NCBI GenBank assembly: GCA_025056565.1
Contig: JANWWA010000014.1
Span: 1 to 64,000, forward strand
Direction of reading: 5' to 3'
DNA: 64,000 nucleotides
Source: Chloroherpetonaceae bacterium
GTDB lineage: Bacteria; Bacteroidota; Chlorobiia; Chlorobiales; Thermochlorobacteraceae
In this document: piece by piece, positions 1 through 64,000 of the stretch
Numbering within the stretch: the stretch's first letter is position 1
How the letters are laid out: each line of letters begins with the position of its first letter
Program-made: the position numbers and the translations under genes
The notes under the pieces: model-generated
Databases searched by the model: none
What the model saw: only the letters and a program-made list of their open reading frames with translations
Told to the model about the DNA's origin: nothing

Positions 1-3000
1 ATAGATAAACCTAATCCTGTGCCTTTCCCAACCTCTTTTGTCGTAAAGAACGGTTCAAAAATCTTCTTCTGCAGCTCTGCGGAAATTCCAATACCGTTGT
101 CTGATACTTGGATATGCACATAGTCCTTGTCTTTATCCAATGTGCGGAAAAGAGGACTTTGCTTATCCTGCAAAAGTGCAGTTGTGAAGGCGATAAACGC
201 TTCACCGCTATCCAGCCGTGATGGCATTAGTGCATCGGCTGCATTAACGGCAAGATTAACAAAGACTTGCTGCAATTGGTTTTCATCGCCGTAAATGAGG
301 GGCAAGTCTGGAGCAAGGGATTTTCGAATGTTGATGCGTTTGTCGAGCGTATGTTCCATAATGGTGAGGGTGCTTTCAATCACCGCATTGATAGAGAGGG
401 GCTTGGGCGAAAAGTTATTCTGGCGCGCAAAGCCCAAGAGCTGACGCGTGATAGCAATAGCGCGGTTGGTCGCAGATTCTGCACGTGCGACTGGCGTCGC
501 TAAATCTGTGCGCTCACCGATGAGCATTTTTAGCAGCTCGAGATTACCCGAGATGGCAGCTAGTAAATTATTGAAGTCATGTGCAATGCCGCCTGTGAGT
601 GTGCCTAAGGCTTCCATCTTTTGTGCCTGAATTAGCTTAGCCTGTAACGCTTCACGCTCAAGCTCTGCGTAGTGCTTTTGCGTGTTGTCGAGCGCTACCC
701 CTAAGACGCCCACCACTTTTTTCCGTTCATCATAGAGTGGCGATAGGTGATACTCAAAGAAGCACTCTTCAAATGCTGCTTGATTGCTTAGGCTCTCGCC
801 CGACAGGGCTTTTGCAATATCGGCAAGGAACACCGTGTTGCGGGAGAACAGCTGATAGACTGATTTGCCAATGAGTGAGTGCGAGTCATAACCCAATTTT
901 TCTAAGCCCTTCCCAATTGCCAGCGAGAAGACGCCTAAGGCATTGAGTGAAAAGAGCACCACAGGGTTGTTTTCCACAATTTCACGCAGTTGCGCTTGCG
1001 ACTGGGCAAGTGCGACCTCTGCCTTTCGCTGCTCAGTTACATCTTCCAGCACGCAGAGCAATCCACTGGATTTTTCATCTCTACCCTGTAGTTTTGCTAG
1101 CGACAGTGAGACAATGCGTTCTGTTCCGCTGTGATGGCTCTGGTAAATCACTTCGCCTTGCCACGCCCCCGCTTGCTCCAAAGCGGCTTTTGCTTCTTGA
1201 CGCGCCGTTTTGCTCAGATACTTGTAGCGCATCACTTCCTCGCTCCGTCGCCCAATCATCTCACCTCGCGTTACACCGTGAAAGGCTTCAGCTGCACGGT
1301 TGGCAAAGCTAATGTAGCCTTGCGCATCAATTGCCAACACGGCTTCACGCATTTGCTCCAAGACCTGTGCTTGAAACCGCAATTTCTCCTCAGCTTGCTT
1401 TCGCTCTGTGATGTTTGCCGCTACAATACAGATACCCATAATTTGATTTTGCACATCGCGCACAGGCGTTATCCTTACCTCGACCCAGTGCTTTTTACCT
1501 TGTCGCAGCAGCGGCGCTTCAAAGAATCGTGTCTCACCTGCCAGCACAGCTTCTAACTCTTTGCGGGCATAGCTTTGTTCTTCTGCCGTTTCTAACCACT
1601 GCAAGATGGGGTCTCCGATGCGAAGGGGTGTGCTGCTGAGTGATTTTGCAACCTCAAATGCATTCTGATTTTGCGCTCTCACAATCAGCTCACGGTCGCA
1701 CAGCGTAATGCTGTATGGTATGCTGTTGAAAATAGCTTTTAGTTCTGCTTCGGACTGGCGTAGCGCTTGCTCGAACTCTTTTTTCTCGGTGATGTCCTTG
1801 ACCGTGCCAATCGCAGCAGGGAGACCTTGATAAAGCGTGGTCGCAACTGTTACAATTGCTGTAATACGCCGACCGCTTTTGTGCAGCAGCCTCACTTCAT
1901 ACTCGCCTGATATGCGCGTTTGCTTTTCGAATTGCTGCGCCAGCTCCAAGATAGTGTGGCGATCTTCGGGTGCAATTACTTCCAGCACATCACAGCCAAT
2001 TAGTTCTTCGCTGCTTCGCCCAAGCAGCCTTAGCAAAGAATGGTTAGCAAAGACGAACTTCATTTCTTGCACGAGATATACGCCATCTTTGCTATGGCTT
2101 ACAAGCGTGCGATATTGCTCTTCAGATTGCGCTAATGCGCTTTCAATGTCCTTCCGCTCCGTGATGTCACGCGCTACGCCCACAACTATCCAGCAGTCTT
2201 GCTCTGCATCAAATTGTGGTGAGAGGGTGCTTTCCAGCCAGCGCAGTGCCCCGTCCTTGCGATGAAAGCGATACTCCCGTGTGATAGACTCGCCTTCAAA
2301 AATCTTTGCATACGCTTCCTCTATGGCGTGCTTTCTGTCATCTGCATAGACATTATTCATCCACAAAAACTTATCCTGCAACATTTCTTCAGGTGTAAAG
2401 CCAAAGACCTTTTCGCAAGAAGGCGAGAAGAAATCATACTCAAAGTCACGGTTTGGATACACCCGAAATCGGAACACGCCATCGTTGATACTCCTTAGAA
2501 TCATAGAGAGCTTGGCATTGGACTCTTCCAGTGCCTTTGCTGTCTGCGTTACTTCGGTGATGTCTTCAACCTGAGATACCAGATAGGCAGGGCTACCGTC
2601 GGCATGGCGCGCTAAACCCGTGCGCACACGCACATAAACAGGCTGACCGTTTTTGTGCAGGTATCGCTTTTGCAAGGTGTAGTGCGGCACTTCACCACGC
2701 AGCAGTTTTTCATCGCTCTCGACAGAAATGGAGAGGTCGTCTGGATGCGTAATATCTTGAAAAGTCAGCTCAAGCAGCTCATCTTCGGTATAACCAACCA
2801 TCTGACAGAATGCTGGATTGACTTCAATAAACCGACCGCTTAACATACAGCTAAACACACCAATTGGTGCTGCATCAATCATTGCGCGCAAGCGTTCCTC
2901 ACTGACCTTGAGCTGCTCTTGCATTCTCGCCCGCTGAATTGCAAGGCTGATGACATTGACAGTAGCCTCAACAAACTCCAGTTCCATTGAGTCAGGGCGA

Positions 3001-4925
3001 CGTGGCTCTGTGGAATAGAGCGCCAGCGTGCCAATCACTTCTCGTGTGGCGTTATTCAAAATCGGTGTCGACCAGCAGGCGCGTAGACCGTAGGGACGCA
3101 CAAGGTCGCGATAATCTTCCCAGAAAGGGTCAGTCTCCACATCTTCGGTAATCACTCGCGTTTTGAGGTAGGCTGCCGTGCCGCAAGAGCCTCTGTTCAT
3201 TCCAATCGCGATACCATCAACTTGCTTGTTGTACTCATCAGGCAAGCTGGGCGCTGCACACATCCGCAGTCGATTGTTTTCTATCAGCAGGACGGAGCAG
3301 AGCACATCACCCAAATAGGCCTCCACCGCAAGGCATAGTTCGGTCATCGCATCTTGCAGCGACGCACCGCTTGCCAAGAGCTCTAACACGCGTGCCTGCA
3401 CACGGCGAATTTCGCTTTGCTGCCGCCGCTCCGTAATATCGCGCACGGCAAGGATGATGGCACGAATTGCGGGATTTTGCAGCTCATTGCGCGCTCGCAC
3501 CGCCACCACACGCCGCAATCCGTTTTTTGGAAACAAGCGCACTTCAAGCGACTGCTGCGACAAATCCAGTTTGTTTTCTACCACTTCTTCCAAACGGTCG
3601 CGCGCAATCGGGCGGTCGTCAGGGTGAATAAAGTCCAATACATTTTTGCCCTGCAGCTCACTGACTTTGCAGCCAAAAGTAGTTTCTACTGATAGGCTGG
3701 CATAGTGAATTATGCCTGCTTGGTCAATTAGCACAACAGTATCAGATAGCTGTTCAACAATTGCACGAAAATCTATCGCTCTATCGGCTGACAGCGCCAC
3801 TTGCTCTGCTTGACCTACGGTTTCCACAGATGGGGCAGGCTTAACACTTTCTTTTGCAGGCAACGCCTCCGAAGAAGCCCAGTCTTCAGCTGTTTTTTCT
3901 TCAATCGAAGTCGGTGTGCTGGCTTCGTCAGCGGTCGGTGATTCAGGAACGCCCGCACTTGATTCATCAATGAAGGGCGGGTCTAACGCGGTCGCACTTG
4001 ACACTTCTGGCGAGGGTGACTTGGATGTGAGCATTTCGGACGAAAGTGACAAGCCTTCTGCGGCTGTGGGCGACTCACCAGAAAACGGCGATTCTGTGAC
4101 GGGCGCAGTAGGCATTTCCAAAAAGGGTGAATCGGCTGCGTGGGCAGTGGGCACTTCTAAGAATGGCGGATTTGTCTCTGCGTCTTGGGTGCGTGCTGAT
4201 ACCTCTAAAGTTTCCGAGTTTGGCGACTCTGCCACCGCTGCGTCTGCTGCGTGCCCTGATGTGGAAATTGTCGGTGCTGGCGTGCTACTGTGTGCCGTTA
4301 GGTCAGTGTGAGGTATGGTCTCAAGCGGAGGTGCAGCGTCAGAAAGTGGCAACTTTTCAGCCAGAGAGGCTTGCAGCGATGCAATAGATGCCAGCAGTGA
4401 GGATTCTGGTGGCGTAGATGTTTCAGGTTCAGGCACTCTGTTTGGCAGAACAGTGCTAGCTTCACTAGCGACCTGACTTGGCGTGTTAGCCTGCTGCGCT
4501 GCCGCTGGACGGGCAGAGTCAGCTGACTCTTCGGGCTTTTCTGCATTTTTGGGCTTGAAGGCTGCTGTTCGCTGCAGTGCTTCCTCAATTGCACTTGCTA
4601 AGTGCTGTCGGTGCTCTTTGAATACATAATCCGATGCGCCTTTCTCGAGCATTTTTAGTGCTATGGCGGTCTCTCGCACCGAAGAGAACACGATGAACGG
4701 CACAAGTGGGAACTTCTGGCGCAGCAGCTTAATTGCTTGCTCTGCCGTGCCATCCTCCAATTGATACTCCGAAATCACCACATCGGCTTGGAGCTCATCT
4801 AATTCCTCGCTTAGTTCTTGCAGAGACGAGAGCCGTTCCAGAGTCGCATCGGGGAACGCAGTTTTCAGGGTTAGCAGGGTTAGGGCTGCATCGGAGAGAT
4901 TGGGCTCGAGGTGGAGTATGCGCAT
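1..4925 (-). CDS. Multi-PAS/GAF sensor histidine kinase with degenerate N-terminal receiver (3' end outside window)
   Basis: The reading frame is open from the ATG at 4925 to the window edge, giving about 1641 residues. The domain order read from the translation is: receiver-like domain (1-120), Ser/Pro/Ala/Glu-rich linker (about 122-378), PAS1 (385-495), GAF (502-663), six further PAS domains (668-1418), HisKA with H-box [15 protein letters not shown] (His about 1449), and HATPase_c with the N-box [10 protein letters not shown] and the glycine motifs DNGIGIS and GTGLGLS at the edge. It should autophosphorylate in response to ligands or redox state bound by the PAS/GAF domains. No transmembrane segment is visible, so it is probably cytoplasmic. 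The receiver has Glu at position 53 (ISEYQ) where the phospho-accepting Asp belongs, and EP where the acidic pair belongs, so it is probably a pseudo-receiver. A GGAG lies only two bases before the ATG. A further receiver may follow beyond the edge. No partner regulator lies next to it. Confidence 0.93.
4044..4169 (-). repeat. Degenerate 14-residue repeats in the kinase linker
   Basis: Within the low-complexity linker of the histidine kinase (about residues 253-294), three consecutive units of about 14 residues share the pattern [P/S]-P-F-x-E-x-P-T-A. The first two are close copies (PPFLEVPTA and SPFLEMPTA) and the third is diverged ([10 protein letters not shown]). A weaker related segment follows. 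These are coding repeats in a probably disordered tether between the pseudo-receiver and the first PAS domain. Confidence 0.6.
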
Positions 4926-5038
4926 AGCTCCTTTTTCAAAGACGTCAGATTACAAAAGTGCTTTTGTGCCTGCGCTCTACAGCTTGCGTCACGCAGTTGG
5001 CTAAGTAGATTTGTGTCGTTTCTGCTTGCATAGTGCAT

Positions 5039-5980
5039 TTATTCAAACAGCGCTTCGGCAAACTTCTCTCGGTCAAAAATTTGCAGGTCATCAATTTGCT
5101 CACCGACACCGATGTATTTGACGGGGATATTCAGTTCATTTGAAATAGCAATCACGACACCGCCTTTCGCCGTGCCATCGAGCTTGGTGAGCACCAGTCC
5201 AGTAACCTCTACGACTTTGGTAAATTCTTTGGCTTGGTTCAGGGCATTTTGTCCTGTTGAGCCGTCGAGCACCAGCAGGACTTCATCAGGTGCCGACGGC
5301 AATTTCTTCTTGATTACGCGTTTGATTTTTGCCAGCTCTTCCATTAGGTGCGTTTTGTTGTGCAGGCGTCCTGCCGTATCAATCAGCACAATGTCAGTTT
5401 TCTTAGCCAGTGCAGAGCTTATTGCATCGAAGACCACCGCACTGGGGTCACCGCCTTGACCGTGCGCCACAATCGGCACGCCTGCGCGTTCTGCCCAAAT
5501 CTCGAGCTGTTCAGTCGCTGCCGCACGAAACGTATCCGCTGCAGCTATTAGCACCGACTTGCCCGCTTGCTTGTAGTGATGTGCCAGCTTGCCAATCGTT
5601 GTCGTTTTGCCCACACCATTGACGCCCACAATCATAATCACGTAGGGTTTGTGAGGAATTGGGGCATCAAAGTCTACCAGCGTGGTTTGGCGTGCATCAA
5701 TCAGCATTTTTTGAATTTCACTGCGCACCATCTTTTGCAGCTCTTCTTCGCTCATATAGCGCTCTTTTTTAGCGCGCGCTGCGACCGCTTCTACAATCTT
5801 GAGCGTGGTTTGCACGCCTACATCAGCAGCAATAAGAATTTGCTCAAGCTCTTCGAGAAATTCATCATCAATCTTAGTTTTGCCCTTTACAAGGCGCGCA
5901 ATTTTCCCTGAAAGATTTTCGCGCGTCTTTTTTAGTCCCTCCTTCAGACGAGAGAGCTTAAAGGCATCAAAGAAACCCAT
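5039..5980 (-). CDS. ftsY: Signal recognition particle receptor FtsY
   Basis: FtsY is the GTPase that docks SRP-ribosome complexes at the membrane for co-translational insertion. The 313-residue product has the NG-domain motifs of the SRP GTPases: P-loop GVNGVGKTTTIGKLA, DTFRAAATEQLE, DTAGR and TKLDGTAKGG. The four-helix N domain precedes them, and the short N-terminus lacks the long acidic A domain of E. coli FtsY. The frame is open further upstream to 6049, but MGFFDAFKLSRLKEGL at 5980 matches the usual N-terminus of short FtsY proteins, so I start there; there is no clear Shine-Dalgarno. It is transcribed divergently from thiL, and the 132 bases between them must hold both promoters. Confidence 0.96.
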   Translation of the reverse strand: MGFFDAFKLSRLKEGLKKTRENLSGKIARLVKGKTKIDDEFLEELEQILIAADVGVQTTLKIVEAVAARAKKERYMSEEELQKMVRSEIQKMLIDARQTTLVDFDAPIPHKPYVIMIVGVNGVGKTTTIGKLAHHYKQAGKSVLIAAADTFRAAATEQLEIWAERAGVPIVAHGQGGDPSAVVFDAISSALAKKTDIVLIDTAGRLHNKTHLMEELAKIKRVIKKKLPSAPDEVLLVLDGSTGQNALNQAKEFTKVVEVTGLVLTKLDGTAKGGVVIAISNELNIPVKYIGVGEQIDDLQIFDREKFAEALFE

Positions 5981-6112
5981 TGTCCGTGCCAGTTTTGTTC
6001 GCTGAACTTTATCCTCCGACCGCACTGCCAAGGCGCAGCGTTTCACCAAATTTACAAGCCTTACATCAATCAGATTTTATGTATTTTGCCAGAATATAAA
6101 ACTCCGTGCGAA

Positions 6113-7261
6113 ATGTCGTTTACACGCATTTCAGAAATTGGTGAGTTCGGGCTAATCCGCCGCTTGCACCACATTTTGCAGCCAACTGAAGCCAAATTGC
6201 CATCATTGCGCAAAGGCATTGGCGACGACTGTGCAGTGGTCGCTTTGCCAGATGGCAAGTGCCAAGTGATTTCTACTGACCTGCTTGTAGAGCATATTCA
6301 CTTCGACTTGCTTACCACGCCTCTTGAGCACTTGGGCGCAAAAGCGATTAGCGTTAATGTCTCAGATATCTGTGCAATGAATGCTCTGCCGCTTTATGCA
6401 ACTGTTTCGGTTGCCCTCTCTGGGAAAATCTCAGTTGAAATGATGGAATCGCTCTACAAGGGAATGAAAGAAGCGGCGGAGCAATACGGCATTGCCATCG
6501 TAGGTGGCGATACTTCTGCTTCGACTGCGGGTTTTGTTATCTCCGTTACAATTGTTGGTGAAGCCGATGCGGCACAGCTCACATATCGCAGCGGTGCTCG
6601 CGTTGGGGACTTTATCTGTGTAACTGGTGATTTAGGTCGCTCATATGCTGGTCTCAAAGTCCTAATGCGTGAGCGCCAAATGATGCTTGAATACTTTGCC
6701 GAAAACCCTGAGGCAGATCAAGCATCTTACAAGCCTGATATGGAAGAGTATCAAACCGCTATCAAGAAGCATCTTTTGCCTGCTGCGCGGCTCGATATTG
6801 TTCGCTTTTTTCACCAGCACTGCATTGTGCCTACATCAATGATTGACATCTCAGATGGTTTAGGCTCTGAAATCAAACATATCTGCGAACAGTCGGGCAC
6901 AGGCGCACTGCTTGAAGAAAGCAAGTTGCCTATTCTCTCCGAAGTGCGTGAAATCGCTAGTGAGTTCGAGGACGATGCTCTTGTTTATGCACTATTTGGT
7001 GGCGAGGACTATGAGCTTTGCTTTACTATTCAGCCCAGCGACTTTCCAAAGATTGAGCAAGCAAAAGACATTTATGTCATCGGTCAAATTCAGCCCAAAG
7101 AATTCGGCATTAAGCTGCGCGATATATACGGGCGTGACGAAGACCTCTCACAACACTCAGGCTTCGATCACTTTGCTGCGCCCAAACCACAAGAGCCGCA
7201 TCACAACCATTCGCACGACGAGGAACATGACCATGACGCAGAGGCCGATTCTCCCGCTTAG
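6113..7261 (+). CDS. thiL: Thiamine-monophosphate kinase ThiL with histidine-rich C-terminal tail
   Basis: ThiL phosphorylates thiamine monophosphate to thiamine diphosphate with ATP, the last step of cofactor synthesis. The 382-residue product shows the family's opening SEIGEFGLIRRL, the metal and nucleotide motifs GDDCAVV and STDLLVEHIHF, VNVSDICAMNA, VGGDTSAS, the MIDISDGLGSEIKHI helix and the GGEDYELCF motif. I chose the ATG at 6113 over an in-frame TTG at 6086 because homology begins there. The last 24 residues form an unusual tail with HHNHSHDEEHDHD, which resembles metal-binding tails of nickel or zinc handling proteins and is not part of the ThiL fold. The downstream gene converges with a gap of only 6 bases. 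Confidence 0.95.
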   Translation: MSFTRISEIGEFGLIRRLHHILQPTEAKLPSLRKGIGDDCAVVALPDGKCQVISTDLLVEHIHFDLLTTPLEHLGAKAISVNVSDICAMNALPLYATVSVALSGKISVEMMESLYKGMKEAAEQYGIAIVGGDTSASTAGFVISVTIVGEADAAQLTYRSGARVGDFICVTGDLGRSYAGLKVLMRERQMMLEYFAENPEADQASYKPDMEEYQTAIKKHLLPAARLDIVRFFHQHCIVPTSMIDISDGLGSEIKHICEQSGTGALLEESKLPILSEVREIASEFEDDALVYALFGGEDYELCFTIQPSDFPKIEQAKDIYVIGQIQPKEFGIKLRDIYGRDEDLSQHSGFDHFAAPKPQEPHHNHSHDEEHDHDAEADSPA

Positions 7262-7267
7262 GGCAAG

Positions 7268-8914
7268 CTACGGTAAAGATTCCTGCAAGGCTTTGAGCAA
7301 TACGCCTTCGCTTTCAGTCAGGTTGATTTTTTTCTCTCGGCATACCTGCGCTACCTCAGAGAGTGCGACCACTGCATTCATTGCATCAGGCACCTGACGC
7401 AATGCTTGCAAAGCTTGTTTTACAGCACCCACCTTTACCCACTCAACCGCAATCTGGCGGCACATTTCTAGTTGCTTTGTATGTGCCTTGATTTCAGGCA
7501 GCGCTGTGATGCTTGCTTGAAATGCTGAGTCTGCCTTGTCTGACTTGGCTTTGTGCAGTTCGACAGCCACAGTAGCCATGGCCTTCACTTTCACCTCTGG
7601 ATTAGCCAGATTTGCCCTTAGACTTAGTGCTTCCAGGAGCAACGGTAGCGCCTGTGCTGGCTCACCAGCTTGCGTGAAAGCAAATCCTACCTCAAATGTA
7701 GCGATTGCACGATGCTGCGGGACTTTTACGCGCTGCATTGCTAAGTTTGCCTTGCTAAACATTTTTGCTTCGGCAAAATCCGCCGCCAATTCTGCTGCGA
7801 CAGCCGACTTGTCAAAGTCCACTGGAATCGCATTAATTGCTGCAATCGCTTCATCGGCTTTGGTTTGCGCCTCGCTTGGGAAACCTGCTTGCGCCAGCAC
7901 TACCGCAACTTTGCCAATCGCCTCTGCCCGATTGGACGTGTTGCGAATTGAGCGCGCCAGTTGATACATCTGTTCAGCCACTTGCTTCGCTTCAGCACCT
8001 TGCCCTTGGCGCCCAAGCTGCACCGCAATTTGGCTAAGCACCTTCAAACGCTCTGGCACATCGGGGATAGCGGCTGCAAGAGACTGTGCCACAGTGAATT
8101 CCTTTACTTGCAAAAGCAGTTCTACCAATGCTTCACGAACCGCCATTGCACTGGCTTTGTCATTCAGCTTGCTTACACTGGCTACAGCACTCTGCAGCAC
8201 CTTTTTCCCATCGGCTTGGCGCTGCGCTTGGAAAAATTCCACTGCCAGTCTCCCAAGCTCTGTTGCTGCATCGGGGTCGTCTGGGAAGTTTTTTGGTAGC
8301 GCCAGTGCCTCTTTTAATTGATTTGCTCCTTTCCTTTCGTCGCCAAGTTTGAAGTAAAGGAGTGCCAGCTGTCCTGACAAACTAATTTGGCGCACATCGG
8401 CATCGAGGGCAGGTATAGCACTGCTCAGTGTTTCCAAGAGATTCTGTGCTTTTTCCTTCTTACCTGCTTTGAGATACGCATTAGCCAGCATGAGTTGAAG
8501 TGATGCGCTATCAAACGCATCGGAGAGGTTTTGCATCAGCACTTGAACGGTGTCTGCCATACTCATCTCAATTCCTGCCGATAGCACACGCATCAGCATG
8601 GCTGATTTTTCTGCGGCATTCGTCAGCCGATTGGTTTCTTGCAAGGCTTCTACCCAGATGGCTGCAGCTTGGATGGGTTTTTGCATCGCAAAGTGCGCTC
8701 GAGCGATGGCACTGAGCGCATTAGCCCGCCGCTCTGCTCCAACGACTTTTTCCATCAGCGCGCTGTAGCTGAACGCCAAGAGACTATCTGGCGAAATTGT
8801 CTTCGCTGCATCCGATGGGCTTTGTGGAGTTGAGGTGCTTTGTGCGGGTAGATGTGGCGATGAGATATGAAAGAGCGTAGCAATGCAGCAGCAGACAAAT
8901 AGCGTTTGCTTCAT
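7268..8914 (-). CDS. Secreted helical-repeat (TPR-like) protein
   Basis: This 548-residue protein starts with a signal peptide (MKQTLFVCCCIATLFHIS, probable cleavage after LPAQ). The rest is almost entirely alpha-helical, with repeated Ala/Leu-rich helix pairs such as AIARAHFAMQKPIQAAAIW, LANAYLKAGKKEKAQNLLE and LYFKLGDERKGANQLKEAL, the spacing expected of tetratricopeptide repeats. No catalytic motif is visible, so it is probably a periplasmic scaffold or interaction protein. The frame continues upstream to 9103, but the signal peptide fixes the start at 8914. It lies divergently from hemF and converges on thiL. I cannot assign a specific role. Confidence 0.8.
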   Translation of the reverse strand: MKQTLFVCCCIATLFHISSPHLPAQSTSTPQSPSDAAKTISPDSLLAFSYSALMEKVVGAERRANALSAIARAHFAMQKPIQAAAIWVEALQETNRLTNAAEKSAMLMRVLSAGIEMSMADTVQVLMQNLSDAFDSASLQLMLANAYLKAGKKEKAQNLLETLSSAIPALDADVRQISLSGQLALLYFKLGDERKGANQLKEALALPKNFPDDPDAATELGRLAVEFFQAQRQADGKKVLQSAVASVSKLNDKASAMAVREALVELLLQVKEFTVAQSLAAAIPDVPERLKVLSQIAVQLGRQGQGAEAKQVAEQMYQLARSIRNTSNRAEAIGKVAVVLAQAGFPSEAQTKADEAIAAINAIPVDFDKSAVAAELAADFAEAKMFSKANLAMQRVKVPQHRAIATFEVGFAFTQAGEPAQALPLLLEALSLRANLANPEVKVKAMATVAVELHKAKSDKADSAFQASITALPEIKAHTKQLEMCRQIAVEWVKVGAVKQALQALRQVPDAMNAVVALSEVAQVCREKKINLTESEGVLLKALQESLP

Positions 8915-8992
8915 TTTGCTGGAAACTGTGTTGAAAAGTTGCGTAACTTTGCAATCAACAAGCGTGCAAATTTCGTTCCTTTGCGCTTTTCT

Positions 8993-9895
8993 ATGAAAGC
9001 CCAAGTTCAAGCCTATTTTGAGTCCTTGCAAAACCACATTTCGTCTTCCATTGAAGCGATTGACGGAAAAGGCAAGTTTATTGAGGAGTGCTGGCAGCAT
9101 CACTCAGGCGGTGGCGGGCGCACCCGTGTGATGCAGGATGGTGCTATTTTTGAAAAAGGTGGCGTGAATTTTTCTGCCGTCAGTGGCATTTTGCCTGAAA
9201 AGATGGCAGCGAAGATGAACACCACCGTTTCGCCTTATTTTGCAACAGGCGTCTCCGTCGTGCTGCACCCCTACTCGCCAATGATTCCAACGGTGCATTG
9301 CAACTATCGTTACTTCGAGCAATACGACGACAACGGTGAGCTTAAAACGGCTTGGTTTGGTGGCGGCGCTGACCTTACGCCTTACTATCCCTTTCTTGAA
9401 GATATCCAGCACTTTCATCGTGTGCATAAAGCAGCCTGCGACAAACACCACCCTGACTTTTACCCGCGCTTTAAGGCATGGTGCGACGAATACTTCTTTC
9501 TGCCGCATCGTGGTGAAACCCGTGGCGTGGGCGGCATTTTCTTTGACTACCTGAAAGACAACCTTGCGGAGACCTTTGAGTTTGTGAAGTCTTGCGGTCA
9601 AGCTTTTACCGAAGCTTACTTGCCGATTGTCGAGCGCCGACGCAATGAACCGTTTGGCGAGAAAGAAAAACACTTTCAGCGCTTGCGGCGCGGACGCTAT
9701 GTGGAGTTTAATTTGGTCTATGACCGAGGCACCCTTTTTGGTTTGGAGACGCGTGGGCGCACCGAGTCTATTCTGATGTCGCTGCCCAAAGAAGCTGGCT
9801 GGGAGTATAACTACTCACCGCCACCGAACTCTCGTGAAGCTGAACTCTATAAATGCCTCGTGCCACGTGATTGGCTTTCGCTGGATCGGCTCTAA
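8993..9895 (+). CDS. hemF: Oxygen-dependent coproporphyrinogen III oxidase HemF
   Basis: HemF oxidatively decarboxylates coproporphyrinogen III to protoporphyrinogen IX using O2, feeding both haem and bacteriochlorophyll. The 300-residue product is of normal length (E. coli about 299) and carries the family signatures HHSGGGGRTRVMQDG, GGVNFSAVSG, HPYSPMIPTVHCNYRYFE, WFGGGADLTPYYP, HRGETRGVGGIFFDYL and GRYVEFNLVYDRGTLFGLETRGR. The ATG at 8993 gives the standard N-terminus; the frame is open from 8906 but that extension has no family similarity. Its presence implies that the organism makes tetrapyrroles in the presence of oxygen, which is unusual beside bch genes of Chlorobi type. Confidence 0.97.
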   Translation: MKAQVQAYFESLQNHISSSIEAIDGKGKFIEECWQHHSGGGGRTRVMQDGAIFEKGGVNFSAVSGILPEKMAAKMNTTVSPYFATGVSVVLHPYSPMIPTVHCNYRYFEQYDDNGELKTAWFGGGADLTPYYPFLEDIQHFHRVHKAACDKHHPDFYPRFKAWCDEYFFLPHRGETRGVGGIFFDYLKDNLAETFEFVKSCGQAFTEAYLPIVERRRNEPFGEKEKHFQRLRRGRYVEFNLVYDRGTLFGLETRGRTESILMSLPKEAGWEYNYSPPPNSREAELYKCLVPRDWLSLDRL

Positions 9896-10088
9896 GGCAC
9901 GACGCTACATAGAGAGCAGATGGCGTTTGCTCAGTTCGCTGCACCTGCTTCCACTTCATTGTGTTTTCCTGACTACTACTCACGATATAGCCGTGTCTTG
10001 CCGCTACAAAGTTTCTTACAAGTTGCTATCTTCCTTCATTTGTCAGCAGCCTTTGCCAAGGCGCTCAGGCAACACTTTTTAACACAAC

Positions 10089-10096
10089 AAAGGAGG
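10089..10096 (+). promoter_or_regulatory. Strong Shine-Dalgarno before the BNR-repeat protein
   Basis: AAAGGAGG lies 10 bases before the ATG at 10107. It is one of the few near-consensus ribosome-binding sites in the window and fixes the start of the following gene. Confidence 0.8.
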
Positions 10097-10106
10097 AACA
10101 CCGATT

Positions 10107-13100
10107 ATGCGCAAGCCAACCTTACTTTGGATTTTTGTATGCCTGCTCTTTGTCTGGGAGAGCATTGCGCAAACGCAGGCACAATTCAGCGAAAAGCTCT
10201 ATGATGCATTGAAGTGGCGCTCAATCGGGCCGTATCGTGGCGGCCGCTCCTGCGCCGTAACGGGCGTGGTTGGGCAGCCAAATGTGTTTTACTTCGGTGG
10301 CACAGGTGGTGGCGTTTGGAAGTCCACCGACGCTGGCGCCAGCTGGGTTAATGTCTCAGATGGCTTTTTTGGTGGCTCAATCGGTGCAGTTGCCGTGAGC
10401 GAATCCGACCCGAATGTTATCTATGTTGGTGGTGGCGAGAAAACCTTGCGCGGCAATCTCTCACACGGCTACGGCGTCTGGAAATCAACGGACGCGGGTA
10501 AAACATGGAAATCAATGGGGCTTTTGGATACGCGCCACATCTCGCGCATTCGCATTCACCCCAAGAATCCTGACCTTGTCTATGTTGCTGCAATTGGGCA
10601 CGCTTTCGGTCCAAATCCTGAGCGCGGCGTATTTCGCAGCAAAGATGGCGGTAAGACATGGGAGAAGATTCTCTTTGTCAGCAACGATGTGGGCGCGGTG
10701 GACTTAATTCTTGACCCATCTAACCCACGCATCTTATATGCCTCCACGTGGCGAGTGCGTCGCACTCCCTACAGCTTTGAGAGCGGTGGCGAAGGCTCTG
10801 GACTGTGGAAATCCACAGATGGCGGCGACACATGGGAAAACATCTCGCGCAATGAGGGTTTACCAAAAGGCACATTAGGCATTATTGGCATTGCGGTCTC
10901 ACCTGCTAACCCAGAGCGCGTGTGGGCTATCATAGAAGCCGAAGAAGGGGGCGTGTTTCGCTCCGATGACGGCGGCAAAAAGTGGCAGCGCCTTAATTCT
11001 GACCGCAGCCTACGTCAACGTGCATGGTATTACACACGCATCTACGCTGACCCCAAAAATCCTGATGTCGTCTATGTGCTCAATGTTGAGTTTCATCGTT
11101 CCAAAGATGGTGGCAAAACTTTCAGCACCATTCCTACGCCTCACGGCGACCACCACGACCTTTGGATTGACCCCAATGACCCAAATAGAATGATCATCGG
11201 TGATGATGGCGGTGCACAAGTGAGCATTGATGGTGGCGAGACTTGGACTACTTACCACAACCAACCGACCGCACAATTTTACCGTGTGACTACCGACAAC
11301 ACTTTCCCTTACCGCATCTATGTCGCACAGCAAGACAACTCTACTTTACGCATCTATCACCGCACCAGCGGCAACGCGATAACAGAGCGCGACTGGGAAG
11401 AAACCGCTGGCGGTGAGTCAGGACATATTGCCGTCGACCCGAAAGATAATGACATCGTCTACGGCGGCAGTTACGGCGGACTTTTGGAACGGCGCAATCA
11501 TCGCACAGGCGAAAGCCGCTTTATCAATGTCTATCCTGATAACCCGATGGGACACGGCGCCGAAGGAATGAAATATCGTTTCCAATGGAACTTCCCAATT
11601 TTCTTTTCTCCGCACGACCCTAATACCCTTTATGCCGCTGCAAACGTGCTTTTCAAAACCACCAACGAAGGACAGTCGTGGGAAGCAATTAGCCCTGACC
11701 TTACACGCAACGACAAGACCAAGCTTGGTCCTTCTGGCGGTCCAATTACCAAAGACAACACGGGTGTAGAGTATTACTGCACGATTTTTGCTGCGGCAGA
11801 ATCCCCTATTGAGAAAGGCGTTATCTGGTGTGGCTCCGACGACGGACTCATCCACATTACTCGCGATGGGGGCAAGACTTGGACCAATGTTACCCCAAAA
11901 GATTTGCCCGAATGGTCAATGATTAACTGCATTGACATTAGCCCACACGAGAAAGGCTGTGCTTACATTGCTGCCACACGCTACAAACTTGATGACTTTA
12001 CGCCCTACCTCTACAAAACCACTGACTACGGCAAAACTTGGAAACGCATCACAGTGGGGATTGCCAAAGACCACTTTACACGCGTCATTCGCTGCGACCC
12101 TGTGCGTAAAGGCTTGCTCTTTGCAGGCACAGAAAGTGGCGTCTACATTTCCTTCAATGATGGCGAATCGTGGCAGCCGTTTCAGCTTAACTTGCCTATT
12201 GTCCCGATTACAGATATGACCATCAAGGATTCAGATTTGATTGCCGCAACACAAGGGCGCTCGCTTTGGCTTATTGACGACATTTCGCCGCTACGTCAGC
12301 TCACAGCAGAGATTGCCAAAAAAGATGTGCATCTTTACACGCCGCGTCCCAGCGTTCGTATGGACGGCACACGTCCTGAAAAACAGCCGAAAGGCGTTGG
12401 TGAAAACTTGCAAGCAGGCGTGCTCTTTACCTTCTACCTCAAAGATGCCCCAGACTCTACAAAGCCCGTAAAGCTCGAGATTTTTGATGCCAGCGGTAAA
12501 CTTGTCCGCACTTTTTCGTCCGACGCCAAAGAGCGCAGTGATAAGCTCGAAGTCAAGCAGGGCTGCAATCGCTTCACTTGGAATATGCGCTATGCTGACG
12601 CCGCCCGCTTTGAAGGTCTGATTTTATGGGCAGGGGGCACACAAGGGCCGAAAGCCGTGCCCGGCAAGTATGAAGCCCGCCTTTCCTTTGCGGGCAAAAC
12701 CGAAAAAGTCTCCTTTGAAATCATCAAAGACCCGCGCGTGCAAGCCACCCAGAAGGACTTGGAAGAACAGTTTGAATTCCTTATCGCTATCCGCGACAAG
12801 CTTACCGAAACACACGAAACTATTAAGCAACTGCGCGACGTGCGCGAGCAACTTGCAAACCTGACCCGACGTCTCCCAAAGGACGAAGCAAAAGAGCTTC
12901 ATACAGCAGCAAAGGAGATAAGCGACAGACTCACCAAAATTGAGGAAACACTTTATCAAACCAAGAATCGCAGCTCGCAAGACCCGCTGAATTTCCCAAT
13001 TCGACTGAACAATAAACTTAGTGCCCTTGCATCGCTGGCTGGACGTGGCGATAACAAACCTACTGACCAGATGATTGTGGTGCGCAACGAACTCGTCAAG

Positions 13101-13238
13101 CAAATTGATGAACAGCTCGCTGCCTTTAGAGCAATTATGGAAAAAGACCTACCCGCATTTAATGAACTGGTAAGGCAGAAGTCTATTCCCAGCATTATCA
13201 TTCGGCAAAAGACAGCCAGCGCTGTAGGTAGCAACTAA
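10107..13238 (+). CDS. Secreted VPS10/BNR-repeat (sortilin-like beta-propeller) protein
   Basis: This 1043-residue protein has a signal peptide (MRKPTLLWIFVCLLFVWESIAQTQA) followed by two propeller-like regions built of Asp-box (BNR) repeats. I count about eleven, for example WKSTDAGASW, WKSTDAGKTW, FRSKDGGKTW, WKSTDGGDTW, FRSDDGGKKW, VSIDGGETW, ITRDGGKTW and KTTDYGKTW. The section from about residue 750 has a beta-sandwich-like segment (VKLEIFDASGKLVRTF) and ends in a charged helical tail. Proteins of this architecture are often annotated as glycosyl hydrolases, but Asp boxes alone do not show catalysis. I see no C-terminal type IX sorting domain. It is most likely periplasmic or surface exposed, with unknown ligand. 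Confidence 0.9.
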   Translation: MRKPTLLWIFVCLLFVWESIAQTQAQFSEKLYDALKWRSIGPYRGGRSCAVTGVVGQPNVFYFGGTGGGVWKSTDAGASWVNVSDGFFGGSIGAVAVSESDPNVIYVGGGEKTLRGNLSHGYGVWKSTDAGKTWKSMGLLDTRHISRIRIHPKNPDLVYVAAIGHAFGPNPERGVFRSKDGGKTWEKILFVSNDVGAVDLILDPSNPRILYASTWRVRRTPYSFESGGEGSGLWKSTDGGDTWENISRNEGLPKGTLGIIGIAVSPANPERVWAIIEAEEGGVFRSDDGGKKWQRLNSDRSLRQRAWYYTRIYADPKNPDVVYVLNVEFHRSKDGGKTFSTIPTPHGDHHDLWIDPNDPNRMIIGDDGGAQVSIDGGETWTTYHNQPTAQFYRVTTDNTFPYRIYVAQQDNSTLRIYHRTSGNAITERDWEETAGGESGHIAVDPKDNDIVYGGSYGGLLERRNHRTGESRFINVYPDNPMGHGAEGMKYRFQWNFPIFFSPHDPNTLYAAANVLFKTTNEGQSWEAISPDLTRNDKTKLGPSGGPITKDNTGVEYYCTIFAAAESPIEKGVIWCGSDDGLIHITRDGGKTWTNVTPKDLPEWSMINCIDISPHEKGCAYIAATRYKLDDFTPYLYKTTDYGKTWKRITVGIAKDHFTRVIRCDPVRKGLLFAGTESGVYISFNDGESWQPFQLNLPIVPITDMTIKDSDLIAATQGRSLWLIDDISPLRQLTAEIAKKDVHLYTPRPSVRMDGTRPEKQPKGVGENLQAGVLFTFYLKDAPDSTKPVKLEIFDASGKLVRTFSSDAKERSDKLEVKQGCNRFTWNMRYADAARFEGLILWAGGTQGPKAVPGKYEARLSFAGKTEKVSFEIIKDPRVQATQKDLEEQFEFLIAIRDKLTETHETIKQLRDVREQLANLTRRLPKDEAKELHTAAKEISDRLTKIEETLYQTKNRSSQDPLNFPIRLNNKLSALASLAGRGDNKPTDQMIVVRNELVKQIDEQLAAFRAIMEKDLPAFNELVRQKSIPSIIIRQKTASAVGSN

Positions 13239-13281
13239 GCCCAGCTCCATCGCTAACAAGCCACTGGCCCGAAGTGCTATG

Positions 13282-13305
13282 GCACATCGTATCTGATTGA
13301 TGTGC
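13282..13305. other. Hairpin between the BNR protein and the GT2 gene
   Basis: GCACATC (13282-13288) and GATGTGC (13299-13305) form a perfect 7-bp stem with a 10-base loop in the 104-base gap. No U-tract follows, so terminator function is uncertain. Confidence 0.3.
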
Positions 13306-13342
13306 TGTGCCTAAATTTGTCTGAGACTTACTACAGCTAGCG

Positions 13343-14227
13343 ATGCCAAAAGCCAGCGTGATTCTTGCCGTGCATAATGGCGAGCGTTTTCTTGCTGAGG
13401 CTATTCGCTCAGTTGAGGCGCAAACGATGCATGACCTTGAACTGGTTGTGGTGGATGACGCTTCTACCGACCGCACTGCTGCAGTGCTAAATACTATCTT
13501 GCCGCAAGTGCGCATTCCTGTGCAGCACCTTCGCAATGAAAAAAACTTGGAGCGCTGTTACGCCCGTAATCGTGGCGCTGAGGTTGCACGGGGCGAGTAT
13601 CTTTTCTTCTTGGATTATGACGATGTATGGCAGCCGCACTACATAGAAACCAGTCTTGCAATGTTTGAACAAACGGGTGCAGATGCAGTGTGTGCTATTC
13701 TACGCTCCAAAATCAATGAGAGAGGGGAGCTGGTGTATGTGTCACGAAAAAAGCTGCCCAGCGATGTTGGGATTCTTATCGCTTCCGCCTTAGTGGGCGG
13801 CACACCCGGTCTTGCATTCCGAAAAGCCAGTTTTCCGAAGTATGACGATGCGTTTCGCTTTCGAGAGGATTGGGAAATTGTGCTGCGTGCATTTCTTAGC
13901 GGTCTGAAAATTGCTGTAACGGATTCTGACCAAGTTTGGGTGCGGGAGCATTCTGCACGCACCAGTCGCGCTGCGCCTGCTTACTACCGCGCCTCTAAGC
14001 GCATTTTTGACACCTATTATGCCAAAGTGCCCTTGCCACTGCGTCCCTACTTTGAATTTGAGATAGGTAATGCCGCCTTGCGGCACGGCGACTTGGGCTT
14101 TGGCTGGTCACTGGCTCTTTGCGCAATGCGCAAAGACGCTTCTCTTCGCACAAATCCTCGCAACTGGCTGCTTTTGCTTCGGCGCGGGTTTCGACTCGAC
14201 CGCTGGCTTTCGCCTGCCTTGCGCTAA
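13343..14227 (+). CDS. Family 2 glycosyltransferase
   Basis: The 294-residue product opens with the GT-A fold of family 2: SVILAVHNGERFLAEAIRSVEAQ, the nucleotide-sugar motif LVVVDDASTDRT, ARNRGAEVARGEYLFFLDYDDVW (DxD-like metal site), and a later REDWEIVLRAF acidic motif near the usual catalytic base. It should transfer a sugar from an activated donor to a glycan or lipid acceptor at the cytoplasmic side. No transmembrane segment is visible. It stands alone, not in a polysaccharide cluster, so donor and acceptor cannot be predicted. Confidence 0.9.
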   Translation: MPKASVILAVHNGERFLAEAIRSVEAQTMHDLELVVVDDASTDRTAAVLNTILPQVRIPVQHLRNEKNLERCYARNRGAEVARGEYLFFLDYDDVWQPHYIETSLAMFEQTGADAVCAILRSKINERGELVYVSRKKLPSDVGILIASALVGGTPGLAFRKASFPKYDDAFRFREDWEIVLRAFLSGLKIAVTDSDQVWVREHSARTSRAAPAYYRASKRIFDTYYAKVPLPLRPYFEFEIGNAALRHGDLGFGWSLALCAMRKDASLRTNPRNWLLLLRRGFRLDRWLSPALR

Positions 14228-14248
14228 CATTGAAACCAAGTCTGCACA

Positions 14249-14280
14249 TTTGATGTTCAAACAATTGATGTTGCAACATT
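14249..14280. promoter_or_regulatory. Candidate operator upstream of the YceI gene
   Basis: Two direct copies of TTGATGTT (14250-14257 and 14265-14272) are spaced 15 bases apart, and the second runs into a perfect 12-bp palindrome ATGTTGCAACAT (14268-14279). The site is 65 bases upstream of the YceI start. The arrangement is seen directly; a regulatory role is inferred. Confidence 0.35.
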
Positions 14281-14344
14281 TAACTCTTAACACCGTATCA
14301 ATTGGGCACTAAACTTCTCTTAAACCAAACTTGAAAATCTGATT

Positions 14345-14941
14345 ATGAAAACACTCGTCTCACTTTTTACTGCACTTCTACTGAGCCTTACTTTAAGCCA
14401 GCGCGTTAGTGCGCAAGTTACTTGGCAGCTCGACAAAAGCCACTCTAACATCAACTTTAGCGTTGCGCATCTGGTCGTCTCCGAAACTTCAGGTCGCTTT
14501 AAGAGCTTTGATGCCAAAGTCATCTCAAAGAGCGACGACTTTGTTGACAGCGAGATTGAACTGGTGATTGATGCTGCCAGCATCAACACGGAAGATGAAA
14601 AGCGCGATGGACATCTTCGGTCAGCCGACTTTTTTGACGTGGCGAAGTACCCACATATTACTTTCAAAAGTAAGTCCTTTAAAAAAGTGGACGGCAAAAA
14701 CTACAAGTTGGTTGGCGACCTAACGATGCACGGGGTAACAAAGGAAGTTACGCTCGATGTCATCTACAATGGCACAGCTAAGTCACCTTTTGGCAACATC
14801 CATGCTGGGTTCAAGGTAATTGGCAAAATCAACCGAACTGATTTCGGCTTAAAGTGGAATAAAGCATTAGACAACGGTGGCGTGTTAGTTGGTGAAGAAG
14901 TCAGTTTCATTTGCAACATTGAACTTACTCGGAAATCATAA
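14345..14941 (+). CDS. Secreted YceI-family protein
   Basis: The 198-residue product has a signal peptide (MKTLVSLFTALLLSLTLSQRVSA, cleavage near AQ) and then a lipocalin-like YceI domain: WQLDKSHSNINFSVAHLVVSETSGRF in two strands, IDAASINTEDEKRDGHLRSADFFDVAKYPHITFKS, and DLTMHGVTKEVTLDV. YceI proteins bind polyisoprenoids or other hydrophobic ligands in the periplasm and are often induced by stress. Length and motif order are normal. The gene stands alone; a palindromic element lies upstream. Confidence 0.95.
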   Translation: MKTLVSLFTALLLSLTLSQRVSAQVTWQLDKSHSNINFSVAHLVVSETSGRFKSFDAKVISKSDDFVDSEIELVIDAASINTEDEKRDGHLRSADFFDVAKYPHITFKSKSFKKVDGKNYKLVGDLTMHGVTKEVTLDVIYNGTAKSPFGNIHAGFKVIGKINRTDFGLKWNKALDNGGVLVGEEVSFICNIELTRKS

Positions 14942-15051
14942 CGCTTTTGCTCGCCATTGATTCTGATGCGGTCTGGTGTCTTCTCTCCTACTGCATAGGA
15001 AAGGTCAGGCGTGGAGAAGCAAAGGAATATCTTCGGTTAAGCAAAATCCAT

Positions 15052-15059
15052 AGGAGGAG
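15052..15059 (+). promoter_or_regulatory. Strong Shine-Dalgarno before the pirin gene
   Basis: AGGAGGAG lies 5 bases before the ATG at 15065 and decides that start. Confidence 0.75.
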
Positions 15060-15064
15060 CAAGA

Positions 15065-15952
15065 ATGTCTATCGTCTCAAACAAAGCGTTCGCCAGTGTG
15101 GCGCGCATTCTTCCGATTGCAACCGTGATGGAAGGTGAAGGATTTCTGGTGCACCGTCCCTTTCCAACCCGTGCGCTCTCTCATATCGATCCATTTCTGC
15201 TACTGGATGAGTTCGGTCCTGCCAATTTTGCTCCCGGCGAAGCCAAAGGCACAGGCGTCCATCCACATAAAGGCTTTGAGATTCTGAGCTACATCTTGAA
15301 AGGCGGTTTTGAGCATCAGGACTCTCTCGGTAACCGCGTAGTGCTCCAAGAAGGTGATGTGCAATGGATGACTGCTGGACGCGGCATTCTTCATAAAGAA
15401 CAACCGATCGAGGCGGTCAAGAAAAACGGCGGCACAATGCACGGCTTTCAAGTGTGGGTTAACTTGCCTGCCAGCAAGAAGCATATTGCGCCCGGCTATC
15501 AAGAAATTCGTGCTCAGGCTATTCCCACCTTTACTGATTTAGCTCATCACTTCAAGGTGAAGGTCATTATTGGAGAGGCGTTTGGGGTGCGCTCACCCAT
15601 TCAGACGCAAACACCGATTGAGTATCACCACTACTTTCTTGCACCGCAAGCTCTGGTGGAAATTCCACTGAACCGCATGCACAATGCGTTTCTCTACCCT
15701 GTTGCTGGCACTATCACCATCAACGACCACATACCTATCACACGCGGTCAACTGCCTGTACTAGGCAAAGATGGAGACTGGGTTCGCATTCGAAATTTGA
15801 GCGAGACCGAAAGCGAGTTTATCTTCTTTTCTGGCAAGCCACTTGGCGAGCCTGTGGCACGATATGGACCGTTTGTGATGAATACAGAATTAGAGCTGGC
15901 ACAAGCTGTCTTGGAGTATCAGCAAGGCATTATGGGCTACTTAGAAGAATGA
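15065..15952 (+). CDS. Pirin family protein
   Basis: The 295-residue product has the bicupin pirin fold. The N-terminal cupin carries the metal-binding motifs HPHKGFEILSYILKGGFEH and GILHKEQP; between them lie DSLGNRVVLQEGDVQWMTAGRG. Related proteins bind iron, and some oxidise quercetin, but the physiological substrate is usually unknown. The C-terminal cupin is intact (FLYPVAGTITINDH, EFIFFSGKPLGEPVARYGPFVMN). It stands alone between the YceI gene and the sigma-54 activator. Confidence 0.95.
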   Translation: MSIVSNKAFASVARILPIATVMEGEGFLVHRPFPTRALSHIDPFLLLDEFGPANFAPGEAKGTGVHPHKGFEILSYILKGGFEHQDSLGNRVVLQEGDVQWMTAGRGILHKEQPIEAVKKNGGTMHGFQVWVNLPASKKHIAPGYQEIRAQAIPTFTDLAHHFKVKVIIGEAFGVRSPIQTQTPIEYHHYFLAPQALVEIPLNRMHNAFLYPVAGTITINDHIPITRGQLPVLGKDGDWVRIRNLSETESEFIFFSGKPLGEPVARYGPFVMNTELELAQAVLEYQQGIMGYLEE

Positions 15953-16068
15953 ACCATTTTGCTTACTGCTGTGCGCTTTGTGGTCGTCTGAATTACATAT
16001 CTCTGTAAAGTAGACGGGGAAAGAGACTTGCTGCTTTTGCTGCAGCATCGTCACGGCGCAACGCCCAA

Positions 16069-16100
16069 GTGGACTTGCTTTTACTATTCTTTTAGTCCAC
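16069..16100. promoter_or_regulatory. Inverted repeat upstream of the sigma-54 activator
   Basis: GTGGACT (16069-16075) and AGTCCAC (16094-16100) are perfect inverted copies separated by 18 mostly T-rich bases, ending 34 bases before the ATG at 16134. This could be an operator or a leader hairpin for the downstream operon. No convincing -24/-12 element is visible beside it. Confidence 0.3.
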
Positions 16101-16133
16101 AGCGTATTGAATGCTGCCTTGCTTAGATTGGAT

Positions 16134-18425
16134 ATGCATCAAAGCTTCAGGAGGGCAAGCGCCGCTTGGCAAAAGTTTTGGTTACTCATCTGTGCCTTTA
16201 ACCTTGCAACGCTACTTTATGCAGGTGAGCCACCTATCACGGTGGTAATTGACGAGGCGGAATGCGCCGCACTGGGCGGCTGGCCGCTTGACCGAAAGTG
16301 GTATGCAATTGCCTTGCAGAATCTTGCTCGTGGCGGCGCTACCCGCATCTTCGTTGACATTGCTTTTCCCAACAGCGACTTCGCACACCCTGAGTCGGAT
16401 GAATTCTTTTTTCAGACGCTGCAGAGTCTTTCGCAGGTTTTTTTGCTTGCCCGTGCACTCAGCGAGGACTCCATTACCATTCTTGGCAAGCGCACTTTCC
16501 CTGCTGCCCGCGCTTTTCTGCCTTTCTCAGAAGCCTTTGAGGTCAAAGGTGAAAAACTGCTGCTGAAGAATTTTGCTGCAAGAACCCTTACTACATTTTT
16601 TTGCACTGCACCTATTGAACATGCTCTGGCGATTCGCCTGCCTAGTGAAAAACTTGTGCCCCAATACACGCTGCGCGATGCTATTCAGGGCAACTTGCAG
16701 TGCCAAAATCGTGATGTCGTGCTTTATCTGGACTGTCCCGGCGTTTCATCTTACATTCTGAGTGAAGCCACTGGACAAGCTTTTTCTACATCGGAACTTT
16801 CTCTCTGGGCTGCACAGCAAATTGCACGCGGCGAAGCTTTGTATGTCTGGGAAGGCTGGAAGTGGCTACTGCTTCTTTTGCTTACGCTGCTGCCTTTACT
16901 TTACTATGCCCGCAAAGCACTCTCCTACGATTGGGCATTCCTTTCTATTGGGCTGAATGTGGTCATCTATGCAGCAATGAAACTTCTTAAAGTGGATGTG
17001 CCCGAAACATGGCTTTTTGCGAATCTCTTGCCCCTGCTTTTGATTGGCGCGGTTGTATTTGTGCAGTATCGGCAAGCCGTGATTCGTTCAGTAGTAAAAA
17101 AGGCCGCTGAGAAAGCAAAAGCGCCGACGTTCGCTCCAACCTTTTCCACCACTCGCATAGATGCTGAGACAGAATCGCTGCGCTATAAGTTGCAGTTCTA
17201 TGAAAGACTTTCTCGTAATACACCGATTGCGCAGCCTGACACTTTTCCTGAAGCACAGGATTTTTACTTTGCCCCTAATTCACCTTTGGCTGCCCTGTTA
17301 GTGAAAGCTGACCAAGTTGCACAGCGCGATATACCTGTGCTCATTCTGGGCGAAAGCGGAGTTGGCAAAGAAAAACTGGCGCGCTTTATTCACCAGCGTT
17401 CGGCACGCAAACACAAGCCTTTTGTGGCTATCAACTGCGGTTCATTCAACGAAAATTTGATTGAGTCGGAGCTTTTCGGCTACGAAGCAGGGGCTTTTAC
17501 TGGCGCCACCAAATCGAAGGTTGGGCGCTTTGAGCAAGCTGATGGTGGCACGCTCTTTCTTGACGAAATTGGTGAGACCAGCTTAGCCTTTCAGGTCAAG
17601 CTCTTACGCGTTTTGCAAGAGGGTACTTTCGAGCGAGTAGGTGGCACCAAAACTCTGCGCGTGTCGGTGCGCATCATTGCTGCAACGCACCAATCGCTGG
17701 AAACGCTTATTAGGGAAAAGCGCTTTCGTGAAGATTTGTTCTATCGCCTCAATGGGGTCAGTCTCACTTTGCCCCCTTTGCGTGAGCGACCAATGGACAT
17801 TGAAGTGCTCTTTCGCAGTTTCCTCCATGCCCTTAATCCCAACCTACAGATTTCTGACGCCTTGCTTGAGTGGCTTAAAGCGCAGCCGTGGCGTGGCAAT
17901 GTGCGAGAGCTGAAGGCTGCAACTGAGCGTGCTGTGCTTAATGCTACGTTGCACCAGCGGCAATTTCTTTTGCCAGAAGATTTTGAGCTGCACGATGCAC
18001 TGCCAGCTGCTCGGCAAGATGGGAAAGACCTTGCTGAAAAAATTTTAGAGGCGCTGCGTCGGCATGAGTTCAAGCATCGCGCAATTTCTGCAGTGGCAAG
18101 CGACCTTTCCTTGCATCGTGCGACCGTTACAGAATATCTGCGCGGTTGGATTTTGCACTTCTACAACCAGAGTGAAGATCCAGAAGAGATTCTAAGGCAA
18201 CTTTGCGGCAGCGCGCCCTTGAGAGATGCATCACACCTGCGAGAGCGCATAAAAACTTATATTGACGGCGTGATTGCAAAAATTCAGGCCGGGCTTGCCG
18301 CAAACGAATCCGATGAGGCAATTCGATCGCTGCGTTTCAAGAACTTGCCAAGCTTATTTGAGCCTGATTTAATCAATGTGATTCGGAAGATAAGGGACGC
18401 ACACATCGCCACTACGCAAAAATGA
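16134..18425 (+). CDS. Membrane-bound CHASE2-like sigma-54-dependent transcription activator
   Basis: The 763-residue product starts with a membrane helix (WQKFWLLICAFNLATLLYAG), then a CHASE2-like extracytoplasmic domain (VVIDEAECAALGGWPLDRKWYA..., IFVDIAF), then three closely spaced helices (about residues 245-320), the CHASE2 topology. The cytoplasmic part is an AAA+ sigma-54 interaction domain: Walker A GESGVGKE (406-413), GAFTGA (453-458), LFLDEIGE and R-finger region REDLFYRLNGVSLTLPPLRER. A helix-turn-helix-like segment (AISAVASDLSLHRATVTEYLRGW, about 651-673) is followed by a further 90 residues. It should turn an outside signal directly into sigma-54 transcription without a kinase. 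An in-frame TTG at 16107 could extend it. Its last codons overlap the next start (ATGA), so the two are translationally coupled. Confidence 0.9.
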   Translation: MHQSFRRASAAWQKFWLLICAFNLATLLYAGEPPITVVIDEAECAALGGWPLDRKWYAIALQNLARGGATRIFVDIAFPNSDFAHPESDEFFFQTLQSLSQVFLLARALSEDSITILGKRTFPAARAFLPFSEAFEVKGEKLLLKNFAARTLTTFFCTAPIEHALAIRLPSEKLVPQYTLRDAIQGNLQCQNRDVVLYLDCPGVSSYILSEATGQAFSTSELSLWAAQQIARGEALYVWEGWKWLLLLLLTLLPLLYYARKALSYDWAFLSIGLNVVIYAAMKLLKVDVPETWLFANLLPLLLIGAVVFVQYRQAVIRSVVKKAAEKAKAPTFAPTFSTTRIDAETESLRYKLQFYERLSRNTPIAQPDTFPEAQDFYFAPNSPLAALLVKADQVAQRDIPVLILGESGVGKEKLARFIHQRSARKHKPFVAINCGSFNENLIESELFGYEAGAFTGATKSKVGRFEQADGGTLFLDEIGETSLAFQVKLLRVLQEGTFERVGGTKTLRVSVRIIAATHQSLETLIREKRFREDLFYRLNGVSLTLPPLRERPMDIEVLFRSFLHALNPNLQISDALLEWLKAQPWRGNVRELKAATERAVLNATLHQRQFLLPEDFELHDALPAARQDGKDLAEKILEALRRHEFKHRAISAVASDLSLHRATVTEYLRGWILHFYNQSEDPEEILRQLCGSAPLRDASHLRERIKTYIDGVIAKIQAGLAANESDEAIRSLRFKNLPSLFEPDLINVIRKIRDAHIATTQK

Positions 18426-20416
18426 TGCGCTTGCGATACTTGCCACTTTTCTTGCTGCTGCTTAGCTCTGCACTGCCCGCACAAACGGTCGACTGGATTG
18501 ACCACTTTCAAAACAGCACACCCTCCCGCTTTTCTGCGGCTGTGCAGACTGAAATCTTAAAGAGTCAGTTTGATGTCTCGAGCTATCTGGCATCGAAGGT
18601 GCTTGTGCAGTATCAAGTTGGCGTATGGCGTGCGCAAGCAACTTTGAATAACAACTTTGAGCAGTCGTTTCTAATTGAGCCAGAGCCGATTACAATTAGC
18701 CTACCTCAGAATGGCATATTGGTGCGCCCTATCAAGCCACCGCAAGATGTCTATCGCCTTAATTTTCCGCTTTCATTCACACTTGGCTTGCAAAACGAAC
18801 AAGTGGGCTTTAGCTTGTTTTTGGCAGCCCTGATGGAAAAATTAGGCACGCATAGCGTGCGCGTGCGTGAAGAACTGCCCGGCTTTTTTAATCTGGACTT
18901 TGAACCTCTTGCGAATGAGCAACAGAGTCTTTTAGCGGGTCTACGTGGCTATGCTTCACTTGGCAATTTTCGCCTGCATTTGGGCGTGATGCCCACGCCT
19001 ATTTTGCGCTTTCGGAAGATAGAGCTACCATATCAGTATCATAACCACATTTTGCCCTTCGGTGAGCTGGAATTTCTGCATCCTACATTTCGTGCTGGCA
19101 TTTCAGCGCATCTTCGCAGCATTGGTGCTTTTTATCTCCAAAACCTACCTAATCCTTTGCCTCACATTTCCGAGCCGATTCAGCTCTCGGTGCGGACGCA
19201 GCGCAGCATTTCGCGTTTCGGTTTTCAATCTTTGCAGTTGGATTTAGGTGTGCCGCTCACCACTGAGCTTTCCGTTAGCATTGGCTTTGAGCGCGTTTGG
19301 TATCACAATCGTGAGTTCAATCGGCAGGATTTCTACAACTGGCTCAATACCGCGGTGTTTAACTGGACGAACTCAGCCAGCAATCTTTTGCAAGAGCAAT
19401 CGTTCCGAGTTGGCGCCGTTTTTAAGTTTGGTGCAGAGACTTTGCCCGTTATCAAGCTCAGTCACTTGAAGCTCTTGCACCGCAATATCTTTCAATCGAA
19501 GCGAGAATACTATGCTAATAATCCTATTGCAATTGCCACGCTACATAATGCTGATAAGCGACCTGTTTGGTGTCAAATTGTTGCGAACTTAGGTAATACA
19601 GGTCGTTTTAAGAGTGAGCCGATTCAAATTGATGCAGATGAACTGCGCGATGTGCCGATTTACCTTTATCTTAGTGGCGTGCGACAATTTTCACTCTCTC
19701 GTTTGGCGGAGCTAACACTATCGGTAGAAGTCGATAACCGCAAGTTGCCGCTTGCCAGCGTGCCAATCACTGTGCTAAACGAAACTGCGTGGGACGGTGA
19801 CACTTGGAGCTTGAAATTCTTTGTCGCACCCAACGACCCAGAAGTGCAGCGTTTTGCCAAAAGTAAGTATCTGAAAGCCCTTTGCCACGACAGCACTACA
19901 CAGCTTGCAAAGTTTGAGACACTCCGCCGATTTATTGCGGAGTTAGGGCGCGAGATGCGCTATGTGCCTGATGCAACTACTTCACTGCTGGTCGACCAAG
20001 TGCAATCGCCACAGGAGACAATTGAGAAAAAGTCTGGCGATTGTGAAGATTTGGTCGTTTATTTAGCTTCCTGCTTGATGTCAGTTGGAATCAGCTGTGC
20101 CATTCTTGATGTCAGACCGCGTATTCCGCAGCAACTTACTATTCCAACAGCTGAACCGGGTGCGATAGGTCATCTCTTTCTGCTGGTTGATACAGGCATT
20201 GACGCTTCACAATGCGGTGCACTGGGCTTAACGGAGTTTGAGGCAGTCTCTCGCCCAAATGCTTGGGGGAAAGCCACACTCTGGCTTCCTATTGAAGCTA
20301 CGCTTATTGCACAGGGCTTTAATGCTGCGCACCGCAGTGGTGCACAGCTCTACTATCACGAAGTTGTCGAAAAACAAGGCATCGTTAAAGGCAATGTTCA
20401 CATCTATGACTTCTAA
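18422..20416 (+). CDS. Secreted protein with barrel-like N-terminal region and transglutaminase-like C-terminus
   Basis: The 664-residue product has a signal peptide (MMRLRYLPLFLLLLSSALPAQ). The first 350 or so residues consist of alternating amphipathic strands rich in Phe and Tyr, resembling an outer-membrane or autotransporter-like barrel. A beta-sandwich-like region follows (about 360-470). The C-terminal 190 residues resemble the transglutaminase/cysteine-protease fold, with Cys541 in KSGDCEDLVVYLASCL, His584 in GHLFLLVD and an acidic third position Glu625 in LWLPIEATL. This suggests a peptidase or amide-cleaving enzyme on the periplasmic side. It overlaps the sigma-54 activator by four bases and the next gene by eleven. 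I do not recognise a named family for the whole protein. Confidence 0.75.
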   Translation: MMRLRYLPLFLLLLSSALPAQTVDWIDHFQNSTPSRFSAAVQTEILKSQFDVSSYLASKVLVQYQVGVWRAQATLNNNFEQSFLIEPEPITISLPQNGILVRPIKPPQDVYRLNFPLSFTLGLQNEQVGFSLFLAALMEKLGTHSVRVREELPGFFNLDFEPLANEQQSLLAGLRGYASLGNFRLHLGVMPTPILRFRKIELPYQYHNHILPFGELEFLHPTFRAGISAHLRSIGAFYLQNLPNPLPHISEPIQLSVRTQRSISRFGFQSLQLDLGVPLTTELSVSIGFERVWYHNREFNRQDFYNWLNTAVFNWTNSASNLLQEQSFRVGAVFKFGAETLPVIKLSHLKLLHRNIFQSKREYYANNPIAIATLHNADKRPVWCQIVANLGNTGRFKSEPIQIDADELRDVPIYLYLSGVRQFSLSRLAELTLSVEVDNRKLPLASVPITVLNETAWDGDTWSLKFFVAPNDPEVQRFAKSKYLKALCHDSTTQLAKFETLRRFIAELGREMRYVPDATTSLLVDQVQSPQETIEKKSGDCEDLVVYLASCLMSVGISCAILDVRPRIPQQLTIPTAEPGAIGHLFLLVDTGIDASQCGALGLTEFEAVSRPNAWGKATLWLPIEATLIAQGFNAAHRSGAQLYYHEVVEKQGIVKGNVHIYDF

Positions 20417-21197
20417 CCGTGCGCTGCGCTCATCTACGCAGCTACTAGCGTCTCTATCTTACCACTGCTTTTTAGCACAACTGCATTGTCCAGCTCAATT
20501 CTGGCTTGCTTTACTTTGCAGTTTGCTACTCTGCTTCAGCAGCGCCTCTGCTCAAACAAAAGTGTGGCTTAAAGTCGAAAAGGGCGTCGTGCTTTATCTT
20601 GACCCTTATCAGCAAAAGTGGCAACCTGCAAGCAGCAAGGAAGAAATTCCACTTAAAACTTTCGTTCTTACCAAAGATGGCGCAAAAGCACGGCTCTTCA
20701 AGGAAACAGAGGATTATGTGTTGCCAGAGTCTTCATACTTTTTCGTCGAAGATGTCATTCCTAAGTCGCGCGTTGAGGTTGTAGCCGCACTGACGCAAAT
20801 TGAAGCGGAACAATTACCCAAATCCACTCGCGAGCCACGTGAGCGCAGGCCAATCGGCTTAACTTACGGCGACCCTATGCCTGACACCACGACCAGCAAC
20901 ATTGATGCAATTCCGTACTTAGCTGAGCGTCGCCGTGCCGTGCAGCATTTCATAGAGATGAAGCGCTACGACGCAGCGCTTCTTTCGCAAAAGCGTCTGC
21001 TTACAAAATTCCCTGCTTTGTATCAGTATGCGGACGAAGCTGAGCGACTTTTTATGCTCTACGACAAGCTCGAGCTCTACGGTTTTCTGAACGATGAGAC
21101 TCGTCGCCTGATGGCTATCAAGCGCAGCGTTGAGTTTGACAAGATGCTCGAGAAGTGGAATCAATTAGCAAAATCTAAGCTGCTTAACCGTCCCTGA
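20406..21197 (+). CDS. Secreted protein of unknown function, operon partner of the transglutaminase-like protein
   Basis: The 263-residue product begins with an extended n-region and a hydrophobic signal (FWLALLCSLLLCFSSASAQ). The mature part starts with a small beta-rich domain (KVWLKVEKGVVLYLDPYQQKW...LTKDGAKARLFKETEDYVL) that resembles an SH3- or FHA-like sensory strand set, and ends in a helical region (PYLAERRRAVQHFIEMKRYDAALLSQKRLL) of TPR-like character. The frame is open upstream to 20238, but the ATG at 20406 gives the shortest start that keeps the signal peptide. It overlaps the preceding stop by 11 bases. I do not recognise the family. Confidence 0.65.
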   Translation: MTSNRALRSSTQLLASLSYHCFLAQLHCPAQFWLALLCSLLLCFSSASAQTKVWLKVEKGVVLYLDPYQQKWQPASSKEEIPLKTFVLTKDGAKARLFKETEDYVLPESSYFFVEDVIPKSRVEVVAALTQIEAEQLPKSTREPRERRPIGLTYGDPMPDTTTSNIDAIPYLAERRRAVQHFIEMKRYDAALLSQKRLLTKFPALYQYADEAERLFMLYDKLELYGFLNDETRRLMAIKRSVEFDKMLEKWNQLAKSKLLNRP

Positions 21198-21365
21198 CAC
21201 TGGTTCTATGTCCTCAAACTGCAAGAGACCAGCCGCCGTTCTTTATGCTTTTCATAGTGCGCTGCCTGCTTATGCTATTTGGGCGACTCTTAGGTAAAAC
21301 TTTTTCGTGCAAGACATCTTCTGACATTCATCGTTTTCTCCTACTTGTTACGCAAAGCTGAAAAT

Positions 21366-23588
21366 ATGCCGTTGCTTGCACCTCAGCTGCATGCCAGCCG
21401 CAACGCTTACATACTTTGGTCTGTTGCCACTATACTTTCTCTTTTGCTAGCAGCGGTCCCGCTCTTTAATACGTTAGGCTATGAATTTTCACTTGCAATC
21501 GCTGCAGTCTTGCCGCTCGCTGCAGGGCTGTTCTGGCTTAGTGAAGTGGCCACCCCCCACAAGCTGCAGGCTGTGCTGATTGCGCTGGCACTTCCGCCCC
21601 TTGTGATGGCTGGCAATATGCTTTTTGTGCGAAACTGCGCTTATCTGGAAGGACTTGTTTTTTACACATTGGCTGTTGGCGCGGGTACGCTCTTTGCCGT
21701 CTCACTCTCAGGTCTAATTGGCTCAATGCGACTTTCCTTTAAGAAATCGCTCTTTGTGCTTAGCTATTTCTTGATTTTGCTCGTGCCACCGCTCTACCGT
21801 TTCTACACCACACCGCAAGTGTATTTTTTCAATCATATCTTCGGTTTTTTTGCAGGCTCCATTTATGACGATGCAGTTGAGATTGAGCCTCGATACCTTC
21901 TCTTCCGTCTTGAAACCCTTGCGCTATCGGCTGCGATGCTCGCTTGGCAGAGCAAGCGCGCACTTAGCCCTTTGCTGCGTCGGTTTATCTTAGTGCTCTC
22001 ACTTAGCACAACGGTTTTTCTTTGGCTTCAGAGCGATACGCTGGGCATTACTTCTTCACGCACAGCCGTTATGCAAGCCCTTGCGCCACTTGATTCACAC
22101 CGCTTCTGGTATGCAAGTCCTACTCTCTCGAGCGCCAAGCGAGCATACTTTTGTGAGCGATTGAAACGCGAACTCTTTGACCTCCAGCAATGGCTCGAGC
22201 TTGACACCCTTTTGCCTGTCTATGTCTTCATCTACCCCAACGCAGAGATAAAAAAGCGATATACAGGGCTTGATCGAACAGAAATTGCACGTGTCTGGAT
22301 GCGAGAGGTGCACATCACCGAGCAAAATTTTGATGCGGTCATTCGGCACGAACTTGTGCATGTTTTGATGCAACCCTTTGGTGAAAAGTGGCTGGGACTT
22401 TCTCGCAGCATTGGGCTTTTGGAAGGAATTGCCGTTGCGCTCGAGACCCCTTCATTTGAGTGGACGCTTGACGAGCGAGCTGCGAACCTAATGGAAACGC
22501 GTACCGACCTTGACCCTCAATCTTTGTTTAATGCTATTGGCTTCTGGACAGGGTTAGGCGCAACGAACTACACGCTTACGGGTTCCTTCGTTAAGCATTT
22601 GCTTAAAACTTACGGGCTGCAAAAGTTCAAGGCAGTCTATGCTTCAGCAAATTTTGAAGAAGTCTATGGCAAATCGCTTGAAGCGTTGCTTTTGGAGTGG
22701 CTTCACTACCTGAGCACCGTGCGCGTGCCGCCGCAAATTCAGCCGTATTACAAGCAAGTCTATGAACGCCAGACCATTTTCCAGACGGAATGTCCTCACA
22801 CGATTCCCAAACTGCTTCGGCAAGCCACTCGTGCCTATCAAGCAGGTCAGTATGATGAATCGGCTCAGTTAGCTGCTGACGCTATCAGGCTTTCCGACAC
22901 CAGTAACGCCGATGCAGTGTATCGCTACCTCCTTGCTGAATTAGCCCGTGCCCACAGTGGACACATTTCTTTTCAAGAAGTCTTCGAGCAAGGTCTCCGC
23001 TTAACGCAGGACTTGGAGAAACCTGAATGGGCGCTCTTTGCTCTGGCGAATGCAATGCTTTGGAGCCAAGCTGCCCCTGTGGACTCTGCCAAACAAATTT
23101 TAGAGCGGCTGTATTGGTCGCACCTCTCTTTTGAGTTTGACTTAGCTCTGGCGATTCGTTTGCAATACCTCTACTTGGGATTAGACACACGTCTTCTTTC
23201 GCCTTTTCTCTCTCCTGCAGAACGAGATGCACGCTACCGTGCTATACTGGACACTGCCACTGCTCCCCTCACCCGCTCTTTCATTTACTTTTTGCAGGCT
23301 CAGCACGCTTTTGAAGCCTGTGAGTTCGAGAGAGCCTTATCACTGTTAGCAGCTGTAACGCCCCTTGAACAACGCGACCTTGATTTGAAAACGGAAATGA
23401 TGCGCCTACAAGCCTACCTTTGGACAGGGAAATTGACGGAAGCTACGCTAGCTGCGCAGCGCGCAAAAGCCTACGCCAGCCGATATGCCAACTCAAAAGC
23501 CAAGTATCAAACAATTGACTATCTGCTGCAACTGCATAGCCAGTATCTGGAGCTTGCAGGGCTTTGCTCTGCGTATGCTCCACAGTAG
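21366..23588 (+). CDS. Integral membrane peptidase-MA-like metalloprotease with C-terminal helical repeats
   Basis: The 740-residue product has about seven hydrophobic helices in the first 230 residues. An extracytoplasmic zinc-protease domain follows, with HELVH (His328, Glu329, His332) and the downstream GLLEGIAVALE, whose Glu is the expected third ligand, as in the gluzincin 'peptidase MA-like' group. The last 250 residues are helical TPR-like repeats (ATRAYQAGQYDESAQLAADAI, ALFALANAMLWSQAAP). It would cut proteins in the periplasm. The ATG at 21366 is preferred to a TTG at 21345. It is on the same strand as the sigma-54 cluster but separated by 168 bases, so co-transcription is uncertain. 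Confidence 0.75.
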   Translation: MPLLAPQLHASRNAYILWSVATILSLLLAAVPLFNTLGYEFSLAIAAVLPLAAGLFWLSEVATPHKLQAVLIALALPPLVMAGNMLFVRNCAYLEGLVFYTLAVGAGTLFAVSLSGLIGSMRLSFKKSLFVLSYFLILLVPPLYRFYTTPQVYFFNHIFGFFAGSIYDDAVEIEPRYLLFRLETLALSAAMLAWQSKRALSPLLRRFILVLSLSTTVFLWLQSDTLGITSSRTAVMQALAPLDSHRFWYASPTLSSAKRAYFCERLKRELFDLQQWLELDTLLPVYVFIYPNAEIKKRYTGLDRTEIARVWMREVHITEQNFDAVIRHELVHVLMQPFGEKWLGLSRSIGLLEGIAVALETPSFEWTLDERAANLMETRTDLDPQSLFNAIGFWTGLGATNYTLTGSFVKHLLKTYGLQKFKAVYASANFEEVYGKSLEALLLEWLHYLSTVRVPPQIQPYYKQVYERQTIFQTECPHTIPKLLRQATRAYQAGQYDESAQLAADAIRLSDTSNADAVYRYLLAELARAHSGHISFQEVFEQGLRLTQDLEKPEWALFALANAMLWSQAAPVDSAKQILERLYWSHLSFEFDLALAIRLQYLYLGLDTRLLSPFLSPAERDARYRAILDTATAPLTRSFIYFLQAQHAFEACEFERALSLLAAVTPLEQRDLDLKTEMMRLQAYLWTGKLTEATLAAQRAKAYASRYANSKAKYQTIDYLLQLHSQYLELAGLCSAYAPQ

Positions 23589-23595
23589 GGGGTTA

Positions 23596-23627
23596 ACCAG
23601 TGTTACAACGCCTGCGTAACGACTGGT
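23596..23627. terminator. Hairpin between convergent genes
   Basis: ACCAGTGTTAC (23596-23606) pairs with GTAACGACTGGT (23616-23627), an 11-bp stem with one bulged base and a 9-base loop, in the 44-base gap between the metalloprotease gene and sixA. There is no U-tract, so it may be a weak bidirectional terminator. Confidence 0.4.
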
Positions 23628-23632
23628 GTCAA

Positions 23633-24115
23633 CTACAGGTCCGCTGGAGACAGCAGTGTAACCAGTTGTCCTGTCCAAGTGCTACCCAGTCGCTCAAGAT
23701 TCAAGACAGCGAGCGCGCACTTGGTAAATTTCAAGCCCGCGCGTGGGCTTGCGCCCATCAGGGTTAGGATAAACTTTGAGAGCGTGGGCTGATGCCCCAC
23801 GATGCCGACACTGTTCATAAACTTGAACATATCAAGTGCTTCGAGATGTGCCTCGACATCATGCTCGGTAGAGAGTTTTTCCACTTCGCGCAACTCGCAG
23901 TGAAGGTGCTTGCTGATGCGCTCGGCGGTCTGGCGTGCCCGCACCAGTGGACTATGCGCCAGCACCTCTAAGTGAACAGACTTAGACTTCAAATATGCGC
24001 CTAGTTGGTCGGCTTCTTTTTCACCCGTGTGATTCAATGTGCGTGCTTCATCGGTCAAAATGCCTTTCTCCCCAACATCGTGGGCTGTGGCATGGCGAAT
24101 CACATAAAGTTTCAT
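23633..24115 (-). CDS. sixA: SixA-type histidine phosphatase
   Basis: The 160-residue product belongs to the histidine phosphatase superfamily. It starts MKLYVIRHATAHD with the RHA catalytic motif, carries SPLVRARQTAERI and ends with the second His in GIVGHQPTL. SixA-like enzymes remove phosphate from histidine phosphotransfer domains or small molecules. The frame extends upstream to 24214, but the ATG at 24115 overlaps the maf stop codon (ATGA) and gives the standard N-terminus. It is the last gene of the corB-maf-sixA operon. Given the large histidine kinase elsewhere, a role in phosphorelay is possible but not shown. Confidence 0.92.
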   Translation of the reverse strand: MKLYVIRHATAHDVGEKGILTDEARTLNHTGEKEADQLGAYLKSKSVHLEVLAHSPLVRARQTAERISKHLHCELREVEKLSTEHDVEAHLEALDMFKFMNSVGIVGHQPTLSKFILTLMGASPRAGLKFTKCALAVLNLERLGSTWTGQLVTLLSPADL

Positions 24116-24765
24116 ACTGCAAGTGTGGTTTTTTGATTGGTAAAAAGAGCCGGAAACGCCTTCAACGCACGATACACTTTTGCAAGTGGCAAGCCTACCA
24201 CATTGTAGTAGCAACCTTCAATGCGTTCAATGAAGCAAGCACCAAAGTCGTCTTGAATACCGTAGCTTCCTGCCTTGTCAAAAGGCTGCGCAGTCTGAAT
24301 GTAGTGCTCAATTTCGGCTTGGGTCATCGGCGCAAAGGTCACGGCAGTGCGTTCATAGTCCAAGTGCACTTGCCCTGCACCCAGCAACGCAAAGCCTGTA
24401 AAGACTTCGTGTGTTCTACCTTGCAAGCGAGTCAGCATTTGCACTGCCTGAGAAAAATCCTGCGGCTTGTTTAGCACGCTGTTATCAATCACGACGATTG
24501 TATCGGCACTCAGCACCACTGCGTTATCTTGCAGATGTGGATATTGCTCGAGGGCATAGCGTGCTTTGCGCTCCGAGAGCCCTTGCACGATTTCCGCCGG
24601 CGAAAGTAGCGGTGAGAACGATTCATCTACATTGACTTCTATCGTCTCAAAAGGAATCCCTGTAAGTCGCAAAAGGCTCTGCCGCCGTGGTGATTTGGAA
24701 GCCAGTACGAGCTTCAATTTGCTATGGTCAGTGCTTGTTGCGAATTGTATGCGATGTGTCTGCAA
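24112..24765 (-). CDS. maf: Maf-like nucleoside triphosphate pyrophosphatase
   Basis: The 217-residue product has the Maf fold: LVLASKSPRRQSLLRLTGIPFE near the N-terminus (SPRR motif), VDESF, the ERKAR motif and LSADTIVVIDN. Maf proteins hydrolyse dTTP/UTP or modified nucleotides to monophosphate and pyrophosphate, preventing their incorporation. Which subclass this is cannot be told from motifs alone. It lies between the corB-like gene (13 bases upstream) and sixA (four-base overlap), so they form one transcription unit. Confidence 0.94.
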   Translation of the reverse strand: MQTHRIQFATSTDHSKLKLVLASKSPRRQSLLRLTGIPFETIEVNVDESFSPLLSPAEIVQGLSERKARYALEQYPHLQDNAVVLSADTIVVIDNSVLNKPQDFSQAVQMLTRLQGRTHEVFTGFALLGAGQVHLDYERTAVTFAPMTQAEIEHYIQTAQPFDKAGSYGIQDDFGACFIERIEGCYYNVVGLPLAKVYRALKAFPALFTNQKTTLAV

Positions 24766-24778
24766 AGGTAAGGTTTTT

Positions 24779-26113
24779 TTAGGAAATTTTTTGTGCCTCA
24801 GAAGTTTCCTTATGCTGCGACGGTCGATGCGTCAGTAGAATTTTATCGACCCGGTTGCCATCTAAGTCAACTACCTCAAAGCGCCAGTCTTTCCAATCGA
24901 AGTGCTGTCCAACTGCTGGCACGCTGCCCAATTGATGCAGAATAAACCCACCCAAGGTTTCATAATCCCGCTCTTCTTTATCGGGTAAAGGGAAGTGCTC
25001 AAAAACCTCACTGAACTCATCAATGCTCATCATTCCATCTATGAGCCAAGAGCCATCTTCGCGCTGCACAACTTTTTGCTTTTCAGGTTGATTGACCGTA
25101 GGAATATCTCCTACAATCGCTTCCAGAATGTCATTTAGCGTTACGAGACCTTGTGTTGTGCCATACTCATCAATCACAATGCCAATGTGAATGCGCGACG
25201 ACTTGAATAGCTCCAAAACCTTAAGAGGTGGCGTGGTTTCGGCAATAAAGAGCGGCTTTTTCATTGACTGGCGCAGGTCAAACGGCTCACCGCAGAGATT
25301 GCGCGCTAAAAGGTCCTTAACATGCACCACACCCAGCACTTCATCAAGGTCTTCTCCGCAAACAGGGAAGAACGAATGCGGACTATCCACGATTTGTCTG
25401 CGAATTTCTTCAGGCGAGTCGTGAATGCTAAGCCAGATGATGTCTGTGCGTGGCGTCATAATTGCGCTGACACGCTTGTCGCCCAAGCGAAAGACACGCT
25501 CTACCATATCTTGCTCTACCTCGTCGAAGGTGCCTGCCTGCGTGCCTTGCTCAATCAGCACCTTGATTTCCTCTTCTGTAATCGGGTTTTCTATCTTCGG
25601 CTTAACGCCAAAGAAGCGCAAAACTGTATTGGTGGAGCTGGACAGCACATGGATGGCTGGGTAGAACAGAGCAGAAATCGCTTTCATTGGCGAAGCGACC
25701 AACTTGGCAACCAGTTCTGGGTTTACTAGTGCCAATCGCTTTGGCACAAGCTCGCCAATTACCAGTGAGAGGTAAGTTACAATTAACACTACGATGCCCA
25801 GACTAATTGGCTGGCTATATTGACCAATGTAGGGCACGTCTTTCCAATGAGCTGCAAGCTGTTCAGCAATCGTTGCGCCGCTATATGCACCTGCAAAGAC
25901 ACCAATTAGCGTAATGCCGACCTGGACGGTTGAAAGAAAGTGTTCGGGTGCATTTGCCAGCTCGAGGGCGGTGCGAGCTTGCTCATCACCCTCGTCAGCC
26001 ATCTGCAAGAGTTTCGTCTTGCGTGCCGAGACGACCGCCATCTCGGAAAGTGCAAATATGCCGTTTGCAAGAATCAGTAAAAGTATCAGGACAATCTCCA
26101 GACCTATGCTCAT
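24779..26113 (-). CDS. CorB/CNNM-type membrane protein with CBS pair (hemolysin C/CorC family)
   Basis: The 444-residue product has an N-terminal DUF21 membrane domain with three to four helices (IVLILLLILANGIFALSEMAVVSARKTKL; PISLGIVVLIVTYLSLVIGELVPKRLAL), a CBS pair (TPRTDIIWLSIHDSP..., KPLFIAETTPPLKVLELFKSSRIHIGIVIDEYG) and a C-terminal CorC/HlyC transporter-associated domain (DYETLGGFILHQLG). The family exports or senses magnesium and other divalent cations. The open frame continues upstream to 26164; MSIGLEIVL at 26113 is the family start. It heads the operon with maf and sixA. Confidence 0.93.
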   Translation of the reverse strand: MSIGLEIVLILLLILANGIFALSEMAVVSARKTKLLQMADEGDEQARTALELANAPEHFLSTVQVGITLIGVFAGAYSGATIAEQLAAHWKDVPYIGQYSQPISLGIVVLIVTYLSLVIGELVPKRLALVNPELVAKLVASPMKAISALFYPAIHVLSSSTNTVLRFFGVKPKIENPITEEEIKVLIEQGTQAGTFDEVEQDMVERVFRLGDKRVSAIMTPRTDIIWLSIHDSPEEIRRQIVDSPHSFFPVCGEDLDEVLGVVHVKDLLARNLCGEPFDLRQSMKKPLFIAETTPPLKVLELFKSSRIHIGIVIDEYGTTQGLVTLNDILEAIVGDIPTVNQPEKQKVVQREDGSWLIDGMMSIDEFSEVFEHFPLPDKEERDYETLGGFILHQLGSVPAVGQHFDWKDWRFEVVDLDGNRVDKILLTHRPSQHKETSEAQKIS

Positions 26114-26179
26114 CTGCAATAGTTCAGTTCTCGAGCAAATCGTGCAGGGGCAAAAATAGCCCAATTTCCCTAAAAAAGT

Positions 26180-27385
26180 CTAATGCACAGGCTTCTCGGG
26201 TGGCGGCTGGGTTGCAAAGAAATCTTGGTAGAACCGAGCGGTATATTGCTCCAACAGTTGTGTGATGCGCTCATAGCTTGGTGAGCGCACAATCAGTCCT
26301 GCATGGTGTTCTTTGCTGAGTCGCCAGTAAATTTCAGGGTCGTTATAGGCGGACAGGTCAGGGGTTTGCTGCCGTGCCAGTGAAATCAACAAGCCGCTAT
26401 GTTCGCGCCGCAGGGGCGGCAGCTGATAGGTGTCGGGACGAATTTCGACCTTTGCCCATTCTTCCCAAAGATTGATGCCTGTTGCTGCCTCAATCAGCTC
26501 GACAATGTGGGCGCCTCCCACGCGTGCTGATGTTTCAAGAAAGTAGAATGTGCCATCTTCACCCTTGATGAATTCTGTGTGCGAGACACCCAAGATATGT
26601 CCCATTGACGCAATCACGCGGGCGTTGAGCGCCAGCAGCGTTTGTGCATCCGGCGAATCATCAGGCAAGGTGCGCGTTGAAAACACAGCTCCTTGATGCA
26701 TCACTTGCATTGGGGGCACCGCATACTTGCTTGCAATTGCAAACATCACTTGCCGATTCAAGATGATGGAGTCCACATGATAGACATCACCGGGCACAAA
26801 GCGTTCCATCACGTAAAACGACTGACGGTCACCCAGTTGCTCCACAATCTGCCACAGCTCCGCCTCGCTATGTGCTTTTTTGATGCCTAGCGACGATGCC
26901 GCTGAGCGAGGCTTTACGAGCCACGGTGACGGCACACGCCGCATAAAGTCGCGCATTTTGTCGTAGTTCAAGACATGAATGAAGTCCGGCACAGGAATTC
27001 CATCTTGCTGCGCCTTAACACGCATTGCCAGCTTATCGCGAAAGTATCGTGCAGTCGTCTCACCCATTCCGGGCACGCGCAAATGCTCACGCAGCATGGC
27101 TGCCATTTCTACATCGTAGTCGTCCAACGCAACGATTTTGTCAATTTGTAGCGTGCGCGCAAGGTAACTGACCCCCATTAAGACATCGTGCTTATTCCAT
27201 TCCTTATTCACATCAGGAATGTAGAAGATGTCCGCAAGGTTTTCCCGACCCCAATCTACATTTTCTAAGCTCTTTGATGTCAGCAAATACACGTTGCAGC
27301 CTTGCCTTTTGGCTTCTCGCAAAAAGGCTTGACCCTTTTCGTAACTTGCAAGGCAAAGCAGATTTAGTGGCGTGCTTTGACTCAT
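26180..27385 (-). CDS. ATP-grasp domain enzyme
   Basis: The 401-residue product has the three parts of the ATP-grasp fold: an N-terminal Rossmann-like domain (LLCLASYEKGQAFLREAKRQG), the nucleotide-binding part (WLVKPRSAASSLGIKKAH and FYVMERFVPGDVYHVDSII) and the metal-binding part (FLETSARVGGAHIVELIEAATGINLW). It should ligate a carboxylate to an amine or thiol via an acyl phosphate. It resembles the dapdiamide/bacilysin-type and carbamoyl-phosphate-type amino-acid ligases in overall order, but the substrate cannot be told. Neighbours are the CorB operon downstream and a PhnP-like hydrolase upstream. Confidence 0.85.
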   Translation of the reverse strand: MSQSTPLNLLCLASYEKGQAFLREAKRQGCNVYLLTSKSLENVDWGRENLADIFYIPDVNKEWNKHDVLMGVSYLARTLQIDKIVALDDYDVEMAAMLREHLRVPGMGETTARYFRDKLAMRVKAQQDGIPVPDFIHVLNYDKMRDFMRRVPSPWLVKPRSAASSLGIKKAHSEAELWQIVEQLGDRQSFYVMERFVPGDVYHVDSIILNRQVMFAIASKYAVPPMQVMHQGAVFSTRTLPDDSPDAQTLLALNARVIASMGHILGVSHTEFIKGEDGTFYFLETSARVGGAHIVELIEAATGINLWEEWAKVEIRPDTYQLPPLRREHSGLLISLARQQTPDLSAYNDPEIYWRLSKEHHAGLIVRSPSYERITQLLEQYTARFYQDFFATQPPPEKPVH

Positions 27386-27503
27386 CGCAAACTTGGCTTT
27401 TTGAACATTACCGTAAGTCTATACATCTTCAAGGACAAAGGCAAACACCTCTTCTGCGCGCTATGGCTGCCAGTTGGCTTTTCTTGCGCGCTCTCTAAGC
27501 ATT

Positions 27504-28277
27504 TCAATCTAAGATGATCTCCATTTCGTCATAGCCTACGGTGATGTGCTCTGGTAGCATCGCCTCCAGTTCTGCGTGTGAGACTTCGTGGCTCATATGG
27601 ATTAGCACTGCTCGCTGCGGCTGAATGCGCTCAATGTGTGATAGTGTTTCTGACAGGCAAGCGTGCGTTGGGTGCGGGGTTAGGCGCAAGCAATCAATTA
27701 CCAACAGCTCCAAGCCTTTTAGCCGCTCAAATGAGTGTTCAGGCAATGTTTTGCAATCGGTGAGATAGGCAAAATTGCCAATCCGATAGCCGTAAATCAT
27801 GAGCTTGCCATGTCCGACATCAATCGGCGTCACCAGCACGCTATCGCCGTTTTTTTCAATCGTGAAGGGGGCATCGACGACATGCATTTTCAGCGCAGGC
27901 AATCCCCACTTGAGATTTTGCTCGCCAAATGCATAGCCAAAGCGGCTCATTACTTCAGGTTCGCACTGCGGGGAGGTGTAGAAATCAATCGGTGCTTGCT
28001 GTGCGTTGCTAAAAGCACGAATATCGTCTAAGCCAAAGAGGTGATCAAAGTGATGATGCGTTTGCAACACGGCATCAATGCGAGGCACACGACTGCGCAG
28101 AACTTGCTGTCGGAAGTCAATAGACGTATCAATTACGATTGACAGGTTGCCTACTTCAACCCAAGCCGAGCAACGCAGGCGCTTGTCGCGCGGGTCGGTT
28201 GAGGTGCACACTCGGCACTGACACAGCGGCACGGGAATTCCCTGCGAAGTGCCTGAGCCCAAAAGTGTAATTTTCAT
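27504..28277 (-). CDS. PhnP-like metallo-beta-lactamase fold phosphodiesterase/hydrolase
   Basis: The 257-residue product begins KITLLGSGTSQGIPVPLC with CQCRVC (a Cys-rich zinc site typical of the PhnP group), then the metal-binding signature QTHHHFDHLFGLDD, GYRIGNFAYLTDCKTLP and VLIHMSHEVSHAELEAML. The family hydrolyses cyclic phosphodiesters or acts on lipoate-like or other phosphorylated metabolites. No phosphonate genes are nearby, so it is a PhnP-like paralogue rather than part of phosphonate use. It follows the small unknown protein by 49 bases and precedes the ATP-grasp gene. Confidence 0.9.
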   Translation of the reverse strand: MKITLLGSGTSQGIPVPLCQCRVCTSTDPRDKRLRCSAWVEVGNLSIVIDTSIDFRQQVLRSRVPRIDAVLQTHHHFDHLFGLDDIRAFSNAQQAPIDFYTSPQCEPEVMSRFGYAFGEQNLKWGLPALKMHVVDAPFTIEKNGDSVLVTPIDVGHGKLMIYGYRIGNFAYLTDCKTLPEHSFERLKGLELLVIDCLRLTPHPTHACLSETLSHIERIQPQRAVLIHMSHEVSHAELEAMLPEHITVGYDEMEIILD

Positions 28278-28326
28278 CGTCGTAATAGATGCAGTTGATG
28301 CAGCGACACAAGGCGAACAGCAACAC

Positions 28327-28590
28327 TTAACGCGCCTTTTCTGATGCTTCTTCGTCCAGCAACTTGCGCACTTGTGGCGTTACAAATACATTCTCCGTGC
28401 CGATGCGTGCCAACGCCTTGACTATTGTGGAGATACGTCCCTCAATTGGCAAAAACTTGTTGATGACCAGTATCTTATCTTCTCGCACGCGGCAATCCCC
28501 TCCCACGAAGTTACCTTTCTCGTATCGGACACGGTAGCCAAGCTGTTTGGCAATCTCTTCCAGCTCTTGGAGAATGTCTTGTTTTCTCAT
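28327..28590 (-). CDS. Small conserved-looking protein of unknown function (87 residues)
   Basis: The 87-residue product starts with an amphipathic helix (KQDILQELEEIAKQLGYRVRYEKG), followed by GNFVGGDCRVREDKILVINKFLPIEGRISTIVKAL and a helical, charged C-terminus. The pattern is compact alpha/beta with one Cys. It lies 25 bases downstream of the outer-membrane protein gene and 49 bases upstream of the PhnP-like gene, all on the same strand. Codon use looks like its neighbours and the frame is full length, so it is likely real. I do not recognise a family. Confidence 0.7.
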   Translation of the reverse strand: MRKQDILQELEEIAKQLGYRVRYEKGNFVGGDCRVREDKILVINKFLPIEGRISTIVKALARIGTENVFVTPQVRKLLDEEASEKAR

Positions 28591-28615
28591 TTTTCCAGAG
28601 GAGAAACAGTGTTGG

Positions 28616-29374
28616 TTAGAAAGTAATTCCCACTGTTAGGGTATGTGCCAAAAAAGCGTAGCTATACTGCGTATTGCTTGCAAAGTTTGCGCTGGTTGTG
28701 CGAAAGCGATAAGAGGCTGCAAACCCCAGATTGCCAAAGAGATAGGGGTATTGAAATGCGACATCGCCAATGAGACCTGTCGCCACACCCACTACGGGAC
28801 TGAATCCCTGTGAGGCAATCGCAATAAACGCTTCGGCTTTCAGCTCACCAATCCAAGTTTGTGCTTGGTAGGCCGTTCCCAGTCCTGCCCCGACGCCAAC
28901 AGTTGCTAAATTCAGGTTGCTTGTGCCTGCTGTTTGCGGACTAGGCGTCGTGGTAGCAGAGACAAGGTCTGCGACAGTTGTAAAGGCAATCAGCGGTCGG
29001 ATTGTATTAAAGGCAGGGGGAACAAGCGGAAAATCAAAGTTAAACTTAGCGCCTCCACTGATAAGCGTAACCGCTTCTGGAAAGTTCGGAATGTTGCCAC
29101 GAGAGTAGTCCACATATAGCAGCGTGTTATCTAGACGCACTAAGGCAGAAAGTGTAGCGCGCTGGATGGAGAAAGGTAACGCAGCAGTGTTATTTGCAAG
29201 CGGCTGCAGCGATGAATAGGGGGTTAGTCCGACCTCAATACTGCGCAGCGAGAGCTCGCGTGGGCGCTCACGTACATCTTCCGCGCTTGCTTCGCCTAAG
29301 ACTTGTGCCAGCCCTTGCATGCATGCCGCACAAAGAAAAAGCAACACCAAAGAACTGTTGCGAAAAGCCGACAT
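28616..29374 (-). CDS. Outer-membrane beta-barrel protein of unknown function
   Basis: The 252-residue product has a signal peptide (NSSLVLLFLCAACMQGLAQ) and then alternating strands (SLQPLANNTAALPFSIQRATLSALVRLDNTLLYVDYSRG; FQYPYLFGNLGFAASYRFRTTSANF) ending in TLTVGITF, a C-terminal Phe typical of outer-membrane barrels. Its Gly/Tyr/Phe alternation fits an 8- to 10-stranded barrel. It lies divergently from the acyl-CoA synthetase with 180 bases between. No substrate or partner is evident. Confidence 0.75.
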   Translation of the reverse strand: MSAFRNSSLVLLFLCAACMQGLAQVLGEASAEDVRERPRELSLRSIEVGLTPYSSLQPLANNTAALPFSIQRATLSALVRLDNTLLYVDYSRGNIPNFPEAVTLISGGAKFNFDFPLVPPAFNTIRPLIAFTTVADLVSATTTPSPQTAGTSNLNLATVGVGAGLGTAYQAQTWIGELKAEAFIAIASQGFSPVVGVATGLIGDVAFQYPYLFGNLGFAASYRFRTTSANFASNTQYSYAFLAHTLTVGITF

Positions 29375-29554
29375 TGACGATGTCTGTTTGACGTTATACC
29401 CTCAATTGATTCGTGGATTTGGCAGGCACACCTGCTTTGCAGCAGCAAATATAGCTGCCATTCAGCACTTTTCGGTAACTGGCGCATCATTTGAAAACGA
29501 CGTGCACCCACGTAATTTGCACACAACTAAAAAACAGACTTTGACACTTAGCCG

Positions 29555-31270
29555 ATGAACAAGGATTTACTCTTCAATGCCCACATGGCGCATGCCGTTA
29601 TCATTGATGGACAGACTTATTTGCCCACGAATTACCTTGTTCCTTATCGCAACATTTTGGAACTGCTTACGGCACGCGCTAAAAAGCACAAAAACGACAC
29701 TTTCATCACATTTTACGCCAGCGGCGGAGTTTCAATCCGATACACCTACGACGAGTTTCGGCGAAAAGTCTTTCAGACCGCCAACTACCTGCGTGCGCAA
29801 GGCTTGATTGAAGAGAGCCGCGTTGCGACCATTTCACACAACCACATTGATACGGTTGTGCAATACTTTGCCGCATGGTGCGCTGGCATTACAGTCGTAC
29901 CTATCAATGTCGGTGAGACTCCCGAGCGCATTCGCTACATTTTGGAAAATGCGGAGGTTTCGCTGGCCTTTGTGCGCGACGAGTATTTGCCAATGGTGCA
30001 GGAATTAGGACTTCGTATTACACTGCTGCCCTCGAGCGAATTTGAAGAGACCATTTCCGCTTACCCTGACACCTTTGAGCAAGCACAAATTACCGACACG
30101 CGCGTCCAATCGCAGCCAGCCGTGAATGATAGCCAAGCAACTTACGCGGACTTGGAAACTGAAGCCTTAATTGTCTATACCAGCGGCACCACAGGATTGC
30201 CGAAGGGCGTCGTGCTGACGCAGTATAACCTACTGGTTGATGCCGATGCTATTGCAAAGTGGCATAACCTACAAGAAGGCGATGTGATGATGTGTGTGTT
30301 GCCGATCCACCACGTCAACGGCACTGTAGTTACGCTGCTAACGCCGCTCTACTACGGTGGCTCGGTTGTGCTCAACCAAAAGTTTCAAACGGAGACATTC
30401 TTTGAGCGCTTAGCCAATGAAAAAGTCAAAGTCGTCAGTGTTGTGCCCACCTTGCTGCAGTTTCTTTTGCATGCCAATATCGACCTTTCACGCTACGATC
30501 TATCATCATTTAGCCATTTCATCTGTGGTGCTGGGCCACTCACTGTTGAACTGGCTACAAACTTTGAGAAACGCTATGGGCTGAAAATCATTCACGGCTA
30601 CGGGCTTTCAGAGACCACTTGCTACTCCTGCTTTCTTCCACTGGATTTAAGTGACGAGGAGCATACTCACTGGCTTAGTCAGTATGGGTTTCCCTCAATT
30701 GGCGTGCCTATTCCACCCAACGAAATGGCTATCTTCAACGACCGTGGTGAGAAAGTGCGTGAGGGCTGGCGCGGCGAGATTGTCATTCGCGGTCACAATG
30801 TGATGAAAGGCTACTATAAAAACGAAGAAGCAAATGTCAAGGCTTTTGAAAAAGGTTGGTTTCACAGCGGTGATGAAGGCTTCTACAAAACCGATGCGCA
30901 GGGGCGGAAATTCTTCTTCATCACAGGGCGTTTGAAAGAGCTGATTATTCGCGGCGGGGTTAATATCTCGCCCCTTGAGATTGACGAGGTTCTAAACGCT
31001 ATTCCGGGTGTTCGGTCTGCAATTGCTGTCGGTTTTGAGAACGATTGGTATGGCGAAGAAGTTGGTGCGCTGGTGCAGCTCAAGGAGGGTGCAACGCTCT
31101 CAGGCGAGGACATTATTAAAGAGTGCGCCAAAAAATTACCCTTCAACAAATGTCCAAAAGTGGTGATATTTACCGATTCAATTCCTGTTACTTCAACTGG
31201 CAAGTATCAGCGTAATAAAGTCAAAGATTTGTTCAAGCAGTGGAAAACTGTTCAATTTAAGCAACCCTAA
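29555..31270 (+). CDS. AMP-dependent synthetase/acyl-CoA ligase
   Basis: The 571-residue product carries the adenylate-forming motifs: A3 P-loop [17 protein letters not shown]5 [11 protein letters not shown]7 FHSGDEGF, A8 [24 protein letters not shown] and A10 [13 protein letters not shown] with the catalytic Lys. It activates a carboxylate as an acyl-adenylate and forms an acyl-CoA. The N-terminal domain resembles medium- or long-chain and 4-coumarate-type ligases; the exact acid is not clear. It is followed after one base by a peroxiredoxin gene, so they are probably co-transcribed. Confidence 0.93.
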
Positions 31271-31271
31271 A

Positions 31272-31739
31272 ATGGCACTTCTGGAAGTTGGTGTCAAAGC
31301 TCCCCCCTTCAAGACGATTGACCAAGACGGCAAGCCTGTTGCACTGGAAGACTTTAAGGGAAAAAAGGTCATTCTTTACTTCTATCCCAAAGACGATACA
31401 CCAGGCTGCACAAAGGAAGCCTGTGGCTTTCGCGACCGCTTCGCACAGTTCAAAAAAATGAATGTCGAGATTCTGGGCGTCAGTGTTGACGATGAGAAAA
31501 AGCACAAGAAGTTCGCAGAAAAGTATAATCTGCCCTTTCGGCTTTTGGTTGATACCGAGAAAAAGATTGTGCAAGATTATGGTGCTTGGGGCGAGAAAAG
31601 CCTCTACGGGAAAAAGTATATGGGCACAAACCGCGTGACATATCTCATTGATGAAGAAGGGCGAATTTCGCACGTTTTCCCCAAAGTCAAACCTGAAACA
31701 CACGCAGAGGAGTTACTAAAGCTTTTATCCAAAAAGTAA
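31272..31739 (+). CDS. bcp: Thioredoxin-dependent peroxiredoxin Bcp/PrxQ
   Basis: The 155-residue product is a PrxQ/Bcp enzyme. It has [37 protein letters not shown] containing the peroxidatic Cys and the nearby resolving Cys (CxxxxC), and the [15 protein letters not shown] segment. It reduces hydroperoxides with electrons from thioredoxin, fitting an oxygen-exposed organism. It is full length and starts one base after the acyl-CoA synthetase stop codon. Confidence 0.96.
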
Positions 31740-31749
31740 GTCAGACAGC

Positions 31750-32721
31750 GTGAAAGCAATCGTCGTTGAAAAGTATGGCGGTGCCGCAGAACTGCAGTAT
31801 CAAGAAAAGCCCATACCAGTTCCCAGACCTCATTCTGCATTAGTTCGCCTCTATGCAATTGGGGTGAACTATATTGACATTTATCACCGCACAGGATTGT
31901 ATCCACAAGTATTGCCTTTTACGCCTGGGTTGGAAGCAGCTGGCGTTGTTGAAGCACTGGGCGAGGGCGTTAGTTTATGTAAGGTGGGCGACCGAGTTGC
32001 GTTTGCAAGTGCAATTGGCTCATATGCTGAATACAACGTAGTGCCTGAAGAACAGCTGGTGCCCTTGCCAGATTCCGTTTCGTTTGAGCAAGCGGCTGCC
32101 TTGATGTTACAGGGTCTCACGGCTCATTACCTTGTTACTTCCACTTATGCTGTGCAGCCGGGCGAAACGGTGCTCATTCACGCTGCAGCAGGCGGTGTTG
32201 GACTTTTGCTCACGCAGCTTGCCAAGTTGCGCGGTGCGCGGGTTATCGGCACAGTTTCCACCGAAGCCAAAGCTGCATTAGCCCGTGAGGCTGGCGCTGA
32301 TGAAGTCATCATCTACACGACGCAAGATTTCGTTGCCGAAACGCGTCGCCTGACTGAGCGAGAAGGCGTCAGTGTGGTCTATGACTCGGTTGGTGCTGAT
32401 ACATTTGAGGGTAGCCTGAGTGTGCTAAAACCACGCGGTATGCTAGTCAGTTTTGGCAACGCCAGTGGGGTTGTGCCACCCGTTAGCCCCCTACTTTTGA
32501 GCCAAAAAGGCTCGCTTTTTCTAACTCGCCCTTCGCTGACGCACTACATCGCTACACGCCAAGAGTTGCTAATGCGCGCACGCGATCTTTTTACTTGGTT
32601 AGAACAAGGCACCCTGCGGCTCTACATTTCACAGAAACTTTCACTTTGCGCAGCCAAAGATGCTCACCAGCTTTTGGAATCACGCCGCACAACGGGCAAG
32701 CTCCTGCTTATCCCTGAATAA
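31750..32721 (+). CDS. Quinone oxidoreductase (zinc-independent MDR family)
   Basis: The 323-residue product starts with GTG at 31750 and belongs to the NADPH:quinone oxidoreductase branch of the medium-chain dehydrogenases. It has GVNYIDIYHRTGLYP near the active site, PGLEAAGVVEALGEG, and the nucleotide motif IHAAAGGVGLLLTQLAK. It lacks the structural-zinc cysteines of alcohol dehydrogenases. It reduces quinones or enones using NADPH. It lies 10 bases after bcp in the same operon. Confidence 0.93.
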   Translation: MKAIVVEKYGGAAELQYQEKPIPVPRPHSALVRLYAIGVNYIDIYHRTGLYPQVLPFTPGLEAAGVVEALGEGVSLCKVGDRVAFASAIGSYAEYNVVPEEQLVPLPDSVSFEQAAALMLQGLTAHYLVTSTYAVQPGETVLIHAAAGGVGLLLTQLAKLRGARVIGTVSTEAKAALAREAGADEVIIYTTQDFVAETRRLTEREGVSVVYDSVGADTFEGSLSVLKPRGMLVSFGNASGVVPPVSPLLLSQKGSLFLTRPSLTHYIATRQELLMRARDLFTWLEQGTLRLYISQKLSLCAAKDAHQLLESRRTTGKLLLIPE

Positions 32722-32817
32722 CTTGCACGGCTTTGTTCATCAGCCCGCTCTTGTCCCTACCAATTCTTGAAAAGCAGCCGCATTTTCTTATCTTGCTGCG
32801 CAGCCTGCTGCGGCTGA

Positions 32818-33906
<1,089 letters not shown>

Positions 33907-33941
33907 CGGGTATTACTTCTTCAGGTGCAGAGCAGACTTTT

Positions 33942-33967
33942 CCCCTCTCCTTCATTAAGGAGAGGGG
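33942..33967. terminator. Perfect 11-bp hairpin between gap and the convergent pseudouridine synthase gene
   Basis: CCCCTCTCCTT (33942-33952) and AAGGAGAGGGG (33957-33967) form a perfect 11-bp stem with a four-base loop CATT. It lies 36 bases after the gap stop codon and is followed by AGTTTAAC, a weak U-run on the plus strand. It probably stops gap transcription. It could equally be a copy of a dispersed palindrome, which I cannot check within one window. Confidence 0.6.
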
Positions 33968-33994
33968 AGTTTAACAACTTGCGCTTTGAACCCA

Positions 33995-34561
33995 CTAAGT
34001 CTCGAAGAGCCTCTGGCGTTCAGATGCAGAAAGAATCTTCCACTCCCCAGCAGGCAATTTACCCAGCTCGAAGCGACCAATTTGCGTGCGAATTAAGCGC
34101 AGTGTGGGGAAACCAATTGCAGCAGTCATCTTACGCACCTGCCGATTCTTTCCCTCGAAGAGCTCGAGGGCAATCCAGCATGTTGGCACGCTTTTTCGAA
34201 AACGAATCGGCGGCACACGTGGCGGAAAGTCAGGCTCAGGGTCTAAAAAGTAGGCAGAGCACGGCTGCGTGCGGTATCCTGCAATCACTACACCTTGTGA
34301 TAGCTTTTCCAAATCGGCTGGTGTGGGCACCCGCTCAACCTGCACATAATAGACCCGGCGGTGCCGATATTTCGGATTCAGCAAGCGTTCAGTTAGCGCG
34401 CGTTCATCGGTCAGCAAGAGCAAACCTTCCGAATCTGCATCTAGCCGTCCAATCGGGTAAACCTGCTTTGGAAACCCAAATTCCGCTAGCGTCCGATGCA
34501 CTGACCCATTTGGCGTAAATTGAGAGAGCACTCCATATGGTTTGTGAAAGGCAATAATCAT
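33995..34561 (-). CDS. rluE: RluE/RsuA-family 23S rRNA pseudouridine synthase
   Basis: The 188-residue product has the RsuA-family core without the S4 domain, as in RluE: IIAFHKPYGVLSQF, the catalytic IGRLDADSEGLLLLTDE, EGKNRQVRKMTAAIGFPTLRLIRTQIGRF. It isomerises a uridine in 23S rRNA (U2457 in E. coli RluE). Length is close to the RluE type. It converges on gap and lies downstream of trpB on the same strand with an 84-base gap. Confidence 0.93.
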   Translation of the reverse strand: MIIAFHKPYGVLSQFTPNGSVHRTLAEFGFPKQVYPIGRLDADSEGLLLLTDERALTERLLNPKYRHRRVYYVQVERVPTPADLEKLSQGVVIAGYRTQPCSAYFLDPEPDFPPRVPPIRFRKSVPTCWIALELFEGKNRQVRKMTAAIGFPTLRLIRTQIGRFELGKLPAGEWKILSASERQRLFET

Positions 34562-34645
34562 CGTGCTTGCGGAGCATCAGCAGACTTCAAGCACCGCCAT
34601 CTTGCAGCAAGCATTGACTTTGCACAAGACTTTGCTGCACCAACC

Positions 34646-35851
34646 CTACAGCTTGAAGTATTGCATTATGGTATCAAGGTCTTTGTCGCCCCGACCTGAG
34701 AGGCAGACTACAATAATATCTTCGTGCTGCATTGTTGGCGCAACTTGCAAAGCATAATGCACGGCGTGCGCAGACTCAATGGCGCAAATAATGCCTTCAG
34801 TGCGTGCTAACGTCTTCAGCGCTTGCATGGCTTCATCATCGGTTGCATAGTGGTAGTGCACCAGTCCTAAATCTTTTAGGTAGCTATGTTCGGGACCCAC
34901 TCCTGGATAATCAAGCCCCGCTGAGATTGAATGGGCTAACTCAATTTGACCGTTTTCATCTTGCAGTAGGTATGTCATTGCCCCGTGCAATACGCCGGGC
35001 TTGCCTTTGGTGAGCGTGGCAGCATGGCGTCGATCTAATCCCTCGCCTGCTGCCTCAATGCCTACCAATCTTACAGTCTGGGCATCGCTTAGAAATGCAT
35101 AGAACATGCCAATTGCGTTGGAGCCACCGCCGACGCAAGCTGTAATCAGCGATGGCAAGCGTCCTTCGCGCTCTAAAATTTGTGCCCGTGTTTCCCGTCC
35201 AATCACACTTTGAAAATCACGTACCATCATTGGGTATGGGTGCATACCCACCACCGAGCCAATGATGTAGAAGGTCTCCTCAGGGTTGGTTACCCAATCA
35301 CGAATAGCTTCGCTGGTGGCATCTTTGAGTGTGCGACTGCCTGTTGTAACTGGCACAACTGTAGCGCCCAGCAATTTCATTCTTGCTACATTTGGCGCTT
35401 GACGGCGCATATCTTCCTCACCCATATAGACGATGCACTCCAGCCCGAAGAGCGCGCAGACGGTTGCGGTTGCAACGCCGTGCTGTCCTGCACCTGTCTC
35501 TGCGATGATGCGGCGCTTACCCATTCGCCTTGCCAGCAGCACCTGCCCAATTGCATTGTTGATTTTATGCGCCCCAGTGTGGCAAAGGTCTTCACGCTTG
35601 AGATAAATTTTTGCCCCACCCTGCTCCATAGAGAGCCGCTGAGCAAAGTAGAGCGGTGTAGGACGTCCTACAAAGTGTTGAAGCAGGTCATTAAACTCTG
35701 CCCAGAATTTTGGGTCTGCCTTTGCGGCTAAGTATTCTCGCTCCAATTCTTCAGAATTTTTGATAAGTGTCTCAGGCACAAACTTGCCGCCGTAGATGCC
35801 AAAGTGTCCCCGCACATCTGGGGCGTTGTAGGAAAAAGCTGTCTGCATCAT
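34646..35851 (-). CDS. trpB: Tryptophan synthase beta chain
   Basis: The 401-residue product has the PLP-binding core: [20 protein letters not shown] with the Schiff-base Lys, [35 protein letters not shown] (phosphate loop) and [19 protein letters not shown], which is the TrpB1 type. It condenses indole with serine. The frame runs upstream to 35875, but the ATG at 35851 fits the family N-terminus. No trpA or other trp gene lies beside it, so the pathway is split in this genome. Confidence 0.96.
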
Positions 35852-36049
35852 TTTCGAATGCGCTAAATTGAGCATATTGCAAATTAGTATGGATATGCCA
35901 CCGCTCTATTTTGCTCTTGGCAATAACTGCAAGACTTCAAAATCTGCAGCGCAAGTGATCGTACTCACGACTACACACCTACGTCCAGACTACATCAGGT
36001 TGAAGCACCGTGTGAAATCTACATTTCTTCTCTATCTTAAAAAAAGTAT

Positions 36050-36901
36050 ATGCTGAAAGCACGCCTTAACACGCTTATTTCGCAAAAGCAGTCATGGCTC
36101 TGCGTAGGACTTGATCCTGATATAGTGCAATTGCCCACTCCGTTTTTGCAATCGCAAGATCCCGTGCAAGAATTCATACATGCTGTCATTGACGCCACTG
36201 CGGAGTGGGCGGTGGCGTACAAACCTAATTTTGCTTTCTTCGAGTCGCAGGGTCTTAAAGGCTTATCAACACTGGAAACCACCATGAAAGCCTTGCCCAC
36301 ACATGCGATTACGATTGCTGATATCAAGCGCGCTGATATTGGTCACACTTCTCGCCACTACGCCCGTGCCTTCTTTGAGGTCTGGAACTTTGATGCGGTT
36401 ACCGTGCCGCCGTATATGGGCTATGATTCACTTGAACCGTTTTTTGCATACACCAACAAAATGACCTTCGTGCTGTGCCTCACTTCGAACTCAGGTGCTA
36501 TTGACTTCGAGCTACAACCCCTTGCAACAGGGAAGCGGCTCTACGAATGGGTGCTGGAAAAAGCTGTGATGTGGAACTACGCAGGAAATGTAGGTATCGT
36601 AGTTGGTGCAACTCACGCTGAGCTGATTGGTCAGATTCGTGCCAGTGCTCCTGACCTTTGCTTTCTTGTGCCCGGTGTGGGTGCACAAGGTGGCTCACTG
36701 GAATCCGCCCTGATTCATAGCGTGGACACCGAAAAACGTTCGGCTGTTATCAACATTAGCCGCGCTCTCATCTACCCTGACGGTTGTTTTCAGCGTATTT
36801 CTGATTTTGCTGCAGCCGTTGCCCAGAGAGCCGAACAATTTGTTCGAGCTATGCGACACGCTCTGGCGCATACCAGTCAGACCCCTGCAACGAAGTTCTA
36901 A
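36050..36901 (+). CDS. pyrF: Orotidine 5'-phosphate decarboxylase, PyrF type 2
   Basis: The 283-residue product decarboxylates OMP to UMP, the last step of de novo pyrimidine synthesis. It is of the longer type: WLCVGLDPD, VAYKPNFAFFES, and the catalytic ADIKRADIGHTSRHYA (DxKxxDI). Downstream lie VPPYMGYDSLEPF, GIVVGATHAEL and FLVPGVGAQGG. No strong ribosome-binding site is seen. It is followed by the PBP4-type gene after 51 bases on the same strand. Confidence 0.95.
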   Translation: MLKARLNTLISQKQSWLCVGLDPDIVQLPTPFLQSQDPVQEFIHAVIDATAEWAVAYKPNFAFFESQGLKGLSTLETTMKALPTHAITIADIKRADIGHTSRHYARAFFEVWNFDAVTVPPYMGYDSLEPFFAYTNKMTFVLCLTSNSGAIDFELQPLATGKRLYEWVLEKAVMWNYAGNVGIVVGATHAELIGQIRASAPDLCFLVPGVGAQGGSLESALIHSVDTEKRSAVINISRALIYPDGCFQRISDFAAAVAQRAEQFVRAMRHALAHTSQTPATKF

Positions 36902-36952
36902 GGATTTTGCAAATTTTCCCAAGACTACCCCAAAAGCAATAGACAGTTAGCG

Positions 36953-38623
36953 ATGAGATATCCTCTCCGCAGTAACCAAATATGTGGCGCATTGATGTTC
37001 TCTTTTCTTCTCAGCCTTGTGTTCTCTCACTTTGCGCTCCCGCAAGAGATTTTCCAGAAAGGAATGTTTGAGCGCAAACCTTTGCCACCCCGCTCAAAAG
37101 CAGAGCAGCAAAAGCTTAAGGCGTTTAGGCAAGCATTAGAGCAACTATTTGCTCAGCCGTCTATGCAGCATGTGCTTTGGGGTGTGCGCATTGAGTCGCT
37201 CAGCCGAAAAGAAGTTCTCTTCAAACAACTGAGCGAGAAAAATTTTATTCCTGCCTCGAACCAAAAACTTCTCACGGTGGCAGCAGCCCTGACATATCTG
37301 GACACTGCTTTTCAATACACCACCAATGTTTTTGCGCGTGGTCGGCTTGAGCGGTTGCCCGATCATACAGGCGTGCTACAAGGCGACCTAATAGTAACCA
37401 GCAACGGCAACCCTTGTCTGTCAGGCAAATGGCTTGACCCTCAAAACGGCGAGATGGGCTCACCAACGCTGTTCTTCGAAGCTGTTGCCGATAGCCTGCT
37501 CAGCGCTGGCATTCGCATTGTCAAGGGCAACCTCATCGGCGACGATAGCGCCTTCGAACCATCGCCGCTCTCGCAAGATTGGTTCAATGGCGATGGCGAG
37601 TATGCGACTGGCTTGGAGTGGGACGACCTCTCATATGGAATGGCTGCACCTATTTCAGCTCTTTCCTTTAACGAAAATGCGGTCTGGGTGCAAGCTTTTC
37701 CCGCCGATACAGTTGGCAAGCCTCCTGTGATTGTTCTACTGCCCCCGACTGGGTTTGTCTCCATTCAGAACTATGCCACCACCTCTGCCAAGAATACACG
37801 GCGCACCTTATTGATTTCTCGCATTATGGGCACAAACACAATTGTCATTTCAGGTGAGTTGCCAATTACACAAAAGCGCGGCTACAGCGAGAAAATCTCC
37901 ATTGAGCGGCCTGCAATGTTTTTTCTTACCGTGCTTTTAGAAACCTTAGCCAAAAAGGGCATTCGCATTGAGGGCGAAATTCGCCGAAAGCACACGGCTG
38001 AGACATTTATCAAGGATTCTCTGCGCCTGATTGCGCAATATCGTTCCCCTTCACTGATGGAAATTTTAACTTACCTGCAAAAAGAAAGTAGCAACTACCT
38101 TTCGGAGCAAGTTTTGCGGACAGTTGGCGCAGCCTATCAAGGCGGTGGGAAAGGTTCACTGGAAGCTGGGCTGCAAGCCATGCGCAAAGTGCTGTCCGTT
38201 GCTGGTGCCAAGCCAGAAGAATTTCTTGGCTTTGATGGCAGTGGGTTGAGCCGCAAAAATCGCATTTCACCTGATGCCATCCTCAGCCTTCTGCGCTGGT
38301 TTTACCACTCCAGCAAGTTCGAGACTTTTCTTAAAACCTTAGCGATTGCTGGCTTCGATGGCACGATGCTGGAACGCTTGCGCCACACCAAAGCTGAAAA
38401 GCGTGTTTTTGCCAAAACAGGTTACCTTTCAGGCGTGCGCACAATTTCTGGATACCTCTATGGCGAAAACGGCGAGTGGTTTGCGTTCTCACTGATGGCA
38501 ATGAACTATACTCAAGCACGCCGTGACATTGAGGAACTGCAAGACAAAGTTCTGGAGCTTCTTGCTGACTTTGCCGCTAAAGCTACGCCTGCCAGCGACT
38601 TCGCTGCTCCTGCTTCGCCTTAG
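36953..38623 (+). CDS. dacB: D-alanyl-D-alanine carboxypeptidase/endopeptidase (PBP4, DacB)
   Basis: The 556-residue product has an N-terminal signal (MFSFLLSLVFSHFALPQ) and the S13-family active site: SNQK (Ser102, Lys105), S-S-N (379-381) and KTG (488-490), with the large insert domains between them. It cleaves the terminal D-Ala or cross-bridges of peptidoglycan in the periplasm. The C-terminus is Ala/Pro/Ser-rich. An intrinsic terminator begins at its stop codon. Confidence 0.95.
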   Translation: MRYPLRSNQICGALMFSFLLSLVFSHFALPQEIFQKGMFERKPLPPRSKAEQQKLKAFRQALEQLFAQPSMQHVLWGVRIESLSRKEVLFKQLSEKNFIPASNQKLLTVAAALTYLDTAFQYTTNVFARGRLERLPDHTGVLQGDLIVTSNGNPCLSGKWLDPQNGEMGSPTLFFEAVADSLLSAGIRIVKGNLIGDDSAFEPSPLSQDWFNGDGEYATGLEWDDLSYGMAAPISALSFNENAVWVQAFPADTVGKPPVIVLLPPTGFVSIQNYATTSAKNTRRTLLISRIMGTNTIVISGELPITQKRGYSEKISIERPAMFFLTVLLETLAKKGIRIEGEIRRKHTAETFIKDSLRLIAQYRSPSLMEILTYLQKESSNYLSEQVLRTVGAAYQGGGKGSLEAGLQAMRKVLSVAGAKPEEFLGFDGSGLSRKNRISPDAILSLLRWFYHSSKFETFLKTLAIAGFDGTMLERLRHTKAEKRVFAKTGYLSGVRTISGYLYGENGEWFAFSLMAMNYTQARRDIEELQDKVLELLADFAAKATPASDFAAPASP

Positions 38624-38646
38624 CCTTACTACGCTTAGGGCTTTTT
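38622..38646 (+). terminator. Intrinsic terminator of dacB
   Basis: AGCCTTA (38622-38628) pairs with TAGGGCT (38636-38642) with one G-U pair and a 7-base loop, followed by TTTTT (38642-38646). The stem starts inside the dacB stop codon, and the next gene converges at 38658. Confidence 0.7.
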
Positions 38647-38657
38647 GCACTCCGCAG

Positions 38658-41600
38658 TTAGAAATCACTGCCAAGCGAAATGTAGTATCGTGGCTCTGAA
38701 AAGCCCTGATTGTAGTATGCCCATGCCATATCAAAGCGTACCACAAAGCCTAAGAAGACGGTGCGAATGCCCCAGCCTGTACCTGCCAAAATGTCAGTGT
38801 AGTAAGGCGTGGTGCCATTAGGCACATCACGCAGGCGCAAACGCAAACGCTTCTCGTCAGACCATGCTGCCCCTGCATCGACAAAGATGGTGCCCATCAG
38901 GTAGTAAAGCGGGATTGGAATGGGACCTAATGGCAAGGTTTGCACAAATGGGAAGCGAAACTCCAGATTCACCAGACCAAAGCGCGTGCCGTTTTGTGCA
39001 TTCAGATTGTGCCCACGCAGTGGAATGGCTGGCGTAGTGAAGATAAAGTCCTGCACAGCGCTAATCGGTATGCTATTATTCTCAAACTGGCGGTTAATCC
39101 AATTCTCTGTGCCACCAATGAAAAAGTTTTGGGGCGTGCCGCCAACGCTGGCTGCACCTGAGAGCCGAATCACAAACGAGTAGTAGCGTGCAAAGTCAAA
39201 GTAAGTGCGATAGTCAAAAAGCAGTGTTGCAAAATTTACACGACTCCCTGCGGTGCCCGAGAGGCTGACGGCATAGCGCGTGCCCGAAATTGGCGCGTAG
39301 AGGAAAGGCCGAGAGTCATCGTGCGTAAAGGTCACAGATGGGTAGAAAAAGCCCACGCTTTCATTGCCAAATGTGCCATCCAGATTTTCTTTGGACAGGG
39401 TCAGGTAACCCACACTGAAATCAAATCGGTCAAAGCGGGTAAGCGGGTATTGGGCGCTCAGGCTTGCACCGTAGAGACGGAATCGGAAGAAGTCAATAAA
39501 GTTCGGGTTTGTTGGATTCTGCAAGCCTAAAAAGCGCGCTTGGTGGAAAGCGCTGAACGCATAATCAATGCGGTTCGCCAAGTAGGCATATGTGATACCA
39601 TAGTCACTATTCTGCAGGTCGAACTGCAAATTGGTGAAGATGCTAATTTGGTGGTTGCCTAAAAGGTCGCTGAAAGCAAAGATGCCTGAGCCGCGTGCTC
39701 CCCAAATCGCATCATATCCTGCCCCACCATAGACGATGTCAGGCGTAAAGCTCAGACGATAGCGCTTTACTTTGTATTCACCTTCCTCGTCTACTGCGTT
39801 TCTCGGACGATTCTCTGCAATCGGACGTTTCTCAGGTTCTTTCAATTTCTCCGAGAGTGCATTTAGGTTGGCGCGGTCGAAGACGAAATTCTTGACATTA
39901 ACACGTGGCTCGGAGACGATTACGGAGTCACCGGTGGCATCAGATGTTTGGTTGGCTGCTACATCCGACTTTGGTTGAGCTGCTGTCTTAGCTGCTTCTC
40001 CGCCTTCTGCAAACACATACTTTCTTGGGTTAAAGCCGAGCTTATTTTCAGGGCGTGCCGTACTGGCAGAGTCTTCCTTCTTGGGCTGCGCCGTTGCCTC
40101 ACGATGCAGTTTCACCAGCGAAGAAGATGGCAACCCCGAATGCGGCGCAAGTGCCAGTTTCGGCTCATTGCCGAACAGGTGCGCTTGATACTGTAGCGCC
40201 TTTGTGCGCAGTAGCCCTGTATTTTCGGCAAACTTCAGCGTTTGTGTTTTAACCATTACCTTGCCCCAAGGTGTGGGCTCCAGCTCACCATTTTTGAGCG
40301 TCGTCTTGACCTGCCGTTCGAAGGGCATTCGCAGCATATAGATGTCAAAACCGCCGTAGTCTAAGCCGACCCCCAAGAGCTTTGTGCCATCACGGGAAAT
40401 GGAAATATGGCGAATACCAGACAGAAGGTCAGTAATTGGACGCACCTTCGGTTGTGCCGCCGGCAAATTTTCTAATGACGCCGTCGCATCGACCAGTGGC
40501 CCTAAGTTCTCCGTGCCGTCCAAAATCATCTCATAGATGTTATAGACGCCATTGCGGTCAGAGACAAAGAGCATCTTCTTGCCATCTGGACTGAGCACTG
40601 GCGAAGATTCATCGACCCCATCGGTGGCGGTTAGGCGCCGCATTGTAAAGGTTTCCAGCGAAATTTCATACAGATCATTCTGCGAGTAGTCGTGCAACCG
40701 CATCTTGAAGACATCTTTGAGCGGTCCCTGTGTCGATTTGTATCGATTCTCTTTGGAGAGAAACTCTGGTGAAATCAGGGTGTAGTTGCGACGGTCAGAA
40801 GCAAAATAGATTTTCTTGCCATCGGGTGACCACTTCGGGTCAAAATCGCTGAAGACATCATTGGTTACATTAATCATCTCCTGCGTCTTCATATTGTAGA
40901 TATAGACGTCGCTGCGGCAGTCCTGATTGCCAATGAACACTAAGCGGTCGCCATCAGGAGACCAATCCACGGAGAAGATACCATCAAACTCAAAGGTGAG
41001 TTTTTCGGTTGCACCTGTCTCCACATCAATCATCATAATCGCATCGTATTCACCTGCTTTGGTTGCAAGGGCAATTTTCTTTCCATCAGGTGACCAAGTA
41101 ATGCCGGGTGTCAGAATTTTCAGCTCCTCAAAATCAGGCCCACGCTGACCTGCTACTAACCGTCGCTGCTCTTTGGGGTTGAGCGTAGAGCCAACATAAA
41201 TATCAAAATACCCACTGCGGTCAGTGATGAAGGCAAACTTGTCACCCTGCGGCGAGATGGACGGCGAGGTGTTGTAGTTGCTCCCATCTTTGCGATGGTC
41301 GGTGAGTTTTTTCATAATCTGGTTAATGTCTTCTCGGCGCGCAATTTCTGGCCAGTAAGTCACTTTTTGCTCACGCAACCACTTTTCAGACAGCTCCTCA
41401 ATTGACAGACCAAGCGAGCCACGAAATGCCGCATCTAAGTTGCGTGTGGCGCGCAGGCGTGCCATAATCTCCGAGATTTTCTCCCGACCGTACTTTTCAG
41501 AGATAAACTTCCAGACCGACTGCCCACCCCGATAGGCAAAGTATCCGTAAAGGTAGGGAATCGGTGCAAGGTAGTTGTTGATAATTGCATCATTGATGAA

Positions 41601-42185
41601 CATATCGGAGTTGGTATCCCACTCCAGTGCTTGATATTCCGCAATGCCTTCGTTGAACCACAGTGGCAGTTGAATTCGGATGTTGTTGGCAATTGCAGAC
41701 TGCACGGAGCCACCGTAAATCATATCATTGACCACAGCGTGAATCAACTCGTGGTGGATGACATGGCGAAAGCGCCGATAGTCCCCATCGAAGGGGATGA
41801 CGATGCGGTTTTTATAGAGCTCTGTTACACCGCCCACCCCTTCTTCAAGATACTCATTGATGACATTGTTCTGCTGGAAATCGTTATGCGACTTGTAGAC
41901 GATAAATGCAATGCGGTTATTGATTTCGTATTTGAAATCTTTCTTGACTGTCGCATATGCTGCCTCGGCTGCATCAGCCGTGAATTTGGCTAGGTATTCT
42001 CCGCCTTCGGTGAAGTAGACATCGAAATGCTCCGACTGGATATAATACCACTCGAAGTTGCGATACTGCACCTTGTTGCGGCCAAAAGCAAAATACTGCG
42101 CTGATGCTGAAGCGGGCACGAAAATGACTTGAAATAGTAGCATAGCTGTTGCCACGAGCCAAAAGAGAGTGCGATGGGCTAACAT
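38658..42185 (-). CDS. Secreted peptidase-MA-like / TolB-propeller / outer-membrane barrel protein
   Basis: The 1175-residue product has a signal peptide (LFWLVATAMLLFQVIFVPASASAQ). A zinc-peptidase domain follows: HHELIHAVV (His145, Glu146, His149) and LPLWFNEGIAEYQALEW, the gluzincin third ligand. Residues about 300-650 are PD40/TolB-like propeller repeats, such as FAFITDRSGYFDIYVGS, ITWSPDGKKIALATKAG, VDWSPDGDRLVFIGN and KWSPDGKKIYFASDRR. After a disordered linker the last 400 residues form an Omp85-like surface-antigen barrel ending in YISLGSDF. It likely sits in the outer membrane with the protease and propeller in the periplasm. Domain order and C-terminal Phe are clear; the substrate is unknown. 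Confidence 0.88.
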   Translation of the reverse strand: MLAHRTLFWLVATAMLLFQVIFVPASASAQYFAFGRNKVQYRNFEWYYIQSEHFDVYFTEGGEYLAKFTADAAEAAYATVKKDFKYEINNRIAFIVYKSHNDFQQNNVINEYLEEGVGGVTELYKNRIVIPFDGDYRRFRHVIHHELIHAVVNDMIYGGSVQSAIANNIRIQLPLWFNEGIAEYQALEWDTNSDMFINDAIINNYLAPIPYLYGYFAYRGGQSVWKFISEKYGREKISEIMARLRATRNLDAAFRGSLGLSIEELSEKWLREQKVTYWPEIARREDINQIMKKLTDHRKDGSNYNTSPSISPQGDKFAFITDRSGYFDIYVGSTLNPKEQRRLVAGQRGPDFEELKILTPGITWSPDGKKIALATKAGEYDAIMMIDVETGATEKLTFEFDGIFSVDWSPDGDRLVFIGNQDCRSDVYIYNMKTQEMINVTNDVFSDFDPKWSPDGKKIYFASDRRNYTLISPEFLSKENRYKSTQGPLKDVFKMRLHDYSQNDLYEISLETFTMRRLTATDGVDESSPVLSPDGKKMLFVSDRNGVYNIYEMILDGTENLGPLVDATASLENLPAAQPKVRPITDLLSGIRHISISRDGTKLLGVGLDYGGFDIYMLRMPFERQVKTTLKNGELEPTPWGKVMVKTQTLKFAENTGLLRTKALQYQAHLFGNEPKLALAPHSGLPSSSLVKLHREATAQPKKEDSASTARPENKLGFNPRKYVFAEGGEAAKTAAQPKSDVAANQTSDATGDSVIVSEPRVNVKNFVFDRANLNALSEKLKEPEKRPIAENRPRNAVDEEGEYKVKRYRLSFTPDIVYGGAGYDAIWGARGSGIFAFSDLLGNHQISIFTNLQFDLQNSDYGITYAYLANRIDYAFSAFHQARFLGLQNPTNPNFIDFFRFRLYGASLSAQYPLTRFDRFDFSVGYLTLSKENLDGTFGNESVGFFYPSVTFTHDDSRPFLYAPISGTRYAVSLSGTAGSRVNFATLLFDYRTYFDFARYYSFVIRLSGAASVGGTPQNFFIGGTENWINRQFENNSIPISAVQDFIFTTPAIPLRGHNLNAQNGTRFGLVNLEFRFPFVQTLPLGPIPIPLYYLMGTIFVDAGAAWSDEKRLRLRLRDVPNGTTPYYTDILAGTGWGIRTVFLGFVVRFDMAWAYYNQGFSEPRYYISLGSDF

Positions 42186-42508
42186 AGTCCTGAAACCTCG
42201 CTTTTTGTTTATACGCCCGATTTACAAGGTTCAACTTAAAAAAGAGATGTAAAATTTCAAGTGCGCTGCAATTGCTTGCTGCAAAATTTTGACACCATAA
42301 GCTTGCACTCCGTTTAACCATGTTGCTTATACGCAAAGCCTAACAATACCTCTTGCCTTCTTTTAAGGCAATGGCATGTAGGTTTTGCTTTCACCGCCTC
42401 CTTAGGTGACACCCTTGCTTTTTGCGACGCCTTGATTTTTGCGCCCTTTTGCCTTCGCACTTAGCTTCTAAAATCGCAAATTTGCATCAAATTCTACCCG
42501 ATATCACA
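42186..42508. other. Divergent intergenic region (323 bases)
   Basis: This gap separates the minus-strand barrel-protease from the plus-strand heptose-phosphate adenylyltransferase and must contain both promoters. It is A+T-rich near 42234-42260. A 7-bp hairpin TTGCCTT / AAGGCAA lies at 42353-42371 with a five-base loop and no U-tract. I see no convincing gene, tRNA or riboswitch in it. Confidence 0.5.
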
Positions 42509-43015
42509 ATGACAGACTTGGAGACTGCAATTTTACCGCTCGATGCTGCCCAGAAACTTGTCAGCCGAATTAAACAACAAGGGAAAACTGTTGTCTTTAC
42601 AAATGGCTGTTTCGATATTCTTCACGCTGGGCATGTGCAGTATTTGGAAAAAGCCAAAGCTTTGGGCGATTTTCTGGTGGTTGCAATCAATAGCGATGCC
42701 TCTGTGCGGCGCCTCAAGGGTGAGCACCGACCTATTAACTCGGAGCAAGACCGTGCGTATATCCTAAGCCGATTGAAACCTGTCGATGCCGTAGTGCTCT
42801 TTGACGACGACACGCCACTGCGCATTATTGAAGCGCTCTTGCCGGACGTGCTTGTGAAAGGCGGAGACTGGGCTTTGGATAAAATTGTCGGCAAAGAGGT
42901 GGTTGAAGCACACGGCGGTGAAGTGCGCACGATTGCATTTTTGGACGGTCGCTCTACTACAGGCACAATTGAAAAAATCCTAAACGCCTACTGTAAATCA
43001 GAGAGTCGAGCCTGA
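42509..43015 (+). CDS. rfaE2: D-glycero-beta-D-manno-heptose 1-phosphate adenylyltransferase (HldE C-terminal type)
   Basis: The 168-residue product is a stand-alone cytidylyltransferase-like domain with FTNGCFDILHAGHVQYL (HxGH nucleotide motif), VKGGDWALDKIVG and DGRSTTGTIEKI. It converts heptose-1-phosphate to ADP-heptose for lipopolysaccharide core. In E. coli this domain is fused to a kinase in HldE; here the kinase is not adjacent. The open frame begins at 42422, but the ATG at 42509 gives the family N-terminus. Its stop overlaps the tamB start (TGATG). Confidence 0.94.
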   Translation: MTDLETAILPLDAAQKLVSRIKQQGKTVVFTNGCFDILHAGHVQYLEKAKALGDFLVVAINSDASVRRLKGEHRPINSEQDRAYILSRLKPVDAVVLFDDDTPLRIIEALLPDVLVKGGDWALDKIVGKEVVEAHGGEVRTIAFLDGRSTTGTIEKILNAYCKSESRA

Positions 43016-46000
43016 TGACTTCGCTAAGTGATAAGATATGGCTATCTCTGGCATGGCTGGCGCAATGGTTAGTTCGGCTTTTGAGTTTCACATTCCGCAG
43101 CGCCACGCTTTTGGGCTTCCTGCTCCTGATTACCGCTGCCGCCTTCTATGGTTATGCCCAAACAGAACATGGTAAAGCGTTCTTCAAAGAAAAAATCCAG
43201 ACAATTTTCAGTGAGTTATTCAACGGTCGGCTTGCATTTCATCAAGTTACTATTGCATTTCCGAATGAGATTGCTATTGACAGCATCAGGCTGTATGTCG
43301 GCGTCGACACTCTGCCAAGTCTCTCGCTCAATAAGCTCACACTGGAACTTGATGCTGATGTGCTCTACGATGGTGTGCTGAAAGGGTTTGGCGACCGCAT
43401 TCACCTGCGTCGCATTGCACTTAGCCACCCCGTCTTGCAGCTAATGGAGGATAGCACAGGTCGCTTTACGCTTTTGCAACTGATAAAATCAGATACCACA
43501 ACCACGCAGGATACGCTTGCTACTGCTCTTCCGAAACTCATCTTCGACGAGATTGCGATTGACAACGCACACATCACTTGGTATCGCTTTGCTGGTCAGT
43601 CTGCAGTGCCCGATTCATTGAAATATGACAAGTGGGAATTTGCGCATGCTTCGCTGCAGGCTTACTTTGAGTATCAAAACGACATTTTCACGTTCATTTT
43701 GCGCGCGTTGCACTTCGATTTGCCAACTAAGCACTTCACACTGGAGAGTGCTTCCGGGTTTCTTTCGCTGAACAGCGAGCGCGTAGAACTTATAGGTTGG
43801 CGCGTGCAGACGCGTGAGTCAATGTTAGCCTGTCATGCCTCGCTCAGCGGTCTTAATCTCTTTGCACCCATCACGAAGGAGGCGATTGAAAAAACCCGCT
43901 TTGCCCTTGAACTTGATGTACCACGGGCAGTGCCAAAGGAATTTCAGCCTTTTGTGCCCGATACGCCTTTGCCCGAAGGTGAATTCTCCACACTGATTTT
44001 AGCACGTGGCTGGCTCAATAACTTTACGCTCTCACCCAGCTACCTACAAACCCCCAAAAGCCAAATTCACCTTTCAGGTGAAGTGGTTGGCATTGCCACG
44101 CTGGAAAACCTCTGGGTGAACCTTTTGCTACGCCCCTCACAACTCTCTATTCCTGAGCTGTATGAGCTGTTTGGAATAGAAGGTTTGAAAGATTATCGCA
44201 ACTTGGGCACAGTAGAAGTTGAGGGCACCTATCGCGGCACGCGTGACAACTTCAAAGCTGATGCAGCACTGCACTCTATTGCTGGCACCCTTCGCGCTAA
44301 TCTTGAGCTGAGCTTTCGGCAAGGTTTGCCCATTACCTACATCGGTGGGATTGAGACGGAACATCTTAATCTTGGTCTTGCGCTGGGTGATTCATCGCTT
44401 TGGAGCAACATCAACTTCAACGGCGAAGTTAACGGCAAAGGCACAGATTTTCAGCGCCTAAGAGGCGTTGAGTTTCAGCTTAGCGGTCGCTTAGAGCCAT
44501 CGTCGCTGGCAGGGCGCAACATTTCATCGGCGACGCTTAATGTTAGAGCTGCGCGGCAAAAAGCCGAAGGCGAGCTGAAAGTTTTTGCAGACGAGCAGTC
44601 CTTACACTTTACAGGTGAACTGGACTTTAAGCCAACAGAGCCGACCTACAAAGGTCGCGCACAATTTACAGGCTTCAATCTCGGTAAGTGGATTCGGGAC
44701 GATAGCATCAAGACCTACCTTACGATGAATTGCGAGTTAGATGGCGAGAGTTTCAGCTTAGATAAGGTGAGCGGTCGCTTTGAAATTACCTTTGACTCTT
44801 CCACGGTTGGCAGGCTTTACATCGTTTCTGGCACGAAAGCCTCGTTAGATGTTCGGCAAAGCGATAGCCTCTCTATGGTGCGACTTGAAAGCGATGTTGC
44901 AAACTTTGAAGCTGATGGACAGTTTAATCTTTCAACACTCTTCAACTTGCTTTTGCTGCAAGGTGCAGTTATCAACGAAGAGATTTTGAAGGACAATATT
45001 TTCCGTAGTGAGGCGCAGCAGCGCCGCTACGAATATCTGACACGACGCACCGATCGGCTCACCAGAGAATTGCAACGCAAATCCCGTCGCCACACCAGCG
45101 AAGAAGAGCTTAGCAGCATCTCGGACTCAATGCTGGCCTTGCCGCCGCTTAGCGTGCGCTATAAGCTCAGTTTCAAGAGTCTTTCGAAAATTGCCCTGAT
45201 GCTGCGCTCTGGCTACTTTAATGCAATTGGCTCAATGGAAGGGCGCATTGAAAGCCAAGCTAATCGCTGCTTGTGGCACACTTCACTGACGATTGATTCA
45301 CTTCGCTATGGCACGATACTTGCCGCGCGCACCCTTTCAGCTTCACTGCGCTACTCAGACGATTTGCAAACTGATTCAACTCAGCGACGCACCTTTCACA
45401 ACTTAAATGCGCTTCTGCAAGCCAATGTTTTCCGAATGAAAATCGGCGACCAGCGCTTTGTGAAAACAGCTTTGCGCGCCAAATATGCCCCCAGTGACCT
45501 TGATGTCAATCTGCGCACAACGCACCAAAACACGCGTGGACTGTTTGACCTTGATGCCGAAGTGCGCACAGTGGGTGATCAGTATGTTATCCAATTGCGT
45601 GATGCAACTTTTGCTACACAAAACTACTTTTGGCAAAACGATGCGAATGCACAAATCATCATCAGCCGAGACCTTGTAAAGTTTGAAAATCTCCGCTTCA
45701 TCAATAATGAACAGGAAATCGTTGTACTCGGTGAGTTTCGCCTTACTGGTCAGAGCGAACTTTCATTCCGCATTCAAGACTTTTCACTTTCGGACATTCG
45801 TCAGTTCTTTTTCGATTCACCCAACACAAAGCTGGGTGGGACACTTAACCTCACGATGAATTTAACTGGTAACTTTATCTCTCCAGTTATCACGCTGACC
45901 AGCACGCTGGATAATTTCTTCTATGAAACGATTGACATCGGACACCTTGATTTTGCTGGGCGGTATGAAAACAAGCGCTTTACCTTTGAGCTAGGCGCAA

Positions 46001-48018
46001 ATACCGATAGCGCACGCTACCGTGCATTCAATTTACCGCTCAAACCCTACACACACATTCGTGGCGAAGGCCGACTCCCGATTGACCTCTCTATTAACGC
46101 TGAAGAGCGCTTGCTGCAAAATGAAGACATTTGGGTAGAAATCGCTTGTCCAGACCTCAGCCCTACGATTTTAGAGTTCGCAGCGCCCGTGCAGCGCGTA
46201 TCGGGTGCAATCGGTCTTCGTATTACATACTTTGGGCGATTCCCAAGCCCAACGCTTAAAGCCGTGCTGACTGCACAAGATGTTCACGCTACGACCACTG
46301 CTTCCGGCGTGGAGTATATTATTAATGGCAGTGCCGATATTACGCCTAATTTGGTGCAATGGCGCAGCGTCGATGTGCGAGACAAGCAAGGTGGCCTTTT
46401 GAGAACCAGCGGTACGGTGAGAATGTCTGACTTTGATGTTCAGCGTTTTGATATTCAACTCAGCTTTAGCAAGCTCTTGCTCTACGACAAGCCCGCTGGT
46501 CGTAGCGAAGAGCTTATTGGTCGTCTTATTGCAAGTTCCGATGAATTACGCTTTTCAGGCACGATGAAAGAGCCAGTGCTCTCTGGCACGCTCCGCCTTG
46601 ATGGTGGGCGGCTTACGCAATTTCGCTCTGGCTCGAGCAAAGGCTCACAAATTGTCGAAGCGTCCAAATTCATCACGACCATTGTCGAAGAAGACACCTC
46701 GCTGGAAGCACGCCTGCGCCGCAATCCAAAGCTAAACCTTACGCTGGACGAAGAGTTTGAGCTTTCCGAGACGGCACGTGCCATTCGCTCGGCTTACAAA
46801 GCCTCATTTGTTGACGAACTGTCTATGTCGCTACGGATTGCAACAGTGCAACCCTTGTCTTACACGCTTGTCTTTGACCGCTTCTTAGGCGAGCAATTAG
46901 ATGCCCTCATTGAAGATATGGCGCTGACGATTAACAAGCAGAAAACCACATACCGCGTATTTGGCTCTGCCAGCATCACATCAGGGCGATATAACTTTTA
47001 TGGCGTGGCATTTAACATTGAGCCGGGTGCCACAATGCGCTGGCTTGGCGGCGGGCTAACCGATGCAGTCTTGGACATCTTTGCACGCTACCAGACGCGT
47101 GTGCTCTCTACAACCCGCAACGAGCTTGATAACATTATCTTGCGTCCACACATTGGCGGCACGGTTGATGACACCCAAATTGAGATTAGCTACATTCTCA
47201 ACGAGCGCACTTATCGTGCGCCGGGTACTCGGATTGCAGGCGAAGAAGACCCTAATGCCGCACTCAATTTCATCACACTGCTGACTGCGCGCCGATGGTA
47301 TGCACCGCCCGGTAGCGCCAGTGGTGGAAGTCTATCTGGTGGTCTACTCACTGGCGTTGGGCTGTCAGCGGGTGCTGGCTTGCTTTCGTCGCAAATTACG
47401 CGTCTTGCTTCGGCTATTCAAGGCGTGCAGGCGGTTAATATCGACTTTGCACGTGACCGCAGCGGTCAAGTCGCTGGCGTCGACTTCTCGCTTGAGTATG
47501 CTGTGCCAGGCACAGACGGCCGGCTGGTTGTTACAGGCTCTGGCTCTACTGCGGCTGTCGACTCGCTCGGTCGCACCAACAATGCTATCAGCAACTCCCA
47601 GCGCTTGGAATACCGCATCAGCCGAAACCTTGTCTTAGAAGCCTTCCGAAATTACGGTCCTAATAATTTCAACCTCTTCAATAACACGATTGCCGAAGTG
47701 TGGGGCATTGGCATTTCCTACCGTGAGACCTTTCACACTTGGGGTGAATTTGGTGAGCGCTGGAACGCTTACTTTGATGCCTTCACACGCTGGCTTTCGG
47801 GCAGCAAATCCGATGACAAGGAGAAAAAACCCACCGTTGATTCAACTATTGTACCGAATGCAGTATCGCGTGTAACGGTGCCGAGTCGTCCAACTCCAAC
47901 TTTGCAGGACTCTGCGAAAGCTACCAGAAGTGCAGGCGCAGACTCGACCGCTGCGCCAATCGCTGTGCCTGCTCCTGCTTCGGACTCGACTGCTGTTTCA
48001 CGACGACGATTACGCTAA
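43015..48018 (+). CDS. tamB: TamB-family (DUF490) translocation and assembly protein
   Basis: The 1667-residue product has an N-terminal membrane anchor (LLGFLLLITAAAFYGYA) and a very long beta-rich, AsmA/TamB-like periplasmic body: LNKLTLELDAD near the start and repeated strand patterns throughout. The C-terminal third is the DUF490 domain (ITSGRYNFYGVAFNIEPGATMRW, then ARYQTRVLSTTRNELDNIILRPHIGGTVDDTQIEISY). TamB-like proteins bridge inner and outer membranes and move phospholipid or help barrel assembly. The last about 60 residues are Ser/Ala/Pro-rich. It starts within the stop of the heptose adenylyltransferase gene, so the two are coupled envelope genes. Length is in the upper family range. 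Confidence 0.93.
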   Translation: MTSLSDKIWLSLAWLAQWLVRLLSFTFRSATLLGFLLLITAAAFYGYAQTEHGKAFFKEKIQTIFSELFNGRLAFHQVTIAFPNEIAIDSIRLYVGVDTLPSLSLNKLTLELDADVLYDGVLKGFGDRIHLRRIALSHPVLQLMEDSTGRFTLLQLIKSDTTTTQDTLATALPKLIFDEIAIDNAHITWYRFAGQSAVPDSLKYDKWEFAHASLQAYFEYQNDIFTFILRALHFDLPTKHFTLESASGFLSLNSERVELIGWRVQTRESMLACHASLSGLNLFAPITKEAIEKTRFALELDVPRAVPKEFQPFVPDTPLPEGEFSTLILARGWLNNFTLSPSYLQTPKSQIHLSGEVVGIATLENLWVNLLLRPSQLSIPELYELFGIEGLKDYRNLGTVEVEGTYRGTRDNFKADAALHSIAGTLRANLELSFRQGLPITYIGGIETEHLNLGLALGDSSLWSNINFNGEVNGKGTDFQRLRGVEFQLSGRLEPSSLAGRNISSATLNVRAARQKAEGELKVFADEQSLHFTGELDFKPTEPTYKGRAQFTGFNLGKWIRDDSIKTYLTMNCELDGESFSLDKVSGRFEITFDSSTVGRLYIVSGTKASLDVRQSDSLSMVRLESDVANFEADGQFNLSTLFNLLLLQGAVINEEILKDNIFRSEAQQRRYEYLTRRTDRLTRELQRKSRRHTSEEELSSISDSMLALPPLSVRYKLSFKSLSKIALMLRSGYFNAIGSMEGRIESQANRCLWHTSLTIDSLRYGTILAARTLSASLRYSDDLQTDSTQRRTFHNLNALLQANVFRMKIGDQRFVKTALRAKYAPSDLDVNLRTTHQNTRGLFDLDAEVRTVGDQYVIQLRDATFATQNYFWQNDANAQIIISRDLVKFENLRFINNEQEIVVLGEFRLTGQSELSFRIQDFSLSDIRQFFFDSPNTKLGGTLNLTMNLTGNFISPVITLTSTLDNFFYETIDIGHLDFAGRYENKRFTFELGANTDSARYRAFNLPLKPYTHIRGEGRLPIDLSINAEERLLQNEDIWVEIACPDLSPTILEFAAPVQRVSGAIGLRITYFGRFPSPTLKAVLTAQDVHATTTASGVEYIINGSADITPNLVQWRSVDVRDKQGGLLRTSGTVRMSDFDVQRFDIQLSFSKLLLYDKPAGRSEELIGRLIASSDELRFSGTMKEPVLSGTLRLDGGRLTQFRSGSSKGSQIVEASKFITTIVEEDTSLEARLRRNPKLNLTLDEEFELSETARAIRSAYKASFVDELSMSLRIATVQPLSYTLVFDRFLGEQLDALIEDMALTINKQKTTYRVFGSASITSGRYNFYGVAFNIEPGATMRWLGGGLTDAVLDIFARYQTRVLSTTRNELDNIILRPHIGGTVDDTQIEISYILNERTYRAPGTRIAGEEDPNAALNFITLLTARRWYAPPGSASGGSLSGGLLTGVGLSAGAGLLSSQITRLASAIQGVQAVNIDFARDRSGQVAGVDFSLEYAVPGTDGRLVVTGSGSTAAVDSLGRTNNAISNSQRLEYRISRNLVLEAFRNYGPNNFNLFNNTIAEVWGIGISYRETFHTWGEFGERWNAYFDAFTRWLSGSKSDDKEKKPTVDSTIVPNAVSRVTVPSRPTPTLQDSAKATRSAGADSTAAPIAVPAPASDSTAVSRRRLR

Positions 48019-48040
48019 CATTCAAATCAGTGCAGAGAAC

Positions 48041-48508
48041 TTGACGAAGGAAATTCTTTCTCGTTCTGACGAAGAAACCCGAGAGTTTGCACGCCAATTT
48101 GCAACGACTTTGCAGCGTGGCGACATTGTCGCTCTCATTGGTGAACTGGGTGCAGGTAAAACACAGTTTATACGCGGCATTGCCGACGTGTTCAACGTTG
48201 AAACCGAAGTAACCAGCCCCACTTTTGCCCTGCTTAACATATATGAGGGTCATGTGCACGGCAAACCCGTTAAGCTCTATCACTTCGACTGGTATCGCCT
48301 GCAAGACGAGGAAGAACTCTATCACATTGGCTACGAGGATTACCTCTACGGCGAAGGTCTCTGTATGATTGAATGGGCTGACCGCTTCCCAAGCAAAGTG
48401 CCCAAGCATGCTCGACGCATAACGATTGAACACGCTGGCGAGACAGAACGCCGCATTGTGATTGAGGGTGGTCTACCCATTGCCCGTGCCGATACTTTCT
48501 GGCGCTAG
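48041..48508 (+). CDS. tsaE: tRNA threonylcarbamoyladenosine biosynthesis ATPase TsaE
   Basis: The product has the TsaE P-loop IGELGAGKTQFIRG, the switch-like TSPTFALLNIYEG, HFDWYRLQD and IEWADRFP. It is the ATPase of the TsaBDE complex that makes t6A at tRNA position 37. The start is uncertain: a GTG at 47930 gives 192 residues but overlaps tamB by 89 bases, while a TTG at 48041 gives 155 residues, the usual length, and avoids the overlap. I prefer 48041; neither has a clear ribosome-binding site. Confidence 0.9.
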   Translation: MTKEILSRSDEETREFARQFATTLQRGDIVALIGELGAGKTQFIRGIADVFNVETEVTSPTFALLNIYEGHVHGKPVKLYHFDWYRLQDEEELYHIGYEDYLYGEGLCMIEWADRFPSKVPKHARRITIEHAGETERRIVIEGGLPIARADTFWR

Positions 48509-48564
48509 CCGTTGCTTTTTCTGCCGTTCCTGCTTAGCGTGCTACAGCCCCTCTAGCCACCATG

Positions 48565-49245
48565 CTACACGGTCTCAGTGGCTACGGACGCTTGTTCCAG
48601 CAACCGCGCTGCACGCACGCGCAGATTGTGCAGCCAGAAAAACAGCGCCACAAATCCAAGAATAGAGGCATAGAGAATGAGGCGAATTATAAGGTCGGTC
48701 GTGGATGAGATAGCAGGATTGACATCGCCTTTGTCAGACCCCGGATGCAAGCCCGGCACCATTCTTGGCAAAATGAAATAGAGAAAGATGAGCGCTGGGA
48801 AGGAAAAAATGCTGTAGACGCTGGCAAGACTTGCGCGCTTTTCCGCTGTGGGCACACTGGCTCGCAAGGCAAAGTAGGCAGAATACATCAGGAATACGAG
48901 GAAAATCGTGGTCTGGCGTGGATCCCAGTGCCAAAACTGCCCCCAAGTTACTTTCGCCCAAATTGCCCCTGTAAGCATGGCCAGCAGATTGAAGAGAAAG
49001 CCCAATCCTGATGCTGCCTCCGCTGCCACGTCGCTTGCTAAATCTCCCGTGCGCAGATACTTTACGCTATACCAGACCGATGTAAAAAATGCCACCACTG
49101 CCGTAATTGCCATCGGCACGTGGAAATACATATTGCGCGTGGTCTCGCTTAGCATTCCCACTTTGTTTGGAGAAAGCAGCGCTGCCACAATTACTGCCAC
49201 AAACCAGACATATAAGCCTATTTGAAACCAGAGCTTTCTTGTCAT
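48565..49245 (-). CDS. ccmC: Cytochrome c assembly protein CcmC
   Basis: The 226-residue product has six hydrophobic helices and the tryptophan-rich haem-handling motif WGQFWHWDPRQT, with conserved His in YFHVPMAI and Arg-rich loops, as in CcmC/CcsA proteins. It carries haem across or along the membrane to the maturation chaperone for c-type cytochromes. No ccmA, ccmB, ccmD or ccmE genes lie adjacent, although a fuller set may exist elsewhere. It is the last gene of a four-gene minus-strand operon (2-base gap from the ABC permease). Confidence 0.92.
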   Translation of the reverse strand: MTRKLWFQIGLYVWFVAVIVAALLSPNKVGMLSETTRNMYFHVPMAITAVVAFFTSVWYSVKYLRTGDLASDVAAEAASGLGFLFNLLAMLTGAIWAKVTWGQFWHWDPRQTTIFLVFLMYSAYFALRASVPTAEKRASLASVYSIFSFPALIFLYFILPRMVPGLHPGSDKGDVNPAISSTTDLIIRLILYASILGFVALFFWLHNLRVRAARLLEQASVATETV

Positions 49246-49247
49246 TG

Positions 49248-50213
49248 CTAATTCAGTTTAATTCTTGGGTCTACGACGGCATAGAGCACATCGGCTATCA
49301 AGTTGCCCAAGATAATCAACACCGCTGAGATAAATGTATTGGCAATAATAAGCGGATAGTCGCGTGCAAAGATTGCTTCCACTGTTACGCGCCCCATTCC
49401 TGGGATAGCGAAAATCACCTCTACAAACAAAGCGCCACTGAAAAGAATCGGAAAGGAATTGCCCAAGATGGTAATAACGGGCAAGAGCGCATTGCGCAGC
49501 GCATGCTTGTAGATGACAGCGTATTCAGGCAGCCCTTTTGCGCGTGCAGTACGCACATAGTCTTGTCGGAGCACTTCCAGCATACTTCCACGCACATAAC
49601 GCGCCAGACCTGCTGCATTGCCTACACTCAGCACAAAGACGGGCAAAAAAAGATGCAGCGCTCTATCCCACAAACGCTCGCTGAACGATAAGGTATCTGC
49701 ACCTACACTCTCCACGCCAGACGCAGGAAGCCAGCCCAGCTTTAAGGCAAAGAGAATGATGAGCATTAGCGAGAGCCAAAATTCCGGCATTGAGTAGATA
49801 AACAAGGCTAAAATGGTTAGCCCTCTGTCGTATAGCGTGCCCTGTCGGACTGCAGAGAGCACGCCAAGCAAAATGCCGAAGAAAAACTGCAGCGTCAGTG
49901 CCAGTGTCGACAGCAGCAGCGTGATTGGCACGGCTTCTGCAATGACATCAAAAACTGGTTGCATTCGGCTAAAGCTCTGCCCAAAGTCACCTTGCACCAC
50001 ACGCGATAGCCACTTAACATACTGAATCGGCAGTGGGTCGTTAAGACCAAATTGTTCGCGCAATTGCTCGGCAACTTTTGGACTGATACCGGGTGCAAGG
50101 TAGAGTGCTGTGGGGTCGCCGGGCGCAAGGCGAATGATAAAAAACGTGAGCGTAAGTACTCCGAAAATGAGGGGAATTGCAATGACAATGCGGCGCACAA
50201 TATAGGTCAGCAT
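49248..50213 (-). CDS. DppB/OppB-type ABC transporter permease
   Basis: The 321-residue product has six predicted membrane helices and the BPD-transporter EAA-like loop GLPEYAVIYKHALRNALLPVI. The N-terminus MLTYIVRRIVIAIPLIFGVLTLTFFIIRLAPGDP is the signature of DppB/OppB, permease subunits of peptide or nickel importers. The second permease, ATPases and binding protein are not adjacent, so the rest of the transporter is encoded elsewhere. It lies 2 bases upstream of ccmC and 3 bases downstream of the FemAB-like gene. Confidence 0.93.
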   Translation of the reverse strand: MLTYIVRRIVIAIPLIFGVLTLTFFIIRLAPGDPTALYLAPGISPKVAEQLREQFGLNDPLPIQYVKWLSRVVQGDFGQSFSRMQPVFDVIAEAVPITLLLSTLALTLQFFFGILLGVLSAVRQGTLYDRGLTILALFIYSMPEFWLSLMLIILFALKLGWLPASGVESVGADTLSFSERLWDRALHLFLPVFVLSVGNAAGLARYVRGSMLEVLRQDYVRTARAKGLPEYAVIYKHALRNALLPVITILGNSFPILFSGALFVEVIFAIPGMGRVTVEAIFARDYPLIIANTFISAVLIILGNLIADVLYAVVDPRIKLN

Positions 50214-50216
50214 TGC

Positions 50217-51236
50217 TCAGAGCAGTTTTCTAAACGTGCTTCGCAATACGCCTTTGGCGGCAAATTTTTCTTTGAACTCAATCAGTGAGTAGGCAGGGGT
50301 CATTTGATTTTCGTGTTGCACATTTTGCGAGACGCCGATATCGACATACCGACAGCCCTTACGAATAGCCCAGTGCACCACTTCATTCATCACATAGTGA
50401 ATCGGGTGATAGGCTGAAAATTCGTAGTTCAGCATATTGTAGAAGCACAGTGCCACCTGCGGGTTGCACAGAAATACCAAAGACCCACCAATTGCTTTGC
50501 CTTTGAGACGCACCAAAAACAGGAAAATGTTATCGGGAAAAAGGTGCTTTAGGCGATATAGTTCATCTAAGGTGTGGGTTGGCTTTGCGCCGTGCCGTGC
50601 TTTGTTTTCCAGTAAAATTGGATAAAATTCATCAATACCAGCCGTTCCCTCACACAGCTCAATTTTCAAATCGGGGTTACGCTGACATTGATGAATATAG
50701 CGGCGCACCGTGCTCGAGAAATACTTGGTGAAATTGTCGGTCGGCTCGAGCTGTATTGCATGCGAAATGTAGTGCCTCTCAAAATCAAAGCCCTTGAAAG
50801 CCAGGGCATAGTCCATATCCTGAATGAGCCTCTTTTGATAGATGAATGGCGCATGCGTCAGCAGGATTTTCTTAAAGCCCTGCTTTGCAGCATAGCTAAG
50901 GAGTGCATCGACCAGATGCTCGTTATCTGGATACTTCAGTGCTGGTAGCACGAACCCTCCGTAGCTTGCCCCAATAGGCGATTCCAGTGTTTTGCCGCCC
51001 TCCATTACTGCGGCCGGCAACACTGAGAGCAACTCTCTTCCACGATAGAAGAGCAAATGATGGAACTCGAAGCGACCTACAGGGTGGTAGCTCAAGAAGC
51101 GCTGCAAGTGAAAAAATGTGCCATTGTTCGAGCGCCAGACAAAATCGTCCCAAAGCACTGAAAGCGAAGGCTCATATAGTCGTACTTCTACGGTTGCCCG
51201 CTTGCTCAGGACGATAGGCGCAGACAACGGCGACAT
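50217..51236 (-). CDS. FemAB/BioF2-like GNAT acyltransferase
   Basis: The 339-residue product has a double GNAT-type fold typical of FemX/BioF2-like proteins: VRLYEPSLSVLWDDFVWRSNNGTFFHLQRFLSYHP, FEFHHLLFYRGRELLSVLPAAV, then the second half with FLVRLKGKAIGGSLVFLC and IHYVMNEVVHWAIRKGCRYVDIGVS. Such enzymes transfer aminoacyl or acyl groups to peptidoglycan precursors, or to amino sugars in glycan clusters. No peptidoglycan gene lies next to it, so the acceptor is unknown. It is in the four-gene operon beginning with the DUF151 gene. Confidence 0.85.
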   Translation of the reverse strand: MSPLSAPIVLSKRATVEVRLYEPSLSVLWDDFVWRSNNGTFFHLQRFLSYHPVGRFEFHHLLFYRGRELLSVLPAAVMEGGKTLESPIGASYGGFVLPALKYPDNEHLVDALLSYAAKQGFKKILLTHAPFIYQKRLIQDMDYALAFKGFDFERHYISHAIQLEPTDNFTKYFSSTVRRYIHQCQRNPDLKIELCEGTAGIDEFYPILLENKARHGAKPTHTLDELYRLKHLFPDNIFLFLVRLKGKAIGGSLVFLCNPQVALCFYNMLNYEFSAYHPIHYVMNEVVHWAIRKGCRYVDIGVSQNVQHENQMTPAYSLIEFKEKFAAKGVLRSTFRKLL

Positions 51237-51247
51237 TTCCCTTTTGG

Positions 51248-51835
51248 TTAGGAACGGCTTTGCAGCTTGCTAATTTCATCGCGTAGCCGTGCCGCTTTTT
51301 CGTAGTCTTCTTTTGCAATCGCCTCGTTGAGCTTTGCGGTCAGCTCCTCGAGCTTGCTCATTGGAGATGTGCGTCGCTCTGCACTGGCGCCAATGCCGAT
51401 GCCAAAGCCTTGTTGCTCTGGGGTCTTTTCATCAATAATTCCTGCCTCGTTCATCACCTCTTCGGAGACATAAATCGGGGCATCGCAGCGCACTGCCAGA
51501 GCAATCGCATCGCTTGGACGGGCATCAATCTCATGCGAGACGCCCGAATGCTCGCAGATGATTTTGGCAAAGAAGGTTTCGTTACGCAGCTCATCAATCA
51601 TCACCTCTGAGACATTGATATTGAACGTATCGGTGATGCTACGAATGAGGTCATGTGTGAATGGGCGCGGAGGCTTAATGTTTTCTAATCTGAGCGCAAT
51701 CGCTTGTGCTTCAAAGCCCCCAATGATGATGGGAAGTTTGCGCTTGCCGCCCACTTCGAAGAGAATTAGCGCATATGCACCGTTGCTGTGTGGGCTATTG
51801 GAAAGACCAAGAATATCAACTTGAATTTTCTTCAT
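51248..51835 (-). CDS. Bifunctional nuclease-family (DUF151) protein with C-terminal UVR motif
   Basis: The 195-residue product has the BFN/DUF151 domain (VDILGLSNSPHSNGAYALILFEVGGKRKLPIIIGGFEAQAIALRLENIKPPRPFTHDL), with DARPSDAIALAVRCDAPIYVSEEV, and a C-terminal coiled segment LEELTAKLNEAIAKEDYEKAARLRDEI that is a UVR (UvrB-UvrC interaction) motif. Family members bind or cut nucleic acid in plants and bacteria. It heads the operon with the FemAB-like gene, the ABC permease and ccmC, spaced by 11, 3 and 2 bases. Confidence 0.93.
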   Translation of the reverse strand: MKKIQVDILGLSNSPHSNGAYALILFEVGGKRKLPIIIGGFEAQAIALRLENIKPPRPFTHDLIRSITDTFNINVSEVMIDELRNETFFAKIICEHSGVSHEIDARPSDAIALAVRCDAPIYVSEEVMNEAGIIDEKTPEQQGFGIGIGASAERRTSPMSKLEELTAKLNEAIAKEDYEKAARLRDEISKLQSRS

Positions 51836-52024
51836 AATCCACGCTATCGTTGAGGTTCAAAACACCTGAATTTGTCGTTTTGTTGAAGATACACCAAAGA
51901 AAGTAGAAAAAGCAAGCAAAGAAACTCAGCGCTTCTTTTCTCGTTTTTCATACCTCTTTTTCAATCGCTATTTACACATTCAACGTTCATTATGCAAGTC
52001 TCTCCAGGTTGCTCCCTTTGCATC

Positions 52025-54556
52025 TCAGGGGTGCTGTGCACTGAGCTTAGTTTGCACTGGCACAAGGAGCGTCGTTGGCGCATTTTTTTCCTGCAATTGC
52101 CTCAGGTTCATCGTAAATCGCCGGAGCTTGCCTTGTAGCCAAAGCGGCAACTGGTCAGCGTAGTGCGGGCTTATTACACTGCCGCTGTTGCCACCGGGCA
52201 GCACGCTCCAAAAGTCCTGTTCTGACAAATCCACCACTCGGCGAGAACTTGCGCCTAACTTTTGCGAGGCATCAATCAGCGCCGTGCCTGTGGAGTCTGA
52301 TGAGCGGTAGGGATACTCGCCGTTGTTGATAGTTGTCGAGGTGCCCGCCGTTCTAAACGGACCTAAATTGAAAACCTTCCCTAATGGATTTTCCGTGCCG
52401 TCTTTTGCTTTCTGACCGAACACGTGGCGCAGCGTAAGCTGATGCACGCGTCCCCATTGCCAATCGGCTTCATTCTCACCAATTTCACGGCGCAAAATTT
52501 CCACCGCCTCATTAAAACTTTTGCGAATGATGTCGTCTCGTGTTTCTACAGCACGGGTGCGCACATCATCAAACCAAATGTTGTAACGCACCACTTGCAC
52601 AACCGTGCTATCTTTCACCTCTGTTACCACAGTGGAGTCTGCAAGCAACTGACCTATTACGCGGGTTGGCGCATTTACCAGCGAGAGGTAGTTCTGGAAG
52701 AGATTTTCGCCCAGTTCATCGTGTAGCGTGTTGCGCAGCAGTTGTTTTAGCCACTGCGAATAAATCGTTGCAGCAATTGAGTGCGCTTGAAACTCGCCGT
52801 TCCAATTGCGCAAAAATTGAATCGGTCTTTGATGCATGCTCAGCGTATCGTTTGCCAGCGCACTCAGTAAAAACCTTAGCGTCTCTTGCGCAAAAGGCGA
52901 GATCACATCGGTTTGCATTTTCTCGAAGTCCTCAGCTGAGAATCTTTCCTTGCTGCGTAGGAGTGCCGTGATGCGCTCGGCGCGGCTTGGCGGTTCCCAG
53001 AGTGCAGAAATGTAGTATTTGTAGCCATCGGGCACGATTTTGTTATTTGCTGTTACAATCATATCCGATGGGGGATCGAAGAGCATTGGCAGCTCATCAA
53101 ATGGCACGAAGCCTTGCCAATCTTGCTCTGGTTTGCGTGCATCACGGAGCAAAAAGCCCTGCTTGTCGAGGCGAATGGGGAGTTTGCCTGCAGCTTGATA
53201 GCCGATGTGCCCCGCTGCATCAGCATAGAGAAAATTCTGCCCGGGCAAACCGTAGTGGCGTAGCGCAGCTCGGAAGTCCTGCCAGTTCTTTGCTTTGAGA
53301 ATGCCTAAGAAGGTGGCCACTTCATCGGACAGTTCTTGTCCTGTCCATCTCATTGAAATGGTGTAAGCATCTAAGAGTGGCGACTGGGCTTGTTGAAAAC
53401 CGCTGTAGATTTGGTCGGAAATCACCACGCCGTGCCGTCCCCACCGCACGCGAAGCGGCACACTGGCTGCACCTTTGAGGCGAATTTCCTCCACACGCTC
53501 TTGCAAAGTCTCAGTTGAATCCAGTAGAGCGAAAAAGTCGCAGTCATCGAGCATCATATTCGTCAGCCCCCATGCAATGGAGTCATTTCTACCTAACACA
53601 ATGCAAGGCACGCCGGGCAGGGAGCACCCAGCGGCATTGATGCCTGCTGCCCTGCAACAAAGATGCATTTCATACCAACGCGCTGGCGCCGAAAAGCCCA
53701 AGTGAGGATCATTTGCTAAAATCGCATTACCTGCAGCAGACTTTGAGCGCGTCACAGCCCAGCTATTGCTACCGATATGCGAACCCATCACTCCTGCAAA
53801 CTCTCGATATGCCTTATCCAGCTCTTGCCATAAGCGGAGCACTGCAGCCGTGCGCTTGCTTGTATCTGGCAAAGCGGGCAAAATGGTCGGTTTATCTTTC
53901 GGGTAGTCAGGGTAAAGGTGCTTTGCTTTCTCGTAGCCAACTTGTGCCGTGATGTCCGCTAAGGCCACATCAATGTGCCAAGCAATGTTGAGTTCCCAGC
54001 CCATTAGGCGCGCAATAGCAAGGCAGTCCTCTGGTCGCCACGCTGCTGGCTCATACTGCAGAATGTCGAACTCAATTGGCAGCACAGCTTTCCCCGCTTT
54101 GATTTGCTCGAGATATGCATTGACGCCCTGCGAATAGGCTATCAAGACCGCGCGACTTTCAGGCGAGAGTATATTGCTATTCCAGAGTGAATCAGCAATG
54201 TGGCGTAATCCAACTGTTCGGAACAGCCGGTCGAAGCTCAGTGCCGATTCACCCAAAATCTCAGCCAGTTCACCTTTGGCAGCACGGCGTGCCAAATCCA
54301 TCTGCCAGAGTCGCTCTCGGGCGTGTGCAAAGCCCTGTGCAAAAAAAAGATCGGCTTCGCTTTGCGCTTCAATGTGTGCCGCAGCATATTCGTCGTAGTA
54401 GATTTTCACGACCTGCTGCAAGCCTTTTATCTCAAAGCGCGCCTCATAGTCAGGCACGGATTTACGCAGGATAGCGTAGAATGCCGCTGCAGCTCCACAG
54501 CCAATTGCGAGCAGCGACAGCGATAGCCCAATGAGAATTTTCGTTGTTCGCTTCAT
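52025..54556 (-). CDS. Penicillin acylase-family Ntn hydrolase
   Basis: The 843-residue precursor has an N-terminal membrane or signal segment (ILIGLSLSLLAIGCGAAAAFYAIL) and the penicillin-amidase fold: FAQGFAHARERLWQMDLARRAAKGELAEILG, the cleavage and nucleophile site GSNSW with Ser263 as new N-terminus of the beta chain, ANDPHLG, and the NNGEYPYRSSDSTG and GGNSG motifs. Autocleavage would give alpha and beta chains. The family hydrolyses amide bonds of beta-lactams, acyl-homoserine lactones or other acylated amines. It follows the aldo/keto reductase gene by one base. Substrate cannot be told from sequence. Confidence 0.93.
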   Translation of the reverse strand: MKRTTKILIGLSLSLLAIGCGAAAAFYAILRKSVPDYEARFEIKGLQQVVKIYYDEYAAAHIEAQSEADLFFAQGFAHARERLWQMDLARRAAKGELAEILGESALSFDRLFRTVGLRHIADSLWNSNILSPESRAVLIAYSQGVNAYLEQIKAGKAVLPIEFDILQYEPAAWRPEDCLAIARLMGWELNIAWHIDVALADITAQVGYEKAKHLYPDYPKDKPTILPALPDTSKRTAAVLRLWQELDKAYREFAGVMGSHIGSNSWAVTRSKSAAGNAILANDPHLGFSAPARWYEMHLCCRAAGINAAGCSLPGVPCIVLGRNDSIAWGLTNMMLDDCDFFALLDSTETLQERVEEIRLKGAASVPLRVRWGRHGVVISDQIYSGFQQAQSPLLDAYTISMRWTGQELSDEVATFLGILKAKNWQDFRAALRHYGLPGQNFLYADAAGHIGYQAAGKLPIRLDKQGFLLRDARKPEQDWQGFVPFDELPMLFDPPSDMIVTANNKIVPDGYKYYISALWEPPSRAERITALLRSKERFSAEDFEKMQTDVISPFAQETLRFLLSALANDTLSMHQRPIQFLRNWNGEFQAHSIAATIYSQWLKQLLRNTLHDELGENLFQNYLSLVNAPTRVIGQLLADSTVVTEVKDSTVVQVVRYNIWFDDVRTRAVETRDDIIRKSFNEAVEILRREIGENEADWQWGRVHQLTLRHVFGQKAKDGTENPLGKVFNLGPFRTAGTSTTINNGEYPYRSSDSTGTALIDASQKLGASSRRVVDLSEQDFWSVLPGGNSGSVISPHYADQLPLWLQGKLRRFTMNLRQLQEKNAPTTLLVPVQTKLSAQHP

Positions 54557-54557
54557 T

Positions 54558-55583
54558 TTAATCGTATCGCCGTTCGATGTGGTCGTAGATGCCGCCGTAG
54601 AGCACGGTTTTAATGGCGTCGGTTTTCAGAAAGTCGTGTGGAAAGCCAAGTTCAATGGCGCTGGCTTCGTTGAGTTTCGCTATTGCATTGTCTGGTAGGG
54701 TCAGGTTCAGTGCGCCGAGATTATCCCTAAGTTGGGCTTCGGTGCGTGCACCGATAATTGGAATGACAGATTGCTTCAGGTTCTGGCGTGTCCATTGAAT
54801 CGCAACTTGTGCGGGGGTTACACCCAGCTCTTCGGCAACCTGCACCACGACTGCGGCAATTCGTCCTGCACGTTCAGAGCGGCGCGAGCTATGTTCAGGC
54901 AGTCGTCCTGTTTCATTGCGGAGATACTTGCCCGTCAGTGCACCGCCGCCAATTGCTCCCCAAGGCGTAACCGTTAGCCCGAAGGCTTTCGCCATTGGCA
55001 AAAGTTCTCGCTCTGGTGTGCGCTGCAGCAAGCTGTATTCAATTTGAAGCGCCACAAACTTTGCCCAACCGCGCAGCTCTGCCAGTGTATTGGCTTGCGA
55101 GACAACCCACGCTGGCGTATCAGAAATCCCGATGTAGTGCACTTTGCCTTGTCGCACAAGGTCGTCCAAGGCGCGCATAATTTCATCGACAGGCGTTGTG
55201 GCATCCCACATATGGAGCCACAGCAGGTCAATGTAGTCAGTTTGCAACCGTCTTAGGCTTTGCTCGACGGAGCGCATCAGGTTCTTGCGGTGATTGCCAC
55301 AGTAGTTTGGATCGCTAAGGCGGTCGTAGAGCGAGTATTTGGTTGCGACAACAAAGTGGTCACGGTCGCTGGCAATGAATTCGCCGACAAACTTTTCGCT
55401 TGTGCCTTCGGTGTAGCGATTAGCGGTATCAATAAAATTGCCACCCGAATTGGCGTAAAGATCGAAGACGCGCTTGCTTTCGTCTTTATCAGCGCCCCAT
55501 TTCCATTCTAGGCCAAAGGTCATTGTGCCCAGCGCAAACTCTGAGACCCTCAGGCCTGATGGACCGAGCAGTTTGTATTTCAT
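54558..55583 (-). CDS. Aldo/keto reductase
   Basis: The 341-residue product is a TIM-barrel AKR: KYKLLGPSGLRVSEFALGTMTFG, GGNFIDTANRYTEGTSEKFVGEF (catalytic Asp and Tyr), the VVATKYSLY Lys, DYIDLLWLHMWD, and the NADPH-binding GARTEAQLRDNLGAL. It reduces aldehydes or ketones; the natural substrate is unknown. It is followed by the acylase gene with a 1-base gap, so the two are probably co-transcribed. Confidence 0.95.
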   Translation of the reverse strand: MKYKLLGPSGLRVSEFALGTMTFGLEWKWGADKDESKRVFDLYANSGGNFIDTANRYTEGTSEKFVGEFIASDRDHFVVATKYSLYDRLSDPNYCGNHRKNLMRSVEQSLRRLQTDYIDLLWLHMWDATTPVDEIMRALDDLVRQGKVHYIGISDTPAWVVSQANTLAELRGWAKFVALQIEYSLLQRTPERELLPMAKAFGLTVTPWGAIGGGALTGKYLRNETGRLPEHSSRRSERAGRIAAVVVQVAEELGVTPAQVAIQWTRQNLKQSVIPIIGARTEAQLRDNLGALNLTLPDNAIAKLNEASAIELGFPHDFLKTDAIKTVLYGGIYDHIERRYD

Positions 55584-55683
55584 CATTAGTGGTGTGTTTG
55601 AGGCTTGCTGTTTGTTTTTACAAAGAACTATACCACCTGCAAAGCAACAAGTCGCTGAGCGTCATGCTTTCTAAAAGTCAGTT

Positions 55684-56559
55684 TCAGACAATTTGATTGC
55701 GTGTGTAGCCCAGCCGTTCAATGCGCATTTCTACCACATCGCCAATTTCGAGGTATGGATACTGCGTATTGTCCAGCTCCAAGAGGCAGCCTGTGCCAAC
55801 TGTGCCGCTGCCAATTACATCCCCTGCATAAAGGCGCACATCGCGCGAGGCTCGTTCAATCATCTGTGCAAATGAGTAGTGAATGGTCTTAAAATTGCCT
55901 CCCCCATACCGCTTGCTATTGACATAGACTTCCATTTCCAAGTCTAATTTTTCGCCGACCTTTCGGTCGCTTAGTTCATCTTTGGTTACGAGAAATGCGC
56001 CGAGCGTGGTCGCAAAGTCTTTGCCTTTGGCTGGTCCTAAACCTACTTTGACCTCTCGCATTTGCTCATCGCGCGCCGACCAATCGTTCATTATGCAGTA
56101 TCCTGCGATATACTCTTCGGCTTCCTCACGCGAAATGTTTATACCGTTTTTGCCAATCACGCACGCCAGCTCCAGCTCATAATCCAGCATCGCTGTCCAG
56201 CGTGGCTTTCTAAGTGGCTCAAAGGGTCCAATTACCGCTTGATGATTGGAAAAGTAGAACACAGGAAATTCATACCACTCTGGCGGCACTTCCAACCCTC
56301 GTTTTTGGCGAGCGTTTCGAACATGTGCTTCAAACGCGTAAAAATCTCGAATGGAGCGTGGGCGTGGCACGCATGCCAGAAATTCCACTTCGTCGAAAGA
56401 CAGTGCAGGACCTGCTGGCTCAATGCCTGAAAAATCATTCTGACAGGTCTCCAGCAACTCAATCATTGAACCAAAACGCGTGGGGAAAATTTTTTCCTCA
56501 GTTGCCACACCCACACACACCGCTTGCGAGGCGCGGTTGCGAATGGTGCAAAATTTCAT
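55684..56559 (-). CDS. Fumarylacetoacetate hydrolase family protein
   Basis: The 291-residue product has the FAA fold with the metal-binding ExE in MLDYELELACVIGKNG, the GYCIMNDWSARDEQMREVKVGLGPAKGKDFATTLG segment and VGSGTVGTGC near the C-terminus. Family members cleave C-C bonds of fumarylacetoacetate or related beta-diketo acids. No tyrosine-degradation genes are adjacent, so I leave the specific reaction open. It lies beside tRNA-Val and 100 bases upstream of the aldo/keto reductase on the same strand. Confidence 0.92.
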   Translation of the reverse strand: MKFCTIRNRASQAVCVGVATEEKIFPTRFGSMIELLETCQNDFSGIEPAGPALSFDEVEFLACVPRPRSIRDFYAFEAHVRNARQKRGLEVPPEWYEFPVFYFSNHQAVIGPFEPLRKPRWTAMLDYELELACVIGKNGINISREEAEEYIAGYCIMNDWSARDEQMREVKVGLGPAKGKDFATTLGAFLVTKDELSDRKVGEKLDLEMEVYVNSKRYGGGNFKTIHYSFAQMIERASRDVRLYAGDVIGSGTVGTGCLLELDNTQYPYLEIGDVVEMRIERLGYTRNQIV

Positions 56560-56650
56560 TGCAGCTTATGCCAGATCCTTAGCTGGACATTTGGCGCACA
56601 GCTCCCTCGCACTCAGCGCTAAGAGATGTGCAACGCTCAGGAAGACCACG

Positions 56651-56724
56651 TGGGCTCTGAGGGATTCGAACCCCCGACCTACTGGGTGTAAACCAGTCGC
56701 TCTAACCAACTGAGCTAAAAGCCC
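56651..56724 (-). tRNA. tRNA-Val (anticodon UAC)
   Basis: The minus strand folds into a complete cloverleaf: acceptor GGGCTTT/AGAGCCC, D-arm GCTC/GAGC, anticodon stem ACTGG/CCAGT with loop TTTACAC (anticodon TAC, read UAC), and a T-arm with TTCGAAT. The feature includes the discriminator A. The 3' CCA is not encoded and must be added. Confidence 0.97.
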
Positions 56725-56833
56725 TCTTACTTGCTAAGTTCTGTTTAATCGCTTTGCCCTGTAACTTCTGACGTAAGTCCTCAAATTTAACCGTTCCGAC
56801 TGGCTCTTGCAAAATCTACTGCTACTCAATCCT

Positions 56834-57859
56834 CTATGGCTCAACGGCTAAGGCACACACGAGCATACCTGCCACCAAGAAATTTTGCGCAATGCCGTTA
56901 TACCACACATCACGCGTGCGAGGTGATTGCACGAAGTGATACTGTAGCCACACCTGCGGCACGATAAAGAGCAGAATCAGCAGTCCATTCACCCACTTGC
57001 CCAGCGCAAACATATAAGCTGCAGCCAGAAGCTGCCCCGTATCGATGAGCACGGCGGCAATCACCGCTGCGTTATGCTCACCATACACAACTGGCAATGT
57101 GAAAATTCCGACGCGCTGGTCACCCTCAATTGACTTGAAATCATTGACTGTCATTGTGCCTGTGCTCGCAAAAGCATAGCAGAGCGAAATTATCACTGAC
57201 TCAGCCGAGATTGAGCCGCGATAGAGCACCTCGCCAGACAGCCATGGATAGACAAGGTATGAAAATGCTACGATGATATTGCCCCACCACAGCCGCTTTT
57301 TCAGCTTAATGGGATTGGCACTGTAGAGATGCGCATTAATGATGCCTAGAATCACATGAGCCACAATGAAGGGGTGCAACAGCCATGCTACGCCGACGGT
57401 TAGAACCGTCCAAGCCGTAATCAGAATCGTCGCATCTCTTAGAGAAATGTCGCCTGCGGGAATCGGACGCGTCGGCTCGTTGATGGCGTCAAGGTCGCGG
57501 TCGAAATAATCGTTTAGCATCTGGCAGACCCCTGTAGCCAGTGGCCCAGTGAGCAAAATGCCCAGCCAGAATTTCCAATCTGCAAGGTTTGACCAGCTAA
57601 ACACACCACTTGCTACTGCGCCGCACACAAAGCTCCAGATAACTGGAATCCAAGTAATTGGCTTGAGGAACTTCAGTAGCAGCTCAAACTTGGTGAGCTT
57701 TACGCGCTTAGCCTGTTCCTTAGGCTCGCGAATGCCAGAGGTGCGCGCAAGGCGCGTGTCGAGCGAAAAGTCTGTTTGTTCCATCTGCAACCGCCGTTTG
57801 TGCAAGAGACTTTCCTCAATGCGACGGTTCGGCTCAATGTGTTCGGGTGTCTCAGGCAT
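56834..57859 (-). CDS. bchG: Bacteriochlorophyll synthase BchG/ChlG (UbiA prenyltransferase)
   Basis: The 341-residue product is a UbiA-type membrane prenyltransferase with eight or so hydrophobic helices. The key motif NDYFDRDLDAINEPTRPIP is the Asp-rich pyrophosphate site with the chlorophyll-synthase INEPxRPIPxG ending; DFKSIEGDQRVGIFTLPVVYG is the second, DxxSIxGD-type motif of the same branch. It esterifies (bacterio)chlorophyllide with a C20 prenyl alcohol. A long charged N-terminal extension of about 55 residues precedes the first helix. It follows the redoxin gene with a 2-base gap. This is direct evidence for a phototrophic organism. Confidence 0.95.
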   Translation of the reverse strand: MPETPEHIEPNRRIEESLLHKRRLQMEQTDFSLDTRLARTSGIREPKEQAKRVKLTKFELLLKFLKPITWIPVIWSFVCGAVASGVFSWSNLADWKFWLGILLTGPLATGVCQMLNDYFDRDLDAINEPTRPIPAGDISLRDATILITAWTVLTVGVAWLLHPFIVAHVILGIINAHLYSANPIKLKKRLWWGNIIVAFSYLVYPWLSGEVLYRGSISAESVIISLCYAFASTGTMTVNDFKSIEGDQRVGIFTLPVVYGEHNAAVIAAVLIDTGQLLAAAYMFALGKWVNGLLILLFIVPQVWLQYHFVQSPRTRDVWYNGIAQNFLVAGMLVCALAVEP

Positions 57860-57861
57860 TG

Positions 57862-58416
57862 CTATCTCAGTTGAGAAATCATCGCCAGCATATCGTTGTT
57901 GTCGGGCAGCCTGAAAAATGGGCTAGGCAGCTCTAAGCCGCTGATAAACTTAAATCGGATAGCCCCATGCTTATCAAGCAAAAACTCTGCAGGCATTGGT
58001 GCTCCTAAGGCTGCACCGATGCCATATTGCTGAAAGACTTTCCACTCTGCATCACTAAGCACAGGGAAGGTGAAACCTTGCTCTTGCACGATGATTTTGG
58101 TCATCTCTACGCGCGTGGTGTTGACCATCACAACTTCTGCACCCAGCGCTTGAAATTTTGGATAGTCCTCTCGGAGTGCAAGTAGGTGTGGGTAACAGAT
58201 TGGGCAGAAAATTTTATCGGTGAAAATGCGTGTAAAGACCAGTAGCAACGGCTTGCCACGAAATTCAGACAAACGCCTCAGCTTGCCTTCGCTATCTGGC
58301 AACTCAAAGTCAGGCGCAAGGTCGCCAATCTGAAATAAATCCACGCTGGCTTTGGGGGCAAAGTTTGCAATAAACTTCTCGTGAATTGGCATGATGGAAT
58401 CAAACAGACTGGGCAT
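57862..58416 (-). CDS. AhpC/TSA-type redoxin co-transcribed with bchG
   Basis: The 184-residue product has a thioredoxin fold: LAPDFELPDSEGKLRRLSEFRGKPLLLVFTRIF, a CxxC-type site FCPICYPHLLALRED, and VVMVNTTRVEMTKIIVQ. The C-P-I-C pair fits a thiol peroxidase or disulfide reductase rather than a classical two-Cys peroxiredoxin. No signal peptide is visible. It is two bases upstream of bchG, so the two are probably one transcript; a role in protecting pigment synthesis from oxygen is inference. Confidence 0.85.
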   Translation of the reverse strand: MPSLFDSIMPIHEKFIANFAPKASVDLFQIGDLAPDFELPDSEGKLRRLSEFRGKPLLLVFTRIFTDKIFCPICYPHLLALREDYPKFQALGAEVVMVNTTRVEMTKIIVQEQGFTFPVLSDAEWKVFQQYGIGAALGAPMPAEFLLDKHGAIRFKFISGLELPSPFFRLPDNNDMLAMISQLR

Positions 58417-58546
58417 AGCAAATGACTGATTAAATTGATGTAATTTTCAAACTCGGTGTGTGCACTGCACGAAGCGACAGAGAACCCAACTACGCTGCAC
58501 TGCAGTCCGCACTACGCTGGATACTGTTAAGTTACATCACAAAGCA

Positions 58547-58717
58547 ATGAAAATCGAAAAAGTGCGTTATACCAAATCCAATTTGCCTGAAAAGCTGTGT
58601 GAACATTGCCGTCGCCCGATGGCGTGGCGCAAGTCTTGGGCAAAGAATTGGGAGCAGGTCAAATACTGCTCAGAGCGCTGCCGCAAAGAAGCGAAACGAG
58701 AACGCCAATCTGCTTGA
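58547..58717 (+). CDS. DUF2256 small zinc-ribbon protein
   Basis: The 56-residue product has a compact Cys-rich core, KLCEHCRRPMAWRKSW and KYCSERCRKEAK, i.e. CxxC and CxxxC pairs that likely bind one zinc, as in DUF2256. The frame opens at 58460, but the ATG at 58547 gives the family length. It is divergent from the redoxin-bchG operon across a 130-base gap. Confidence 0.85.
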   Translation: MKIEKVRYTKSNLPEKLCEHCRRPMAWRKSWAKNWEQVKYCSERCRKEAKRERQSA

Positions 58718-58744
58718 ACAGCAAATCTCTAAACAGGCACATTA

Positions 58745-59068
58745 ATGGAACATCCATTTGCCAAGCAACCAACCGCAATGGAGCTTGAGAACTTGATTTA
58801 TGAAGTTGCGGTCAATCGAGTTTTGATTCTTGTCCTGCTGCAAGAGCTTGAAAAGCACTCTCCGGGCATTACAGAAGCGGTGCAAGACATTTTAAGTCAA
58901 GAGCCGCAGCGTGTCTATGGACTTGTGTCGCAGTTTGTCGAGGAGCCTTCGCCATATTATGCGCCGCTTCTTAGTGCGCGGCAAGACTATCACAATGCCA
59001 GCAAAGCTGCCGAAGCCCTGAAAGCCTTGCTAAACACGCCAAGACCGCCAAGTGAAGAAAGTAAGTAA
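58745..59068 (+). CDS. Unknown 107-residue helical protein
   Basis: The 107-residue product is mostly helical (ELENLIYEVAVNRVLILVLLQELEKHS; KAAEALKALLNTP), with no Cys and no signal peptide. It lies 27 bases after DUF2256 and 85 bases before the VWA gene, all on the same strand. I do not recognise a family. Its conservation cannot be judged here. Confidence 0.6.
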   Translation: MEHPFAKQPTAMELENLIYEVAVNRVLILVLLQELEKHSPGITEAVQDILSQEPQRVYGLVSQFVEEPSPYYAPLLSARQDYHNASKAAEALKALLNTPRPPSEESK

Positions 59069-59153
59069 CGCCGTTAGGCTCTTTCCGAAGCGAACTTCTA
59101 AGCAAGCCCCGAGCTGAGCTTGAGTACAATCGTTCTTCAATCATTAGAACGCA

Positions 59154-61298
59154 ATGGGACTTTCGTTTAGCGTTGCAAACTTTTGGCTCTTTGTGCTTGC
59201 TTTGTGTGCAGCAGTTGGCTTAGCCATTTTTACCTACTACGCCACTCGACTTTCACCTGCACTCAAAGCAGGTCTCATTGTGCTGCGCAGCCTAAGCGTT
59301 TTTCTTACCTTTTCGCTTTTCCTTGAGCCTGCTTGCACACGCACTACTCGCTACACTGAGCTACCCACCTTAGCGGTGGTGATTGATAACTCGGAAAGTC
59401 TTACAATTCAAGATGGCTCAGGGCGACGTGATAGCCTTGTGCGCGCTACACTCACACGTTATCGCTCTGCGCTTGACGAGCTGGGGCATATCAAATTCTA
59501 TCAGTTTGGGTCAGCCTTCAAGCCTACTGTGCTTGACTCCGTGACCTTTTCCGACAAGTACACCAATTTTTCGGACGCTATTGAGTCACTTTTGCGGCTC
59601 AGGACGCCTGAAAAACTCAATGCTGCGGTGATAGTGTCCGATGGGCAAGTTACAGCAGGTGAGACCCCCAGTTACGCCGCAGAGCGCTCACCGATTCCGA
59701 TATACACGGTGCTGGTGGGCGACACACTCATCAAGCGCGACATTGCCTTGCGGCGCATTGTGGCGCCAGACGTTGCGGTCGTTGGGGCAAAGACACCTAT
59801 TTCTGCCGTTATCACACAGGAGGGCTTTCGTGGTGCCACTCTTACGGCAACGCTACGCAGCGATAAAACGGTGTTGGAACGCAAGACAATTACGCTTACT
59901 TCGCCTGAGCAAACTGTGGCATTTGAACTTGTGCCTAAGGAAGCCGGCGAAACTCGATTTCAACTTTCGCTCTCTACGCTAGCAGGTGAATTTTCCACGC
60001 GCAACAACGCGCAAAGTTTTTTCATCAAGGTTCAAAAGCAGAAGAAGAAAGTCTTAGTGGTGTCAGGTTTGCCTGACCCTGAAATTTCAGCGGTGCGCAA
60101 TGCACTTGCCACCAGCTCTTCCATTGAAGCGGTCTTTTTTACCCAGCGTGGCGCAAGCGATTTTATTGAAGGCGCGCTTAACTTGGATAAACACAAAGAT
60201 GCAGATGTGGCTATCCTTATCGGGTTTCCTAATGCGGTGGTCAGTGAAGGTATTGCTGCGCAGATCAAAAAATTTTTGGAGACTACCAATTTGCCCGTAT
60301 TCTCAATCATGACCTTTCAAAGCTCAGCTGTGCGTCTTAAGGCGTTTGAGCCTTTTCTGGCAGTTAGAATCGGTCGGACTTCAGGAGAGGTGCTTGACAA
60401 CCTTGCATCAATTAAAGCGACTTTGCAAGCAGCGCAGCTTTCAATTTTTCGCCCGATTGCCGCCTCGCTCGACCAAAGCCTTCGACAAGCGCCGCCTGTA
60501 AGTTACCTTGACTTTAACTTCCAGCCCAAACCAAGCAGCACCACACTTTGGACACTTGGCATTCAGAACCAGACGACGGACAAAGTTCTTTTTGCCATCG
60601 CTAAAAGTGCGGAGCGCAAAGCTGCCACGCTGACCGCAATTCAATTTTGGAAACTTTGGCTCTCGCCTGATGAAGAGGTGCGAGAGCTATATCGACAAAC
60701 AATCTTAGGCACGCTCGAGTGGCTAACGGCGCAAGAAGACCTTCGGCGATTTCGGGTTGAGCCAGCAGCAAAAATTTTTGATGAATCTGAGCGCGTGCTG
60801 TTCTCTGCCACCTTACAAGATGAAGCCTTGCAGCCTATTTCTTCAGCCGCTATCACGCTTAAAGTGCAACACAAAGAAACAGGCAATGCTTATTCCACTG
60901 TGTTTGAACCAAGTTCGGAAGCTGGACTTTACCATGCCGCCTTTGAGCGATTGCCGGCTGGCGACTACAGCTTTTCCGCTGAGGCGCGTGAAGGTGAACG
61001 CTTGCTGGGCACGGCAGCAGGACGCTTCTTAGTTAGCCAGACTAGCCTCGAATTTCGCCAGCTACATGCTGATGCTAACACGCTACGCAGCATTGCTGCG
61101 CAGAGCGGTGGCAAATTTTATCATCTGACCGAGTTCGAAGCGTTTCTTCAAGACCTTCGGCGTGATGCCGCCTTTCAACCTACCTTGCAGCAAACTCAGC
61201 AAAGTGCTGAGTTTGCCAATCTTGCCCCAACCTTGGTCATCATTCTCTTCTTGCTTGCTGCTGAGTGGCTGATTCGAAAGCTCTATGCAATGCCCTAA
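59154..61298 (+). CDS. VWA-domain membrane protein with C-terminal anchor
   Basis: The 714-residue product has N-terminal membrane helices (FWLFVLALCAAVGLAIFTYYA and AGLIVLRSLSVFLTFSLFLEP), then a VWA-like domain with MIDAS VVIDNSESL (DxSxS) and the SDGQVT motif. Further beta-sandwich-like parts lie between about 200 and 620, and a final helix (LAPTLVIILFLLAAEWLIRKLY) anchors the C-terminus. It resembles large VWA proteins of Bacteroidota of unknown role; it may bind metal-dependent protein partners in the periplasm. It is followed by bchC 48 bases later. Confidence 0.8.
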   Translation: MGLSFSVANFWLFVLALCAAVGLAIFTYYATRLSPALKAGLIVLRSLSVFLTFSLFLEPACTRTTRYTELPTLAVVIDNSESLTIQDGSGRRDSLVRATLTRYRSALDELGHIKFYQFGSAFKPTVLDSVTFSDKYTNFSDAIESLLRLRTPEKLNAAVIVSDGQVTAGETPSYAAERSPIPIYTVLVGDTLIKRDIALRRIVAPDVAVVGAKTPISAVITQEGFRGATLTATLRSDKTVLERKTITLTSPEQTVAFELVPKEAGETRFQLSLSTLAGEFSTRNNAQSFFIKVQKQKKKVLVVSGLPDPEISAVRNALATSSSIEAVFFTQRGASDFIEGALNLDKHKDADVAILIGFPNAVVSEGIAAQIKKFLETTNLPVFSIMTFQSSAVRLKAFEPFLAVRIGRTSGEVLDNLASIKATLQAAQLSIFRPIAASLDQSLRQAPPVSYLDFNFQPKPSSTTLWTLGIQNQTTDKVLFAIAKSAERKAATLTAIQFWKLWLSPDEEVRELYRQTILGTLEWLTAQEDLRRFRVEPAAKIFDESERVLFSATLQDEALQPISSAAITLKVQHKETGNAYSTVFEPSSEAGLYHAAFERLPAGDYSFSAEAREGERLLGTAAGRFLVSQTSLEFRQLHADANTLRSIAAQSGGKFYHLTEFEAFLQDLRRDAAFQPTLQQTQQSAEFANLAPTLVIILFLLAAEWLIRKLYAMP

Positions 61299-61320
61299 GC
61301 ACCAGAGCGGAAAGATTTAA

Positions 61321-61347
61321 TTTTTGCAAGACGATTATTCGCAAAAA
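61321..61347 (+). promoter_or_regulatory. Inverted repeat overlapping the bchC start codon
   Basis: TTTTTGC (61321-61327) and GCAAAAA (61341-61347) can pair with a 13-base loop. The right arm includes the first base of the bchC ATG, so a folded leader could mask initiation. No Shine-Dalgarno is visible. The structure is seen; its role is inferred. Confidence 0.3.
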
Positions 61348-62300
61348 TGCCTAAGCGACCAAAAGCAATTATCTACCCAAAGCCTAATCGCATCAATCTG
61401 GTGGAGCTGGACATGCGTCCGCTGGGTGAAAATGATGTGAGGGTGCGCACGATTGCCACCTCTATTACGCCTGGCGTAGAGCGCTTTTTGCTTACGGGGA
61501 AGTCTATTACGCGGCGTGAGCTTCGATTCCCAGTGGTCTCTGGCAGTGAGCTACTGGGCGAAGTCGTAGAAGTCGGCGCAAATGTGGCTGATGTGGAAGT
61601 TGGCGACTATGTGTTTGTGTCCCGCGCCGATGGTTGGCTGGAAGCTATGCCTCTCTTTGGCTGCCAAGCTGAAGAGGTCATTGCCTCAGAGTCTTGTGTG
61701 ATTCCAATTCGGCGCACCCTCGAAGAAAAAGATATTCTTATCGGACTGGTCGGCTATGCCATTTCAGCGGTCAAAAAAATTAACCTCGAGGAGATTGAGC
61801 GCATTTTGATTCTTGGTTTAGGCTCGGTTGGACTGATGATTGCTGAGTATCTGACCTACAAAGGCTTTACGGCTATTGATGCTTGCGAGAAGTATCAATC
61901 GCGGGGAATGTTAGCCGCAGCCAAGGATATTGCTTTCGATATTGAGGACTTTACGTCTGACTACTTCGACCGCTACGATGTTATTGTGGAAACCACAGGG
62001 CGACTGCTTATGCTGGAGCAAGCTACCAAGCTCCTGAAACCGCATGGCAAATTTTTGCTGGTCGGTAACTATGAAGTTATGAAGCTCGACTACCGCCTTA
62101 TTCAAGACAAAGAGCCTATCCTGATTAGCTCTATTCAGACCACCGATGATGACCTGTTTGAAGCCAAGTATCTTTTGTCCGAAGATGCTCTGGATGTTGA
62201 GAAGTTTCTAACGCACCGCTTTCCAGTAGCCGACTATGAGCGTGCCTTTGATGTCGCGCTTAACCGTGCTGACGCAATCAAGACCATTCTGACTTGGTAG
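61347..62300 (+). CDS. bchC: Bacteriochlorophyllide dehydrogenase BchC
   Basis: The 317-residue product is an MDR-type dehydrogenase with the BchC features: SITPGVERFLLTGKSI at the N-terminus, FPVVSGSELLGEVVEVG, VSRADGWLEAMPLFGCQAEEVIA, and the Rossmann motif ILILGLGSVGLMIAEYL. BchC oxidises the 3-hydroxyethyl group of the chlorin intermediate to acetyl on the way to bacteriochlorophyll a. It is on the opposite strand about 3.5 kb from bchG, with the redoxin, DUF2256, unknown and VWA genes between. It supports bacteriochlorophyll a synthesis in this genome. Confidence 0.93.
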   Translation: MPKRPKAIIYPKPNRINLVELDMRPLGENDVRVRTIATSITPGVERFLLTGKSITRRELRFPVVSGSELLGEVVEVGANVADVEVGDYVFVSRADGWLEAMPLFGCQAEEVIASESCVIPIRRTLEEKDILIGLVGYAISAVKKINLEEIERILILGLGSVGLMIAEYLTYKGFTAIDACEKYQSRGMLAAAKDIAFDIEDFTSDYFDRYDVIVETTGRLLMLEQATKLLKPHGKFLLVGNYEVMKLDYRLIQDKEPILISSIQTTDDDLFEAKYLLSEDALDVEKFLTHRFPVADYERAFDVALNRADAIKTILTW

Positions 62301-62388
62301 CGGTAAGAGGGGTCAATTGAGGTCTTGGTTTTCTAAAAGTGTGAGCCGTATATTCGTGCCTCATTTTGGAAACCAATCTGAATGCTGA

Positions 62389-63552
62389 ATGAACACGAGC
62401 CGAACTTTTTCGCCATTGCTGCGCGCCACTTGGGCAATGCTCTTTTGCATTGCGACAAACGCCTTTGCACAAAGCAGCACACCAACTACGGTTGTTACGA
62501 CGGCTGTGCCATTTCTTCTCATCAGCCCTGACTCGCGTGCCGCTGGAATGGGCGATGCAAACGTCGCTATCGCCGACAATGCCAGCGCTGTCTTCTGGAA
62601 CCCTGCTGGCTTGGGATTTCAGAAGGGTCTTGATGTAAATCTTACTTACTCAAATTGGCTCCCTGCTTTCAACGCCGACCTTTTCTACAATTTCCTTACA
62701 GGCAAATACTATGTGCCGGGCTGGGGCACATTTGGGCTAAGCGTGATTTACCTCAACTTAGGCGAGAGCCGTATCACTAATGCACAGGGTGAAGATCTGG
62801 GTGCATTTCGCAGTTATGAGTTCGCCATTGGACTCCACTATGGCGTCAAAGTTACGCCTGACCTTTCATTAGGCACTTCAATTCGCTACATCAATAGCTC
62901 GCTTTCACCAGCTAATGTGCAGGTTGGTAATGAACGCAGTGCTGGACAAGGCAACAGTGTCTCGTTTGATGTGGCTGCCCTTTGGCGACCGCAACTGGGC
63001 GGCTGGCTGTCAGACCGCCTAAGCTTTGGCCTGAATATCTCAAATATCGGCCCAGCTATGACATATGTTGATGCGGCGCAAGCCGACCCCTTGCCGACTA
63101 ACTTTCGCGCTGGTCTTGCCTTTCGATTGCTCAACGATGACTACAATAAGATGACCATCGCCGCTGACTTTAGCCGATTGCTTGTGCGTCGCACCGTCGA
63201 GTTTGTTCAGCGTGGCGATACCACTGTGCCCGTTGTGAAGACCGATAATGTCTTTCAAGCGCTTATCACCTCTTGGGGAGCAGAAGCCCTGCTGCGCACT
63301 TTTACCACAGGTGTTGGCGTTGAATACTGGTATGGGAAGCCTTCTCTACTGGCTTTGCGCGCAGGCTACTTTCACGAAGACCAACGAGCTGGCGGTCGCC
63401 AGTTCCTTACCTTCGGAGCAGGTCTACGCTACTCTTCGTTTGGGGTCGACTTCAGTTATCTGCAAGCCATTGAGCAGAATCATCCCCTTGCTGGCACTGT
63501 GCGCCTATCGCTGGTACTTAACTTTCCAACATTAGGCGTATCGCGGCAATAG
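62389..63552 (+). CDS. porV: PorV-type outer-membrane protein (type IX secretion)
   Basis: The 387-residue product has a signal peptide (LLRATWAMLFCIATNAFAQ) and the PorV/PorQ barrel opening FLLISPDSRAAGMGDANVAIADNASAVFWNPAGLGF, followed by alternating strands to the C-terminus. PorV is the shuttle or scaffold for cargo at the type IX translocon. A terminator follows and then a secreted M6-like protease gene, a plausible type IX substrate. Confidence 0.9.
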   Translation: MNTSRTFSPLLRATWAMLFCIATNAFAQSSTPTTVVTTAVPFLLISPDSRAAGMGDANVAIADNASAVFWNPAGLGFQKGLDVNLTYSNWLPAFNADLFYNFLTGKYYVPGWGTFGLSVIYLNLGESRITNAQGEDLGAFRSYEFAIGLHYGVKVTPDLSLGTSIRYINSSLSPANVQVGNERSAGQGNSVSFDVAALWRPQLGGWLSDRLSFGLNISNIGPAMTYVDAAQADPLPTNFRAGLAFRLLNDDYNKMTIAADFSRLLVRRTVEFVQRGDTTVPVVKTDNVFQALITSWGAEALLRTFTTGVGVEYWYGKPSLLALRAGYFHEDQRAGGRQFLTFGAGLRYSSFGVDFSYLQAIEQNHPLAGTVRLSLVLNFPTLGVSRQ

Positions 63553-63563
63553 CTCACTAAAAG

Positions 63564-63589
63564 AGGGCTTGTCGATGCAAGCCCTTTTT
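63564..63589 (+). terminator. Intrinsic terminator after porV
   Basis: AGGGCTTG (63564-63571) pairs perfectly with CAAGCCCT (63578-63585) across a 6-base loop, followed by TTTTT (63585-63589). It is the clearest rho-independent terminator in the window. Confidence 0.9.
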
Positions 63590-63633
63590 CATTTCAAGCG
63601 CCTGAATCTGATTTTTCGCTTCACAATTGCATT

Positions 63634-64000
63634 ATGCATCGCTCACTGCTCTATGCCGCCCTTGCGTGGGGTGTTTTTGCAAGCAGCAACCTACCTGTAC
63701 TCCTTTCACAAACAGTGCCGAAGCGTCTTTCAATGTCGCACCCTATTGCGGCTGAAGGCTGCCTTACCAGCCAGCGACCACTACAAAATCTCGGTATCGG
63801 GCAATTTCGCATCTTGGCGGTGATGGTTGAGTTTCAAGCCGACAATGACCCACGCACCACTGGGACGGGACAGTTTGGTGGCTTACCATATCTGGTTGCG
63901 GCTGGCGATACGGTCATAGACCCTTTGCCACACGACCGCGCTTACTTTCAGCGTAAGCTGGAATTTCTCAAACACTACTTTGAGACCTGCAGCGACGGGA
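63634..64000 (+). CDS. Secreted M6-family metalloprotease-like protein (5' part only)
   Basis: An open frame starts at the ATG at 63634 and continues to the window edge (122 codons). It has a signal peptide (HRSLLYAALAWGVFASSNLPVLLS) and the start of a mature domain with ILAVMVEFQADNDPRTTGTGQFGG and DRAYFQRKLEFLKHYFETCSDG, the pattern of M6/immune-inhibitor-A-like proteases in this phylum. The catalytic HExxH would lie beyond the window. The terminator just upstream means it has its own promoter within about 45 bases. Confidence 0.75.
   Translation, partial: MHRSLLYAALAWGVFASSNLPVLLSQTVPKRLSMSHPIAAEGCLTSQRPLQNLGIGQFRILAVMVEFQADNDPRTTGTGQFGGLPYLVAAGDTVIDPLPHDRAYFQRKLEFLKHYFETCSDG

Follow-up and report, generated by a model that had tools for sequence, protein, structure and literature searches.

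The hemF locus and its genome

The stretch of DNA analysed here (the window) is 64,000 nucleotides long and comprises positions 1-64000 of contig C14 (84,843 bp), in a genome of 2.92 Mb and 75 contigs whose completeness is rated 100% (G000, hereafter the source genome). The features on which the analysis draws are as follows.

5039..6049, minus strand: ftsY, neighbour of hemF, in the same order in GBChlB
6086..7261, plus strand: thiL, neighbour of hemF, in the same order in GBChlB
7268..9103, minus strand: 611-aa ORF that diverges from hemF and is without an NCBIfam match at E 1e-20
8993..9895, plus strand: hemF, oxygen-dependent coproporphyrinogen III oxidase, 300 aa, ATG start, with profile and structure matches
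31272..31739, plus strand: Bcp/PrxQ thiol peroxidase (179.1 bits, cut-off 140)
56834..57859, minus strand: bchG, (bacterio)chlorophyll synthase (NF005742, 421.6 bits, cut-off 313)
57862..58416, minus strand: AhpC/TSA-family redoxin, upstream of and adjoining bchG
61347..62300, plus strand: bchC-like dehydrogenase (full-length match to TIGR01202 at 152.5 bits, short of the 291.25 cut-off)

The plus-strand ORF at 8906-9895 contains a protein of 300 residues that starts at the ATG at 8993. The first-pass annotation had called it an oxygen-dependent HemF, and by profiles, structures and conserved histidines it is an intact and ordinary one. The NF003727 profile for oxygen-dependent coproporphyrinogen oxidase matches it with 414 bits (cut-off 297) and PF01218 with 437.3 bits (cut-off 31.8), and phmmer paired it with nine different HemF/CPOX sequences of solved structure (E-values of 1.6e-95 to 1.5e-64), the best of which spans residues 4-295. 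Among 83 HemF rows, a set that includes six duplicates of other rows, 81 of the 300 positions are identical in at least 97%, and these positions include the four family histidines, His92, His102, His142 and His172. Measured against the HemF/CPOX family (PF01218, NF003727), the protein is full-length, lies above the curated cut-offs, keeps its histidines and is itself unremarkable; only the group that hosts it is unusual. On sequence grounds the hemF product is a normal HemF that extends a known family to an unusual host, and it is presumably active and dependent on O2 in the source genome, where a profile search found a single HemF.

The source genome was placed in a sample of 98 genomes of the class Chlorobiia, made up of nine genomes of its own family (f1), 86 classical green sulfur bacteria (f2), G087 and G088 (f3), and G089 (f4). 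Within f1, the source genome shares a genus (g1) with G096 and G097. G096 is Ca. Thermochlorobacter aerophilum OS (PHFL01000071.1), counted as a different species, and GBChlB (G090) belongs to the same family. Both are aerobic photoheterotrophic Chlorobiales, and the window HemF is 84% and 74% identical to their respective copies. Searches for HemF, HemN, AcsF and BchE covered all 98 genomes, those for BchM and BciB 15 genomes, those for PF00148, BchH and BchD 13 genomes, and that for pscA nine. FmoA, as well as BchI and BchJ (by NCBIfam models), was sought in the source genome only, and BchL with an NCBIfam model in the source genome and by tblastn in G096, G097, G087, G088 and G025.

The order ftsY, thiL, hemF is common to the source genome and GBChlB, and in the window the 611-aa ORF lies between thiL and hemF. 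As listed, this ORF overlaps the start of hemF, and its true start probably lies inside the ORF. In G096, by contrast, hemF stands beside half a bchH: in both G096 and G097 the bchH is split, and hemF shares a strand with its C-terminal half and sits next to this half on the downstream side. The hemF of G089 (L008:593-1501) overlaps a gene (L008:1474-2865) for protoporphyrinogen oxidase (TIGR00562, 256.3 bits against a cut-off of 97.85), which takes the next step of the pathway after HemF. In G094 and G097 hemF is in two pieces, which in G097 lie in two frames. Scans for sigma-70 promoters and terminators around hemF gave about the same yield as shuffled sequence.

The first-pass annotation had further placed bchG and bchC in the window and had read HemF, Bcp and the redoxin linked to bchG as pointing to an aerobic phototroph of the Thermochlorobacter type. 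The bchG call is sound and the bchC call is so in part, its gene being BchC-like with a score under the cut-off; the proposed lineage proved right to the level of genus, although Bcp and the redoxin are no evidence of aerobic life. An earlier account of this lineage as aerobic and phototrophic, the founding paper, is reportedly that of Liu and colleagues from 2012, and such a life for the Thermochlorobacter lineage is thus not new. It is already in print (PMC4161750). The reaction-centre genes named in the same annotation are also present in the source genome, as one FmoA (659 bits) and a pscA-like gene. The latter is a 767-aa frame that PF00223 matches weakly (27.7 bits, cut-off 23.3) and no NCBIfam model matches, which we read as a putative PscA; PF00223 was found in eight of the nine genomes of the family, G096 being the one without it. 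A superoxide dismutase gene adjoins fmoA (L209:8229-8834 and 9252-10358, G000:C5), and its best NCBIfam match, at 284.4 bits, is under the model cut-off of 348. Lack of nitrogen fixation, a criterion of the Ca. Thermochlorobacter lineage, was found by PF00148 search in the source genome as well, which has no NifD or NifK because all five PF00148 matches are Bch proteins (BchN, BchB, BchY and two BchZ pieces). Downstream of the bchC-like gene, at 62389-63552 of the window, is a gene for the type IX secretion protein PorV (283.6 bits, cut-off 250).

Tetrapyrrole enzymes across the Chlorobiia

HemF occurs in 10 of the 98 Chlorobiia genomes, namely all nine of f1 and the single f4 genome, and in none of the 86 classical green sulfur bacteria or the two f3 genomes. 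The HemN of classical green sulfur bacteria carries out the same reaction, but is a radical-SAM, O2-independent enzyme of another family. It is over its cut-off in 77 of 86 f2 genomes and both f3 genomes, as opposed to one of nine f1 genomes (G091) and not the f4 genome, leaving nine of the ten HemF-bearing Chlorobiales without it. The contrast with classical green sulfur bacteria drawn from the window alone is borne out by these counts, with the qualification that nine f2 genomes, some near-complete, also have no HemN over the cut-off. G091, whose HemN (L287:2918-4315) scores 418 bits, is the only HemF-bearing genome to have HemN too, and O2 dependence at this step therefore need not hold for every member. 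Since the source genome has no HemN over the cut-off, HemF is the only coproporphyrinogen oxidase recognised in it.

Further down the pathway, the same ten genomes show a second gap. BchE (TIGR02026) is over its cut-off in 74 of 86 f2 genomes and both f3 genomes, and in none of the nine f1 genomes or the f4 genome. Among the 15 genomes searched, BchM (TIGR02021) is over its cut-off in three of three f2 and two of two f3 genomes, and again in none of f1 (0/9) or f4 (0/1); each of the nine f1 genomes has matches to the BchM profile of at most about 50 bits, which are weak methyltransferase matches only. AcsF (TIGR02029) was found in none of the 98 genomes, with a Synechococcus control detected, and passages of a 2026 paper likewise give AcsF as absent from Chlorobi (PMC13025772). 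BchE, BchM (over cut-off) and AcsF are absent from all ten HemF genomes, five of which are at 99-100% completeness, which makes assembly loss an unlikely cause. Single absences mean little, as 12 of the 86 f2 genomes, some near-complete, have no BchE over the cut-off, and because the ten HemF genomes are kin, the BchM and cyclase gap may be a single loss.

Much of the remaining pathway is kept. The source genome retains BchH/D/I, BchN/B/L, BchY/Z, BchG and a BciB-like protein, with BchI, BchN, BchB and BchL over their cut-offs. BchD is over its cut-off in all 13 genomes searched, and forms of BchH together with BchD are kept in all ten HemF genomes, BchH being partial in G089 and G094. In the PF00148 search of 13 genomes, BchN and BchB were present in the three g1 genomes, G087, G088 and G025, and were not found in the seven HemF genomes outside g1. 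Six of these seven (G089, G090, G091, G092, G093 and G095) have BchY and BchZ only, and G094 (81% complete) has only part of BchZ. The g1 genomes keep BchL as well as BchN and BchB, and their BchN looks inherited, as it shares 71-72% identity with both f3 copies and 66% with that of G025.

Members of PF04432, to which the 8-vinyl reductase BciB belongs, were found in all ten HemF genomes and both f3 genomes, and in none of three f2 genomes. The member in the source genome matched no NCBIfam model and is 56% identical to the copy in G087, which we take to be Chloroherpeton thalassium; from the family and this identity we read the PF04432 protein of the HemF genomes as a probable BciB. The BciB of Chloroherpeton thalassium has been shown to be an 8-vinyl reductase, according to a passage of PMC7242693.

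BchH is present in more than one form. The source genome differs from G096 and GBChlB in carrying both a full-length and a split BchH, in which the N half corresponds to TIGR02025 positions 2-796 and the C half to positions 799-1271, on different contigs:

G000:C12 (L203:15748-18168) and G000:C3 (L207:9511-10971): halves of the split BchH, with the break near position 797 of 1271 in the profile

Both halves occur in five genomes (G000, G090, G091, G096 and G097), and the BchH search found no full-length BchH in G090, G096 or G097. The N half of G096 is in two frames, that of G089 lies at a contig end, and G094 has only a C part of the full-length type. The full-length BchH of the source genome shares no more than 34-36% identity with the bchH copies that adjoin bchM in G025, G087 and G088, but 59-64% with six other BchH paralogues of these genomes. 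As it resembles the other paralogues, a bchE-bchM-bchH set may have been lost; in G025 bchE, bchM and a bchH are consecutive, while in G087 bchE lies far from bchM-bchH.

The bchNBL region of the source genome holds several further genes. PuhE, a gene of purple-bacterial photosynthesis clusters, lies at L203:4316-5200 on G000:C12 (TIGR03055, 184.8 bits against 164.05). Three PUCC-family MFS transporters flank bchNBL (L202:14482-15831, L203:3-1181 and L203:1856-3196), as does BchJ (TIGR02019, 147 bits), and a TonB-dependent receptor lies upstream.

Readings of the pathway

The simplest and most ordinary reading is that an aerobic phototroph swapped the radical-SAM HemN for HemF. HemF would convert coproporphyrinogen III into protoporphyrinogen IX by O2-dependent decarboxylation, for both heme and bacteriochlorophyll, and would be a trait of the Thermochlorobacter clade, the aerobic phototrophic branch of the Chlorobiales. 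A wider change appears to accompany it, in which the radical-SAM enzymes HemN (nine of ten genomes) and BchE (ten of ten) have gone missing. We put the probability that HemF here is a normal enzyme, a clade trait and part of a wider loss of radical-SAM enzymes at about 0.87, judging from sequence comparisons. HemF is ordinary, yet it marks a branch of the Chlorobiales that has seemingly been rebuilt in its tetrapyrrole synthesis for life with oxygen, and in the same ten genomes no known enzyme for either of two successive steps of chlorophyll synthesis scores above its cut-off.

That BchM and the two known cyclases are all missing together is out of the ordinary, and leaves two explanations, other enzymes or the uptake of precursors. 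We infer that the BchM and cyclase steps would be carried out by enzymes other than the known ones, probably non-homologous to them, and the retention of the BciB-like protein, BchD and a form of BchH favours such enzymes over uptake. A fuller version of this proposal, on which we are evenly divided, is that the HemF-bearing Chlorobiales may make bacteriochlorophyll without BchM, BchE and AcsF, through a third kind of E-ring cyclase (probably dependent on O2, as HemF is) and a methyltransferase other than BchM. This solution would perhaps have arisen in, or be shared with, the phototrophic Anaerolineae; BchXYZ or another enzyme would replace BchLNB in most genera, and the Mg-chelatase H subunit would be made as two proteins in some.

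Precursor uptake would mean that these bacteria make no chlorophyllide de novo, but take up chlorophyllide, pheophorbide or protochlorophyllide from the cyanobacteria of the mat and finish it with BchXYZ, BchC and BchG, where Mg-chelatase could re-insert Mg into pheophorbide. Salvage of this kind would account for BchM and the cyclase being lost together, along with BchNB in most genera, in keeping with the ten of ten genomes without BchM, BchE and AcsF, the seven outside g1 in which BchN/B were not found, and the three PUCC-family transporters and TonB-dependent receptor beside bchNBL in the source genome. We nevertheless consider it unlikely. A salvager of chlorophyll a needs no 8-vinyl reductase, its substrate being already 8-ethyl, so the BciB-like protein kept in all ten genomes fits synthesis through divinyl intermediates and makes it less likely that chlorophyll a salvage is the main explanation; forms of BchH with BchD are likewise kept in all ten, BchI in the source genome, and BchN, BchB and BchL in the g1 genomes.

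For the HemF step, an O2-only route has to be reconciled with the daily cycle of the mats. In the abstract of the 2012 paper by Liu and colleagues, the photosynthetic apparatus is said to be assembled mainly at night, as the mats lose oxygen, a timing hard to square with an O2-only route unless precursor synthesis takes place in daytime. HemF might therefore not be the sole route, and an unrecognised O2-independent coproporphyrinogen oxidase could cover the anoxic nights that the abstract of PMC11788075 describes for mats, much as HemF and HemN are both found in G091. The source genome argues against this, with two HemN-like matches that are both under the cut-off; the one of the two that was scanned is HemW (TIGR00539, 279 bits against 205.4; as HemN only 134.9 bits). 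We regard a second oxidase of this kind as quite improbable.

BchM, BchE or AcsF, and HemN could also be present in forms too divergent for the profiles, or have been lost in assembly gaps: the genomes are drafts, some near-complete f2 genomes are among the 12 without BchE and the nine without HemN over cut-off, and many methyltransferases resemble BchM, whose profile has weak matches in all nine f1 genomes. However, BchE, BchM and AcsF are missing from every one of the ten, including the five at 99-100% completeness, and the BchM scores of the two f3 genomes are 246 and 256 bits and their BchE scores 769 and 776 bits, so that vertical orthologues should be visible. Divergence or gaps are accordingly a very improbable cause.

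The window HemF is 68-85% identical to those of complete clade members, and its next relative, from an Acidobacteria MAG, is 60% identical. A first tree (quick ML) used 77 of 93 rows (80 scan loci, 12 genome loci and the window), leaving out six duplicates, six pieces shorter than 251 residues, which include both pieces of G094 and both of G097, and four rows with a stop. A second tree of 80 rows added the three rows whose stop is C-terminal, including L077, and left out L079 (early stop). In both trees a single branch sets the eight Chlorobiales rows apart, with SH-aLRT values of 100 (77 rows) and 92 (80 rows), and the phylogenetic check proposed with the first-pass annotation thus rules against contamination. 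That hemF is a contaminant of the assembly or a recent transfer into it, as its absence from every f2 and f3 genome of the set might suggest, has a negligible chance of being true and is rejected, given its clade-wide distribution, the grouping in both trees, a native composition (G+C of 0.509 against 0.499 for the window), the neighbours shared with GBChlB, and the bchG and bchC-like genes that its contig also carries. A transfer long ago, into the clade ancestor, is likely. The trees single out no donor, because in the 77-row tree the Acidobacteriota, Gemmatimonadota and Myxococcota rows that adjoin the Chlorobiales group are on long branches, and in the 80-row tree L077, a Bacteroidota MAG row from outside the Chlorobiales, is on a very long one.

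Published parallels and candidate genes

Phototrophic Anaerolineae without bchM, bchE, bchLNB and acsF are described in passages of Ward et al. (2018, PMC5826079) and of the Roseilinea paper (PMC8446752), where the proposed explanations are promiscuous homologues or other proteins (PMC5826079) and uncharacterised or multifunctional enzymes (PMC8446752). Section 6 of Ward and Shih (2021, PMC7842958) names only Anaerolineae as being without BchLNB; Thermochlorobacter, bchE and acsF are absent from the text of that paper, and its tables may still note a Chlorobiales case. The Thermochlorobacter passages of PMC9342728, PMC9560492, PMC9318685, PMC5972617 and PMC6832021, and those of PMC5459899, PMC11788075, PMC8245765 and PMC8781829, make no mention of hemF, bchM or cyclase. 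By title and start of abstract, none of the matches listed in a survey that did not include the founding 2012 paper reports HemF or a BchM/cyclase gap in Chlorobiales.

In the Anaerolineae (Ca. Roseilinea), bchM, bchE and acsF are absent while Mg-chelatase and late bch genes are kept, and the same holds for the HemF Chlorobiales. Their absence of bchLNB is matched for BchN/B by the seven HemF genomes outside g1, but not by g1 and with it the source genome, where BchNBL is kept. The HemF Chlorobiales also belong to another phylum and have a type I reaction centre with FMO. The pathway around HemF is thus a variant, in the Chlorobiales, of a gap known from the Anaerolineae. If these bacteria make pigment, the gap exists in two phyla with different types of reaction centre, and the existence of a new cyclase becomes testable.

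Replacement genes near bch loci were sought by reciprocal-best clustering of ORFs from stretches of G000, G096, G097, G090, G091 and G093, where the loci differ by genome and the shared families were annotated in part only; among families shared by four or more genomes, no obvious methyltransferase or oxygenase was seen by eye. Two ORFs near bchNBL (436 and 359 aa), rejected as replacements, have no Pfam match. Among the loci compared their kin are confined to g1, in G096 for the 436-aa ORF and in G096 and G097 for the 359-aa ORF, which is lipoprotein-like by eye. A weak candidate for a BchM replacement is the generic class I methyltransferase at L285:5149-6030, the best BchM-profile match of the source genome (48.9 bits), whose kin are found 2-3 kb away from bciB in G093, G094 and G095, though it is not itself so placed in the source genome.

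Small membrane-like ORFs at L202:10317-10691, L254:8521-8991, L252:10529-10954 and L253:10002-10547 share a similar N-terminal stretch by eye, and are found next to bchE, between paralogous bchH genes or upstream of bchNBL. Of these, L202 and L254 were scanned and gave no Pfam match, and by tblastn the L202 ORF has kin in G096, in G097 and, weakly, at a locus of G088.
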